A program made the position numbers and the translations under genes. Under the pieces are notes generated by a model. It ran no database searches. It worked only from the letters and a program-made list of their open reading frames with translations, and had not been told where the DNA came from. From contig JAKMFX010000015.1 of NCBI GenBank assembly GCA_022425195.1, positions 1-52,303 of the forward strand: a stretch of DNA of 52,303 nt. The letters are read 5' to 3'. Source of the stretch: Flavobacteriales bacterium. Lineage in GTDB: Bacteria > Bacteroidota > Bacteroidia > Flavobacteriales > UBA7430. This document shows, in pieces, positions 1 to 52,303 of the stretch. Within the stretch, counting starts at the first letter, position 1; the number at the start of each line of letters is the position of its first letter.

Positions 1-2621
1 TTTTTGAGGGTTGTACAGACTTAAATGCATTTAACTACAATGAGAATGCCAACACAAATGACGATTCATGTATAGACATTGCATACGGTTGTATGGATGA
101 TACTTATTTAGAATACGATGCGTCAGCCAATACAGACAACGGTTCCTGTGTAAACGAAATCGTTTTAGGTTGTACAGATCCTGACTATGAAGAGTTTAAT
201 GAGTTGGCCAACTCTGACGATGGAACTTGTGCAACACTGATTGTTGAAGGTTGTATGGATGAGGGTTACACTGAGTATAATGCATCTGCGAATACGGATT
301 CAGATCCAACTTCATGTGAGACTCTAATTGTAAATGGTTGTACAGACCTAAATGCATTCAACTACGATGAGAATGCCAATACAAATGATGGTTCGTGTAT
401 AGCCATAGTATATGGTTGTATGGATGATACTTATTTAGAATACGATGCATCAGTAAATACAGATAATGGTTCTTGTGTAAACAAAATCGTTTTAGGTTGT
501 ACCGATTCTGATTATACGGAGTACAATGCTTCAGCGAATACTGACGATGGTTCCTGTGCGACTTTAATTGTATTCGGATGTACGGATGTAGCTTATGAAG
601 ATTATAATGCATCTGCAACGACAGATACAGAACCAACTTCCTGTGTGACATTGATTGTAAACGGTTGTATCAATGTAAATTATACGGAGTATAATGCCTC
701 AGCGAATACCGATGACGGCTCTTGTGCGACCTTAATTATTGAAGGATGTACCGATGACAATTATTTAGAATACTGGGATTACAATGAATCTGATAAGAGT
801 ATATCAGCACTTGAAAATGTTGCGAATACTGACAACGGCTCTTGTAGCAACTTAATTGTTGAAGGTTGTACGAACTTTGATTACGATGAGTACAATGAGA
901 ATGCGAATGTGGATGATGAATCTTGTGTTACAAAAAATACAGTTTACGGATGTATGGATACTACAGCTGAAAATTACGACGCTGAGGCAACAGATGATTC
1001 ACAGACTACGTGTATCTATTTGATTGAAGGTTGTACAAACCCTGATGCAAGTAATTACAACTCAGAAGCAACTCAAGACGATGGTACTTGTGAGGCGGTT
1101 GTTGTTTCGGGTTGTACGACTTCTACGGCCTTTAACTTCGATCCATTGGCTACTGAAGATGATGGTTCTTGTATTGCAGTAATTACCGGTTGTACAGATG
1201 AATCGGCCTTCAATTATGATGAATCTGCCAATACCGATGACGGATCTTGTGAAGCCGAGGTTAATGGATGTACGGATGATACTGCTTTTAATTACAATTC
1301 CTCGGCGAATACCAATGATGGATCCTGTGAAGCGGTGGTTAATGGCTGTACAGATGCAACAGCATTTAATTATGTTCCATCGGCTAATACAGATGATAAC
1401 TCCTGTGTTGCCGTGGTTAATGGCTGTACAGATGCAAGTGCTTATAATTACAACTCATTAGCGAATACGAATGATGGTTCTTGTGAGGCTGTAGTAAGCG
1501 GTTGTACATTCGATACTTACATTGAATATAATGCCTCTGCGAATACGGATGATGATTCATGTGCTACACTGATAGTAACGGGTTGTACTGATGTGGGCGC
1601 AGATAATTATGATGCATCTGCCAATACGGATGATGATTCATGTGTTGACAAAGTGAACGGTTGTACCAATGCAGAAGCATTTAATTACAATGTTTTAGCC
1701 AATACGGATGATGGTTCTTGTGAAGCTGTGGTGAATGGGTGTACAGATGCAACAGCGTTTAATTATGTTTCATCCGCAAATACAGATGATAATTCCTGTG
1801 TTGCCGTGGTCAATGGTTGTACAGATACAAGTGCTTATAATTACAACTCATTAGCGAATACGAATGATGGTTCTTGTGAGGCTGTAGTAAGCGGTTGTAC
1901 GGACGACACTTACATAGAGTATAGTGCCTCTGCCAATACTGATGACGGATCATGTGCTACATTGCTAGTCTCGGGTTGTACGAATGATACGTATACAGAG
2001 TATAGTACTTCAGCGAATACTGATGACGGATCATGTGCTACTTTGGTGGTCTCCGGTTGTACGGACGACACTTACATGGAGTATAACGCAGCTGCCAATA
2101 CTTCTGATGAGTCCGCTTGTATCAATCTTATAGTAAGGGGTTGTGTGGATAATACGTACATAGAATACAATCCTTCTGCTAATACTTCAGATGAGTCAGC
2201 ATGTATCACCTTGATTGTTGAAGGATGTACCAATTCGGTTGCATGTAATTACAATTCAGCTGCGAATGTTGACGATGATTTTTGTGAAATTCCAGAAGAG
2301 TGTGATCGATGTTCTGGCGAGACAGATGGTACAGGGACGATTATATATAATAACGTAGATTCTGATGGCGGATGTTTGAATATTGATGAAACACAAAACA
2401 AAGGCATTCAGATTTACCCGAACCCTTCTCGTGATCTGATAAGCATTTCAAATGTGGATTATGAGACGTTGACAATATATAGCTTGTCGGGTCAGATGCT
2501 TCAATTGAATAAAAATCATGATGGACAGATTAACATCTCGACCTTGTCAAGTGGAGTTTACACCTTGAAGCTCACCGATGCTGAAGGAAATCAACATTAT
2601 AGTAAGCTCATAAAAAAATAG
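1..2621 (+). CDS. Repeat-rich T9SS-exported surface protein (5' end outside window)
   Basis: The reading frame is open from base 3, so the gene begins to the left of the window and the ATG at 93 is internal. At least 28 tandem units of about 26 residues are visible. Each begins GCTD or GCMD, has an NYN or EYN core, then ANTDDGSC, and ends in a short hydrophobic linker such as ATLIV or EAVVN. Two cysteines per unit suggest one disulfide each, and the Asp/Asn clusters suggest calcium binding (inference). After the last unit comes a short Cys-rich segment, then from about base 2400 a tail of about 70 residues with IYPNPS, YSLSGQ, SGVYTLKL and a basic end. This is typical of the type IX secretion type A C-terminal sorting domain. 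The likely role is a secreted or cell-surface adhesin-like protein. A strong terminator follows. Substrate or partner unknown. Confidence 0.85.
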   Translation, partial: FEGCTDLNAFNYNENANTNDDSCIDIAYGCMDDTYLEYDASANTDNGSCVNEIVLGCTDPDYEEFNELANSDDGTCATLIVEGCMDEGYTEYNASANTDSDPTSCETLIVNGCTDLNAFNYDENANTNDGSCIAIVYGCMDDTYLEYDASVNTDNGSCVNKIVLGCTDSDYTEYNASANTDDGSCATLIVFGCTDVAYEDYNASATTDTEPTSCVTLIVNGCINVNYTEYNASANTDDGSCATLIIEGCTDDNYLEYWDYNESDKSISALENVANTDNGSCSNLIVEGCTNFDYDEYNENANVDDESCVTKNTVYGCMDTTAENYDAEATDDSQTTCIYLIEGCTNPDASNYNSEATQDDGTCEAVVVSGCTTSTAFNFDPLATEDDGSCIAVITGCTDESAFNYDESANTDDGSCEAEVNGCTDDTAFNYNSSANTNDGSCEAVVNGCTDATAFNYVPSANTDDNSCVAVVNGCTDASAYNYNSLANTNDGSCEAVVSGCTFDTYIEYNASANTDDDSCATLIVTGCTDVGADNYDASANTDDDSCVDKVNGCTNAEAFNYNVLANTDDGSCEAVVNGCTDATAFNYVSSANTDDNSCVAVVNGCTDTSAYNYNSLANTNDGSCEAVVSGCTDDTYIEYSASANTDDGSCATLLVSGCTNDTYTEYSTSANTDDGSCATLVVSGCTDDTYMEYNAAANTSDESACINLIVRGCVDNTYIEYNPSANTSDESACITLIVEGCTNSVACNYNSAANVDDDFCEIPEECDRCSGETDGTGTIIYNNVDSDGGCLNIDETQNKGIQIYPNPSRDLISISNVDYETLTIYSLSGQMLQLNKNHDGQINISTLSSGVYTLKLTDAEGNQHYSKLIKK
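9..2290 (+). repeat. Tandem coding repeat, about 78 bp per unit, 28 copies
   Basis: Twenty-eight direct units encode the GC-x-D ... DDGSC module. Unit length is about 69-84 bp, with one enlarged unit near 745-870 carrying an insertion of about 13 residues. Units are diverged in general, but some multi-unit blocks are nearly identical: the pair at about 9-180 resembles 341-500, and the block at 1345-1505 resembles 1741-1900, including a long identical stretch. This points to recent internal duplication by unequal recombination or slippage. Confidence 0.9.
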
Positions 2622-2634
2622 CTCAATCGTGTTA

Positions 2635-2667
2635 ACAAAAAAGCAGCCCTAGGGCTGCTTTTTTTGT
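2635..2667 (+). terminator. Rho-independent terminator after the repeat protein gene
   Basis: A perfect 20-bp palindrome at 2641-2660 (AAGCAGCCCT and its complement) is preceded by A6 and followed by a T7 run. It lies 14 bases after the stop codon, so it should end the transcript of the repeat protein, and the flanking A-run lets it work in both directions. Confidence 0.85.
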
Positions 2668-2694
2668 TGCTATATTTTTTAACCGCTAAACATT

Positions 2695-2709
2695 CTTTGA
2701 GCTGACGAT
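2695..2709. repeat. 15-bp copy of the tRNA-Thr 3' end (direct repeat, left copy)
   Basis: The sequence CTTTGAGCTGACGAT here is identical to 4886-4900, which covers the last 10 bases of the minus-strand tRNA-Thr gene plus 5 bases of 3' flank. The two copies are in the same orientation and enclose about 2.2 kb containing only one gene. It may be a scar of integration at the tRNA 3' end or of a tRNA duplication. The rest of 2622-2900 holds only the terminator; I see no further gene. Confidence 0.5.
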
Positions 2710-2900
2710 AAGCCTTCAGCCAAGGCCTTCATATTTTCTTTACCTGTACCTTGTACTTCTTACTTGTTTCATTTCTCATACGCCATACTTTCAAGCATCA
2801 GAAATCTGTAATTAAAGTCCGTATTTGCTTGAAATGAGTGACTTCACCTATTGGTTTTATTTAATAAATGCACTAATTTAGATTCATAAATATATAAAGG

Positions 2901-4787
2901 ATGAAAAATCTAAATAAATTATTTGCGCTGGTATTGATTACTGCAAGTGTTTTTGCACAAATTCCTGAAATAGGAGATTTAAGAGATGGTGGTATTGTAT
3001 ACTATGTGGATGATGTAGTATACTGTGTAGTAGAATTGGAAGACCGAGGTGGTCCAGTCACTTATCAAGATGTACAAAATCAACTTAATGACATTGAGGT
3101 TAGGTGGGGATTACCAGATGATACAGAACTTCAGTTAATTGATTATGTCCGTGAGCATTTAATTGAAAATAACCAATTTGTTGATTTTAATTCCCAAAAT
3201 CATTATTGGTCGGATGTGCCCTTTTTTGCTGTTGGCTATTATCATACTGCAATGCATCGTACGATTAGGTTCGATGTCGAACCTGCTAATCAAAGTTTTC
3301 CTGGTGTAAATTTTGATACAGATTTATGTTTATTCCGTTTGATTTCTTGTGATGAGGTAATCAGAGATGATGAAACAGCTGGATCTGAAATTCAGATTGA
3401 GATTTTTGAGGAACATAAACAAGATGAGCCAATGTCCATGACTTACGAAGATGCGTGCTATCATAATTCGGGATGGTTTTATGATCAGTTGTTAAGTGAA
3501 GAATTAAAGGCTTGTATATGTAATGGTCATGAACAAAATCTTACTGTTCATTATAGGGATTGTATTCAAACGATAACTGGCGATCCTTTTGGACATCATG
3601 TTCGAATTCCTATCTCTACAGGTTGTATTGACGAAAGTGCGGTTAATTTCAATGCTCAAGCAACCATAGATGATGGTTCTTGCCATTATTATCGAAATTT
3701 TGTTCCCAAAGATGATTTGCGAATATTGGAAGAACAAATTTTTGGTTGTTTGGACCCTGTCGCATGTAACTATAATATTCAGGTGACTGATGAGGATGGT
3801 TTTTGTATATATCCTACATATAGTACGATTGAAAAAATCGCTTGCGATACTTTTGAATGGAACGGTACGACTTATGACACAAGTGGGAGGTATACTTGGA
3901 GTACAACAAATACTGTGGGTTGTGATTCTTCGGTAACCTTAAATTTAACCATCAATTACGCCTCAAGTGAATGTGATGTTTGTGAGCATGGAGTATTTGT
4001 AGATCAAGGAACTATTTTAGATTGCAATGGAAACTGCGCACCCGAAAGTTGGCTATCTGACGGATCTTGTGATGACGGTTCTTATGAGTCTGGAGGCCAT
4101 CCTATTTATTTCAACTGTGAAGCTTTAGATCAGGATGCCGGAGATTGTTGCCCGCCCGGAGAAATATTCGATTGTGATGGAAATTGTACTCCTGAGGCTT
4201 GGTTAGATGATGGCTATTGTGACGATGCGTCCTATGAATATCAAGGGATACTTATCAACCTTAATTGTGCTTCTCATCATTATGACGCAGGAGATTGTGA
4301 GGGGGTGGGTAGTGGTTCAACACCGATCCATATAATAACTTGTTCAGATGGGGAAATCTTAGATTGTGACGGTAGTGGAGATTGCTTCCCTGAATCCTGG
4401 ATTGCAGATGGATATTGTGATGGGGCAGATCAGTCATACGGTGCCGACCTTAGCTGTTATGATAATGATGGAGGAGACTGTGGAGGAAGTGGATGGCGCA
4501 TAGCGTCTCCAGTTCAAAAAGAAGATGTATCAAATAATTCTATAGGTCTGTCGACCTATTTCGATACCAGAACAAGCCTATTGACACTCGAGATCGAGGG
4601 GAAGTCCTATACAGGACCTTTATATTATCAATTGTACGACCTTCTGGGTAATGTCTTGGATGATAATAAACTGACAGGCATCCGAACAAGCATAGACATG
4701 GTTAATTTACAGGATGCAGTATACGTATTAAAGGTAACTACAACCGAAAAAGAACTGGTAAAAACATTTAAGATTGTCAAATATTAA
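2901..4787 (+). CDS. Secreted multidomain Cys-rich protein with LNR-like modules and sorting tail
   Basis: A 628-residue protein with a signal peptide (about residues 1-19, cleaved after SVFA). The N-terminal 150 residues contain DGGIVYYVD, LPDDTEL and HYWSD, loosely resembling the DUF1566-like fold of Bacteroidota surface proteins. Two copies of the GC-x-D ... DDGSC repeat seen in the upstream gene lie at about 241-261 and 282-303. Then comes a TFEWNGTTYDTSG ... GCDSSVTLNLTI module common in flavobacterial adhesins. Three modules at about 375-415, 424-466 and 488-527 have the spacing CNGNC ... DGxCDD ... C ... DAGDC of Notch/LNR-type calcium-binding repeats. The last 75 residues look like a type IX sorting domain (LYDLLGNVL, AVYVLKV, KTFKIVKY). 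Probably surface-displayed. Function unknown; the shared repeat suggests kinship or joint action with the upstream gene. Confidence 0.8.
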   Translation: MKNLNKLFALVLITASVFAQIPEIGDLRDGGIVYYVDDVVYCVVELEDRGGPVTYQDVQNQLNDIEVRWGLPDDTELQLIDYVREHLIENNQFVDFNSQNHYWSDVPFFAVGYYHTAMHRTIRFDVEPANQSFPGVNFDTDLCLFRLISCDEVIRDDETAGSEIQIEIFEEHKQDEPMSMTYEDACYHNSGWFYDQLLSEELKACICNGHEQNLTVHYRDCIQTITGDPFGHHVRIPISTGCIDESAVNFNAQATIDDGSCHYYRNFVPKDDLRILEEQIFGCLDPVACNYNIQVTDEDGFCIYPTYSTIEKIACDTFEWNGTTYDTSGRYTWSTTNTVGCDSSVTLNLTINYASSECDVCEHGVFVDQGTILDCNGNCAPESWLSDGSCDDGSYESGGHPIYFNCEALDQDAGDCCPPGEIFDCDGNCTPEAWLDDGYCDDASYEYQGILINLNCASHHYDAGDCEGVGSGSTPIHIITCSDGEILDCDGSGDCFPESWIADGYCDGADQSYGADLSCYDNDGGDCGGSGWRIASPVQKEDVSNNSIGLSTYFDTRTSLLTLEIEGKSYTGPLYYQLYDLLGNVLDDNKLTGIRTSIDMVNLQDAVYVLKVTTTEKELVKTFKIVKY

Positions 4788-4852
4788 AAGCTTCATCATC
4801 AGGTGGGAAGATTTTTTATTTAGGGTTCATAAAGATAAACATCGATAAAGAA

Positions 4853-4888
4853 AAAGCGACACTTCATATTTTTTATGAAATGTCGCTT
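4853..4888 (-). terminator. Terminator downstream of tRNA-Thr (probably bidirectional)
   Basis: Arms AAAGCGACACTTCAT and ATGAAATGTCGCTTT pair over about 15 bp with one mismatch. On the minus strand the hairpin lies directly after the tRNA-Thr gene and is followed by a T-rich tract. On the plus strand it lies 65 bases after the stop of the LNR-like protein gene, so it could serve both. Confidence 0.7.
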
Positions 4889-4890
4889 TG

Positions 4891-4963
4891 AGCTGACGAT
4901 CGGACTTGAACCGACGACCTCATCCCTACCAAGGATGTGCTCTACCAACTGAGCTACGTCAGC
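4891..4963 (-). tRNA. tRNA-Thr (anticodon GGT)
   Basis: A 73-base cloverleaf on the minus strand with acceptor stem GCTGACG/CGTCAGC, D arm AGCTCAGTTGGTAGAGC, anticodon stem CATCC/GGATG around loop TTGGTAG (anticodon GGT, reading ACC/ACU), and T arm with GGTTCAAGTCC. CCA is not encoded. The 3' end is duplicated at 2695-2709. Confidence 0.95.
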
Positions 4964-4975
4964 AATTGTGGGGCA

Positions 4976-5003
4976 AAAGTAATTAAATCGATTTAATTAC
5001 TTT
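4976..5003. promoter_or_regulatory. Perfect 28-bp palindrome between tRNA-Thr and the RND pump gene
   Basis: The half-site AAAGTAATTAAATC is followed immediately by its exact complement, with no spacer. It lies 20 bases after the stop of the RND pump gene and 12 bases before the 5' end of tRNA-Thr, both on the minus strand. One half contains TACTTTTG, a good -7 element for the tRNA promoter. It may be an operator on the tRNA promoter, an AU-rich terminator hairpin for the efflux operon, or both. Confidence 0.5.
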
Positions 5004-5023
5004 ATAACAAGGCAATAAATCTG

Positions 5024-8000
5024 TCATGAAATTACTTTCACCAGCTTATTCCGAACTTTATCAGCCAATAAGTACATCACAGGAACCAATATCAGTGTTA
5101 AGAAAGTAGCGAAAGTTAATCCGAAGATCACTGTCCATGCCATTGGGCCCCAGAATATAGCGTTGTCACCACCAAAGAAAATTTGAGGATCAAATTCAGT
5201 CAATAGGGTAAAGAAATTAATATTCATCCCCGTGGCCAATGGTAAAAGCCCCAATATGGTCGTAATTGCAGTTAGCAATACCGGTCGCAAACGTTTTTGC
5301 CCTCCTTCTTGAATACATGACATGGCAGTTTTAGGATCCAAAATTGCGGATTCTTCAAGATGGAGTTCTCTGCGCTTACGTGTCTTGAGTAGGTCAATAT
5401 AATCAATAAGAACGATGGCATTGTTGACGACAACTCCGGCCAGCGAGACAATTCCAATCCCCGTCATAATGATCACAAAGTCCATGTTGAACAAGGCCAA
5501 TCCGAAAAACACACCAATGGTACTGAAGACTACAGTAACAATGATGATGAAGGGTTTTATTGCGGAGTTAAATTGGCTCACTAGAATTAGCGTAATTAAG
5601 GCAATAGCAATCATCAAAGCTTTCGACAGAAAGTCTTGGGTTTGTGCTTGCTCTTGTTGTTTCCCCGTGAATTGAAGTACGTACCCAGGCGGTAGTTTTT
5701 TATCTGCTAGAATTTGTTTGAGTTGCTCATTAATCAGATTTTCATTGTAGCCTTCAACCACATTGGAGTACATCGTAACTTGACGTTTCATGTCTTTACG
5801 ACTTACCGAACCATAGGTGGTGTTGTAGGTGTAAGTAGCGACAGAGGAAATTGGGATTTGTTTGATCTGCCCCGAAGACTGACTTCGATAGGTTATTCTT
5901 TGATTCATTAGGGCTGGGACACTATAGCGATACTTGTCATCCAGCCTTAGTACAATTGGGTGTTCATCTTCCCCTTCCTTGAATTTGGAAACCTCTTTTC
6001 CAAAAAGTGCCGTACGAACTGTACTGGCCACCAGATAGGTCGAGATTCCCAGCCTTCTTGCCTGATCTCTGTCAATTTCAATGAGAAGTTCAGGTTTACT
6101 CAATTCCAGATCGATTTTTAAACCTTCAATACCTGGAATGTTTTCTTGATCAATCGTATTTTTCACGTCATCGGAGATGGAAAGTAGTTTTTCAAAATCC
6201 TCACCTCTGATTTCTATGTTGATGGGTTTCCCCATAGGAGGACCTTCACGGTTTTTGTCAACACTTATTTCTACACCAGGCCTATTGGTAAGGGTGGAGG
6301 AGATTAATTTCATGACCTCAACAGTATTCACTCCTTGTCTTAATTTAAACTCTTTGAAGTTGATGGTGATTCGAGCTTTGTTGGGAGTTACCCCCGTGCT
6401 TCCTCCCATGTCATTCGGGTCAGTGGTTCCCGAGCCTATATTGGTCATGACAGAAGATACCGCATGCTCAAAGGGTTTTAGGATTTCGAAAATCTCATCT
6501 TCCACCAAATGGGTGATGGAGTCCGTGAGTCCGACATCTGAGCCTATAGGTACTTCTACAAAGACATTTACATACTTAGGCTCATTTACCGGAAAGAATT
6601 CTACTTTGGGTGCCTTAAACGCAAAGAACCCAATAGAGAGAAAGAGTAGAAGTCCTGTTCCTGATAATAGGAAGTAGGGCTTTAAGCCACTAAGAGCCCA
6701 ATTTAGCGTCTTTGCATACTGATTTTCAAGTTTCACCAATAATGAGTCTTGAAACCAGTAGGACCAGGGCGTAAGGAAAAAACCATTGATTAATGTTAGA
6801 AGCGCAAATACAATGAGGAGAGATCCCATTAGGGTTTTATCTCCTAAATAAAACATCACAGCAAACAAGGACAGTAATATGGCGTTCTTTGATAGTTTCT
6901 TTTTGTTTGGGCTTTTGCGTTCGTCTTTTTTCATAAACTGAGATGCAAACACCGGATTAATCACCAGAGCCACAAACAGAGAAGACCCCAAAACAATAAT
7001 AAGAGTCATGGGAATATATCCCATAAATTCCCCCATTAAATCGTCCCAAAACAACAGAGGGAAGAAAGCTGCAAGTGTGGTAGCCGTAGAAGAAATGATG
7101 GCAACAGCGATTTCTCCAACGCCTCTTTTTGCCGCTTCTATTCGGCTTAAGCCTTCTTCATTATAGAGCCTGTGAATGTTTTCGATAACAACTATCGCAT
7201 TGTCTACAAGCATTCCTAAGGCCAAAATCAATGCAAAGAGAACAACTGTGTTCATTGCGGTTCCCATTCCACCTAGTATCACAAAACTAATGAACATAGA
7301 AAGCGGTATGGCAAGCCCTACAAATAATGAGTTTCTGAGACCTAGGAAGAACAGCAACACAAGAATGACTAAGATCACTCCAAAGATGATGCTGTTTTCA
7401 AGATTGTCAAGTTGATCTTGAGTTTGTTCAGATTGGTCGTTGGTGATTGAAATGTTGAGTCCTTGAGGTAGAAATTGTGAAGTTTTAGCATCGTCAAGAA
7501 TACTCATGATTTTATCCGTAGCTACCAACAAATTTTCACCACTTTTTTTCACTACGTTGAGCGATACTACAGGTTTTTTATCGAGTCGGGCATAACTTTC
7601 ACGTTCTTCGTATCCATTAACCACCTCGGCAACATCTTTCAAGTAAACAATATTCCCGCTTTCACTTTTTACAATGATGTTTTCAATTTCTTTGGCCGTC
7701 TTAAATTCAGCATCGGTACGTACCGACCTTCGAGAAGTACCCAAAAGAATATCACCACTGGCAATAGAAACATTTTCAGCAGCAATGGCATTTTCTATAT
7801 CGTTAAAGCTGACCTTGTTGTTTTCCATTTTGTGGAGGTCTGCTTTGACGGAGATTTCTCGATTCAGTAGGCCCGTAATTTCCACTTTAGATATCTCCGA
7901 CAGCGATTCGATTTGATCCTGAAGTTCTTCGGCATATACCTTTAGGTCGTCTAGGCTATAGTCGCCAGAGAGATTGATGTTGAGGATAGGGAATTCCGAG

Positions 8001-8422
8001 AAGTCGATGTCCATGACCATGGGGTCTATGTCCAGATCATTTGGAAGATCACTTTTAGCTTTGTCAACGGCATCCTTCACATCTTGCAAGGCAGTTTTTA
8101 CTTCGACGTCGGTATTGAATTCAACGATGATGCTCGAATTGTCTTGTACCGAATTGGACGTCAAGTTTTTAATTCCCTTTACCGATTTTATTTGCTTTTC
8201 TATGGGGCGGGTAATTAGGTTTTCTATGTCCGCAGGAGAATTTCCGGGGTATACCGTCTGAACCATTATGGTGGGCATGACGATATCCGGAAATAAGGAT
8301 TTTGGCATGTTCTTATAGGAGAATAAGCCAAAAAGAGTCAACAAGGCCGTAAGTATGAATACGGAGGTCTTATTTTTTAAGGACAAATTTGTCAGGCCGA
8401 ACGTTCTATTTTTTTGAGCCAT
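5024..8422 (-). CDS. Efflux RND transporter permease subunit (AcrB/HAE1-like)
   Basis: A 1132-residue inner-membrane pump of the resistance-nodulation-division superfamily, expected to work as a proton-driven trimer exporting hydrophobic compounds. TM1 is near residues 15-35, followed by a porter domain. TM2-6 lie at roughly 335-490, including GMLVDNAIVVIENIHR, whose Asp (near 406) is the proton-relay position of TM4. A second TM1-like segment, a second porter domain and TM8-12 follow to the C-terminus (GIGIVSLAGVVVNNAIVLIDYI). The duplicated architecture is complete. It is the last gene of the operon, 3 bases after the adaptor gene. An extra hydrophobic stretch near 515-560 enlarges the middle loop, as in many Bacteroidota homologues. 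Substrate cannot be told from sequence. Confidence 0.93.
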   Translation of the reverse strand: MAQKNRTFGLTNLSLKNKTSVFILTALLTLFGLFSYKNMPKSLFPDIVMPTIMVQTVYPGNSPADIENLITRPIEKQIKSVKGIKNLTSNSVQDNSSIIVEFNTDVEVKTALQDVKDAVDKAKSDLPNDLDIDPMVMDIDFSEFPILNINLSGDYSLDDLKVYAEELQDQIESLSEISKVEITGLLNREISVKADLHKMENNKVSFNDIENAIAAENVSIASGDILLGTSRRSVRTDAEFKTAKEIENIIVKSESGNIVYLKDVAEVVNGYEERESYARLDKKPVVSLNVVKKSGENLLVATDKIMSILDDAKTSQFLPQGLNISITNDQSEQTQDQLDNLENSIIFGVILVILVLLFFLGLRNSLFVGLAIPLSMFISFVILGGMGTAMNTVVLFALILALGMLVDNAIVVIENIHRLYNEEGLSRIEAAKRGVGEIAVAIISSTATTLAAFFPLLFWDDLMGEFMGYIPMTLIIVLGSSLFVALVINPVFASQFMKKDERKSPNKKKLSKNAILLSLFAVMFYLGDKTLMGSLLIVFALLTLINGFFLTPWSYWFQDSLLVKLENQYAKTLNWALSGLKPYFLLSGTGLLLFLSIGFFAFKAPKVEFFPVNEPKYVNVFVEVPIGSDVGLTDSITHLVEDEIFEILKPFEHAVSSVMTNIGSGTTDPNDMGGSTGVTPNKARITINFKEFKLRQGVNTVEVMKLISSTLTNRPGVEISVDKNREGPPMGKPINIEIRGEDFEKLLSISDDVKNTIDQENIPGIEGLKIDLELSKPELLIEIDRDQARRLGISTYLVASTVRTALFGKEVSKFKEGEDEHPIVLRLDDKYRYSVPALMNQRITYRSQSSGQIKQIPISSVATYTYNTTYGSVSRKDMKRQVTMYSNVVEGYNENLINEQLKQILADKKLPPGYVLQFTGKQQEQAQTQDFLSKALMIAIALITLILVSQFNSAIKPFIIIVTVVFSTIGVFFGLALFNMDFVIIMTGIGIVSLAGVVVNNAIVLIDYIDLLKTRKRRELHLEESAILDPKTAMSCIQEGGQKRLRPVLLTAITTILGLLPLATGMNINFFTLLTEFDPQIFFGGDNAIFWGPMAWTVIFGLTFATFLTLILVPVMYLLADKVRNKLVKVIS

Positions 8423-8425
8423 AAT

Positions 8426-9547
8426 CTACTTTTTGATGTCTAACACACTTCCACTAACTACTTCACTGAAGCCTTCAATAATGATTTCATCACCAGCCGT
8501 CAGTCCTGTATTTATGACGCTTTTGTCGTCATGAGACAGCCCCATTTTAACGTATCTTTTTTCAGCCTTTCCCTTGTTGTTAATGAATAAGTAATCTCCG
8601 CGCATGTCTTTTTTTACAATTTGCGAGGGAACGACCAAGGCTTGATCATTCACATAGTCTTGTATTTCCAGAGATGCACTCCCATTGGGTTTAAGGTATC
8701 CTTTTGGGTTCTCAAGTTCAATCTTGATTTTGAAGGTACTATTTTCGGGGTTGATTACTTGTCCAACAAAACTCAGTGAACTTTCTTTTTGAATGCCCAA
8801 AGCATCGAATTTAACTTTCACAGGGCTGTTCTCTTTCAGAACATTTGCATATCGTTCTGCCACATCTGACTCTACGTACACACGCTCCGTATTAACAATT
8901 CTAAAAGCAGGTCTGCCCGGGTTGGCAAGCTCTCCTGGATTTAGAAACAGTTCTTCAATGACGCCACTAATAGGTGAAGAGATGTTTAATTTCTTCAATT
9001 GCGTCTCAGCTGCATCTACTTTTTTTGCTAAAGATTCGTATTGGTTTTTTATCTGAAGATATTGCAGCTCTGAACCGATTTTTTTACTCCAAAGTGTTTC
9101 TTGCCTTTCAAAGGTTGTTTTTGCGAGTTCCAAAGATGCCTTTAATTCTTCAACATTACTTTGCATGATGTCTGAGTCCAGTTCAATGATTGTTTGCCCT
9201 TTCAAAACGGATTGACCTTCTTTGACATTAATTTGCGTAATCAGTCCACCCATCTCGGCGCTCACCAAGATGTTTTCTTTGGAGTTAATTTTACCCGGTT
9301 GTTCGATGTAGTGGTAGAAAACTTCTTCTTTGAGGGTATCTACCCGAACAGGAATCTTATTTTCAATATCGGATTCCGTACTTATGTCCAATTCAGTTTC
9401 TAGTTTTTTGATTTCACTGGAGAGTTCAACCATTTGAGCTTTTAAACCCTTTAGCTGTTCGGTTTTATTACCTGTATTTGGTTCTTCTTGACTGCATGAG
9501 GTAAAGATTAGACAAAGTGCGGCGATGTATAGGTTTTGTTTTTTCAT
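8426..9547 (-). CDS. Efflux RND periplasmic adaptor (membrane fusion) lipoprotein
   Basis: A 373-residue adaptor linking the RND pump to the outer-membrane channel. The N-terminus has a lipoprotein signal with lipobox IFTSC (Cys18). A short coiled coil (about 27-60) follows, then half of a lipoyl/barrel-sandwich motif (VSAEMGGLITQINVKEGQSVLKGQ), an alpha-helical hairpin (about 125-185), the second half-motif (ISSPISGVIEELFLNPGEL), and beta-barrel and membrane-proximal domains. It lies 5 bases after the TolC-like gene and 3 bases before the pump, so it is co-transcribed with both. The family assignment is firm; the substrate is not known. Confidence 0.92.
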   Translation of the reverse strand: MKKQNLYIAALCLIFTSCSQEEPNTGNKTEQLKGLKAQMVELSSEIKKLETELDISTESDIENKIPVRVDTLKEEVFYHYIEQPGKINSKENILVSAEMGGLITQINVKEGQSVLKGQTIIELDSDIMQSNVEELKASLELAKTTFERQETLWSKKIGSELQYLQIKNQYESLAKKVDAAETQLKKLNISSPISGVIEELFLNPGELANPGRPAFRIVNTERVYVESDVAERYANVLKENSPVKVKFDALGIQKESSLSFVGQVINPENSTFKIKIELENPKGYLKPNGSASLEIQDYVNDQALVVPSQIVKKDMRGDYLFINNKGKAEKRYVKMGLSHDDKSVINTGLTAGDEIIIEGFSEVVSGSVLDIKK

Positions 9548-9552
9548 GGGGT

Positions 9553-10878
9553 TTATTTTCCTAGAGAACGTTGGTAGTTCATGTTGCTAATCAATAAGTT
9601 GTGTATGCTTTTTGAGAAATCGGTATTGGTTTCTAAGTAATCGGTTCCTGCTTGAGACAATTCAATACTACTGACCAAGCCCTCTTTGTATTTGGTCATG
9701 GTCTTTTCGTATATTTTTTTTGATAATTCTAAATTATTTTCTTGGTGGTTAAGATTGCTTATTGCATTTAAGTAATTGCTTTGTGCAGCCAAATGAGCGA
9801 GTTCTAGAGACTGAGTAATGAGTAGTTTCTCGTTTTTTGCTTGTTCATATTTGATACGTGCTTTTTGAATTCGAGCAGTACCGCCCAAACCATCAAATAT
9901 GGGGAGTGTAATTTTTAGTCCAATCAATTGATTTGGGTACCACTTTGCATTGTCTTCAAAGGCACTAAACTCAGATCCCATAGTGCTACTACCTATTGAT
10001 GCAAATGCAGCAATCTTCGGCAGTTTGTCGGTCTGATAGCGTCGCATGTCTAATTTTTTCAACTCGATATTCAGATCGGCAATTTGATATTCTAAGCGAT
10101 TTTTCACCTGCGCTTTTTCCAACTTGAAGTCTACGCTAGTATCAAGGAGTGACTGAAGACTATCTGTCAGTGTAACCGTTTCAGTCAATGGGATGCCTAT
10201 AATGAGTTTTAGATAGGCTTCCGTAATTTCACTTTGCCTTTGAACGTTATTGTACTGCATTTCCATTTTTGCGAGGACCATAGCCATTCGATCTACTTCG
10301 ATGTCTTCTACAAACCCATTGTTATATCTTTCTTCGGTTTCCGTAACGATGTCTTTGTGAACTTGAACAATGTTTTTGAGAAATTCATGACTTTCTTGGG
10401 CAATTAATACATTGAAATAGGCTGTGGTAATACTGTCTTTGATTTGACTTTCGGTAAGATCTTTGCTGATTTTGGCGAAGTTCATAAAGGATTTTGCAGC
10501 TTTCAAACCCACAATATAGCTTCCGTTGAAGATGAGCTGACTTGCGGTTATTGAACCCGTTGTAGTATGAGGGATCCCAAACTGCATTTCTGCATAGACG
10601 TCATCGGGTGCATTGGGATCAAACTGCGATGCGGGAACAAGGCTTGTGGGGACTTCTGGGAAGTTTTGCCACTGTGCCTCTGCATGAATTTGAGGCAAGC
10701 CTATGGAAACGGTTTCCAGCATTTGTTTGGAAGCATGTTTCACATTCAAATAGGCATTTTGAATTTCAATGTTGTTCTGTAAACCAAAACTTTGGGCCTC
10801 CTCAAGGGAAAATGAATGTTGTCCTCTGAGAATGAAACTCAGCATACAACACCCTAGAAAGATGATTTTTTTAGTCAT
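9553..10878 (-). CDS. TolC family outer-membrane efflux protein
   Basis: A 441-residue outer-membrane channel component. It has a signal peptide (about 1-20) and two long helical repeats typical of the OEP family. Marks are SFSLEEAQSFGLQNNIEIQNAYLNV near the N-terminus, the LKITLPIFDGLGGTARIQKARIKYEQA segment around 310-350, and YKEGLVSSIELSQAGTDYLE in the second repeat. Its start overlaps the end of the TetR gene by 8 bases, and the adaptor gene follows after 5, giving a regulator-channel-adaptor-pump order in one transcript. In TolC-type systems it would join the adaptor and pump to form a conduit across the envelope. Confidence 0.92.
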   Translation of the reverse strand: MTKKIIFLGCCMLSFILRGQHSFSLEEAQSFGLQNNIEIQNAYLNVKHASKQMLETVSIGLPQIHAEAQWQNFPEVPTSLVPASQFDPNAPDDVYAEMQFGIPHTTTGSITASQLIFNGSYIVGLKAAKSFMNFAKISKDLTESQIKDSITTAYFNVLIAQESHEFLKNIVQVHKDIVTETEERYNNGFVEDIEVDRMAMVLAKMEMQYNNVQRQSEITEAYLKLIIGIPLTETVTLTDSLQSLLDTSVDFKLEKAQVKNRLEYQIADLNIELKKLDMRRYQTDKLPKIAAFASIGSSTMGSEFSAFEDNAKWYPNQLIGLKITLPIFDGLGGTARIQKARIKYEQAKNEKLLITQSLELAHLAAQSNYLNAISNLNHQENNLELSKKIYEKTMTKYKEGLVSSIELSQAGTDYLETNTDFSKSIHNLLISNMNYQRSLGK

Positions 10879-11476
10879 GTTTTAATATTTGTTCTAGATA
10901 ATGGATGCCTTTTTCAGTGGCAATCCCACGAATGTGATAGATTCTATTTTCGGTTAATAGTGATTTGAAACTGTACTCAGTGAGTGGGAAAATTTCATCA
11001 TCAACAAGCGCATCAATCCTACTTAACATAAGTTTTGCTATGATTGTTTCGTTGACAGATTTTCGATACAACCCCATATTTTTTCCGCGCGTAATATTTT
11101 GAGTAATGCAGGAGAAAAGGGTTTCCTTTTTAATCTTGTCTAAAATGAGCCATACCGATGGGTAGTATTTTTTGAGATCATTGATCATCATTGGAGGCCT
11201 GTTCTTTAGCATATGACTTACATTCTCATCGATTTCAAAAAGTTCGTCGATGGGATTGTCATTCTTTTTTTGAATGTTGTTGATCATATCCAGTATACCA
11301 TCCTGATGAAGTTTGAAAGCCTTTTCTACCAAATCTCCTTTATTGCTTACGTACTGATAGAGCGTTTTTTTTGATATACCAAGAAACGAGGCGACATCAT
11401 CCATGTTGACCCGTTTTACCCCTTCTTGCATGAATAATTGTAGAGCGCCTTCTATGATATGTCTGATTCTTTCCAT
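10871..11476 (-). CDS. TetR/AcrR family regulator of the efflux operon
   Basis: A 201-residue repressor-type protein. The N-terminal TetR helix-turn-helix is clear (RIRHIIEGALQLFMQEGVKRVNMDDVASFLGISKKTLYQYVSNKGDLVEKAF). The rest is a helical ligand-binding domain of unknown specificity. I chose the ATG at 11476 because the alternative TTG at 11488 lies inside the predicted -7 element. The gene is first in a four-gene operon and a 12-bp-arm inverted repeat overlaps its promoter, so autorepression released by an exported compound is the likely control (inference). The predicted transcription start lies so close to the ATG that the leader would be very short. Confidence 0.9.
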   Translation of the reverse strand: MERIRHIIEGALQLFMQEGVKRVNMDDVASFLGISKKTLYQYVSNKGDLVEKAFKLHQDGILDMINNIQKKNDNPIDELFEIDENVSHMLKNRPPMMINDLKKYYPSVWLILDKIKKETLFSCITQNITRGKNMGLYRKSVNETIIAKLMLSRIDALVDDEIFPLTEYSFKSLLTENRIYHIRGIATEKGIHYLEQILKHD

Positions 11477-11485
11477 CTTAGAATG

Positions 11486-11517
11486 CAAAATTAAGGCTTA
11501 TAAACAAAGGAAACAAA
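11486..11517 (-). promoter_or_regulatory. Predicted promoter of the tetR-efflux operon
   Basis: On the minus strand, TAATTTTG (11493-11486) fits the Bacteroidota -7 consensus TAnnTTTG. A TTTG lies 20 bases upstream inside one arm of the inverted repeat, at the -33 position. The start of transcription would fall within a few bases of the ATG at 11476. Confidence 0.6.
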
Positions 11518-11538
11518 AATTGTATGTTTTTGTTTCCT
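11508..11538. promoter_or_regulatory. Inverted-repeat operator upstream of tetR
   Basis: Perfect 12-bp arms AGGAAACAAAAA (11508-11519) and TTTTTGTTTCCT (11527-11538) are separated by 7 bases. The repeat covers the predicted -33 element of the tetR promoter, where a repressor would block RNA polymerase. Size and position suit a TetR dimer or dimer-pair site. Confidence 0.7.
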
Positions 11539-11565
11539 GCTTGATTTTATCAAATTTATTTGGCA

Positions 11566-11591
11566 AAAAAAAAGCTCCTCAGGAGCTTTTT
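11566..11591 (-). terminator. Terminator after yebC
   Basis: Stem AAAAGCTC/GAGCTTTT with a CTCAG loop and, on the minus strand, a T9 tail. It begins about 12 bases after the yebC stop and separates yebC from the efflux operon. Confidence 0.8.
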
Positions 11592-11603
11592 ATGTTTGGC
11601 AAG

Positions 11604-12314
11604 TTATTCTTGCATATTGTGATAGACGTTTTGAACGTCATCATCGTCCTCTATTTTTTCAAGGAGTTTGTGAACATCCGCTTCTTGTTCTTCGGACAAT
11701 TTTTTTAGTGTTGTTGGGATGCGATCAAAGCCAGAACTCAAAATTTCAAATTCATTTTCCTCCAAAGCTTTTTGGAGGCCTCCAAAATTCGGAAAGTCTC
11801 CGTATATCATGATTCCACCCTCGTCTTCAAAAACTTCTTCTGCGCCCGCATCAATCAATTCAAATTCGAGTTCTTCAAGGTCTTGTCCGGTATTGGCAAT
11901 CATGAAATTACATTTGTGCTCAAACATAAATTCCACTGAGCCTGAAGTTCCTAATGAACCATCGCATTTGTTGAAGTAACTACGCACATTGGCAACCGTT
12001 CTATTATTGTTGTCTGTAGCGGTTTCAATCAATATCGCAATGCCATGTGCTGCATAACCTTCAAAAAGAGCCTCTTTGTAGTCCGAAGTATCTTTGTCAG
12101 AAGCTTTTTTTATGGCTCTTTCAATGTTATCTTTGGGCATGTTGGCTGTTTTCGCATTTTGAATGACAGCTCTTAATTTTGAGTTTGATTCAGGATCAGG
12201 GCCACCCTCTTTGATGGCCATCACAATATCTTTACCGATTCGGGTGAATGTTTTGGACATGGCCGCCCAGCGTTTCATTTTTCTACCTTTCCTAAGTTCA
12301 AATGCTCTTCCCAT
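11604..12314 (-). CDS. yebC: YebC/PmpR (TACO1-like) family protein
   Basis: A 236-residue protein of the conserved YebC family. Members were annotated as transcription regulators and more recently linked to translation of difficult peptide motifs. The N-terminal signature is present (AFELRKGRKMKRWAAMSKTF and GGPDPESNSKLRAVIQNAK, then MPKDNIERAIKKAS). The middle domain (YEGYAAHGIAILIETATDNNNRT) and the acidic C-terminal domain (GFDRIPTT, EDDDDVQNVYHNM) are complete. Length is normal. It has its own -7-like element (TATATTTG, 12344-12337 on the minus strand) and a terminator, so it is probably a single-gene unit. Confidence 0.93.
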   Translation of the reverse strand: MGRAFELRKGRKMKRWAAMSKTFTRIGKDIVMAIKEGGPDPESNSKLRAVIQNAKTANMPKDNIERAIKKASDKDTSDYKEALFEGYAAHGIAILIETATDNNNRTVANVRSYFNKCDGSLGTSGSVEFMFEHKCNFMIANTGQDLEELEFELIDAGAEEVFEDEGGIMIYGDFPNFGGLQKALEENEFEILSSGFDRIPTTLKKLSEEQEADVHKLLEKIEDDDDVQNVYHNMQE

Positions 12315-12430
12315 TATTTGAGGTTTTGTTATTTGTCAAATATATAAAATGATGTCTGAATTTCCCTTTCCTGTAAAATACAGATTTTGAAATGTTCTTT
12401 TTTACCTGCTGGTTTTTGTCCCATGAGGGT

Positions 12431-13090
12431 CTAGCAACCCGGGCAACAGGTTTTCCCTTTGATGAGTTTGCATGCCAGAATGGCAAGTAGAGCACCCAGT
12501 ATAGGGGCTGCTATATAAATCCATAAGTGTTCCGTATGCCCAGAGAAAAGCGCTGGAGCGATCGATCTTGCCGGATTCATAGATGCTCCCGTTATGGGGC
12601 CTGCAAACAATGCTTCTAGTGCTACGACTCCTCCAATGGCAATTCCCGCCATGGTACCTGTTTCTTTAGATCCTGTCGAAACCTTCATAATCACAAACAT
12701 CAATATGAAGGTTAAAATGATTTCAAGTACAAAAGATTGTATGGCGGTGTCTGAGGGTATTGTGGCTCCCTGAGTTTCATGTGTTGGAAATAAAAGGTAA
12801 AGTAGGCTTGAGGCGATCAAGGCTCCGGTAATTTGAGCTATAATGTATGGGATGACCTCTTTTTTTTGAAATCGCCCCGCTGCCCAAAATGCCACTGTTA
12901 CTGCAGGATTTATATGTGCTCCAGAGAGGTCACCTAAAGAGTAGATCATGGCCATAACGATGAGCCCAAAGGTAAGTGCAACTCCCACATGAGTTACCAT
13001 ACCACCACTGACATCATTCATGATAATAGCTCCGGCTCCGCAGAATACCATGGTGAAAGTTCCGATGAGTTCAGATAAATAGCGTTGCAT
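12431..13090 (-). CDS. Aquaporin/MIP family channel with a Cys-rich C-terminus
   Basis: A 219-residue channel with six predicted membrane helices and both NPA boxes: HINPAVTVAFWAAGRF (about 59-74) and SMNPARSIAPALF (about 167-179). The first-NPA region and the second repeat resemble NIP-type plant channels and their bacterial relatives, which carry small uncharged solutes such as glycerol or metalloid acids. The substrate here is not established. The C-terminus ends in KGKTCCPGC, an unusual cluster of three cysteines that could bind a soft metal or metalloid (inference). It is transcribed alone, divergently from the YjbQ gene; I see no arsenic or metal gene beside it. Confidence 0.88.
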   Translation of the reverse strand: MQRYLSELIGTFTMVFCGAGAIIMNDVSGGMVTHVGVALTFGLIVMAMIYSLGDLSGAHINPAVTVAFWAAGRFQKKEVIPYIIAQITGALIASSLLYLLFPTHETQGATIPSDTAIQSFVLEIILTFILMFVIMKVSTGSKETGTMAGIAIGGVVALEALFAGPITGASMNPARSIAPALFSGHTEHLWIYIAAPILGALLAILACKLIKGKTCCPGC

Positions 13091-13303
13091 AGTAGGTGTT
13101 TTGGGTAAAATTATTCTTTTTTATGTAAAACATTTACCAGATCCGTGTTTTATTCATCCAATGATGATTCTCGTGGGAAAACTTTTTTTTGTAAAACTTA
13201 AACAGCAAGTATTAGTCCCTGTAATATGATCAAATTGCTTATATTCATCCTTACATAGTTAAACTTTACTCGGTCCCTCTCTGATTGAGTAAAAAATAGA
13301 GAC

Positions 13304-13714
13304 ATGATTCAACAATTAGATTTTTTTTTAACAGCTAAAAGCAGGGGGTTTCATTTGATTACAAAAGAGGTGATGTTTCACCTCCCTGAATTTCCTGAAC
13401 AAGGAATATTGAATTTATTTATCCAACACACCTCTGCGGCATTAACCATTAACGAAAATTACGACCCTACTGTAAGGATGGATTTCGAATCGTCGATGAA
13501 TCACCTTGTGAAAGAAAATGAACCCTTTTACAAGCATACTCTTGAGGGGGCTGATGATATGCCTGCGCATATTAAATCTTCTATTATGGGCTTCACTTTG
13601 TCTATACCCATCACAGATGCTGAGTTAAATTTGGGGACTTGGCAGGGGATTTACCTTTGTGAGTTTCGAAATCACATGGCAAAACGTAAACTGATTGCCA
13701 CGATTTATTCCTAA
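13304..13714 (+). CDS. YjbQ family protein (UPF0047, secondary thiamine-phosphate synthase-like)
   Basis: A 136-residue protein with the family signatures HTSAALTINENYDPTVRMDFE, EGADDMPAHIKSSIMG and LGTWQGIYLCEFRN. The His, Asn and Glu/Asp of these blocks line the conserved site. Members show weak thiamine-phosphate synthase activity in vitro, but the physiological role is unclear. It lies 26 bases upstream of trmH on the same strand and is probably co-transcribed with it. The 213 bases before it, shared with the divergent aquaporin, contain AT-rich sequence with no strong promoter match that I can see. Confidence 0.92.
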   Translation: MIQQLDFFLTAKSRGFHLITKEVMFHLPEFPEQGILNLFIQHTSAALTINENYDPTVRMDFESSMNHLVKENEPFYKHTLEGADDMPAHIKSSIMGFTLSIPITDAELNLGTWQGIYLCEFRNHMAKRKLIATIYS

Positions 13715-13740
13715 TCCCCCTATCTATTTCCCTCACGAAG

Positions 13741-14406
13741 ATGAACAAAAAAGAGCTTTTAGTTGAGTTGCAACGTTTTTTGAGTCCGGAACGCATTCAG
13801 AAATTTGATGCTGTTCTTGCCCATCGAACCCGACATTTTACGGTTGCCGTAGAAAATTTATTTCAGTCTCATAATGCCAGTGCAGTCATGCGTAATTGCG
13901 ATTGTTTTGGCATTCAGGATCTGCACGTCATTGCCAATCACAATCAATATGAGCTATCGAAAGATGTGGCCATGGGGGCTGAGAAATGGGTTGACATGCA
14001 TAGCTATTATGAAAAGGAAAATAACACCCAGGATTGCATTGATAAAATAAAATCTCAAGGCTTTCAAATGGTCGCAACTACACCTCATACCAATGATGTT
14101 TTTTTGCCTGACTTTGATGTTACCAAGCGCTCGGCTTTCTTTTTTGGTACAGAAAGAGACGGCTTATCAGATATTGTGTTGGACCAAGCAGATGCTTTTG
14201 TGAGAATTCCTATGTATGGTTTTACAGAAAGTTACAATATATCAGTTTCTGCAGCTTTGGTTTTACATGATGTGGTCACTCGATTAAAAAAGTCCAATGT
14301 AAACTGGCGCCTTTCTGAAGAAGAGGTGCTAGACAAGAAAGTAGATTGGGCCGTTAAATCTATTCGCAGTGGAGAACAAATTTTGAAACAACTTTTGGAT
14401 TCATAG
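13741..14406 (+). CDS. trmH: tRNA (guanosine-2'-O-)-methyltransferase TrmH
   Basis: A 221-residue SPOUT (SpoU) methyltransferase, expected to methylate the 2'-hydroxyl of G18 in the D loop of tRNAs with S-adenosylmethionine. SPOUT motif 1 is seen in TVAVENLFQSHNASAVMRNCDCFGIQDLHVI (catalytic Arg and Asn), motif 2 in AFFFGTERDGLSD, and motif 3 in VRIPMYGFTESYNISVSAALVLHDV, which forms the deep trefoil knot. The start LSPERIQKFDAVLAHRT matches the TrmH rather than the TrmL or RlmB subgroup. Length fits TrmH. A weak hairpin (CATCC/GGATG with T4) follows the stop. Confidence 0.92.
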   Translation: MNKKELLVELQRFLSPERIQKFDAVLAHRTRHFTVAVENLFQSHNASAVMRNCDCFGIQDLHVIANHNQYELSKDVAMGAEKWVDMHSYYEKENNTQDCIDKIKSQGFQMVATTPHTNDVFLPDFDVTKRSAFFFGTERDGLSDIVLDQADAFVRIPMYGFTESYNISVSAALVLHDVVTRLKKSNVNWRLSEEEVLDKKVDWAVKSIRSGEQILKQLLDS

Positions 14407-14422
14407 TTTACATAAAACCTCG

Positions 14423-14444
14423 CATCCACCTTTTTGGATGTTTT
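14423..14444 (+). terminator. Weak terminator after trmH
   Basis: A 5-bp stem CATCC/GGATG with an 8-base loop is followed by TTTTG. It lies in the 45-base gap between the convergent trmH and M1 peptidase genes. The stem is short, so termination may be partial. Confidence 0.35.
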
Positions 14445-14451
14445 GATCACA

Positions 14452-16359
14452 CTACAAGGCTACTTTCCTCATCTTTACGGAATTTTGAATGCTTTTTTTC
14501 TTTTTCTTTTCAAGTACTTCTAGTCTCAGTAGATGCTTATCCCATTTCCATTTTTCAGGGACAACGATATTGTCGTTTAGGGATTCTACATCAGCAATAT
14601 GCCCAGTGTTGTGTAGTCTAATTTCTTTGATTTCAGTAGGGTGATGTTCTATGTTTATTGAATAGTAAGGGTTTGTCCACGGCCAATCCGTTAAAACTTT
14701 TGTGCCAGATGCCACTTCCTTTTCTCCGCGCATCAATACCATTGGAATGTAATAATTTGAGAGACGACCATCATGTAGTTCAACCTCAAATTCAACAGGC
14801 ATTGGCATTTCTCCTCTTTTTAGTGTGATGAGAGTACCGTCCTCATTTTTACTGATTTCGTGTATGCCAAAATCAATGGTTTTTACAGAGTTTACAAAAT
14901 ATTCAAAATACCAATCCAGTTCAAGATCACTTTCTTTTTCAACGATTCTTTTAAAGTCTCTTGCATCTGGATGTTTGTAGGCCCACTCATCAAAATATCT
15001 TTTTAAAGAACGGTCGACCACCTCGTGTCCAACAATATGGCTTAACTGATCTAAAATGACGACCCCCTTGGAGTAAGAGGCGACTCCGTAAGCCCAATTG
15101 GTATCAAAGTGATCTGCGTGTGTACACAGCGGTTCTTCGTAATCACTATTGGCGATTCTTTGGTAACTTTTGTAAGATCCACCGTGTGTGTTCGGAAAGT
15201 CTTCAGGGAAAAACTGATATTCAATTCGGTTGGAGGCATAGGAAGTAAAGCCTTCATCCATCCATGCATACAAGGCTTCATTAGTCGCCAATAAGCCATG
15301 ATACCAGCTGTGCATAGCTTCATGAACGGATACGCCAACAAGGCTCTTTAGACTCCTGTGCCCGGTGATTAATGTAGCCATTGGATATTCCATTCCTCCA
15401 TCACCTCCTTGAATGATGGCGTAGTGGGGGTAGGGGTATTCACCAAAATGTTTATCGGCATATTCAAAAGTTCGAACCATGTATTCCCCTAAATCTTTCC
15501 AGTGTTTTGTTTTCTCTCCTTCTTGGTAGAAGAGGTGGAAGTTGGGCCCTTTTTCATTAATGATGATTTCATGTGTATAGTCAGGATCAGCAGCCCAAAC
15601 AAAATCATGGACATTTTCGGCTTTAAAATTCCAGGATAACCTGTCTGGAATCGAGTCTAAGATTTGCTCAGTATACCCATGGCCTATCTCATCAGGGTTT
15701 TGAAGAATTCCAGATGCTGCAATGGTGTATTTGGAGTCCATGTGGATGGTGACATCAAAAGAACCCCATACGCCATAAAATTCTCTTCCTACATAGGGGT
15801 TGGCATGCCATCCATCTTTGTCATATTCACAAAGTTTAGGGTACCATTGCGACATGGAGTAGTCAATGCCTTCTGAATTCATTCTCCCTGTACGTCGAAT
15901 TTGTAAGGGGACTTGCGTCTTAAATGACATACTTAATTCGATGGTGTCATTTGGGAAAATAGGACGGTTTAATGAGACTTCTAAAATGGTTTCATTAAGC
16001 TCATAAGACAGGGGCGCTCCATTTTGCTTTAAGCTAAGAATTTCTTGCGTTCCCATTTCTGAGGTTTTCAGTTTAGCGATTCGATTTCCAACCCGACGGT
16101 CGGAGTCGAGAATGGTTCTCGATCGAATGTCCATCATGCTTCCCGGTTGAAAAGCATTGAGGTATAAATGATAAAACACCTTGTGTAAAGTGTCGGGGGA
16201 GTGGTTGATGTATGTGAGTTCTTGTAAACCGTCAAATTGATGGTTTGCGCTATTGAAGTCGATGTCCATTTTGTAATAAGCTTCTTGCTGCCAATAGTTT
16301 TGAGCGAGACTGCTCAGTGATGTCATAAAAATGATGAGTGCAAAAAAACATTTTTTCAT
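14452..16359 (-). CDS. M1 family zinc metallopeptidase (exported)
   Basis: A 635-residue aminopeptidase-type enzyme with an N-terminal signal peptide (cleaved after about SLAQ at 20). The substrate-recognition loop is GGDGGMEYPM, in place of GAMEN. The zinc site HEAMH is near residues 343-347 and is followed after 18 residues by the third ligand Glu in AWMDEGF, giving the M1 pattern HExxH-x18-E. A beta-rich N-terminal domain and a short C-terminal region ending in basic KKKKKS are present. It is likely periplasmic or surface-exposed and may help in use of peptides. It is divergent from the WYL regulator, with a 61-base shared upstream region, and no obvious operon partner exists. Confidence 0.92.
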   Translation of the reverse strand: MKKCFFALIIFMTSLSSLAQNYWQQEAYYKMDIDFNSANHQFDGLQELTYINHSPDTLHKVFYHLYLNAFQPGSMMDIRSRTILDSDRRVGNRIAKLKTSEMGTQEILSLKQNGAPLSYELNETILEVSLNRPIFPNDTIELSMSFKTQVPLQIRRTGRMNSEGIDYSMSQWYPKLCEYDKDGWHANPYVGREFYGVWGSFDVTIHMDSKYTIAASGILQNPDEIGHGYTEQILDSIPDRLSWNFKAENVHDFVWAADPDYTHEIIINEKGPNFHLFYQEGEKTKHWKDLGEYMVRTFEYADKHFGEYPYPHYAIIQGGDGGMEYPMATLITGHRSLKSLVGVSVHEAMHSWYHGLLATNEALYAWMDEGFTSYASNRIEYQFFPEDFPNTHGGSYKSYQRIANSDYEEPLCTHADHFDTNWAYGVASYSKGVVILDQLSHIVGHEVVDRSLKRYFDEWAYKHPDARDFKRIVEKESDLELDWYFEYFVNSVKTIDFGIHEISKNEDGTLITLKRGEMPMPVEFEVELHDGRLSNYYIPMVLMRGEKEVASGTKVLTDWPWTNPYYSINIEHHPTEIKEIRLHNTGHIADVESLNDNIVVPEKWKWDKHLLRLEVLEKKKKKSIQNSVKMRKVAL

Positions 16360-16420
16360 TCGTCAAGATTTTGATTAGTTTAGAGCCTAAATCTACAAAC
16401 TATATTTTTTAAAAACATCG

Positions 16421-17308
16421 ATGGCTGAACAACGTAAGATTTTGCGAATATTCAAACTGATTAGCTTGCTCAAAGGGGTGCGAAGAAGATCCCCTAAAGA
16501 GCTCTCAGTTATTCTTGAAATTTCCAAGAGAACTGTATATCGGTATTTTAACTTGCTTGAGGAATTGGGATTTGTGATTGATGTTGACTTTGAAGGAGCC
16601 TATTTCATTCCTACCGATGAGGGGGATGAGTATCAATTTACCTTTAATGCGGAAGAGTCTCTTTTGATTCGTCAATCCATAAAGAGTTTATCTGCTTCCC
16701 ATAACTTGTCCGAACACATACTAAAGAAGCTTCATATGATGAGTGAGCAGGCTCAGATTGGAGAAAATATTTTAAATGCGAGCAATGGTTTGAAAATTGA
16801 GAAGCTGTCTAAAGCCATTCAAGAGAAAACACAGGTCAAATTATTGAATTACTCTTCTTTGAATTCAAATACCGACACCAACCGCTTGTTTGAGCCGATC
16901 ACCTTTACAACAAATTATACGGGAGTGATTGGTGTGGATGTTCAAAAGGCACCTAAAGAAGCAAGGATATTTAACATCAACAGAATTGGACAAGTAGAGA
17001 CCCTCGAAAAAGAACAACAATTTGCCTCGGAAATAGAGGTGCAGCCGATAGACTCCTTTGGGTTTAAAGGTGAAAAACTGTTTGATGTGGCATTGAAGTT
17101 GAAGCGGAAAGCCTACTCGCATATGATTCAATTTTACCCGCAAACTAAACCCCTCGTTAAGGGTAAGACAGACGATTATGTTTTTTCAGGGAAAGCATAT
17201 TTCTCAGAGTACTTGCTTCGATTCCTAATGGCATTTCCGGATGAAGTCGTCGTCTTAAATCCTCAAGAACTCAATCATGAGTTGAATAAATTCAAGGAAG
17301 CGCTGTAG
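16421..17308 (+). CDS. HTH and WYL domain transcriptional regulator
   Basis: A 295-residue regulator. The N-terminal winged helix-turn-helix (HTH_11 type) is at about 1-60 (KILRIFKLISLLKGVRRRSPKELSVILEISKRTVYRYFNLLEELGF). The middle and C-terminal regions form a WYL-like sensor domain, with KLLNYSSLNSNTDTNRLFEPITF at about 132-155 and a C-terminal extension. WYL proteins often bind nucleic acid or nucleotide ligands. The gene is divergent from the M1 peptidase; whether it controls that gene cannot be told. The final part (YFSEYLLRFLMAFPDEVVVLNPQEL) matches the usual end of such regulators. Confidence 0.82.
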   Translation: MAEQRKILRIFKLISLLKGVRRRSPKELSVILEISKRTVYRYFNLLEELGFVIDVDFEGAYFIPTDEGDEYQFTFNAEESLLIRQSIKSLSASHNLSEHILKKLHMMSEQAQIGENILNASNGLKIEKLSKAIQEKTQVKLLNYSSLNSNTDTNRLFEPITFTTNYTGVIGVDVQKAPKEARIFNINRIGQVETLEKEQQFASEIEVQPIDSFGFKGEKLFDVALKLKRKAYSHMIQFYPQTKPLVKGKTDDYVFSGKAYFSEYLLRFLMAFPDEVVVLNPQELNHELNKFKEAL

Positions 17309-17393
17309 TTAAATGATGCTTTAAATTTACCTTGTGTCATAAGTTGTCACAATATTCCTTTTGATTTGTAGTGTAGAATTAAAACAGCAGATC

Positions 17394-17783
17394 ATGACAA
17401 CAACTTACGCACTCAGACAAAGTACACATCAGTTTTCACCTTTCGGAGTTGATTTTTTAAAAAAAGATGACCACCTAGGCGTTCGAAATACGCGATTGCT
17501 AGAAGAGCTTATTGATGGGAAATTACAAAGAGAATATTATTTTCAAACACGGCAATTCGGACAAGTTTATTTGACCGTAGTAAGTAAGTTGGTTATTTCC
17601 GATCAGACCTGGAATGCGTTCATGGGTACTTTTATTAAAGATACCGATGTGCATGAGTTTGTCGATGCCATGCTCAACAACCAGCTTGAATCAGATTTGT
17701 TGGGGGTGGTTGGTAATAACCTCCCTAAATATCCGGATGTTTTGGGCGTTATTTTGATGGGTGAATCTATTTACAAGGGATAA
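17394..17783 (+). CDS. Conserved-looking hypothetical protein, 129 residues
   Basis: I do not recognise this family. I chose the ATG at 17394, because the upstream TTG at 17361 would only add MICSVELKQQI, which has low quality. The product begins MTTTYALRQSTHQF, has no signal peptide or membrane helix, and is mixed alpha/beta in composition, with a run of Val/Leu-rich segments (QVYLTVVSKLVISD, DLLGVVGNN, VLGVILMG). It follows the WYL regulator by 85 bases on the same strand and ends 10 bases from the convergent DPP4-like gene. Possibly cytoplasmic. No function is proposed. Confidence 0.7.
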   Translation: MTTTYALRQSTHQFSPFGVDFLKKDDHLGVRNTRLLEELIDGKLQREYYFQTRQFGQVYLTVVSKLVISDQTWNAFMGTFIKDTDVHEFVDAMLNNQLESDLLGVVGNNLPKYPDVLGVILMGESIYKG

Positions 17784-17793
17784 TTAGATTTTC

Positions 17794-19914
17794 TCACTTG
17801 TTGTGTTCTATGACGTAGTCAATGACCTTTTTCATCAGGTGAACTCGATCTTTTCCTCGTACATTATGGGGGTGGTTTGGGTAGGGGAAATAATCCAATT
17901 GAATGCCTTCTTCAATACATTTTTGGACGAAGCTCATGGAGTGTTGCACAACCACGATGTCATCTTGAGCACCGTGAATCATAAGCAGGTCATCTTTTAG
18001 GTTTATGGCTTTGTGGAGTAAGCTCGTGTTTTGATATCCCTCCGGATTCGTTTCAGGAGTGTCCATGTAGCGTTCAGTGTACATGACTTCGTAGAATTTC
18101 CAGTCGATAACGGGGCCCCCAGCAACTCCACAGGTAAACACATTCGGATAAGAACACATCAAGTTGGTGGTCATATAGCCCCCATAACTCCAACCATGAA
18201 CAGCGATCCGATTGGAGTCTATAAAATCAAGCGATTTTAGATGTTCAACTCCTTTCAATTGATCTTGCATTTCAATTTCTCCGAGATTTCTAAAAATCTC
18301 TTGCTCAAAGTCGCGACCTCTGTTTTCAGACCCTCTACCATCCACTGTAAAGACGATATAGTCGTGCTCATTAGCGAGATAATGCATCCATAAAGGAGCT
18401 GCTGCAAGATGGGTATTGTAGATTAACTGCACACCTGGACCATTGTAGACATAAACCAAGGCAGGATATTTTTTCGAAGCATCAAAATCAGCCGGTTTGA
18501 TCATTCTGCAATTCAAGGGCTTCCCACTCATGGACTTTATGGTGTATAATTCTGTTTGGGCAATTTCTGTGTTTTCAAATGGGTCTTTAGACTGCAGTAG
18601 GGTGCGTATAGATTTTCCTGTATGATCTATTAATTCAGTTGTTCTTGGGTTTTTAAGACTGCTGTACATGTCAATTATAAATTGACCATCAGAATTGGCT
18701 TGAGCCCGATGCATTCCTTCTGCTTTCGTGATTCTTTTTGACCGTGAAGTATTTATTGGGCTTTTAAACAGTTGTGTTTCTAAAGCGTTGTTAAAGGTTC
18801 CGGTAAGAAGAATAGACTTGTCCGTAAAACCGATAAAATCTTTCACCACCCATTTACCTTTGGTCACTTGATTTAATAATTCACCTTCAATATTATATCG
18901 ATAAAAATGGTCATGACCATCACGCTCAGATCTCCAAAGAAACTCATGGTCATTTCCCTTCACAAAAATCATTGGATGTAGGGGTTGAACGTAATTTTTG
19001 TGTTTTTCTTCGAATAAGGTTTTTATAAAATCACCAGTTTTCGAATCGTATTTATTGAGCTTCATGTGATTCTGATCTCTGTTAAGGACAGCGATGTAGA
19101 TATATTCATCTTTGGGGCCCCAAGCAATGTTGGTAAGGTATTGTTCTTTAGGTTCTCCTGTTTTCACATAAGTGATTTTTTCTGTTTCTAAATGGTAGAT
19201 CCCTAAAGTCACATGATGACTTTTCATGCCCGCCATGGGGTATTTAATGTTGTTGGTCTTCGCAATTCTTCCGTTTGTACTCACCAGGGGATAGTCCGTA
19301 ACCATTGATTCGTCTTTTCTGTAGAATGCCAGGAAACTCCCTGTATTAGACCAAAAAGTACCTTTTGATATACCGAATTCATATCGGTGAACGGCTTGGC
19401 CATTTATGATATTTGGGTTTTCGTCTGATGTGACAGTATGCCTTTTCCCTTTTGAATCTTTAATGAGAAGGTTATTATCTATCGTATATGCTAAGGCAAT
19501 AGCCTGGTCAGAAAATTCAGTGTGTTGAGCCTTTTGATCAAGGCTTAAGCATTTTTCCAAAAGACTTTTAGAGTTGTTGTAGATGTAGATGTTCGTGTCT
19601 ACCTGAAAACGGAAACGTTCTTTGTCAATCCATTGAATTCTTGGAAAATTATTTAAGCTGTCTTCAATCAAGTGATTGTTTAGTTCAGATAATGTCAGCA
19701 CTTTTTGTGTTCCCTCAGGATTTTCTATTAGAAGTTTATTCCCCTCGAGATAAGAAAAATGAGTGCTATTTTTCACCCATTGAAGACCGCTGATGCGCTC
19801 AGGGCTATATTTACTCCATCTAGCCAAGATGGCATCCTCCAAGTTTAAAGTGTCTTTTTGGGCAAATACAGCCGAATGGAGGCATATGATTAAATAGATG
19901 AGAATTCTTTTCAT
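17794..19914 (-). CDS. S9 family prolyl oligopeptidase, dipeptidyl peptidase IV-like (exported)
   Basis: A 706-residue serine peptidase with a signal peptide (about 1-18, ending VFAQ). The N-terminal two thirds form the eight-bladed propeller of DPP IV, with the substrate-binding acidic pair region YRKDES. The C-terminal alpha/beta hydrolase has GWSYGGYMT with the nucleophile Ser near 573, the Asp in HGAQDDIV near 650, and the His in PNHPHNV near 678. It should cleave X-Pro dipeptides in the periplasm, complementing the M1 peptidase nearby. A -7-like TAGCTTTG lies upstream on the minus strand (19946-19939). Confidence 0.93.
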   Translation of the reverse strand: MKRILIYLIICLHSAVFAQKDTLNLEDAILARWSKYSPERISGLQWVKNSTHFSYLEGNKLLIENPEGTQKVLTLSELNNHLIEDSLNNFPRIQWIDKERFRFQVDTNIYIYNNSKSLLEKCLSLDQKAQHTEFSDQAIALAYTIDNNLLIKDSKGKRHTVTSDENPNIINGQAVHRYEFGISKGTFWSNTGSFLAFYRKDESMVTDYPLVSTNGRIAKTNNIKYPMAGMKSHHVTLGIYHLETEKITYVKTGEPKEQYLTNIAWGPKDEYIYIAVLNRDQNHMKLNKYDSKTGDFIKTLFEEKHKNYVQPLHPMIFVKGNDHEFLWRSERDGHDHFYRYNIEGELLNQVTKGKWVVKDFIGFTDKSILLTGTFNNALETQLFKSPINTSRSKRITKAEGMHRAQANSDGQFIIDMYSSLKNPRTTELIDHTGKSIRTLLQSKDPFENTEIAQTELYTIKSMSGKPLNCRMIKPADFDASKKYPALVYVYNGPGVQLIYNTHLAAAPLWMHYLANEHDYIVFTVDGRGSENRGRDFEQEIFRNLGEIEMQDQLKGVEHLKSLDFIDSNRIAVHGWSYGGYMTTNLMCSYPNVFTCGVAGGPVIDWKFYEVMYTERYMDTPETNPEGYQNTSLLHKAINLKDDLLMIHGAQDDIVVVQHSMSFVQKCIEEGIQLDYFPYPNHPHNVRGKDRVHLMKKVIDYVIEHNK

Positions 19915-19938
19915 TTTTTAACTATTAAAATTGTCTAA

Positions 19939-19946
19939 CAAAGCTA
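19939..19946 (-). promoter_or_regulatory. Candidate -7 element of the DPP4-like gene
   Basis: TAGCTTTG on the minus strand matches TAnnTTTG and lies 25 bases before the start codon. No clean TTTG is found 19 bases further upstream, so the call is tentative. Confidence 0.4.
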
Positions 19947-20014
19947 ATAAGCTTTTTGTAAAATACTAAGATCATCCAGATATCGTTATGAAATAGATTA
20001 GTATTTTAGCACCT

Positions 20015-21046
20015 ATGAAATGGATTCGAATTTTCTTTTTCCTGTTTACCTATAACGTCTCTTTGGTTGCGCAAACAGGAGGAAATAATACGTTCGAGTT
20101 TTTGAATTTAACATCTTCCGCGAGAGTCCTGGCCTTAGGGGATGTGTTGGTCAATGCGTTGGACGATGACGTGAATTTAGCCCAGCAACTCCCTTCCTTG
20201 AATCATGCCGGGATGAATCATCAATTTTCTGTAAACTTCACCAATTACTATGCGGGTATTCGTTTTGGTTCGCTGGTTTATGGTATGCCTAGTGAAAAGT
20301 TTGAAAATGTAAGTTTTGGTCTTCAGTACTTGAATTATGGAGCGTTTGACAGAACGGATACGTATGGGAATTTAACCGGTACATTTAGTGCAGGTGAGTA
20401 TGCGTTTTATGCATCAGCTCTTATTTATAAAAAATCTAGGTTCCGTTTCGGATCCACTATTAAAGGGGTGTATTCTAATTTAGAATCATATAATTCTTTC
20501 GGCTTACTAGCAGATCTATCTGCGACTTATGAAGTGAGAAAAGAACTTGTATTTGCATCATTACTCATCAAGAATATGGGTTTCCAATTAAAGACCTATG
20601 CACATGAGTCTGAACCCATGCCTTTTGAAATTCTTTTGGGTGTTTCCTCAAAATTAAAACATGCACCTTTTAGGTGGTCGGTAACCTGGTCTCACATAGA
20701 AAAATGGGACCTGTCTTACATCAACCCTGAAGCATCTTCTGTTGATTTGATGACTAACGAGGAAGTGCAGGTAGCGTCCAGTACTCGTGATAAAATACTT
20801 TCCCATCTCCATGTAGGGGGAGCGTTTTTGCTCGGTAAAAATTTCAATCTCAGAGCGGGATATAATTTTAGAAGACGTCAGGAACTTTCATTAGAGTTAT
20901 TCAAACATAATGTGGGCTTGTCTTGGGGTTTTGGGGTGAAAGTTCGTAAATTTCAACTTAATTACGCGCGCGCCTTTTATCATGCCGCTGGACCTATGCA
21001 TACTTTTTCAGTAATTTCTAATACCGCTAATTTCAAAAGAAAATGA
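20015..21046 (+). CDS. porQ: Type IX secretion/attachment protein PorQ
   Basis: A 343-residue outer-membrane beta-barrel protein with a signal peptide (to about QTG at 21). The segment FLNLTSSARVLALGDVLVNALDDDVNLAQQLPSLN is characteristic of PorQ. The body alternates aromatic beta strands and ends in HTFSVISNTANFKRK. PorQ, with PorU, PorV and PorZ, belongs to the attachment complex that processes and anchors type IX cargo; it is established in Porphyromonas gingivalis. The gene overlaps cmk by 4 bases (ATGA), a pairing often found in Bacteroidota. The presence of this gene agrees with the sorting domains of the two proteins at the left of the window. Confidence 0.88.
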   Translation: MKWIRIFFFLFTYNVSLVAQTGGNNTFEFLNLTSSARVLALGDVLVNALDDDVNLAQQLPSLNHAGMNHQFSVNFTNYYAGIRFGSLVYGMPSEKFENVSFGLQYLNYGAFDRTDTYGNLTGTFSAGEYAFYASALIYKKSRFRFGSTIKGVYSNLESYNSFGLLADLSATYEVRKELVFASLLIKNMGFQLKTYAHESEPMPFEILLGVSSKLKHAPFRWSVTWSHIEKWDLSYINPEASSVDLMTNEEVQVASSTRDKILSHLHVGGAFLLGKNFNLRAGYNFRRRQELSLELFKHNVGLSWGFGVKVRKFQLNYARAFYHAAGPMHTFSVISNTANFKRK

Positions 21047-21729
21047 TTCCAATCATCATAGCAATAGATGGCTATTCTTCTACAGGAAAAAGTACGCTGG
21101 CCAAGGCTTTAGCTAAAATCTTAGGATACACCTATGTTGATACTGGCGCGATGTACAGAGCGGTTTCCTTACATGCTCTTAGATCGGGTTATATAAAGGG
21201 GGAAGGTATTGATGTTGCTTCGTTGGTTTCAGATTTGGAATCCATAGAAATCTCTTTTGTTTTGGGTGAAAACTCTACTTCCGTAGTCTGTTTGAACGCT
21301 GAAGAGGTAGAGTCGGAAATTAGAGGTATGGAGGTCTCTAGTTGTGTCAGTAGAATCAGTGCCATCCCACAAGTAAGATCGTTTTTGGTTGCTCAGCAAC
21401 AATTGATGGGCGTGAAAAAAGCCTTGGTGATGGATGGTAGAGATATTGGTTCTGTGGTCTTTCCGGAGGCGGAATTGAAACTGTTTATGACCGCCTCAGA
21501 AGACATCAGAGCTCAACGACGTTACGATGAGTTGCTTGCCAAAGGTGATGAGGTAGATTTTGAATCGGTAAAGTCAAATATTATTGAGCGAGACCATAGA
21601 GATACCCATCGAGAAATGGCTCCTTTGATTCAAACTAAAGATGCATTAGTTCTAGATAATAGTTGTCTAAGCCCTCAAGAACAATTGGATTGGGTGCTTG
21701 AAAAAGTACGTCTCATCACTTCGATTTGA
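21043..21729 (+). CDS. cmk: (d)CMP kinase
   Basis: A 228-residue cytoplasmic nucleoside monophosphate kinase that phosphorylates CMP and dCMP with ATP for RNA, DNA and lipid precursor synthesis. The P-loop GYSSTGKS is at about 10-17, TYVDTGAMYRAV at about 30-40, and the CMP-binding and lid regions DGRDIGSVVFPEAELKLFMTAS and RDHRDTHRE are complete. It starts inside the end of porQ (ATGA overlap), suggesting translational coupling. Its last 14 bases overlap the end of the convergent redoxin gene, with no terminator visible between them. Confidence 0.95.
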   Translation: MIPIIIAIDGYSSTGKSTLAKALAKILGYTYVDTGAMYRAVSLHALRSGYIKGEGIDVASLVSDLESIEISFVLGENSTSVVCLNAEEVESEIRGMEVSSCVSRISAIPQVRSFLVAQQQLMGVKKALVMDGRDIGSVVFPEAELKLFMTASEDIRAQRRYDELLAKGDEVDFESVKSNIIERDHRDTHREMAPLIQTKDALVLDNSCLSPQEQLDWVLEKVRLITSI

Positions 21730-23041
21730 TGTCAATGTGCTTGGCGTATTTACGCAGTCCATTCTCGAATATGTCCTCACGAAGATAAGCACTAGAGCTC
21801 AAAGGTTTTGTGATTTGCTGCCCCTTCATGTTGAAGTATTTACTTTTCATGATCTTGTTTTTTTTACGATTCAGTTGGCTTGTAGACAAGTCTGTTGAAG
21901 CATCATTGTCGATTTGGAATTCATGTACTTTACTTGTTCCAAAAGATTTGCTGAAGGCTAAGCTGTCTGGCCCAGCTTTGATTAGGTAATATCCGTCGGG
22001 ATAATAACCGCCATTTAGAGCGCAGCAAAATCCATCACCATAGAGGTCATTGATGACGAATGCATAGCAAATAGAAGTGTCAAGTTTAACTTGTCTTTGA
22101 ATCCATTCATAAGGTTGGTAATTACGACCGTCGCCTTCAATAATGACATTTCCGTCATCATCCATCAGAAGCCAGGAGATTTCTTCAGGATAGTAGTCCA
22201 TTTGAATTTCAATGGTAAGCTCTTGATGGTTGGTGCGTTTTTTTTCATGACCACGACGATTATTATCTGAGTTGATGTCATTATCTACCCTGACTTCGAA
22301 GTGAATTTCTGCCCCCGCTATTTGGTTGTCTTGATAAAGAATGGGATGTGAAGTTTCATTACTCGTAGTTTTTGGAGTAAGAGTGTGATTCCAGGACATG
22401 CTGCTTATCAAGTTGTGGTCGGAATATACATCGATGAAGATATTACTTGCGGGTTTTAATCCCACATTACCCAGATTTATTTGGGCAGTCATATTGTTTT
22501 GGCATTGTGTTATTTCCATATCAAAAACTGTGATGTCTGTGAAGTCGTAACCGTATTTGCAGATGTTTAATGCTTGCTCCCATTCTAGTGTGCTTAATGG
22601 GTGTCCAAATCCAAAGGATAATAGTGATATAGAACGATTAGGGCAAATCATGAGGTAGTTTGGGTAGGCGTAAATAAAGGGCAGGTAGGACTCAGGAATC
22701 GTGTTTAAATTGATGATTGGGTTTTCAATACTCCAAATTAAACCGGTTTCTTTTACTATTTCATCGGTATTAGGGTTTACTTCTATAGACAGGGTTTGCA
22801 TTTCATTTCGACCCTCAGGTCCGTGAATCTGCCAGAATTCATTCATATATATAGAACTTTCTTGGCATGGAATACAATTGGTGATGAAAAAATCCAATAG
22901 TACCGTTTTACCCTCATCTAAATAATCATACAAATCATGGGAAACGCCATCCATATCTGTGAGGGTTAAATTGGGGGCTATCTGAGTAAATACAGATAGG
23001 TGTGTCGACACCAATAGAATGAACAGTTTTGCTTTCGTCAA
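21716..23041 (-). CDS. Exported redoxin-domain protein with GDG module and a sorting-like tail
   Basis: A 441-residue protein with a signal peptide (about 1-19). A thioredoxin-like AhpC/TSA domain occupies about 22-165, with the redox pair CIPC at 56-59 (TVLLDFFITNCIPCQES). A beta-sandwich segment (about 175-260, CARDB-like) follows. A module then begins YPEEISWLLMDDDGNVI and includes YAFVINDLYGDGFCCALNGGYY, a type common in flavobacterial secreted proteins. The last 40 residues (YFNMKGQQI ... SSSAYLREDIFENGLRKYAKHI) resemble a degenerate type IX tail. A role in extracytoplasmic thiol chemistry is possible but not shown. It converges on cmk and overlaps it by 14 bases. Confidence 0.75.
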   Translation of the reverse strand: MTKAKLFILLVSTHLSVFTQIAPNLTLTDMDGVSHDLYDYLDEGKTVLLDFFITNCIPCQESSIYMNEFWQIHGPEGRNEMQTLSIEVNPNTDEIVKETGLIWSIENPIINLNTIPESYLPFIYAYPNYLMICPNRSISLLSFGFGHPLSTLEWEQALNICKYGYDFTDITVFDMEITQCQNNMTAQINLGNVGLKPASNIFIDVYSDHNLISSMSWNHTLTPKTTSNETSHPILYQDNQIAGAEIHFEVRVDNDINSDNNRRGHEKKRTNHQELTIEIQMDYYPEEISWLLMDDDGNVIIEGDGRNYQPYEWIQRQVKLDTSICYAFVINDLYGDGFCCALNGGYYPDGYYLIKAGPDSLAFSKSFGTSKVHEFQIDNDASTDLSTSQLNRKKNKIMKSKYFNMKGQQITKPLSSSAYLREDIFENGLRKYAKHIDIKSK

Positions 23042-23230
23042 GTCAGGCTTTTTTCATGTAAAAATCAAAAACCATACCTTCTTAAATTTACAGACTTATG
23101 AAAACTAATGATTCCACCCATCATCAGTATACAGGTCTTTTAATATTGTCTTTTTTGTGGCTTGTATAAATTATAGTCTTGTGATATCCTGTAATATATT
23201 TAGTATCTTTTCCAGATTGATTTATAAGGT

Positions 23231-24490
23231 ATGAAAGTTTCTATAGTTACGATAGGTGATGAGATTCTCATTGGGCAAATAGTCGATACAAATTCGGCTT
23301 GGATTGCTCAAAGGCTCAATGAGATAGGTTTACAAGTGCAAAAAATATATTCGATTTCTGATGCTGAAGAAGAGATTGTCAGAACCTTGAAACGCGCAGG
23401 AGAGTTGACCGATATTGTACTTATTACAGGTGGTCTCGGTCCAACAAATGATGACATTACGAAAGTAACCTTGGCAAAAATCTTTAACGACACTTTGGTT
23501 AGGGATGAAAAAGTCCTTCAGCATGTAAAAGACTTATTCCTAAAGAAGGGTCGAAAAACAATTAACCATCTCAATGAACAGCAAGCAGATTTGCCCTCGA
23601 AATGTAAAGTTTTGCTGAACCCCATTGGTACTGCCATGGGGATGTGGTTTGAAGAAAATAACAAGCATTTTATTTCCATGCCAGGAGTCCCTAGAGAAAT
23701 GAAAGGGATGATGACGGATTGCGTTTTACCCACCTTACAGTCTAAGTTTAGTAAAGGCGTCTTTCTGCATAGGACCATTTTAACTCAGGGAGTTCCAGAA
23801 TCTATTTTAGCAGAGAAACTTTTTGATTGGGAAAACGCTCTTCCCAAACCGATTAAATTGGCGTACCTCCCCTCCGAGAATAGAGTGCGGTTGCGTTTAA
23901 GTGTCAAAGGTGAAGATGAGTTTCTTCTCAATGAGATGTTGCGTCGAGAAGTCGAGAAGTTAAATGCATTTATTCCCGAACATATTTACGGAGAAGAAAA
24001 AGATCGTGTAGAGCAGCGCGTAGGAGATTTGTTGCTCAAAAATAATTCGACCGTGGCAACCGCAGAAAGTTGTACTGGAGGTTATTTGGCACATTTGATA
24101 AGTTCCATTCCTGGATGCTCCAAATATTTTCGCGGGAGTGTGTTAGCTTATGATAATAAAATCAAGCAAGGGCTGCTTAATGTAAAGTTGGATAGTTTAA
24201 CGGAGCACGGAGCAGTCAGCGAACAGGTGGTCAAAGAAATGGCAATCTCAGTAAAACAATTGATGGGTGTAGACTATGCCTTGTCCACCTCTGGTATTGC
24301 TGGCCCGTCTGGTGGGTCAGAAAAGAAGCCTGTAGGGACTGTTTGGACAGCCATTGCAGGTCCGAATGGAGTGAAAGCGGTGAAGCATCAGTTGGGGAGT
24401 GAAAGGCTTTCTAATATTAAGCGAAGTGCCAGTGCAGTGTTGTTGGATTTTTTACACCAATTAGAATCTGATGATAAAAAAATAGAATAG
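23231..24490 (+). CDS. cinA: CinA family protein (nicotinamide-nucleotide amidase type)
   Basis: A 419-residue two-domain protein. The N-terminal MoaB/MogA-like domain (about 1-170) has SIVTIGDEILIGQIVDTN and TGGLGPTNDDITK. The C-terminal CinA domain (about 255-410) has ATAESCTGGYLAHLISSIPG and STSGIAGPSGGSEKKPVGTVW. In characterised members the C-terminal domain deamidates nicotinamide mononucleotide to nicotinate mononucleotide for NAD salvage, and the N-terminal domain can hydrolyse ADP-ribose. Full length and intact motifs. It appears to be a separate transcript; the 189 bases upstream hold a possible TTG ... TATCTTTT promoter of poor spacing. Confidence 0.94.
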   Translation: MKVSIVTIGDEILIGQIVDTNSAWIAQRLNEIGLQVQKIYSISDAEEEIVRTLKRAGELTDIVLITGGLGPTNDDITKVTLAKIFNDTLVRDEKVLQHVKDLFLKKGRKTINHLNEQQADLPSKCKVLLNPIGTAMGMWFEENNKHFISMPGVPREMKGMMTDCVLPTLQSKFSKGVFLHRTILTQGVPESILAEKLFDWENALPKPIKLAYLPSENRVRLRLSVKGEDEFLLNEMLRREVEKLNAFIPEHIYGEEKDRVEQRVGDLLLKNNSTVATAESCTGGYLAHLISSIPGCSKYFRGSVLAYDNKIKQGLLNVKLDSLTEHGAVSEQVVKEMAISVKQLMGVDYALSTSGIAGPSGGSEKKPVGTVWTAIAGPNGVKAVKHQLGSERLSNIKRSASAVLLDFLHQLESDDKKIE

Positions 24491-24494
24491 TTTT

Positions 24495-24522
24495 TTTGAT
24501 TTGAATAAAAAAGTTACTTTTG
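24495..24522 (+). promoter_or_regulatory. Predicted promoter of rpmB
   Basis: TTTG at 24495-24498 and TACTTTTG at 24515-24522 (16-base spacing, slightly short) fit the Bacteroidota -33/-7 pattern. The -7 motif is a perfect TAnnTTTG and lies 42 bases before the rpmB start codon. Confidence 0.6.
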
Positions 24523-24564
24523 CAATCCATTTTCGATTAGACAAAGAACATAATTTATATAGCA

Positions 24565-24804
24565 ATGTCAAGAGTTTGTAGTGTTACAGGTAAAAAAGCG
24601 ATGGTAGGAAACAATGTTTCTCACTCGCAGAGAAAGACAAAGAGAAAATTTGGAGTTAACTTAATCAAGAAGCGTTTCTTTGTTCCTGAAGAAGACCAAT
24701 GGATTACGCTTAGGTTATCTGCTTCAGCTTTAAAAACTGTTAACAGAAAAGGAATTTCTGCAGTTCTTAAAGAAGCTCGTGCCAATGGTATGGAGCTGAA
24801 ATAG
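24565..24804 (+). CDS. rpmB: 50S ribosomal protein L28
   Basis: A 79-residue basic protein with the L28 opening MSRVCSVTGKKAMVGNNVSHS and KTKRKFGVNLIKKRFF, then the C-terminal TLRLSASALKTVNRKGISAVL. It is part of the large ribosomal subunit near the tRNA exit region. In many Bacteroidota rpmB is followed by rpmG and a small DUF4295 gene; here a strong terminator follows at once, so rpmB is a monocistronic unit in this genome. Length is normal. Confidence 0.96.
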   Translation: MSRVCSVTGKKAMVGNNVSHSQRKTKRKFGVNLIKKRFFVPEEDQWITLRLSASALKTVNRKGISAVLKEARANGMELK

Positions 24805-24822
24805 TTCTTAACAGACCCCATA

Positions 24823-24858
24823 AAAAGTTGCCTCAGAAATGAGGCAACTTTTTTTTTG
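24823..24858 (+). terminator. Terminator after rpmB
   Basis: Perfect 12-bp stem AAAAGTTGCCTC/GAGGCAACTTTT with a 6-base loop, then a long T-run. It begins 18 bases after the rpmB stop. Confidence 0.92.
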
Positions 24859-24997
24859 CTCAAATCACACCTAAATTACGGGTGTTGAATTATCTTCCTT
24901 TCGAACGATACAATTTCAAAATCCTTTGAAGTAGTAAAATAATCCCAATTAATTGAGGTATATTGGTAATTATTTATTTTATTATGAATTTGCGATA

Positions 24998-26269
24998 ATG
25001 ATTAATGAAGCTTTTCTGCAGTTCATCTGGAAATTCCAGCTGTTTAATTTCTCAAGCCTAAAATGTTCAGAGGGGCTCCCCTTACTCATTTTACATCGTG
25101 GGGTTCACAATCACAATTCAGGTCCGGATTTTCTTAATGTAAAACTTCGTGTTAATCAGATGCTTTGGAATGGTGATGTGGAGGTTCATGTGAAAAGTTC
25201 GGATTGGATTGCTCATAAGCATTCGGGTAATCATCAATATGATGCGGTGATTTTACATGTGGTCTATGAAGAAGATGTCCAGCTAAATCAAGTTGATGGT
25301 GTCCCGTCATTCTGTTTGGTTTTGAAAGGTTTGATTCCCGAGAAGTATCTGAATGGTTATGATACGCTTTATCATTCCTACAGTGAGATTCCTTGTTCTT
25401 ATGCACTTTCGGATCTGGATTCTTTTTTTTGGAATTCCTACACAGAGCGTTTGCTCGTCGAGCGTATGGAATACAAACAAAGTCAAGTTGAGCCAATTTT
25501 CATTGCATCAAATAAGGATTATCAAGAGTGCTTTTATCGCCTGTTGGCAAGTAGCTTGGGTTTAAAGATTAATAAAGAATCTATGCTGAGATTGGCCGAA
25601 GCAACTCCTTTGCTCATGCTTCAAAGGTAGCGCCCTGATCGATTAAATATTGAGGCACTCTTATATGGTCAGAGCGGCCTGTTGTTTAAGGAGTTTAAGG
25701 ATGATTATCCCAAAAAGCTACGAAGGGTGTATCTATTTTACAAAGGGAAATATAAGTTAGAAGCTTTAAAGCATCAACAGTGGAATTTTTTTAGACTTCG
25801 CCCCAATTCATTTCCTACACTTCGCATTTCTTATTTGGCTGATTTTGTCTTAAAATCAGCATCTATTTTTGATGCACTTTTTCAGTACAAAGACCTGAAA
25901 AGTCTTCTTCCTTTTTTTAATTTGGACTTGTCGTCTTATTGGGAGTTCCATTATTTGTTTGATAAAAAGTCTAAAATAAGAAGTCTCCATTTGGGGGATG
26001 CTACACGAAATTCCATCATCATAAATGCAATATTACCTTTTTGTTTTTTTTATGCAAAACAGCACTCTAATGAGTCAATGATGATGCGCGTACTTGAAAC
26101 GTTTAAGGATTTAAAATGTGAAAAGAACAAAATAGTTCGTAGCTTTATAGAGGTAGGGGTGAAAGGACGTTCGGCAATGACGTCTCAAGGCTTAATTCAT
26201 TTGTATCAGAATTATTGCATTCCCAGAAATTGTTTAAATTGCAGGGTGTTGAATCAAATACTAAAGTGA
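24998..26269 (+). pseudogene. DUF2851 family gene interrupted by one in-frame TAG
   Basis: Reading from the ATG at 24998 gives 210 residues starting MINEAFLQFIWKFQLFN and ending TPLLMLQR at a TAG (25628-25630). The same frame continues without a shift as RPDRLNIEALLYGQSGLL to a TAA at 26267-26269, ending YCIPRNCLNCRVLNQILK, the normal end of DUF2851 proteins. Together about 422 codons plus stop, the usual family length. The first part carries RGVHNHNSGPDFLNVKL and WNGDVEVHVKSSDW, the family core. CAG to TAG is a single change, so this may be a recent nonsense mutation, a polymorphism, a read error, or readthrough. Function of the family is unknown. A PspC gene follows 2 bases later, as in relatives. 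Confidence 0.82.
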
Positions 26270-26271
26270 AT

Positions 26272-26493
26272 ATGTATTCTTGGTTTCGAAATACAGTCGA
26301 AAAACAAGCCTTTGGAGTTTGTTCAGACTTGGCGGACTTTTTAAATATGAGAGCCTCATCTGTTAGGTTGTTTTTTATATATAGTTCTTTTCTGACCTTA
26401 GGGTCTCCCTTACTCGTTTATTTGATTATGATTTTTGTCTTTAGATTGAAAAATCTTGTGAATTCAAAAAGAACTTCAGTATTCGATTTTTAA
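26272..26493 (+). CDS. PspC domain small membrane protein
   Basis: A 73-residue protein starting MYSWFRNTVEKQAFGVCSDLADFLNMRASSVRLFF, the PspC pattern of a short cytoplasmic segment followed by a hydrophobic hairpin (about 35-60). It is likely an inner-membrane protein; PspC domains take part in envelope stress responses in other bacteria. I used the ATG at 26272 rather than the one at 26215, because the longer form only adds residues that overlap the end of the DUF2851 gene and lack family similarity. It begins 2 bases after that gene and is probably co-expressed with it. Confidence 0.78.
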   Translation: MYSWFRNTVEKQAFGVCSDLADFLNMRASSVRLFFIYSSFLTLGSPLLVYLIMIFVFRLKNLVNSKRTSVFDF

Positions 26494-26538
26494 CAATGCC
26501 TTTCCACAATCAAATTCACTGAACGGTTTAAGCTTATA

Positions 26539-27468
26539 ATGAAGAAGTTTTTAATTACAGGTGCTAACGGCCTATTAGGTCAAAAGTTAGTTTCATTATT
26601 ACACCAAGAACCTGATGTGATTTTGCTTGCCACTTCTCGTGGGGCATGCAGATTTCAGTTGCCAGATCATGTCACGTATCAAAATTTAGATATTACGAAT
26701 GCTGAGGCATGTGAAGATCTATTTCATCAGTTTCAACCAGATGTTTTGTTTCATACAGCAGCAATGACGCAAGTTGATGCCTGTGAAGATGAAAAGTCAC
26801 GCTGTGATCTAATTAATATAACCGGTGTTTCAAATTTAATTAGGGCCATCGGAGATCGAAATACGCACTTCATCCATATTTCTACAGATTTTATTTACGG
26901 TGGGGATGCGTCAGAATATTTCGAAGACTCAGAAGCGAACCCCTTAAGCTATTATGGATTATCTAAATGGAAGTCTGAGCAATTGTTTAAAGAGGTATCA
27001 TTTCCGCATGCCATCTTAAGAACGGTGTTGGTTTATGGTGTGCTTACAGATTTGAGTCGATCAAATATTGTCCTTTGGGCCAAGAGCGCCCTAGAGAATG
27101 GAAATGAAATTCAAGTCGTTGACGATCAATATCGATGTCCAACCCTTGCAGAAGACCTTGCTCTTGCTTGTTTGCAGGTTGCTCGAGAAAGTGCAACCGG
27201 GACTTATCATGTTTCGGGGAAAGACTTTTTGAGTGTGTTGCAAATCGTACATAATATTGCTGATTTCTGGAGCCTCGATAAAAAATTAATTGAGTCAATT
27301 CCCACATCAGGCCTGAATCAAAAAGCCCAAAGACCTCCAAAAACGAAATTAAATATCAATAAGGCGATGCAGTGTTTTAATTTCCATCCAAAAGGTTTTC
27401 TTGATGGTTTAGCTGTTGTTGATGCCCAACTCAAAAAAATAAATGATTCCCATGAAAAAAGTACTTAG
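26539..27468 (+). CDS. SDR family NAD(P)-dependent sugar-nucleotide reductase (RmlD-like)
   Basis: A 309-residue extended short-chain dehydrogenase. The Rossmann motif TGANGLLGQ is at about 7-15, [14 protein letters not shown] at about 72-85, and the catalytic Tyr-x3-Lys in [11 protein letters not shown] near 139-143. This layout fits dTDP-4-dehydrorhamnose reductase and its relatives, which reduce a 4-keto sugar nucleotide. No other rhamnose genes are nearby, so the exact substrate is uncertain. Its 3' end overlaps the start of the sodium/alanine symporter gene. Confidence 0.85.
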
Positions 27469-28930
27469 CATTCTTTTGTTTTTACCTCAGGTATTAAGCG
27501 CCGAGAATTCTCTCAGTGAGCAAATCAATTCCCTTTTTGAGCCCATCGTAAATGTCTTGGCACAAGTCATCTTTTGGGAACCCTTTTCCGCAGGGATGCC
27601 TATTGTAGTAATTTGGTTGGTTGTGGGCGCGGTATTTTTCACTTTACGAATGAATTTTATCAATTTAACGGGTTTTAAACATGCGCTTCAATTGGTTCGT
27701 GGAGATTATGACAATCCGAATGATAAAGGAGAGGTCTCTCGCTTCCAAGCTTTAACAACAGCTCTATCAGCAACCGTGGGCTTGGGGAATATTGCAGGGG
27801 TAGCTGTTGCAGTGGCTATTGGAGGCCCCGGGGCGACTTTTTGGATGATTGTGGCGGGTCTGTTAGGGATGTCTTCTAAGTTTGTGGAGTGTACCTTAGG
27901 CGTAAAGTATCGAAAGATAGATGGTCATGGAGAAGTGTCTGGTGGTCCAATGTATTATCTCAAAGCGGCTTTTGAAAAACGGAAATTGCCTTTTGTTGGG
28001 AAACTGATGGCCGGTTTGTTCGCCTTATTGTGTGTGGGGGGGTCTTTCGGTGGTGGAAACATGTTTCAGGCCAATCAAGCTTTTTCACAACTTGAGGGTC
28101 AATTTGAAGTGCTTCAGGGAAATGGTGTTTATTTTGGTGCTGTTTTAGCGCTCATGGTAGGCGTTGTTATCATTGGCGGAATAAAGAGTATTGCCAATGT
28201 CACCGAAAAAATCGTTCCGTTCATGGCCGTATTGTATGTAGGCGCCTCCCTATTTATTATTATCATGAATTACGATCAGGTGTTTGATGTATTTGCATTG
28301 ATATTCGAGTCTGCTTTTTCAGGAGATGCTGCTAAAGGAGGTTTTGTCGGGGTTTTGGTTCAGGGTTTTCGTAGGGCTGCTTTTTCTAATGAGGCTGGAG
28401 TGGGTTCAGCAGCGATTGCACATTCCGCTGTGAAAACTAATGAGCCCGTAACAGAGGGAATTGTTGCCTTGTTGGAGCCCTTTATTGATACAGTTGTTAT
28501 TTGCACCATGACCGCTTTGGTTATTGTAATTACAGGTAGGCATACAGGATATGATTTAGAGGGGGCGCAGTTGACTTCATCTGCTTTTGAGTCTGTAATT
28601 TCATGGTTTCCTATGCTGCTCGTCGTTGCCATCTTTTTATTTGCTTTCTCTACCATGATCTCATGGTCCTATTATGGCTTAAAGGCTTGGACTTATTTGT
28701 TCGGACAATCTAAATTCACAGAATTTGCATACAAGTTATTGTTCTTGTTATTTATCATTGTGGGGTCTACAGTCAGTCTTGGTGCTGTAATTGACTTCTC
28801 AGACATGATGATTCTCGCAATGGCATTCCCAAATATTTTAGGTTTGTATTTAATGTCTGGAGAGGTCAGGTCAGATCTTCGAGATTATCTATCTAGAGTG
28901 AAAAGTGGAGCCATAAAGAAATTCAAATAA
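27452..28930 (+). CDS. Sodium:alanine symporter family (AGCS) transporter
   Basis: A membrane protein of about 492 residues with a short hydrophobic N-terminus ([19 protein letters not shown]) and about eleven further helices. The AGCS signatures [29 protein letters not shown] and [23 protein letters not shown] are intact. It should import alanine or glycine with sodium. I prefer the ATG at 27452; an in-frame ATG at 27443 would only add MIP. The start lies inside the end of the reductase gene (17-base overlap), suggesting coupling although no functional link is apparent. Confidence 0.92.
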
Positions 28931-29121
28931 CCACAGCACGAAAAAAGAGTATTATTCTTTAGAGCGATCACTCAATTGTACTTTGCCCAATTGGTCCTGG
29001 GTAATTTTGCCTATTCTAATGAGGTGTTAACACCTATTTGGGATGTGCATTAATTTGAATAACTTCATCGCAATTCTCATTTTCAAAGAATTAATTCTTT
29101 CATTTTATATAAGCGAGCTGA
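28931..29121. other. Noncoding gap after the symporter, with one perfect palindrome
   Basis: No convincing gene is seen. The gap contains the perfect 14-bp palindrome AGGTGTTAACACCT at 29022-29035, which could be an operator or a weak hairpin, and a weak hairpin AAAGA/TCTTT near 28941-28960. The conserved N-terminus of the following HhH protein begins just after this gap. Confidence 0.4.
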
Positions 29122-29220
29122 ATTATAAAAATCATTCGATCGATTGTTGGCTATTTTTGTTTCAAGAGGAGAGAGCGGAGAGCACTATTTTTCTTCTTAG
29201 TTTTATTCATATCTATACAC

Positions 29221-29778
29221 TTGATCTTTCGATTCTTTTTTAAAAGACCACAAAGAGTCCATTTCGAGCACCTCATAATTCAAAGCCCCTTTCAACCAGA
29301 GGATTCATTGAGTCAATCATCTGAAGCTCATTTACAACGGAAGTTAACTGGTATTCACAAATCCAATGACACCAAAGCTTCCTTCGTTCGCATCAATTCA
29401 GCCGATTCAATAGATTTTAGAAGTCTGCCCGGAATCGGGGTAAAGTATTCCTCACGAATGGTTCGCTATCGTCAATTATTGGGTGGTTTTCACAGCAAGA
29501 AGCAGTTGATGGAGGTTTATGGCATAGATTCTGTACTGTATGAACAAATCTCTCCTTATTTGTTGTTAGAGCCTCAGTATTTAAGGAAGATTAATGTCAA
29601 CACATGTACGGTGAAGAAACTTAAATCGCATCCTTACATATCCAATTCAGTGGCAAAACTAATGGTAAAGTATAGAGAACATCATGGATTTTATGAGCGC
29701 CTTGAAGAGCTTCAAGATCTACCCTTGATAGACGAGCAATTATTCCGTAAAATTGTAGTGTACCTAGAGATAGATTAA
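29221..29778 (+). CDS. Helix-hairpin-helix (ComEA-like) protein, start codon uncertain
   Basis: From the TTG at 29221 the product is 185 residues with two HhH units (about 66-102, SLPGIGVKYSSRMVRYRQLLGGF, and about 132-175, LKSHPYISNSVAKLMVKYREHHGFYERLEELQDLP). Such modules bind DNA. The TTG is unlikely to be the natural start: the frame is open to 29122 and encodes GYFCFKRRERRALFFFLVLF, a basic stretch and membrane helix typical of the N-terminus in related proteins, but it has no ATG, GTG or TTG there. An ATA at 29125 would give a convincing start (KIIRSIVGYFCF) if it were ATG. Probably membrane-anchored in ancestors. The stop overlaps the apt start (TAATG). Confidence 0.75.
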   Translation: MIFRFFFKRPQRVHFEHLIIQSPFQPEDSLSQSSEAHLQRKLTGIHKSNDTKASFVRINSADSIDFRSLPGIGVKYSSRMVRYRQLLGGFHSKKQLMEVYGIDSVLYEQISPYLLLEPQYLRKINVNTCTVKKLKSHPYISNSVAKLMVKYREHHGFYERLEELQDLPLIDEQLFRKIVVYLEID

Positions 29779-30302
29779 TGGAGGAAAGATTAAAAAATGT
29801 GATTCGAGATTTTCCGGATTATCCAAAGCCGGGGATTGTGTTTAAAGATATTACCCCTATTCTTAGAGATGTAAATCTTTACAGAGAGGTTGTTGAGGCT
29901 TTTGTTAGTCAAATTCGAGAATTAGGGATTGATGCCATTGTGGGTGTTGAGAGTAGAGGGTTTTGGTTTGGCCCCTCTATAGCGCAGCAATTAAGAGTGC
30001 CTTTTATACCCATCCGAAAGAAGGGGAAGCTGCCGGGAGAGACCTATTCTCATATTTATGATTTGGAGTATGGTTCATCAGAGATTGAGATGCAAACGGA
30101 TGGACTGCCAAAAGGAGCTAGAGTTTTAATTCATGATGACTTATTGGCTACTGGAGGTACCGTGAAAGCTGCGACAAAGCTCGTAGATATGGCTGGTGCT
30201 AAAACAGTTGGTTATGCTTTTTTGGTTCACCTTACCTTTTTGAAGGCTGAGGACTCGCTGAAAAACAATTCCCGTCCAATTATTTCATTAGTAAATTACT
30301 AA
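29778..30302 (+). CDS. apt: Adenine phosphoribosyltransferase
   Basis: A 174-residue cytoplasmic enzyme that makes AMP from adenine and PRPP in purine salvage. The N-terminal DFPDYPKPGIVFKDITPIL, the VGVESRGFWFGPSIA block, and the PRPP-binding loop VLIHDDLLATGGTVKAA (about 115-131) are all present. The length is normal. It starts within the stop of the HhH gene (TAATG), so translational coupling is likely, and the acyl-CoA dehydrogenase gene follows after 3 bases in the same operon. Confidence 0.96.
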   Translation: MEERLKNVIRDFPDYPKPGIVFKDITPILRDVNLYREVVEAFVSQIRELGIDAIVGVESRGFWFGPSIAQQLRVPFIPIRKKGKLPGETYSHIYDLEYGSSEIEMQTDGLPKGARVLIHDDLLATGGTVKAATKLVDMAGAKTVGYAFLVHLTFLKAEDSLKNNSRPIISLVNY

Positions 30303-30305
30303 ATC

Positions 30306-31448
30306 ATGGATTTTTCGTATTCAGACACACAGAAAATGATTGCTGAAACCGTTCGAGATTTCGGTAATAATCACATCAAGCCTTTCATGAAGGGTTGGGA
30401 TGATAGGCAAGAGTTTCCCGTTCAAGTATTGAAGGCTCTGGGAGAGTTGGGTCTGATGGGTGTTTTAGTGCCTGAAGAGTACGGTGGTTCGGGTTTAAAT
30501 TACAAAGAGTATGTCACGGCAATTGATGAGATATCTCAGATAGATTCCTCGATAGGTTTGTCTGTTGCTGCTCACAATTCATTGTGTGTTGGGCATATTT
30601 TGGAATTTGCAAATGACGATCAAAAGAGAAAGTGGTTGCCAAAATTAGCTTCAGCTGTGCATATTGGTGCATGGGGCATCACAGAGCACAATAGTGGCTC
30701 TGACGCCATAGGAATGAATACGACTGCTGTAAAAGAAGGGAGGGAGTGGGTGCTTAATGGTTCGAAGAACTTTATTACTCATGCGAAGTCAGCTGATATA
30801 GCTGTGGTAATTGTCCGAACGGGAAATAAATCTGATTCTAATGGAATTTCTGCATTTGTTGTAGAAAAAGGAACTCCAGGGTTTAGCTCTGGGAAAAAAG
30901 AAGATAAACTAGGGATGCGCGCTTCTGAAACTGCGGAGTTGGTTTTTGAGGATTGTCGAATACCAGAGGATAATTTATTGGGTGAAATGGGTGCTGGATT
31001 TATTCAGGCGATGACAGTTTTAGATGGTGGGCGTATCTCGATTGCGGCACTTTCTCTGGGCATATCAAAAGGAGCCTACAAAGCAGCTTTGCAATATTCA
31101 AAAGAGCGCATACAGTTTGGGAAGCCGATATGTGAGCATCAAGCTATCGCTTTTAAATTGGCTGACATGGCTACTGAGATTGAAGCTGCTGAGCTTCTAA
31201 TTTATCATGCTGCTGACAAAAAGAACAAAGGTCATGAAATGACCAAAGAAGGGGCAATGGCGAAGTATTTCACTTCTGAACTTGCAGTGAAAGTAGCTAG
31301 TGACGCCGTTCAAATATTTGGTGGTTATGGCTACACAAAAGATTTCCCTGTGGAAAAGTTTTATCGAGATGCCAAACTTTGTACCATAGGGGAAGGGACT
31401 TCTGAAATTCAGAAAATTGTGATATCAAAGTCTATATTGAGGGATTGA
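30306..31448 (+). CDS. Acyl-CoA dehydrogenase
   Basis: A 380-residue FAD enzyme that introduces the alpha-beta double bond in acyl-CoA during fatty acid or branched amino acid breakdown. The N-terminal helical domain, the beta domain (WGITEHNSGSDAIGM, family signature), and the C-terminal domain (RIQFGKPICEHQAIAFKLADMATEIEAA; QIFGGYGYTKDFPVEKFYRDAK) are complete. The catalytic base Glu lies in IGEGTSEIQ near 364. It resembles short/branched-chain members. Last gene of the HhH-apt-ACAD unit. Confidence 0.94.
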   Translation: MDFSYSDTQKMIAETVRDFGNNHIKPFMKGWDDRQEFPVQVLKALGELGLMGVLVPEEYGGSGLNYKEYVTAIDEISQIDSSIGLSVAAHNSLCVGHILEFANDDQKRKWLPKLASAVHIGAWGITEHNSGSDAIGMNTTAVKEGREWVLNGSKNFITHAKSADIAVVIVRTGNKSDSNGISAFVVEKGTPGFSSGKKEDKLGMRASETAELVFEDCRIPEDNLLGEMGAGFIQAMTVLDGGRISIAALSLGISKGAYKAALQYSKERIQFGKPICEHQAIAFKLADMATEIEAAELLIYHAADKKNKGHEMTKEGAMAKYFTSELAVKVASDAVQIFGGYGYTKDFPVEKFYRDAKLCTIGEGTSEIQKIVISKSILRD

Positions 31449-31504
31449 GTAGATGTTTAAGGAGTAAAAAAAGAAACATTTGCTTGTAGGGTAAAACAAA
31501 TTTG

Positions 31505-31512
31505 TATATTTG
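31505..31512 (+). promoter_or_regulatory. Candidate -7 element of rpsU
   Basis: TATATTTG matches TAnnTTTG exactly and lies 41 bases before the rpsU start. The nearest TTTG upstream (31489-31492) is too close at 12 bases, so only the -7 element is supported. Confidence 0.5.
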
Positions 31513-31553
31513 CCCTCCCAAAGTAGAACATAAGATTAAAAATAAGAACAGAC

Positions 31554-31748
31554 ATGATTATTATTCCTGTAAAAGAAGGTGAAGCTATTGAAAGAGCTTT
31601 GAAGCGTTTCAAAAGAAAATTCGACAAAACTGGTGCGATGCGTCAGCTACGTGCTCGTAAAGAATTTATCAAGCCTTCTGTGAAAAGAAGAAAGCAGATG
31701 ATTAAAGCTGCTTACATTCAACAGTTGAGACAAGCTGAGGAAGCATAG
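31554..31748 (+). CDS. rpsU: 30S ribosomal protein S21
   Basis: A 64-residue very basic small-subunit protein, starting MIIIPVKEGEAIERALKRFKRKFDKTGAMRQLRAR, the S21 signature. S21 sits near the anti-Shine-Dalgarno end of 16S rRNA; in Bacteroidota it is known to help occlude that end, in line with the general lack of SD sequences in this window. It heads the conserved flavobacterial rpsU-recombinase-raiA-tRNA-tuf block and is followed by a strong terminator. Confidence 0.96.
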   Translation: MIIIPVKEGEAIERALKRFKRKFDKTGAMRQLRARKEFIKPSVKRRKQMIKAAYIQQLRQAEEA

Positions 31749-31767
31749 TCAATTTTTATACGTACTT

Positions 31768-31807
31768 AAAGCGCTTTTGTGTATTTTTACACAAAAGCGC
31801 TTTTTTT
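31768..31807 (+). terminator. Strong terminator after rpsU, abutting the next start codon
   Basis: Perfect 16-bp stem AAAGCGCTTTTGTGTA with its complement, loop TTTT, then T-run ending at 31807. The ATG of the recombinase gene begins at 31808, with no gap. Confidence 0.93.
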
Positions 31808-32695
31808 ATGCTGCATATACAGACATTTATTCGTTATCTAAAGTTTGAAAAGCGCTACTCGATTCACACGCAAAAAGCTTATGAGGTCGATTTGGTTCAG
31901 TATAATGATTACTTAGCGTCCGAATTCGATTCTACAGCGCATCAAGCAACTGATGTTATGATTCGTTCATGGATGATGTTCATGATCGGCAGCTCATGTT
32001 CCAAGCGATCCTTAAACAGGAAGCTGTCCTCTTTGCGACAATTTTACAAATACGCTGTTCGAAATGGCTTGATGGAATCGAACCCCATGCTTCGGGTAAT
32101 TTCCATGAAGACTGACAAAAAGATTCCTTCATTTGTAAGTGAAAAAGAAATGACTCATTTGTTGGAGGACATCAACTATTCTAATGATTATGAAGGCGGA
32201 AGAAACAAAGCAATCCTACAGATGTTTTATTATACGGGGATGCGTTTGTCTGAATTGATTGCTTTGCGAGTTGATGATATTGATTTTTCACTGAATCAGG
32301 TAAAAGTTCTAGGGAAGCGTTCAAAAGAGCGAATCATCCCCTTGTTGACCACTCATTTACAAGATTTAAGACAATATTTAGACATGAGAGAAGCTCATTT
32401 TTCTACGTCAAAAAAGCACTTATTTCTAACGGCGTCTGGGAATGTTTTATATCCAAAGCTTGTTTATCGTTTTGTGAATTCTTACCTTAGTAGGGTAACG
32501 AATCTGAGTCAAAGAAGCCCCCATGTCCTTCGACATGCTTTTGCCACTCACATGTTGAATGATGGCGCCGACTTGAACGCAGTAAAGGAAATACTGGGTC
32601 ATGTGAGTTTATCATCTACACAGATTTACACCCACAGCTCTGCGGAACAATTAAAAAGAGTATACAAACAAGCTCACCCGAGGGGTGACCTATAA
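31808..32695 (+). CDS. Tyrosine recombinase XerC/XerD-like
   Basis: A 295-residue site-specific recombinase of the housekeeping Xer type, expected to resolve chromosome dimers at dif with a partner. The N-terminal SAM-like core-binding domain (FIRYLKFEKRYSIHTQKAYEVDLVQYNDYL) precedes the catalytic domain. The catalytic residues are seen: Arg in TGMRLSEL near 144, HVLRH near 239-243, and GHVSLSSTQIYTH with nucleophile Tyr274. I cannot tell XerC from XerD by sequence alone. The start codon touches the rpsU terminator, so the mRNA would be either readthrough product or leaderless. The raiA gene follows 11 bases after its stop. Confidence 0.9.
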   Translation: MLHIQTFIRYLKFEKRYSIHTQKAYEVDLVQYNDYLASEFDSTAHQATDVMIRSWMMFMIGSSCSKRSLNRKLSSLRQFYKYAVRNGLMESNPMLRVISMKTDKKIPSFVSEKEMTHLLEDINYSNDYEGGRNKAILQMFYYTGMRLSELIALRVDDIDFSLNQVKVLGKRSKERIIPLLTTHLQDLRQYLDMREAHFSTSKKHLFLTASGNVLYPKLVYRFVNSYLSRVTNLSQRSPHVLRHAFATHMLNDGADLNAVKEILGHVSLSSTQIYTHSSAEQLKRVYKQAHPRGDL

Positions 32696-32706
32696 AACAA
32701 AACACT

Positions 32707-33009
32707 ATGGACGTAAGATTTCATTCTATAAACTTTGCGGCAGATGTTAAGTTGTTGGACTTTGCGCAAAAAAAAATCAACAAGCTTGATGTTTTTTATG
32801 ATCAGATAGTTGGCGGAGATGCCTATTTGAAAGTTGAGTCCACTTCAAATCGTGATAATAAATGGGTTGAGATTAAGTTGAGAGTACCCGGTAAGGAGAT
32901 CGTTGTAAAAAAGTATGACAGGACCTTTGAAGGTGCCATTGATCAGGGTGTAGATGTCTTGAGAAGGTCATTAATTAAGTACAAGGGAAAATTGAAAACA
33001 GTAGTGTAG
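32707..33009 (+). CDS. raiA: Ribosome-associated translation inhibitor RaiA/HPF (short form)
   Basis: A 100-residue protein of the short HPF/RaiA family that binds the 30S decoding region and inactivates or preserves ribosomes in slow growth. The fold pattern is present: MDVRFHSINFAADVKLLDFAQKKINKLDVFYDQIV, then a beta strand with VEIKLRVPGKEIVVKKYDRTFEGAIDQGVDVLRRSLIKYK. The long-form C-terminal dimerisation domain is absent. It is probably co-transcribed with the recombinase gene. Confidence 0.92.
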   Translation: MDVRFHSINFAADVKLLDFAQKKINKLDVFYDQIVGGDAYLKVESTSNRDNKWVEIKLRVPGKEIVVKKYDRTFEGAIDQGVDVLRRSLIKYKGKLKTVV

Positions 33010-33028
33010 AAAAAAAAGTTGTTCATTG

Positions 33029-33058
33029 TTTGAACTACGGTATAATTTTTTAAATTTG
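33029..33058 (+). promoter_or_regulatory. Promoter of the tRNA-Thr/Tyr/Gly-tuf cluster
   Basis: TTTG (33029-33032), 18-base spacer, and TAAATTTG (33051-33058) fit the Bacteroidota consensus almost exactly. The first tRNA begins 52 bases downstream. Confidence 0.8.
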
Positions 33059-33087
33059 CAGTCTCTTTTAGGGAGGCTGTTTTTTTA
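33058..33087 (+). terminator. Terminator of raiA overlapping the tRNA promoter
   Basis: Stem CAGTCTC/GAGGCTG (one G-T pair), 7-base loop, then a T7 run. It lies 50 bases after raiA and begins at the last base of the tRNA -7 element, so it can end incoming raiA transcripts but would be only partly transcribed from the tRNA promoter. Confidence 0.6.
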
Positions 33088-33109
33088 TGCAGTTAAAAAA
33101 AGAGGAAAT

Positions 33110-33183
33110 GCCGATGTAGCTCAGCTGGCTAGAGCAGCTGATTTGTAATCAGCAGGTCGTGGGTTCGAGTCCCTCCATCGGCT
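33110..33183 (+). tRNA. tRNA-Thr (anticodon TGT)
   Basis: A 74-base cloverleaf with acceptor GCCGATG/CATCGGC, anticodon stem GCTGA/TCAGC around TTTGTAA (anticodon TGT, reading ACA and probably ACG), and T arm GGGTTCGAGTCCC. CCA is not encoded. First of three tRNAs upstream of tuf. Confidence 0.96.
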
Positions 33184-33216
33184 CATAGTTCTTTATAATT
33201 ATTGATTAGTATTTGG

Positions 33217-33298
33217 GGTGGGATACTCAAGCGGTCAACGAGGACAGACTGTAAATCTGTTGGCTTAGCCTTCGAAGGTTCGAATCCTTCTCCCACCA
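33217..33298 (+). tRNA. tRNA-Tyr (anticodon GTA)
   Basis: An 82-base tRNA with the long variable arm typical of bacterial tRNA-Tyr. Acceptor GGTGGGA/TCCCACC, anticodon stem ACAGA/TCTGT around CTGTAAA (anticodon GTA), and T arm AAGGTTCGAATCCTT are intact. Confidence 0.96.
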
Positions 33299-33311
33299 CT
33301 ATATAGTATAA

Positions 33312-33384
33312 GCGAGAGTAGCTCAATTGGTAGAGCGTCAGCCTTCCAAGCTGAGGGTTGCGAGTTCGAGTCTCGTCTCTCGCT
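33312..33384 (+). tRNA. tRNA-Gly (anticodon TCC)
   Basis: A 73-base cloverleaf with acceptor GCGAGAG/CTCTCGC, anticodon stem TCAGC/GCTGA around CTTCCAA (anticodon TCC, reading GGA/GGG), and T arm GCGAGTTCGAGTCTCGT. It lies 13 bases after tRNA-Tyr, in one transcript with tuf 63 bases downstream. Confidence 0.96.
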
Positions 33385-33447
33385 CTATGTTACTGCACGG
33401 GGTAGTAACATTATTCATTTAGTTTTAAATATTTAAGCTATCTTATC

Positions 33448-34632
33448 ATGGCAAAAGAAACTTTTCAAAGAGGTAAGCCGCACTTAAACATTGGTACTAT
33501 TGGTCACGTTGACCATGGTAAGACAACTCTTACTGCTGCCATTACTACAGTGTTGGCAACTGATGGTCTTGCTGCAAAACAAGACTTCGATGCAATTGAC
33601 AACGCTCCAGAAGAAAAAGAGCGTGGTATTACAATTAACACGTCTCACGTAGAGTACGAAACAGAAAATCGTCACTACGCACACGTTGACTGTCCAGGTC
33701 ACGCCGATTATGTGAAAAACATGGTTACAGGTGCTGCGCAGATGGACGGTGCTATCTTGGTGGTAGCTGCGACTGATGGTCCTATGCCACAGACTCGTGA
33801 GCACATCCTTCTAGCTCGTCAGGTAGGTGTACCTCGTCTGGTTGTATTCATGAACAAAGTGGATATGGTTGATGATGAAGAATTATTAGAATTGGTAGAC
33901 ATGGAAATCCGTGATCTATTATCGTTCTATGAATTCGATGGTGACAACACTCCAGTTGTTCAAGGTTCTGCACTAGGTGCATTGAACGGTGAAGACTCGT
34001 GGGTTGCTACAGTAAAAGAATTAATGGATCAAGTTGATACATGGATTGAGATGCCAGTTCGTGATGTTGAGAAAGACTTCTTGATGCCGGTTGAGGACGT
34101 ATTCTCTATTACAGGTCGTGGTACAGTTGCTACAGGTCGTATTGAGACAGGTGTTGCCAACACTGGTGATCTTGTTGATATTCTTGGTATGGGTGCTGAA
34201 AACCTACAATCTACAATTACTGGGGTAGAGATGTTCCGTAAAATACTAGATAGAGGTGAAGCTGGTGATAACGTAGGTCTATTGTTACGTGGTATCGAAA
34301 AAGCGCAAATCAAAAGAGGTATGGTAATTTGTAAACCAAGTTCCGTAACTCCTCACGATAAATTTAAAGCTGAGGTTTATGTATTGAAGAAAGAAGAAGG
34401 TGGTCGTCACACTCCTTTCCACAATAAATACCGTCCACAGTTCTACATCCGTACAACAGATGTAACAGGTGAAATCATTTTACCTGATGGAACTGAAATG
34501 GTAATGCCTGGTGATAACTTAACAATTACAGTTAATTTAATCAACACAGTAGCCTTGAGTAAAGGTTTGCGTTTTGCGATCCGTGAAGGTGGTAGAACCG
34601 TTGGTGCTGGTCAGGTTACAGAAATCCTTTAG
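33448..34632 (+). CDS. tuf: Translation elongation factor Tu
   Basis: A 394-residue GTPase that brings aminoacyl-tRNA to the ribosome. G1 GHVDHGKT at 19-26, the switch region [15 protein letters not shown]3 [13 protein letters not shown]4 NKVDMVDD, G5 GSALGAL and the two beta-barrel domains are complete. Codon choice is biased to a few codons (for example GGT and CGT), as expected for a highly expressed gene. Expressed with the upstream tRNAs from the promoter at 33029-33058 and ended by a strong hairpin before tRNA-Trp. Confidence 0.98.
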
Positions 34633-34655
34633 TAAACGATTTCATATATAAATTA

Positions 34656-34694
34656 AAAAGAGTGAAATCCCCTTTTTGGGGTTTTCACTCTTTT
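34656..34694 (+). terminator. Terminator after tuf
   Basis: Stem AAAAGAGTGAAA-TCCCC with GGGG-TTTTCACTCTTTT and a short T-rich loop. It starts 24 bases after the tuf stop and ends 5 bases before tRNA-Trp, so some readthrough or a promoter inside it must serve the following genes. Confidence 0.85.
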
Positions 34695-34698
34695 ACTC

Positions 34699-34769
34699 AC
34701 GGGTATGGTGCAATGGTAGCATACCGGTCTCCAAAACCGTCGATGGGAGTTCGAATCTCTCTACCCGTG
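34699..34769 (+). tRNA. tRNA-Trp (anticodon CCA)
   Basis: A 71-base tRNA with acceptor ACGGGTA/TACCCGT, discriminator G, and anticodon loop CTCCAAA (anticodon CCA). The first anticodon-stem pair is a C-T mismatch; the remaining four pairs are good. It lies 19 bases before secE, the usual order in Flavobacteriia. Confidence 0.95.
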
Positions 34770-34788
34770 CTGTAAAACGATAAAGAAG

Positions 34789-34971
34789 ATGAAGAAGTAT
34801 ATTATAGAATCGATTCAAGAGCTGAAAAATAAAGTTACTTGGCCTACTGTTGCTCAGCTTCAGTCGAGCACCATTTTAGTAGCTGTAGCTTCAGTGATTA
34901 TCGCCTTAATCATCAGTTTAATGGATTTAGGCTTCGATACGATACTTGGAGAGTTTTATAGCATTTTCTAA
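34789..34971 (+). CDS. secE: Preprotein translocase subunit SecE
   Basis: A 60-residue single-span membrane protein with the SecE pattern: amphipathic EELK-like helix (SIQELKNKVTWPTVAQLQSSTILV) followed by one transmembrane helix (about 28-52). It clamps SecY in the Sec translocon. The short one-span form is normal for this phylum. It is between tRNA-Trp and nusG, which is the conserved context. Confidence 0.95.
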   Translation: MKKYIIESIQELKNKVTWPTVAQLQSSTILVAVASVIIALIISLMDLGFDTILGEFYSIF

Positions 34972-34989
34972 ACCTACACAGGTGTATTT

Positions 34990-35541
34990 ATGGTTGAGTT
35001 GAAGAAAAAATGGTATGTAGTTAGAGCAGTTTCTGGTCAGGAGACCAAGGTAAAGCTCTACATAGAAAAGGAAATTGAACACTTGGGGATGCAAGATTAT
35101 GTAGCTCAAATTTTAGTTCCTACAGAAAAAGTATACCAAGTACGTAATGGAAAGAAAGTAACCAAAGAGCGGAATTATTTTCCAGGTTACGTGATGATTG
35201 AGGCCGCCTTAGTTGGTGAAGTAGTTCATGTGATTAAATCGGTAACAGGTGTTATTGGTTTTCTAGGAGCTACCAAAGGAGGAGACCCTGTTCCGCTAAG
35301 AGTGTCAGAGGTCAATAGAATTTTAGGTAAAGTTGATGAATTGGCTGAATCTGAAGAGTTGATGAGTGTTTCCTACGTGGTTGGGGAAACGGTTAAAGTT
35401 GTTGATGGACCATTTAATGGTTTTAATGGATTGATCGAAGAAATTAATGAAGATAAGCGCAAGCTGCTCGTGATGGTGAAAATCTTTGGTAGAAAGACAC
35501 CTTTGGAGTTAAACTTCATGCAAGTAGAAAAAGAATCATAA
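34990..35541 (+). CDS. nusG: Transcription termination/antitermination factor NusG
   Basis: A 183-residue factor that binds RNA polymerase and links it to the ribosome or Rho. The NGN domain (KKWYVVRAVSGQETKVKLYIEKEI; YFPGYVMIEA) and the C-terminal KOW domain (VGETVKVVDGPFNGFNGLIEEINEDKRKLLVMVKIFGRKTPLELNF) are complete. It follows secE by 18 bases and precedes rplK, the standard order. Confidence 0.97.
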   Translation: MVELKKKWYVVRAVSGQETKVKLYIEKEIEHLGMQDYVAQILVPTEKVYQVRNGKKVTKERNYFPGYVMIEAALVGEVVHVIKSVTGVIGFLGATKGGDPVPLRVSEVNRILGKVDELAESEELMSVSYVVGETVKVVDGPFNGFNGLIEEINEDKRKLLVMVKIFGRKTPLELNFMQVEKES

Positions 35542-35547
35542 AAATTT

Positions 35548-35604
35548 AAATGTTTTTTTTGGATGACCCATATATAATGCTTCCTAATCCAAACGTAAAC
35601 ATTT
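35548..35604 (+). promoter_or_regulatory. Long imperfect hairpin in the nusG-rplK leader
   Basis: Left arm AAATGTTTTTTTTGGAT (35548-35564) can pair with ATCCAAACGTAAACATTT (35587-35604) over 15 bp with a small internal bulge and a 22-base loop. It lies between nusG and the L11-L1 genes. It could be a control site for ribosomal protein expression (L1 autoregulation is known in other bacteria) or a promoter region; sequence alone does not decide. Confidence 0.4.
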
Positions 35605-35630
35605 AGTAACCAAGTATAAAAACAAAAATA

Positions 35631-36071
35631 ATGGCAAAAGAGATAATAGGGCTCATTAAATTGCAAGTTAGAGGTGGTGCCGCTAACCCTTCACCACCCG
35701 TAGGTCCAGCCTTAGGTGCGAAAGGTGTTAACATCATGGAATTCTGTAAGCAGTTTAATGCTCGTACTCAGGATAAAGCCGGAAAGGTTTTACCTGTTGC
35801 AATTACTGTTTACGCTGACAAGTCATTTGACTTTGTAATTAAGACGCCTCCGGCGGCTGTTCAATTATTGGAAGCAGCAAAAGTTAAAAAAGGTTCTTCT
35901 GAATCAAATCGTATCAAAGTTGCCAAGGTTACTTGGGATCAAGTTCGTGCGATTGCTGAAGATAAGATGCCTGATTTAAACTGCTTTAAAGTTGAATCTG
36001 CAATGAAAATGGTTGCTGGTACAGCAAGAAGTATGGGAATCACTATAAAGGGAGATTTCCCTTCTGCTTAA
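35631..36071 (+). CDS. rplK: 50S ribosomal protein L11
   Basis: A 146-residue protein of the GTPase-associated centre of the large subunit. The N-terminal domain ([41 protein letters not shown]) and the rRNA-binding C-terminal domain ([12 protein letters not shown]) are intact. First gene of the rplKAJL-rpoBC run; rplA follows after 12 bases. Confidence 0.98.
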
Positions 36072-36083
36072 TCATATCGAGAC

Positions 36084-36773
36084 ATGGCAAAGTTGACAAA
36101 AAAACAAAAAGAAGTTGCTGCTAAATTTGATGCAGCAAAATCATACAACCTGTCTGAGGCGAGTTCAATCGTTAAGGAGACTACATCTGGTAATTTTGAT
36201 GCCAGTGTAGATTTAGCAATCCGTTTGGGTGTTGATCCACGTAAGGCGAATCAAATGGTTCGTGGCGTAGTAACACTTCCTCACGGTTCAGGTAAAGATG
36301 TAAGTGTACTTGTTCTTTGTACTCCGGACAAAGAAGAAGAAGCTAAAGCTGCAGGTGCAGATCACGTAGGTTTGGATGAGTATGTTGAGAAAATCAAAGG
36401 CGGTTGGACCGACGTTGATGTGATCATCACAATGCCAAGCTGTATGGGTAAATTAGGTCCTTTGGGACGTGTACTTGGTCCTCGTGGACTGATGCCAAAC
36501 CCTAAGACCGGTACTGTTACCATGGATGTGGCTAAAGCTGTTAAAGAAGTAAAAGCGGGTAAGATCGACTTCAAAGTTGACAAGTATGGAATTGTTCATG
36601 CAAGTGTAGCAAAAGCATCTTTTGATGTAGCTAAGATTGCTGATAATGCAGATGAACTGATCCAAACGATTGTTAAGTTGAAACCTACTTCATCGAAAGG
36701 TACATACATTAAAAGTATTACCATATCAAGTACGATGGGTGCAGGTGTAAAAGTTGATACAAAGTCTATTTAA
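36084..36773 (+). CDS. rplA: 50S ribosomal protein L1
   Basis: A 229-residue protein of the L1 stalk. The signature [26 protein letters not shown] and the C-terminal [23 protein letters not shown] are present. In other bacteria L1 also represses its own operon at the mRNA leader. It is between rplK and rplJ. Confidence 0.98.
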
Positions 36774-36803
36774 GACTTAGTAAATCTAAAATACCTTAGG
36801 GTT

Positions 36804-37331
36804 ATGACAAAAGAAGAGAAAAAACAAGCTATCGATAAACTTACCGATTTATTGGCAACAAGTAAAAATGTTTACTTGGCTGACATTTCAGGTATGGATG
36901 CTGAACAAACGAGCAAGCTACGTAGACTTTGTTTTAGTAAAGGCGTACAACTACAAGTTGTAAAGAATACTTTACTAAAGAAAGCTATGGAGTCTTGTGA
37001 TAAAGACTACAACGAGTTGTATGATGTTCTTAAAGGGAACACTTCAATGATGCTTTCTGAAACAGCTAACGCTCCAGCAAAAGCAATCACTGAATACCTT
37101 AAAAAGAACAAAAATGCAGAAAAACCTTTGTTTAAAGGGGCGCACGTTGAAGAGTCAGTTTACTCTGCTGATCAATTAGAAATTCTTGAGAGTTTAAAGT
37201 CGAAAGAAGAGTTGATTGGAGAGATCATCACGTTACTACAGTCTCCAGCGAAAAACGTAATTTCTGGCCTTCAATCGGGTGGAAGTACGCTTGCTGGTCT
37301 TATGAAGACTTTAGAAGAACGTGCACAATAA
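36804..37331 (+). CDS. rplJ: 50S ribosomal protein L10
   Basis: A 175-residue protein that anchors the L7/L12 dimers to the ribosome. The N-terminal domain has VYLADISGMDAEQTSKLRRLCFSKGVQLQVVKNTLLKKAM and the C-terminal helix carries the L12-binding region. It follows rplA by 30 bases and precedes rplL by 64. Length is normal for the phylum. Confidence 0.97.
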   Translation: MTKEEKKQAIDKLTDLLATSKNVYLADISGMDAEQTSKLRRLCFSKGVQLQVVKNTLLKKAMESCDKDYNELYDVLKGNTSMMLSETANAPAKAITEYLKKNKNAEKPLFKGAHVEESVYSADQLEILESLKSKEELIGEIITLLQSPAKNVISGLQSGGSTLAGLMKTLEERAQ

Positions 37332-37395
37332 ATTAGTACGCACTCTGTTTTCCAAATAAAAATTAATTAAGAAACCTAACAAAAACACATACATT

Positions 37396-37770
37396 ATGGC
37401 AGATTTGAAAGAATTCGCTGAGCAATTAGTTAATCTAACTGTAAAGGAAGTTAACGAATTGGCGACAATTTTAAAAGACGAATACGGTATTGAACCAGCT
37501 GCTGCCGCAGTTGCTGTTGCAGGTCCTGCAGCAGGAGGTGGCGAAGCTGCTGAAGAGCAAACGGAATTCGATGTAATCCTTAAAGCTGCTGGTGGATCTA
37601 AGCTAGCTGTTGTAAAGCTTGTTAAAGAACTAACAGGTGCAGGTCTTAAGGAAGCAAAAGGAATTGTTGATGGTGCTCCAGCTCCATTGAAAGAAGGTAT
37701 TGCAAAAGATGAAGCGGAAGCTCTTAAAGCTCAATTAGAAGCTGCAGGTGCTGAAGTAGAGTTGAAGTAA
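37396..37770 (+). CDS. rplL: 50S ribosomal protein L7/L12
   Basis: A 124-residue acidic stalk protein. The N-terminal dimerisation helix pair ([28 protein letters not shown]), the Ala/Gly-rich hinge ([18 protein letters not shown]) and the C-terminal factor-binding domain ([13 protein letters not shown]-like block, [27 protein letters not shown]) are present. A hairpin follows before rpoB. Confidence 0.98.
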
Positions 37771-37793
37771 TATTTTTTACTTACAATACTTAA

Positions 37794-37835
37794 GGTTTAG
37801 GTTTTAAACTTCGGTTTAAACACCTAAACCCTTTT
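37794..37835 (+). terminator. Attenuator-like hairpin between rplL and rpoB
   Basis: Arms GGTTTAGGTTTTAAAC (37794-37809) and GTTTAAACACCTAAACC (37814-37830) pair over 16 bp with one bulged base around a UUCG tetraloop and are followed by CTTTTG. The T-run is short, so partial termination is likely. In E. coli the same gap holds an attenuator that lowers rpoBC relative to ribosomal protein genes. Confidence 0.65.
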
Positions 37836-37880
37836 GTGCTTTAGGATAGTCCATTTATTTTTCATTTAAATTTTTGTCCA

Positions 37881-40800
37881 TTGACTAAGACAAAATCAAA
37901 CGAAAGAATCAGTTTTGCTTCCATCAAATCTCAATTGCAGTATCCAGACTTTTTGGATATTCAGTTGAAGTCATTTGAGGATTTTTTCCAATTGGAAACA
38001 AAATCTGAAGACCGCGAAAACGAGGGTCTGTTTAAAGTATTTAGTGAAAACTTCCCGATTTCGGATACGAGAAATAATTTCGTACTTGAGTTCTTGGATT
38101 ACTTTGTTGATCCACCTCGATATGAACTAGACGAGTGTATCGAAAGAGGTTTGACATTCAGTGTTCCTTTAAAAGCTCGATTGAAGCTTTATTGTACGGA
38201 TCCTGAACATGAAGATTTCGAAACGATTGTACAAGACGTATATCTTGGAACGATTCCTTACATGACGCAAAGAGGTACCTTTGTTATCAATGGTGCTGAG
38301 CGTGTGTGTGTTTCGCAGTTACACCGTTCTCCAGGGGTTTTCTTTGGACAAAGCTACCATGCGAATGGAACAAAATTATATTCTGCCCGTGTGATTCCTT
38401 TCAAAGGTTCATGGATAGAATTCGCAACAGATATCAATTCGGTGATGTACGCATACATCGATCGTAAAAAGAAGTTACCTGTAACTACTTTGTTACGCTC
38501 CATAGGATATGAAAGCGATAAAGATATTTTAGAAATATTTGACCTTGCTGATGAAGTTAGAGTAAGCAAGGCCGGATTAAAAAGAGTTTTAGGACGCAAG
38601 CTTGTCGCACGTGTTCTTAAGACATGGTTTGAAGATTTCGTTGATGAAGATACTGGAGAAGTAGTATCTATTGAACGTAACGAAGTTCTTTTAGATCGCG
38701 ATGTGGTTCTTGAAAAAGAACACATTGACGTTATTATGGAGGCGGGAGTAAAAACCATTTTACTTCACAAGGAAAATGCGGAAGCATCTGAATATGCAAT
38801 CATCCATAATACATTACAAAAAGATCCAACGAATTCAGAGAAAGAAGCCGTTGAGCATATCTATAGACAACTTCGTAATGCGGAGCCGCCTGATGAAGAA
38901 ACTGCTCGAGGGATTATTGATAAATTATTTTTCTCTGAAACAAGATATAGCCTAGGTGAAGTAGGTCGTTACCGTATCAACAAGAAATTAAATCTTGATT
39001 TAGCGCTTGACGAAGCTACACTTACTAAGGTAGACATTATTTTAATCATCAAATACCTTATTGAATTGGTGAATTCCAAAGCTGAGGTAGATGATATTGA
39101 TCACTTAAGTAATCGTAGAGTTCGAACCGTTGGTGAGCAATTAAACAACCAGTTTGGTGTCGGTTTGGCACGTATGGCAAGAACCATTCGTGAGCGAATG
39201 AATGTTCGTGACAATGAAGTCTTTACTCCTATTGATTTGATTAATGCGAAGACCTTATCTTCCGTGATCAATTCATTCTTTGGAACCAATCAGTTGTCTC
39301 AGTTTATGGATCAAACCAATCCACTAGCTGAAATTACTCACAAACGTAGACTTTCTGCTCTTGGACCAGGAGGTTTATCAAGAGAGCGCGCAGGTTTCGA
39401 GGTTCGTGATGTTCACTACACGCACTATGGCCGTTTGTGTCCGATTGAAACACCTGAAGGACCAAACATCGGTCTTATTTCTTCCCTTTGTGTATTTGCC
39501 AAGGTGAATAAGATGGGATTCATCGAAACACCATATAGAAGTGTTGTTGATGGTGTTGTAGACTTCAAGAATACACCGGCTTATTTAAGTGCAGAAGAAG
39601 AAGAAGAAAAAGTGATTGCTCAGGCCAATGCGCCTGTTAAGGATGATGGTAATTTTTCAGCTGATTTGGTGAAGGCCCGCGATACAGGTGATTTCCCTGT
39701 GATTGAGCCCGCTAAATTGGATTATATGGACGTTGCTCCTAACCAAATTTCATCTATATCAGCGTCACTCATACCATTCTTAGAGCATGATGATGCCAAC
39801 CGTGCTTTGATGGGATCTAACATGATGCGTCAAGCCGTTCCTTTGATGAAACCTGAATCTCCGATTGTGGGAACGGGTCTCGAAGGTCGCGTGGCCTCAG
39901 ATTCTAGAGTATTAGTTAATGCTCGAGGTAATGGTGTTGTTTCGTATGTTGATGCGAACAAAATTACCATCAAGTACGATAGAACGGATGAAGAAAGATT
40001 GGTGAGTTTTGACGAGGATTCAGTATCCTACAAATTGACCAAGTTCCAAAAAACCAACCAAGGTACGAGTATCAATATCCGTCCCATTGTAAAGGTTGGA
40101 GATAAAGTATCCAAAGGACAGGTTTTAACTGAAGGTTATGCCACTCAAGACGGTGAATTAGCTTTGGGTAAAAACATGAAGGTAGCCTTCATGCCATGGA
40201 ATGGATACAACTTTGAGGATGCCATTGTAATTTCCGAACGCGTTGTTCGTGAAGATATTTTCACATCGATTCACATTGATGAATATACCTTAGATGTTCG
40301 TGAAACTAAATTAGGTTCTGAAGAATTGACTCCAGACATACCTAATGTTTCTGAGGAAGCGACCAAAGATCTAGATGAGAATGGTCTTATTCGTATTGGA
40401 GCTCATGTGAAGCCAGGTGACATTCTAATAGGTAAGATTACACCAAAAGGTGAGTCTGATCCTTCTCCGGAAGAAAAGCTTCTTAGAGCGATATTTGGTG
40501 ATAAAGCTGGTGATGTGAAAGATGCCTCATTGAAAGCATCCCCATCGCTACAAGGTGTTGTTCTTAGTAAGAAATTATTTGCAAGAGCTGTAAAAGACAA
40601 AAAGTCTCGCCTAGCAGATAAAGAAATTGCTGCGGAACTGGATGCTGAACTTGTTAAGGATACAACTGCATTAAAATCAATCTTAGTTGAAAAGCTAATT
40701 TCTATTGTTGCTGGTAAAACTTGTCAAGGTGTTATTAATGAGCTAGGAGAAGTTGTAATCCCTAAGGGTAAAAAATTCTCTCAAAAGCAACTTAATGCCA

Positions 40801-41693
40801 TTGAAGATTATTCGATAATTTCTACGGACGGATGGACTACGGAAAAACAAAAGAATATTCTTGTTAATGACTTAATACACAACTTTAACATTAAGTTAAA
40901 TGACCTTAAAGGTGTTTTAAGACGTAAGAAGTTTACCCTTTCTGTTGGAGATGAACTTCCAGCAGGAATCCTGAAATTGGCTAAAGTTTACATTGCGAAG
41001 AAGCGTAAGCTAAAGGTAGGTGATAAGATGGCGGGACGTCACGGAAACAAAGGTATTGTAGCTCGTATCGTAAGAGATGAAGACATGCCTTTCTCAGAAG
41101 ACGGAACTCCTGTTGATATTGTACTTAATCCACTAGGTGTACCTTCTCGTATGAATATTGGTCAGATTTATGAAACCGTTCTCGGATGGGCTGGTCTGAA
41201 TTTAGGCAAGAAGTTTGCAACTCCAATTTTCGATGGTGCCTCACTGGATGAGATTACGGAGTTGACTAATGAAGCCGGTATTCCTGAATATGGACATACT
41301 TATCTTTACGATGGTGGTACTGGTGAGCGATTTGATCAACCGGCAACTGTAGGTGTGATTTACATGCTGAAGTTGGGTCACATGGTTGACGATAAGATGC
41401 ACGCTCGTTCTATAGGACCTTACTCTCTTATTACGCAGCAACCATTGGGTGGTAAAGCTCAGTTTGGTGGTCAGCGTTTTGGTGAGATGGAAGTATGGGC
41501 TCTAGAGGCTTATGGTGCTTCAAACATCTTGAGAGAAATTCTAACCGTGAAGTCTGATGACGTCGTTGGTAGAGCCAAGACATATGAGGCCATCGTCAAA
41601 GGTAAAGGAATGCCTGAACCAGGACTTCCTGAATCATTCAATGTATTGTTACATGAATTGAAAGGTTTAGGATTGAAGATTAGTTTACAATAA
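37881..41693 (+). CDS. rpoB: DNA-directed RNA polymerase beta subunit
   Basis: A 1270-residue core subunit. The start is a TTG at 37881 giving [36 protein letters not shown]; no in-frame ATG lies near the conserved N-terminus, so TTG is the best start. The rifampicin region ([34 protein letters not shown]), the [13 protein letters not shown] segment and the C-terminal switch/clamp region ([24 protein letters not shown]) are intact and show no resistance-type change that I recognise. Length is normal for Bacteroidota. rpoC follows after a 59-base gap with a hairpin. Confidence 0.97.
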
Positions 41694-41704
41694 TTGACTA
41701 CAAA

Positions 41705-41726
41705 GAGGGTGTCTTCGGACACCCTC
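41705..41726 (+). promoter_or_regulatory. UUCG-capped hairpin between rpoB and rpoC
   Basis: A perfect 9-bp stem GAGGGTGTC/GACACCCTC closed by TTCG, 11 bases after the rpoB stop. No T-run follows (AACTAAAAC), so it is not a normal terminator. It may protect or mark the mRNA for processing between the two subunit genes. Confidence 0.65.
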
Positions 41727-41752
41727 AACTAAAACATAAATTTCTTTAGGTT

Positions 41753-44700
41753 ATGGCAATGAGAAGAAAGGACAACACCCCGCAACAAAAGAGTTTTTCT
41801 AAGATAACGATTAGTTTAGCTTCTCCAGAATTTATTTTGGAAGAGTCTAGCGGAGAGGTTTTAAAGCCTGAAACGATTAACTATCGTACCTACAAACCAG
41901 AGCGTGATGGATTATTCTGTGAGCGTATTTTTGGTCCTGTAAAAGATTATGAATGTCACTGTGGTAAATACAAGCGTATCCGTTATAGAGGTATTGTTTG
42001 TGACCGCTGTGGTGTTGAGGTAACTGAGAAGAAAGTACGTAGAGAGCGTATGGGACATATCAATTTGGTGGTTCCTGTAGCTCATATCTGGTATTTCCGT
42101 TCGCTACCGAATAAAATCGGATATCTTCTAGGTCTACCTACCAAGAAGCTAGACATGATCATCTACTACGAAAGATATGTAGTTGTTCAGGCTGGTGGAG
42201 CTGTAGATAATGAAGGTAATCCATTAGAGTATCTTCAATATCTTACTGAAGAGGAGTATCTTGATGCTCTTGAGCGTTTACCGCGTGAGAATCAATATTT
42301 AGAAGATAAGGATCCAAATAAGTTTGTCGCAAAGATGGGAGCTGAGGCTCTTGAGGCATTATTATCAAGATTGGATCTTGATGAATTGTCTTACTCATTA
42401 AGACACAAAGCAAATACAGAGACTTCTCAGCAGAGAAAAACAGAGGCTTTAAAGCGTTTGGCGGTTGTGGAAGCATTCCGTGACGCAAACACACGCATTG
42501 AAAATAAGCCAGAGTGGATGATTATGAAGGTTGTTCCTGTGATTCCACCGGAGTTGCGTCCATTGGTCCCACTAGATGGTGGTAGGTTTGCCACCTCTGA
42601 CTTGAATGATTTATACCGTCGTGTTATCATTCGAAACAATCGTTTGAAACGTTTGATCGAAATTAAGGCACCTGAAGTAATCCTGCGAAACGAGAAGCGT
42701 ATGCTTCAGGAATCGGTAGATTCTTTATTGGATAATACTCGTAAAGCTTCAGCCGTTAAGACAGAATCTAACAGAGCTTTGAAATCGCTTTCAGATTCTT
42801 TGAAAGGTAAGCAAGGTCGATTCCGTCAAAACTTACTCGGTAAGCGTGTTGATTATTCCGCACGTTCGGTAATTGTTGTAGGGCCGACCCTTCAGTTGTC
42901 TGAGTGTGGTATCCCTAAGAATATGGCTGCTGAATTATACAAGCCTTTCATTGTGCGTAAGCTTATAGAAAGAGGTATTGTTAAGACCGTTAAGTCTGCC
43001 AAGAAAATTATAGACAAAAAAGACCCTGTAGTTTGGGACATTCTAGAAAACGTAATTAAAGGACACCCTGTTCTTCTTAACCGGGCTCCTACACTTCACA
43101 GATTGGGTATTCAGGCTTTCCAACCCAAACTAATTGAAGGTAAAGCGATACAGTTGCACCCATTGGCATGTACGGCATTTAACGCCGATTTCGATGGTGA
43201 CCAGATGGCGGTACACTTGCCTTTGACTCCTGCAGCTATTCTAGAAGCGCAGTTGTTGATGTTAGGTTCTCATAATATTCTGAACCCTGCGAATGGTGCA
43301 CCGATTACGGTTCCTTCTCAGGATATGGTATTGGGGCTTTACTACATGACTAAGCCTCGAAAGACGGACAAGCAAAAGACGATTATTGGTCAAGGTTTGA
43401 CTTTTTACTCTTCAGAAGAGGTGCGAATTGCCTACAATGAGGGGAAAGCAGAGTTGAATGCAGTGATTAAAGTTCGTGCTACCGTAAAGGAAGATGGCGA
43501 ACTAGTTACAAAGCTTATTGAAACGACCATTGGTAGAGTATTATTTAATGATGTTGTTCCTGAGACTGTGGGTTATGTGAATGAAACACTGACCAAAAAA
43601 GCTTTAAGAAATATTATCGGTAAAATCCTTAAGGAAACCGACATCCCTACTACCGCTAAATTCCTAGATGACATGAAGTTACTAGGGTATAAAATGGCAT
43701 TTAAGGGTGGTCTTTCCTTCTCTTTAGGAGATATTATTGTACCAGACCAAAAAGATACGATGATTGAAAGTGCGAAGGGACAAGTTTCTTCGATTACGGA
43801 CAGTTATAATATGGGTCTTATTACGAATAACGAACGTTACAATCAGGTGATTGATGTTTGGACAAAGACCAACTCTGAATTAACTGAGCATGCAATGAAT
43901 CGTTTGATTAACGATCAGCAAGGATTCAACTCTGTATATATGATGTTGGATTCAGGAGCACGTGGTTCGAAAGAGCAAATACGTCAGCTGTCTGGTATGC
44001 GTGGTTTGATGGCAAAGCCTCAAAAGTCCGGTTCTTCGAGTGGGGCTATTATTGAAAATCCAATTACATCCAACTTTAAGGAAGGTTTGTCAATTCTTGA
44101 ATACTTTATTTCTACTCACGGTGCTCGTAAAGGTCTTGCCGATACAGCCCTTAAAACAGCCGATGCGGGTTATTTAACGCGTCGTCTGGTAGATGTAGCT
44201 CAAGATGTGATTATTTCTGAAGTTGATTGTGGAACACTTCGTGGATTGCAAGGTGTTGCCTTGAAGAAAAATGAAGATATTGTAGAAACTCTTGCTGAAC
44301 GAATCACGGGTAGAACGTCACTTCATGATGTTATCAATCCACTGAATGGAGAATTACTTGTTGCTTCAGGTGATGAGATTACAGAAGAGATTGCAAGTAA
44401 TATTGAGGCTTCTCCTATAGAGATGGTTGAAATACGTTCTGCATTGACCTGTGAAACCAAACGAGGTATTTGTGCTAAATGTTACGGTAGAAATCTTTCA
44501 ACAAATAGAATGGCTGGTGAAGGTGATGCGGTTGGAGTTGTTGCAGCTCAATCAATTGGTGAGCCTGGTACGCAGTTAACACTTCGTACCTTCCACGTTG
44601 GGGGTACTGCTTCTAACACAGCTGAAGAATCGACACTCAAAGCCAAATTTGATGGTGTACTAGAGATAGAGGAATTGAGAACGGTTACAGGACCTGATGC

Positions 44701-46084
44701 GGATGGGAATGATTCTATCATCGTTATTGGACGTACTGCAGAAATGAAATTGGTAGATCCTAAATCAGGAATCACATTGGCAACAAATAACATCCCTTAT
44801 GGTGCTACGATGTTTGCTAAAGATGGTGATAAACTGAAGAAGGGAGATGCTATTTGTGAGTGGGATCCATACAATGCGGTAATCCTATCTGAAACAACTG
44901 GTAAAGTTGAGTTTGAGAATTTGGCTCAAGGTATTACTTACCGTGTTGAGATTGATGAACAAACCGGTTTCCAAGAAAAAGTAATTTCTGAAACTAGAGA
45001 TAAGAAAATGATCCCTACCATTCTTGTTAAGTCAACAGGGAAAAAAGGTGAAACAAAATCATACAACCTTCCGGTAGGAGCCCATATCATTGTTAATGAA
45101 GGAGATAAGTTAAACCCAGGTACCATTATTGCAAAGCTTCCTCGTAAGACGGCTAAGGCAGGGGATATTACTGGTGGTCTTCCTCGTGTAACTGAACTGT
45201 TTGAAGCACGTAATCCTTCTAACCCTGCTGTAGTAGCGGCGATTGATGGTATCGTATCTTACGGTAAGATCAAGCGTGGTAACCGTGAGGTAATTATAGA
45301 GTCAAGAACGGGTGAAGTGAAGAAATATCTAGTTTCTCTTTCTAAACAGATTCTTGTTCAAGAAAACGACTTTGTAAAAGCGGGTACTTCTCTGTCTGAT
45401 GGTGCTATTACGCCTAAGACAATTCTAGCGATTAAAGGACCAACTGCTGTTCAACAATACTTAGTGAACGAAATGCAGGAGGTTTATCGTCTTCAAGGTG
45501 TGAAGATTAATGATAAGCACTTCGAAGTTGTTGTTCGTCAGATGATGCGTAAGGTTCAGATTAATGATGCTGGAGATACTCGTTTCTTAGAGAACAATCT
45601 TGTTCACAAGAATGATTTCCTAGAAGAGAATGATTGGATCTTTGGAAAAATGTACGTTGTTGATCCGGGTGACTCTGAGAGCTTCAAAGCTGGACAAATT
45701 ATCCCTGTACGTAAGCTAAGAGATGAGAATTCATTGTTGAAGCGAAAGGATATGAAGCTTGTAGAAGCGAGAGATGCGGTTCCTGCAACCTCTACTTCTG
45801 TTCTCCAAGGGATTACAAGAGCTTCCCTTCAAACGAAGAGTTTCTTGTCAGCAGCATCGTTCCAGGAAACAACAAAAGTACTGAATGAAGCCGCTGTTAA
45901 TGGTAAAGAAGACTTACTTGATGGACTTAAAGAAAACGTAATTGTTGGACATAAGATTCCTGCAGGTACAGGTCTTAAGAAGTACAACAATCTTGTTGTA
46001 GGGAATAAGGTGCAACTAGACAGCATGTTAAATACTTCAAAACCTTCGGTAGACGAAGAGGAAGTTTTAATTATTGAAGAATAA
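41753..46084 (+). CDS. rpoC: DNA-directed RNA polymerase beta' subunit
   Basis: A 1443-residue core subunit. The zinc ribbon has cysteines 68, 70, 83 and 86 (CHCGKYK ... CDRCG). The catalytic magnesium site NADFDGDQM has Asp479, 481 and 483. The second zinc site includes [11 protein letters not shown] at 900-910. The trigger-loop region ([23 protein letters not shown]) is present. A large insertion near 935-1130 ([16 protein letters not shown] ...) is usual in Bacteroidota. The stop overlaps the DUF3467 start (TAATG). Confidence 0.98.
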
Positions 46085-46398
46085 TGGCAGATAAAAAAGA
46101 TAACAAACAAGTGAGTATTGAGCTTCCTGAGGAATTGGCTCAGGGCGTTTATTCAAACTTAGCAGTGGTAAATCATTCACCCACAGAGTTTGTTGTTGAT
46201 TTTGTTTCGATGATGCCTGGGATGCCTAAGGCAAAGGTGAAGTCGAGAGTCATTTTAACTCCGCAACATGCGAAGCGGTTGCTAGGAGCTTTGGCTGAAA
46301 ATGTAAAGAAGTACGAGTCTAACTTTGGAGCGATTAAAGATGTTGGTAAACAACAACAAGTACCCCTCACCTTTGGAGGACCCAAAGCAGAAGCTTAA
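46084..46398 (+). CDS. DUF3467 domain protein
   Basis: A 104-residue protein with the DUF3467 core (EELAQGVYSNLAVVNHSPTEFVVDFVSMMPGMPKAKVKSRVILTPQHAKRLLGALAENVKKYE). The role of the family is unknown; in Flavobacteriia it is regularly placed directly after rpoC. The ATG overlaps the rpoC stop by one base, so its translation is probably coupled to beta'. A constant one-gene offset from RNA polymerase suggests some link to transcription, which is inference. A strong terminator follows. Confidence 0.93.
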   Translation: MADKKDNKQVSIELPEELAQGVYSNLAVVNHSPTEFVVDFVSMMPGMPKAKVKSRVILTPQHAKRLLGALAENVKKYESNFGAIKDVGKQQQVPLTFGGPKAEA

Positions 46399-46401
46399 TG
46401 A

Positions 46402-46437
46402 AAACAAAAGAGCCCCGATTTCGGGGCTCTTTTGTTT
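46402..46437 (+). terminator. Terminator after the rpoC-DUF3467 operon (bidirectional)
   Basis: A perfect stem of about 16 bp, AAACAAAAGAGCCCCGA with its complement TCGGGGCTCTTTTGTTT, begins 4 bases after the stop. The A- and T-rich stem ends allow termination in both directions, including of nth from the other side. Confidence 0.92.
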
Positions 46438-46486
46438 ATAGTGAGATTGTTTTTTAAAACGTTTTGTGTAAAATACAGACGTTTCT

Positions 46487-47131
46487 CTACTTTAATTTGA
46501 ACAATGTTTTTCTTCCGAATTTTTTGCAGATAGGGCACGTCTCGGGGTTATGACCTCTTGCCGGACAATGTTCTCTTCCAAAAAATATGATTTGTAAATG
46601 CAATTTGTTCCAGAGCTCTGCAGGGTACAAACGCTTTAGGTCTTTTTCTGTTTGATCTACATTTTTACCATTGGTTAATTTCCATCGGTATGCCAATCGG
46701 TGTATGTGAGTGTCTACGGGAAAAGCGGGGACTCCAAATGCTTGTGCCATCACTACAGAGGCTGTTTTATGACCCACGCCAGGAAGTTCCTCTAAAAATT
46801 CAAAACTGACGGGTACCTCCCCCTTATGTTGATGGATAAGTATTTCAGACAATTCAAATATTGCTTTTGATTTTCTTGGAGAAAGCCCACAGGGTCTGAT
46901 GATGTTTCTTATTTCTTCAACGCTTAACTTAACCATATCATAGGGGTTGTCCGCTTTTGAAAAAAGTAGGGGAGTTACGGTGTTTACTCTGGCATCTGTA
47001 CATTGAGCAGAAAGTAATACTGCGATGAGTAAGGTATAGGGATCTTTATGATCTAACGGAACAGGTGTTTCAGGGTAAAGTTTTTCTAAAATGGTGGAAA
47101 TTTCCTGTGCCTTGGCTTTTTTTTGACTCAT
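46487..47131 (-). CDS. nth: Endonuclease III, with an incomplete iron-sulfur motif
   Basis: A DNA glycosylase/AP lyase of the HhH-GPD family that removes oxidised pyrimidines. LEELPGVGHKTASVVMAQAFGVPAFPVDTHIHRLAYRW holds the HhH, the catalytic Lys and the Asp. I chose the second Met at 47131 (MSQKKAKAQEIS), because homologues start there; the ATG at 47149 would add six residues. The usual Cys-x6-Cys-x2-Cys-x5-Cys cluster is altered: here CPARGHNPETCPIC has spacing x9 and x2 and no fourth Cys follows in KKFGRKTLFKLK. So the 4Fe-4S cluster is probably absent or modified, as in some other Bacteroidota. Monocistronic. Confidence 0.92.
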   Translation of the reverse strand: MSQKKAKAQEISTILEKLYPETPVPLDHKDPYTLLIAVLLSAQCTDARVNTVTPLLFSKADNPYDMVKLSVEEIRNIIRPCGLSPRKSKAIFELSEILIHQHKGEVPVSFEFLEELPGVGHKTASVVMAQAFGVPAFPVDTHIHRLAYRWKLTNGKNVDQTEKDLKRLYPAELWNKLHLQIIFFGREHCPARGHNPETCPICKKFGRKTLFKLK

Positions 47132-47301
47132 GATTTGTGCTTTTCCCATTTATAAGTACGAATATACCTTGTTTTATGCTATCGTACTAGAGAAGTAGAA
47201 CGAGTATATTTGTGTCAATGAAATAATTGTTTCACTTTGACGATTAACCCGTAGTGTTTTGAAGACCAGGAGAAGGATTCTAGAGCCTTGTTAAGGGATA
47301 G

Positions 47302-48501
47302 TTAATTTGTTTTACCCGGGTAGATTTTTAGCGCTTCCTCCAATACCTTAACCGCGTCTTTTAGGGCTGAGGTGTTGAGTACGTATGCAAAGCGAATTTG
47401 TTGTTTTCCAAGACCTGGAGTGGAATAAAAACCTTGAGCAGGAGCAACCATAATGGTTTTATTATTCCAACTAAAGTCTTCCAAAAGCCATTGTGCAAAT
47501 TTATCGGCATCATCTATAGGCAATTGAGCAATGCAATAGAATGCACCTGACGGTTTTGGGCAGATAACTCCATCGATTTTACTCAAACCCTCCACCAATA
47601 GGTCTCTGCGCTCTACATACTCCTTTACTACTTCTGTAAAATAGGAATCCGCAGTTTTGAGAGCGGCCTCTCCAGCAATCTGACCAAATGTAGGTGGGCT
47701 CAGTCTTGCCTGTGAGAATTTTAATGCCGTTACCAATAAGTCCTTATTGCGAGTGACTAAAAATCCTATACGAGCACCGCACATGCTGTAGCGTTTGGAG
47801 ATAGAGTCGATGAGTATGGTATGTTGATCTATACCTTCAATGTCAAGGACAGATATATGTTTTTCATCATCATAGGTGAACTCTCGATAGACCTCGTCTG
47901 AAATTAAAAATAAATCGTGTTTCAACACAATTTCTTTAAGTGCATCCAATTCTTCTTTTGTATGAAGATGTCCTGACGGATTCCCCGGATTACATATAAG
48001 AATTGCTTTTGTTTTCGGTGTAATTAATTTTTCAAATTCGGATATTGACGGCAGCGCAAATCCATTTTCAATATGGGATGTTACGGCTTTTACTGTGACC
48101 CCTGCTGAAGCTAAAAACCCGTTGTAGTTCGCGTAAAAAGGTTCTGATATAATGACCTCATCGCCTTCATCCATAACGCTACTAAGGGCCATCGTAACCG
48201 CCTCAGAGCCTCCTGTAGTTACTATAATGCTCTTGTGGTCAATAGGGATGCCAATTTTTTGGTAATATTCAGCCAGACCTTTTCTGAAAGAAAGGTTTCC
48301 AGCCGTATGACTATACTCTACAACACTGGGTTGAAAGTCTTTTATAGCGTCTAGAGCAACTTGTGGAGTTTTTATGTCCGGTTGCCCAATATTTAAATGG
48401 ATGACTTCTAGGCCTTTCTTTTTTGCATTCTCTGCAAAAGGTGCCAATTTACGAATTGGCGATTCTGGCATTCGAAGTCCCCTTTTGGAAATTACTGGCA
48501 T
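47302..48501 (-). CDS. Pyridoxal phosphate-dependent aminotransferase (class I/II)
   Basis: A 399-residue fold-type I enzyme resembling aspartate aminotransferases of the AspC/AAT I-beta type. Marks are LNIGQPDIKTPQ near 40, TTGGSEAVTMAL, ICNPGNPSGHL near 168, DEVYREFTYDD near 200, and the PLP lysine in SISKRYSMCGARIG near 236. The substrate is likely a dicarboxylic or aromatic amino acid, but is not proven. It lies downstream of the DUF1573 gene on the minus strand, separated by a terminator. The 152 bases between it and nth hold AT-rich sequence with a TGAAA/TTTCA near-palindrome. Confidence 0.92.
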   Translation of the reverse strand: MPVISKRGLRMPESPIRKLAPFAENAKKKGLEVIHLNIGQPDIKTPQVALDAIKDFQPSVVEYSHTAGNLSFRKGLAEYYQKIGIPIDHKSIIVTTGGSEAVTMALSSVMDEGDEVIISEPFYANYNGFLASAGVTVKAVTSHIENGFALPSISEFEKLITPKTKAILICNPGNPSGHLHTKEELDALKEIVLKHDLFLISDEVYREFTYDDEKHISVLDIEGIDQHTILIDSISKRYSMCGARIGFLVTRNKDLLVTALKFSQARLSPPTFGQIAGEAALKTADSYFTEVVKEYVERRDLLVEGLSKIDGVICPKPSGAFYCIAQLPIDDADKFAQWLLEDFSWNNKTIMVAPAQGFYSTPGLGKQQIRFAYVLNTSALKDAVKVLEEALKIYPGKTN

Positions 48502-48522
48502 TATTTAGTTTTTAATGGTCAA

Positions 48523-48556
48523 TTAAAAAAAGTCTCACAAAGAGACGTGAGACTCA
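48523..48556 (-). terminator. Terminator after the DUF1573 gene
   Basis: Stem AGTCTCAC/GTGAGACT with an 8-base loop and, on the minus strand, a T7 tail. It starts 37 bases after the DUF1573 stop. Confidence 0.82.
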
Positions 48557-48592
48557 TTTTACTGCTATTAATGCAAAATGTATTCCTAATTA

Positions 48593-49021
48593 TTATTCTG
48601 CAGTCGGGGAACTACCTGCAGGTGTTTTTACCGGGGAAGTTTCTTCTTCAGCAACAGCCAATGTTTTTCCTTTGATACGGATCACTTTTGTAGGTGCTGT
48701 AACTGCATTAGATGAAATTGTAACACTTTTATTGAATGCACCAATTCTCTTGGTGTCATACTTAACTTTGATTACATGACTTTGCCCCGGAACGATTGGT
48801 TCCTTAGGCCAAACAGGTACAGTACAACCACAGCTTCCTTTCGCATTAGAAATAATCAAAGGAGCATCTCCCGTGTTTGTAAAGGTGAACTCATAGGCAC
48901 CATCACCGTATTGATCGAAGGTTCCGAAATCATGAATTTCTTTTTCAAACGAAATTTCTTGCGCTTGCGCAGAAAAGATTCCCATAACTGAAAATACTGC
49001 GGCTAGAATTATTTTATTCAT
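48593..49021 (-). CDS. DUF1573 domain exported protein
   Basis: A 142-residue protein with a signal peptide (about 1-20, ending SAQA). The DUF1573 beta-sandwich has EKEIHDFGTFDQYGDGAYEFTFTNTGDAPLIISNAKGSCGCTVPVWPKEPIVPGQSHVIKVKYDTKRIGAFNKSVTI; the CGC motif is characteristic. A Ser/Pro/Thr-rich C-terminal tail (ETSPVKTPAGSSPTAE) follows. Family function is unknown; members are small extracytoplasmic proteins of Bacteroidota. Expressed from the strong promoter at 49052-49082. Confidence 0.92.
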   Translation of the reverse strand: MNKIILAAVFSVMGIFSAQAQEISFEKEIHDFGTFDQYGDGAYEFTFTNTGDAPLIISNAKGSCGCTVPVWPKEPIVPGQSHVIKVKYDTKRIGAFNKSVTISSNAVTAPTKVIRIKGKTLAVAEEETSPVKTPAGSSPTAE

Positions 49022-49051
49022 CGTAAGTCGTTTTTTAGTTTTAAGTAATTA

Positions 49052-49082
49052 CAAATCTAATAGAATCTCGTCAACTGCCAAA
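49052..49082 (-). promoter_or_regulatory. Promoter of the DUF1573 gene
   Basis: On the minus strand TTTG (49082-49079), 19-base spacer and TAGATTTG (49059-49052) match the Bacteroidota consensus perfectly. The start codon is 30 bases after the -7 motif. Confidence 0.82.
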
Positions 49083-49279
49083 AGAATATGAGAGTCGATA
49101 CTGTTAATGGGGTGTTAAAGGTTTTTAGAGATCATATTTTAGCGCTTAACACTTCTTGTTAGATGTTTATACCTGATTAATCAAGATTGATACTTCATAA
49201 ATAGAGTCCAGAAGGATTCTTTAACTTAGGTACGAAAATACAAATCATTCTATTATATCGCTTGTATATTATTTAGTAA
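49083..49279. other. Noncoding spacer between DUF1573 gene and aroC
   Basis: No gene is seen. The segment holds a loose inverted repeat GTGTTAA (near 49112) and TTAACAC (near 49146), and otherwise AT-rich sequence between two outward promoters. Confidence 0.5.
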
Positions 49280-49310
49280 TTTGCGTTCGATTTTGTAATA
49301 ACTATATTTT
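49280..49310 (+). promoter_or_regulatory. Predicted promoter of aroC, giving a near-leaderless mRNA
   Basis: TTTG at 49280-49283, 19-base spacer, and TATATTTT at 49303-49310 (seven of eight consensus positions). The ATG at 49317 would be at or within a base or two of the transcription start. Confidence 0.5.
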
Positions 49311-49316
49311 ATTCAC

Positions 49317-50396
49317 ATGGGTGCAAATTCCTTCGGAGAGATTTTTCGTTTAACGAGTTTTGGAGAGTCACACGGTAAAGCCATTGGCGGTATCATTGAC
49401 GGTTGTCCAGCGGGTATTTCTATTGATTTTGATGCCATTCAATTGGAGTTAGATCGCAGAAAACCTGGACAGTCAAAGATAACCACTCAACGCAAAGAAG
49501 CTGATCGTGCCGTTTTTCTTTCAGGTATTTTTGAAGGTAAAACTTTGGGGACCCCAATCTCATTTGAAATTCTAAATAGCGACCCAAAGTCGAAAGATTA
49601 TTCTCACATCAAAGATTCTTACCGTCCATCTCATGCGGATTACGCTTACGATGCTAAATATGGAATTAGAGATTATAGAGGTGGGGGGAGGTCTTCCGCA
49701 CGTGAAACCATCGCACGAGTTGTTGCTGGAGCCATAGCAAAACAGATCTTAAAAGCCCTAAGCGTTGAAACACATGCTTATGTTTCATCGGTAGGAGAAA
49801 TAGAAATGGATGTGCACCACAGTCAAGTGGATGTTTCTAAAATAGATGACAACATTGTTCGATGTCCTGATGAAAAGAAGGCAGAGGAAATGATTTCATA
49901 CATAGACTCCATTCGAAAACAAGGAGATACTGTTGGAGGCGTTATTACAGGTTTAGCGTTTAATGTTCCCGTTGGACTGGGTGAACCTGTTTTTGATAAA
50001 TTACATGCCGATTTAGCTAAAGCCATGATGGGTATCAATGCGGTAAAAGGTTTCGAATACGGCGGTGGTTTTGAAATGTGTAAGCGCAGAGGTTCTGAGG
50101 TGAATGATTTATTCATCACAACGGATGATGGTGTAAAAACCAAATCAAACCATTCTGGGGGAATACAAGGAGGGATCTCTAACGGAGAAACCATATACTT
50201 CAAAGTTGCTTTTAAACCTGTCGCTACAATCATGCGAGATCAAATGTCTCTCAATGACAAAGGTGAAGAGGTTGTCGTTAAAGGAAAAGGCCGCCATGAC
50301 CCGTGTGTGGTACCAAGAGCTGTAGCTATTGTAGAGGCGATGACGGCAATGGTTCTTTTGGATTTCTACCTAAGAAATAAAAGCACAAAACTTTAA
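49317..50396 (+). CDS. aroC: Chorismate synthase
   Basis: A 359-residue FMN-dependent enzyme that turns EPSP into chorismate, the last shared step of aromatic amino acid synthesis. The signatures [19 protein letters not shown] (about 12-30), [29 protein letters not shown] (about 100-130), and [20 protein letters not shown] near the C-terminus are intact. The stop TAA overlaps the ATG of the symporter gene by one base (TAATG), so the two should be coupled. No other aro gene is in the window. Confidence 0.97.
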
Positions 50397-51700
50397 TGGT
50401 GAAGAAGCACATTCCACTGCATTGGAAAATCATTCTTGGAATGGTTTTAGGTGTTGGATTTGGTTTGTTAGCGATTGTTCTGAATGCGGATCAATTCACC
50501 ACCCATTGGATTAAACCTTTCGGCACCATTTTTATCAATCTTCTAAAGCTGATAGCGGTTCCTTTAGTCTTTGCCTCACTTATAAAAGGAGTTGCGAGTT
50601 TGAGTGATATCTCTAGTTTATCTAGAATCGGCTCAAGAACCATTGCACTTTATCTAGTTTCTACAGTGTTGGCTGTTACTACCGGTTTGCTCATCGTCAA
50701 CACCCTTCAACCTGGGAACTTCTTTTCTGAGGAAAAAAGAATAGAGTTTAAAGAGAAGTACGCTTCTAAAACCGAAGCTAAAATGGAAGCTGCTGCCCAA
50801 GTAAGTGATCAAGGTCCACTGCAGTTTCTGGTAGATATCGTTCCTCAAAATATCATGGATGCCAGTTCCAATAATAAAAACATGCTCCAGATTATTTTCT
50901 TTGCCATACTTTTCGGGCTTACCATGATCATGCTTCCGGATGAGAAAACCGTATATGTAAAAGGGTTTTTTGAGGGTATCAATGAGATTATATTGAAGAT
51001 TGTTGATCTAATCATGAAGATGGCTCCTTATGGAGTTTTTGCCCTATTGGCATCGCTGATGGTTGATTTTTCTGATGGAGATGTCCACAACCTTGTTGAA
51101 TTGTTTTCAGCTTTAGGACTCTACTCTTTAGCTGTTATCCTCGGTTTGTTTATTATGATTTTGGTCGTCTATCCTGTGGTTTTGAAACTATTCACTAAAA
51201 TGAGTTATGTGAAATTTTTCAAAAGCATCATGCCCGCCCAACTCCTAGCTTTTTCTACAAGTTCCAGTGCTGCAACCCTACCTGTTACTATGGAGTGTTG
51301 TGAAGATCATTTAGGTGTGTCTAAAGAAGTCAGTTCTTTTGTTTTGCCATTGGGCGCTACGATTAATATGGATGGCACAAGTTTGTATCAAGCCGTAGCT
51401 GCTGTATTTATTGCACAGGCTTTTGGGGTAGACTTAGGCCTGTCTCAACAATTAACCATTGTATTAACCGCGACCTTGGCATCTATTGGTGCTGCAGCGG
51501 TTCCGGGTGCAGGATTGGTCATGTTGGTGATTGTTCTAGGCTCCGTAGGTATGGACCCTGAGGGTGTGGCTTTGATTTTTGCCGTCGACCGCATTCTCGA
51601 CATGCTACGTACGGTCGTAAATGTCACAGGTGATGCTACGGTAGCTACTGTTATTGCCAGTACAGAAGGTGAATTAAGATCGTTTTCGGAAATGGATTAG
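50396..51700 (+). CDS. Dicarboxylate/amino acid:cation symporter (DAACS family)
   Basis: A 434-residue membrane transporter related to GltP/DctA. Eight transmembrane helices and two re-entrant loops are expected. The first hairpin AFSTSSSAATLPVTMECCEDHLGV and the second QLTIVLTATLASIGAAAVPGAGLVML, with GATINMDGTSLYQAVAAVFIAQAFG between, are family signatures; the DRILDMLRTVVNVTGDATVATVIAS end binds substrate. It imports dicarboxylates or acidic amino acids with sodium or protons. Coupled to aroC by the TAATG overlap, a pairing with no obvious metabolic logic. Confidence 0.94.
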   Translation: MVKKHIPLHWKIILGMVLGVGFGLLAIVLNADQFTTHWIKPFGTIFINLLKLIAVPLVFASLIKGVASLSDISSLSRIGSRTIALYLVSTVLAVTTGLLIVNTLQPGNFFSEEKRIEFKEKYASKTEAKMEAAAQVSDQGPLQFLVDIVPQNIMDASSNNKNMLQIIFFAILFGLTMIMLPDEKTVYVKGFFEGINEIILKIVDLIMKMAPYGVFALLASLMVDFSDGDVHNLVELFSALGLYSLAVILGLFIMILVVYPVVLKLFTKMSYVKFFKSIMPAQLLAFSTSSSAATLPVTMECCEDHLGVSKEVSSFVLPLGATINMDGTSLYQAVAAVFIAQAFGVDLGLSQQLTIVLTATLASIGAAAVPGAGLVMLVIVLGSVGMDPEGVALIFAVDRILDMLRTVVNVTGDATVATVIASTEGELRSFSEMD

Positions 51701-51834
51701 TGCTTTTACATCTTTAAGACGAGCATCTGGGGAGTCCAGTCATATATCTTTTAATTTCTTAGATATTTTAATTAAATCCCCTAAATTTGGTAACATATTA
51801 AAAGAATTTATAAAACGAACTAAACATACAACCC

Positions 51835-52303
51835 ATGAGAGTACTAATTTTTACGCTGTCTATTTTACTTCTAGGTTTTACATCTTGTAAAAAAGATGAT
51901 GCTACTGAAAGTTTACCATCAATTACAGGTACTTGGGAGCTTGTTCAAACGGCGACTACACATGAGTTGGGTCATATCGACAATTATACTCCATTTGATA
52001 AAATTGTTGACACTCGTGTAACTACTACCGTAGATCATCAAAAGGAATATGAAGCGTTGGAAATTTCAAATGCATCCATGACTTGGACAGATCTTTCATT
52101 AGAGACCAAATTATACAATTGGACTTACGATGATAATGTTTTTACCTTAACAGGTACTGATACCACTCTAGCATATCGAGTGACAGAGTTGACTTATGAT
52201 TCCTTTGTGTTTTTTATTAAAGACCAGAGAATTTACAACGATTCAACCAACCTAGTTGCGTACGAAGAGTATCACTATGTGTATAACCTTAATAAGGTTG
52301 ATT
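51835..52303 (+). CDS. Lipocalin-like lipoprotein (3' end outside window)
   Basis: The frame is open from the ATG at 51835 to the right edge, giving 156 codons without a stop, so the gene is cut by the window. The N-terminus MRVLIFTLSILLLGFTSCKKDD is a lipoprotein signal with lipobox GFTSC (Cys18) followed by KKDD. The body has SITGTWELVQT, SNASMTWTD and a run of beta strands, resembling the lipocalin-like small lipoproteins common in Bacteroidota. Probable outer- or inner-membrane lipoprotein. Function unknown. A possible TTTG lies upstream at about 51787 but without a good -7 motif. Confidence 0.8.
   Translation, partial: MRVLIFTLSILLLGFTSCKKDDATESLPSITGTWELVQTATTHELGHIDNYTPFDKIVDTRVTTTVDHQKEYEALEISNASMTWTDLSLETKLYNWTYDDNVFTLTGTDTTLAYRVTELTYDSFVFFIKDQRIYNDSTNLVAYEEYHYVYNLNKVD

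Follow-up and report, generated by a model that had tools for sequence, protein, structure and literature searches.

A recent pseudogene is recognized by a disabling mutation in a gene that relatives carry intact in the same place, and such pseudogenes are found in reducing genomes. The gene analyzed here belongs to DUF2851 (PF11013), a family for which the literature searched contained one incidental mention. The described protein closest to its predicted C-terminal fold is AGOG, an archaeal 8-oxoguanine DNA glycosylase of the HhH-GPD type, and in Pab-AGOG the catalytic residues are K142 and D174 (PMC9638937).

We analyzed a window of 52,303 nucleotides, that is, the whole stretch of DNA under study, which is contig C24 in the genome of an uncultured Flavobacteriales bacterium (G000; 1.77 Mb in 48 contigs, 99% complete). 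Read directly from the sequence, the codon at 25628-25630 (+) is an in-frame TAG, codon 211 of a 423-codon DUF2851 gene at 24998-26269. The reading frame runs from the ATG at 24998 to the TGA at 26267-26269 and is open apart from this codon. The parts of the locus are as follows:

24998..25627, + strand: DUF2851 before the stop, residues 1-210, matching PF11013 positions 1-206 (E 5.4e-67)
25628..25630, + strand: the in-frame TAG, codon 211, where family relatives have CAT or CAC
25631..26269, + strand: DUF2851 beyond the TAG, residues 212-423 plus the gene's own TGA, matching PF11013 positions 212-375 (E 1.1e-47)
26272..26493, + strand: an intact PspC-like gene (TIGR02978, E 4.7e-8, below the curated cut-off of that model), starting 2 bases past the end of DUF2851

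The two halves (210 and 212 amino acids) each matched PF11013 alone, and the read-through product matched positions 1-375 with an E value of 7.2e-122 and 406 bits (gathering cut-off 25), with one TAG inside. Neither half had lost any of the residues that are invariant across 25 aligned family members, C407, C412, and C415 among them. The earlier note had described one gene split by a single in-frame TAG, of normal family length, with both conserved ends and no further damage. This description was confirmed by the separate matches of the halves, by the otherwise open frame, and by the presence of intact homologs of equal length and the same gene order in the same genus and family. Within the window, this was the only pair of long same-frame ORFs parted by a stop other than a gene boundary. 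The exact TAG site was searched for in IMG/VR contigs and was not found there.

The gene order cinA, rpmB, DUF2851, PspC-like, rmlD, alanine symporter was conserved in the sister genome G002. DUF2851 of G002, which is of the same genus, was intact and 78% identical to the G000 copy, and the PspC-like genes were 93% identical. The G000 gene thus bears a disabling mutation while its relatives carry an intact DUF2851 in the same place, as is found for a recent pseudogene.

An AF2 model of the read-through protein, built with seven sequences, placed an alpha-beta domain at the N terminus and a helical domain at the C terminus. The features assigned to the predicted protein are these:

24998..25342, + strand: predicted alpha-beta domain, residues 1-115, PD-(D/E)XK-like, with invariant E4, D44, E62, and H64 (low-confidence part of the AF2 model, weak structural matches)
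25409..26266, + strand: predicted all-helical domain with an HhH-GPD DNA glycosylase fold, residues 138-423, containing the TAG (AF2 model, matches to AGOG)
25781..25825, + strand: conserved R-P-x-x-F-P-x-x-R loop, residues 262-276, with P269 and R276 invariant and R268, F272, and P273 nearly invariant in 25 sequences
26216..26242, + strand: C407-x4-C412-x2-C415, invariant in 25 sequences

When VIA-align was run on Foldseek candidates, the N-terminal part of this model matched EndoMS (Z 3.9), Bax1 (2.5), and DrdV (2.1), all of them PD-(D/E)XK nucleases. These matches are weak and were made on a low-confidence part of the model, and the TBP-interacting protein TIP26 was also among the matches at Z 2.1-3.9. 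The residues invariant in 25 family sequences include E4, D44, E62, H64, H73, H75, and H87. As modelled, the N-terminal domain of DUF2851 weakly resembles PD-(D/E)XK nucleases.

Residues 138-423 modelled alone with AF2 gave a pLDDT of 85.7 and a pTM of 0.86. VIA-align, which was run on Foldseek candidates, matched this model to Tga-AGOG at Z 11.0 (rmsd 3.7, 206 of 248 residues aligned), a value below the caution level of the tool, as helical proteins can reach Z 13 by a common arrangement. The structures 1xg7 (Z 10.8) and Pab-AGOG (Z 10.6) aligned over about 205 residues, the next rows were Thermotoga Ogg, MUTYH, NTHL1, MutY, endonuclease III, and MagIII at Z 4-6, and unrelated terpene synthases reached about Z 3. 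HhH-GPD enzymes made up nearly all of the first 25 rows. It is this predominance of one superfamily, together with coverage of the full domain, on which the HhH-GPD reading rests, suggesting that the C-terminal domain of DUF2851 may share the HhH-GPD DNA glycosylase fold. Foldseek itself gave no significant match for either model (the read-through protein or residues 138-423), a sequence search of the PDB with the family profile returned no DUF2851 relative, and in a profile comparison the C-terminal domain did not match Nth or MutY from this order.

The R-P-x-x-F-P-x-x-R loop could correspond to the helix-hairpin-helix. C133 (25394-25396) was also invariant in the 25 sequences, and it may possibly form a four-cysteine metal site with C407, C412, and C415. 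In the 25 sequences, residues 262-318 contained no invariant Lys or Asp. Because K142 and D174 of AGOG have no obvious invariant counterpart in DUF2851, we do not claim glycosylase catalysis. On the HhH-GPD reading, the glycosylase-like domain would be largely cut off by the stop, along with all of the four cysteines except C133. Elsewhere in the window, an endonuclease III-like HhH-GPD gene lies at 46487-47149 (-); together with a MutY-like gene on contig C37, it shows that the genome keeps canonical HhH-GPD glycosylases.

We then compared codon 211 among relatives. His is encoded at this site in all five family relatives whose sequences align over it (CAT in L013, L012, and L028, CAC in L008 and L029), and the TAG is therefore at least two base changes from the shared state. 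Across the order the residue at this position was variable (His, Leu, Tyr, Glu, Ile, and others), and none of the aligned relatives has a stop there. A CAG to TAG change, which the earlier note had offered as the simplest cause, did not agree with these His codons; judging from the alignment, it could have occurred only after at least one earlier change.

To gauge the age of the stop, we took G001 as the outgroup and counted the amino-acid changes specific to the G000 or the G002 lineage. The G000:G002 counts were 11:11 in the N-terminal half and 17:12 in the C-terminal half, compared with 195:159 in the neighboring genes (189:153 with rpmB left out, its row having been read one base out of frame and being disregarded, which leads to the same conclusion). 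There was no excess after the stop relative to the neighbors (Fisher p = 1.0). The dN/dS ratios between G000 and G002 were 0.10 and 0.19 for the N- and C-terminal halves, respectively, showing that purifying selection acted on DUF2851 during most of the period after the two lineages split. Because neither half changed faster than in the sister species, the stop is either recent or an assembly error. Relaxed selection is not apparent from the counts; they would come out alike for a very young lesion, and such rate data do not distinguish a sequence error from a young nonsense mutation. Both a very recent mutation and a sequence error, which had been proposed as alternatives, thus stay compatible with the rates. 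As there is no excess of changes after the stop, only the stop itself points to loss of function.

Next, we compared the gene among 61 related genomes, one per species. DUF2851 was intact in 21 of the 22 genomes of at least 2.5 Mb, whereas of the 39 smaller genomes 4 had an intact copy (one of these being divided between contig ends), 6 a broken one, and 29 none. The association with genome size gave p = 2.9e-4 for broken vs. intact copies and p = 8e-8 for present vs. absent, in statistics that ignore shared ancestry and bin completeness. Assembly quality is also confounded with genome size here, because some of the small genomes with a broken copy are draft bins. A broader sample of 148 genomes gave the same size pattern. 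The broken copies were those of G000, G010, G019, G032, and G034, together with a remnant in G051. The G010 copy (L029/L093) bears frameshifts and stops, that of G034 (L097) several frameshifts, and those of G019 (L096) and G032 (L095) one frameshift each, and the genes adjoining broken copies aligned in one piece. G019, G032, and G034 have a frameshift zone in common at about codons 305-333. Programmed frameshifting was considered for these three and rejected: the junctions share no sequence and most relatives need no frameshift, and for these reasons we regard the frameshifts as separate lesions. Taken together, these sequence comparisons indicate that DUF2851 is repeatedly lost or broken in small-genome relatives.

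We propose, with a probability of roughly 0.62, that the TAG is a recent loss-of-function (nonsense) allele of DUF2851 in a small-genome Flavobacteriales lineage. Translation would start at 24998 and end at the TAG, giving a 210-residue fragment in which the N-terminal domain would be followed by just the opening helices of the C-terminal one. A new start downstream would be unlikely to restore the rest of the protein, because the first in-frame ATG after the TAG is at 26078 (codon 361), 150 codons further on; the earlier in-frame starts, from 25682 on, are only TTG or GTG and lie inside conserved sequence. The allele is presumably fixed and the fragment inactive. The stop would then be an early step of gene decay, and it is best read in this way because small-genome relatives repeatedly broke or lost the same gene.

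Alternatively, the population may carry an intact gene, and the stop would then be a sequencing, assembly, or consensus error or come from a minority strain within the metagenome bin. We consider this unlikely, though it deserves serious weight: the genome is a 48-contig draft, the gene has no other damage, both halves are under purifying selection without any rate excess, and the TAG, although two or more base changes away from the His codons of all comparable family relatives, has no accompanying sign of relaxed selection. However, other small Flavobacteriales genomes also carry a broken DUF2851. Furthermore, no other nonsense codon inside a family was found among the candidates of a 447-kb sample, so that the assembly error rate looks low. 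A gene that now makes two working pieces, a stand-alone N-terminal domain and a C-terminal part made by re-initiation, is highly improbable. The predicted N-terminal domain (residues 1-115) does lie wholly before the stop, but the TAG, instead of separating the two domains, interrupts the predicted helical one after helix 205-209 and before helix 215-225, and the distant ATG and the TTG and GTG starts mentioned above also argue against it.

That the TAG is partly read through by near-cognate suppression, with full-length protein still made, would fit the conservation of the C-terminal half, in which every family-invariant residue is kept, and the variability of residue 211, at which an inserted amino acid could be tolerated. 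Nevertheless, we judge this improbable. RF1 is present in the genome above its curated cut-off, and 61 of the 288 ORFs of at least 200 codons (21%) in the 447-kb sample, about a quarter of the genome, end in TAG. The amber suppressor tRNA suggested by the earlier note did not appear: none of the 35 tRNA matches found in the genome had a CUA anticodon when read with ARAGORN (one, cut by a contig end, was read by eye and has TTT). Some tRNA genes must be unassembled, because no tRNA-Ala or tRNA-Ile was seen among the 35. Two tRNA-Gln genes on contig C37 (L064, 8568-8641 and 10247-10320, -), 1.6 kb apart, both have the anticodon TTG, and the first scores much lower than the second (48 vs. 61 bits). 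Split-gene candidates in the sample were picked by length, competing ORFs, and Pfam, as a codon-usage scan was too weak and missed even the DUF2851 gene. Ten candidate same-frame stops, four of them TAG, were read through and scanned with Pfam; none was inside a domain, each being the end of one gene beside another gene or beside non-family sequence. Because none of these stops is crossed by a domain, there is no general suppression of stops in this genome, and no relative has a stop at codon 211. On these grounds neither stop codon reassignment or a suppressor nor readthrough as raised in the earlier note was supported. The stop itself is most likely ordinary: a recent nonsense mutation, or else an error of assembly, hitting a gene that is lost again and again among relatives with small genomes.

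What could matter is less the stop than the family it hits, a Bacteroidota protein family without an assigned function: its predicted structure suggests a role in DNA processing, and its loss goes along with small genome size. From the models, DUF2851 may be an uncharacterised DNA-repair protein. We tentatively suggest, as an idea somewhat short of even odds, that it combines a PD-(D/E)XK-like nuclease, an AGOG-like HhH-GPD domain, and a four-cysteine metal site, that it is standard in large-genome Flavobacteriales and repeatedly lost in genome reduction, and that the window captures the first step of that loss. If so, genome reduction in these bacteria would be linked to the loss of an undescribed repair enzyme.

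Compared with recent pseudogenes in reducing genomes, the locus is alike in having a single stop in an otherwise intact, dispensable gene that is also decayed or missing in related small genomes; it differs in that the putative loss event in G000 shows a single lesion without any acceleration of rate. As a member of DUF2851, the gene matches all 375 positions of the PF11013 model with its invariant residues kept, and differs by the in-frame stop at codon 211. The likeness to AGOG lies in the predicted fold of residues 138-423 (Z 11.0), whereas the identity in the structural alignment is 6-9% and the catalytic lysine and aspartate of AGOG have no clear counterpart. PD-(D/E)XK nucleases such as EndoMS/NucS differ from DUF2851, which has His in place of the usual Lys and whose matches to them reach just Z 2.1-3.9 in a region modelled with low confidence; they resemble it in the predicted order of helix, three strands, helix, and strand in residues 4-91 and in the invariant D44 and E62-x-H64.
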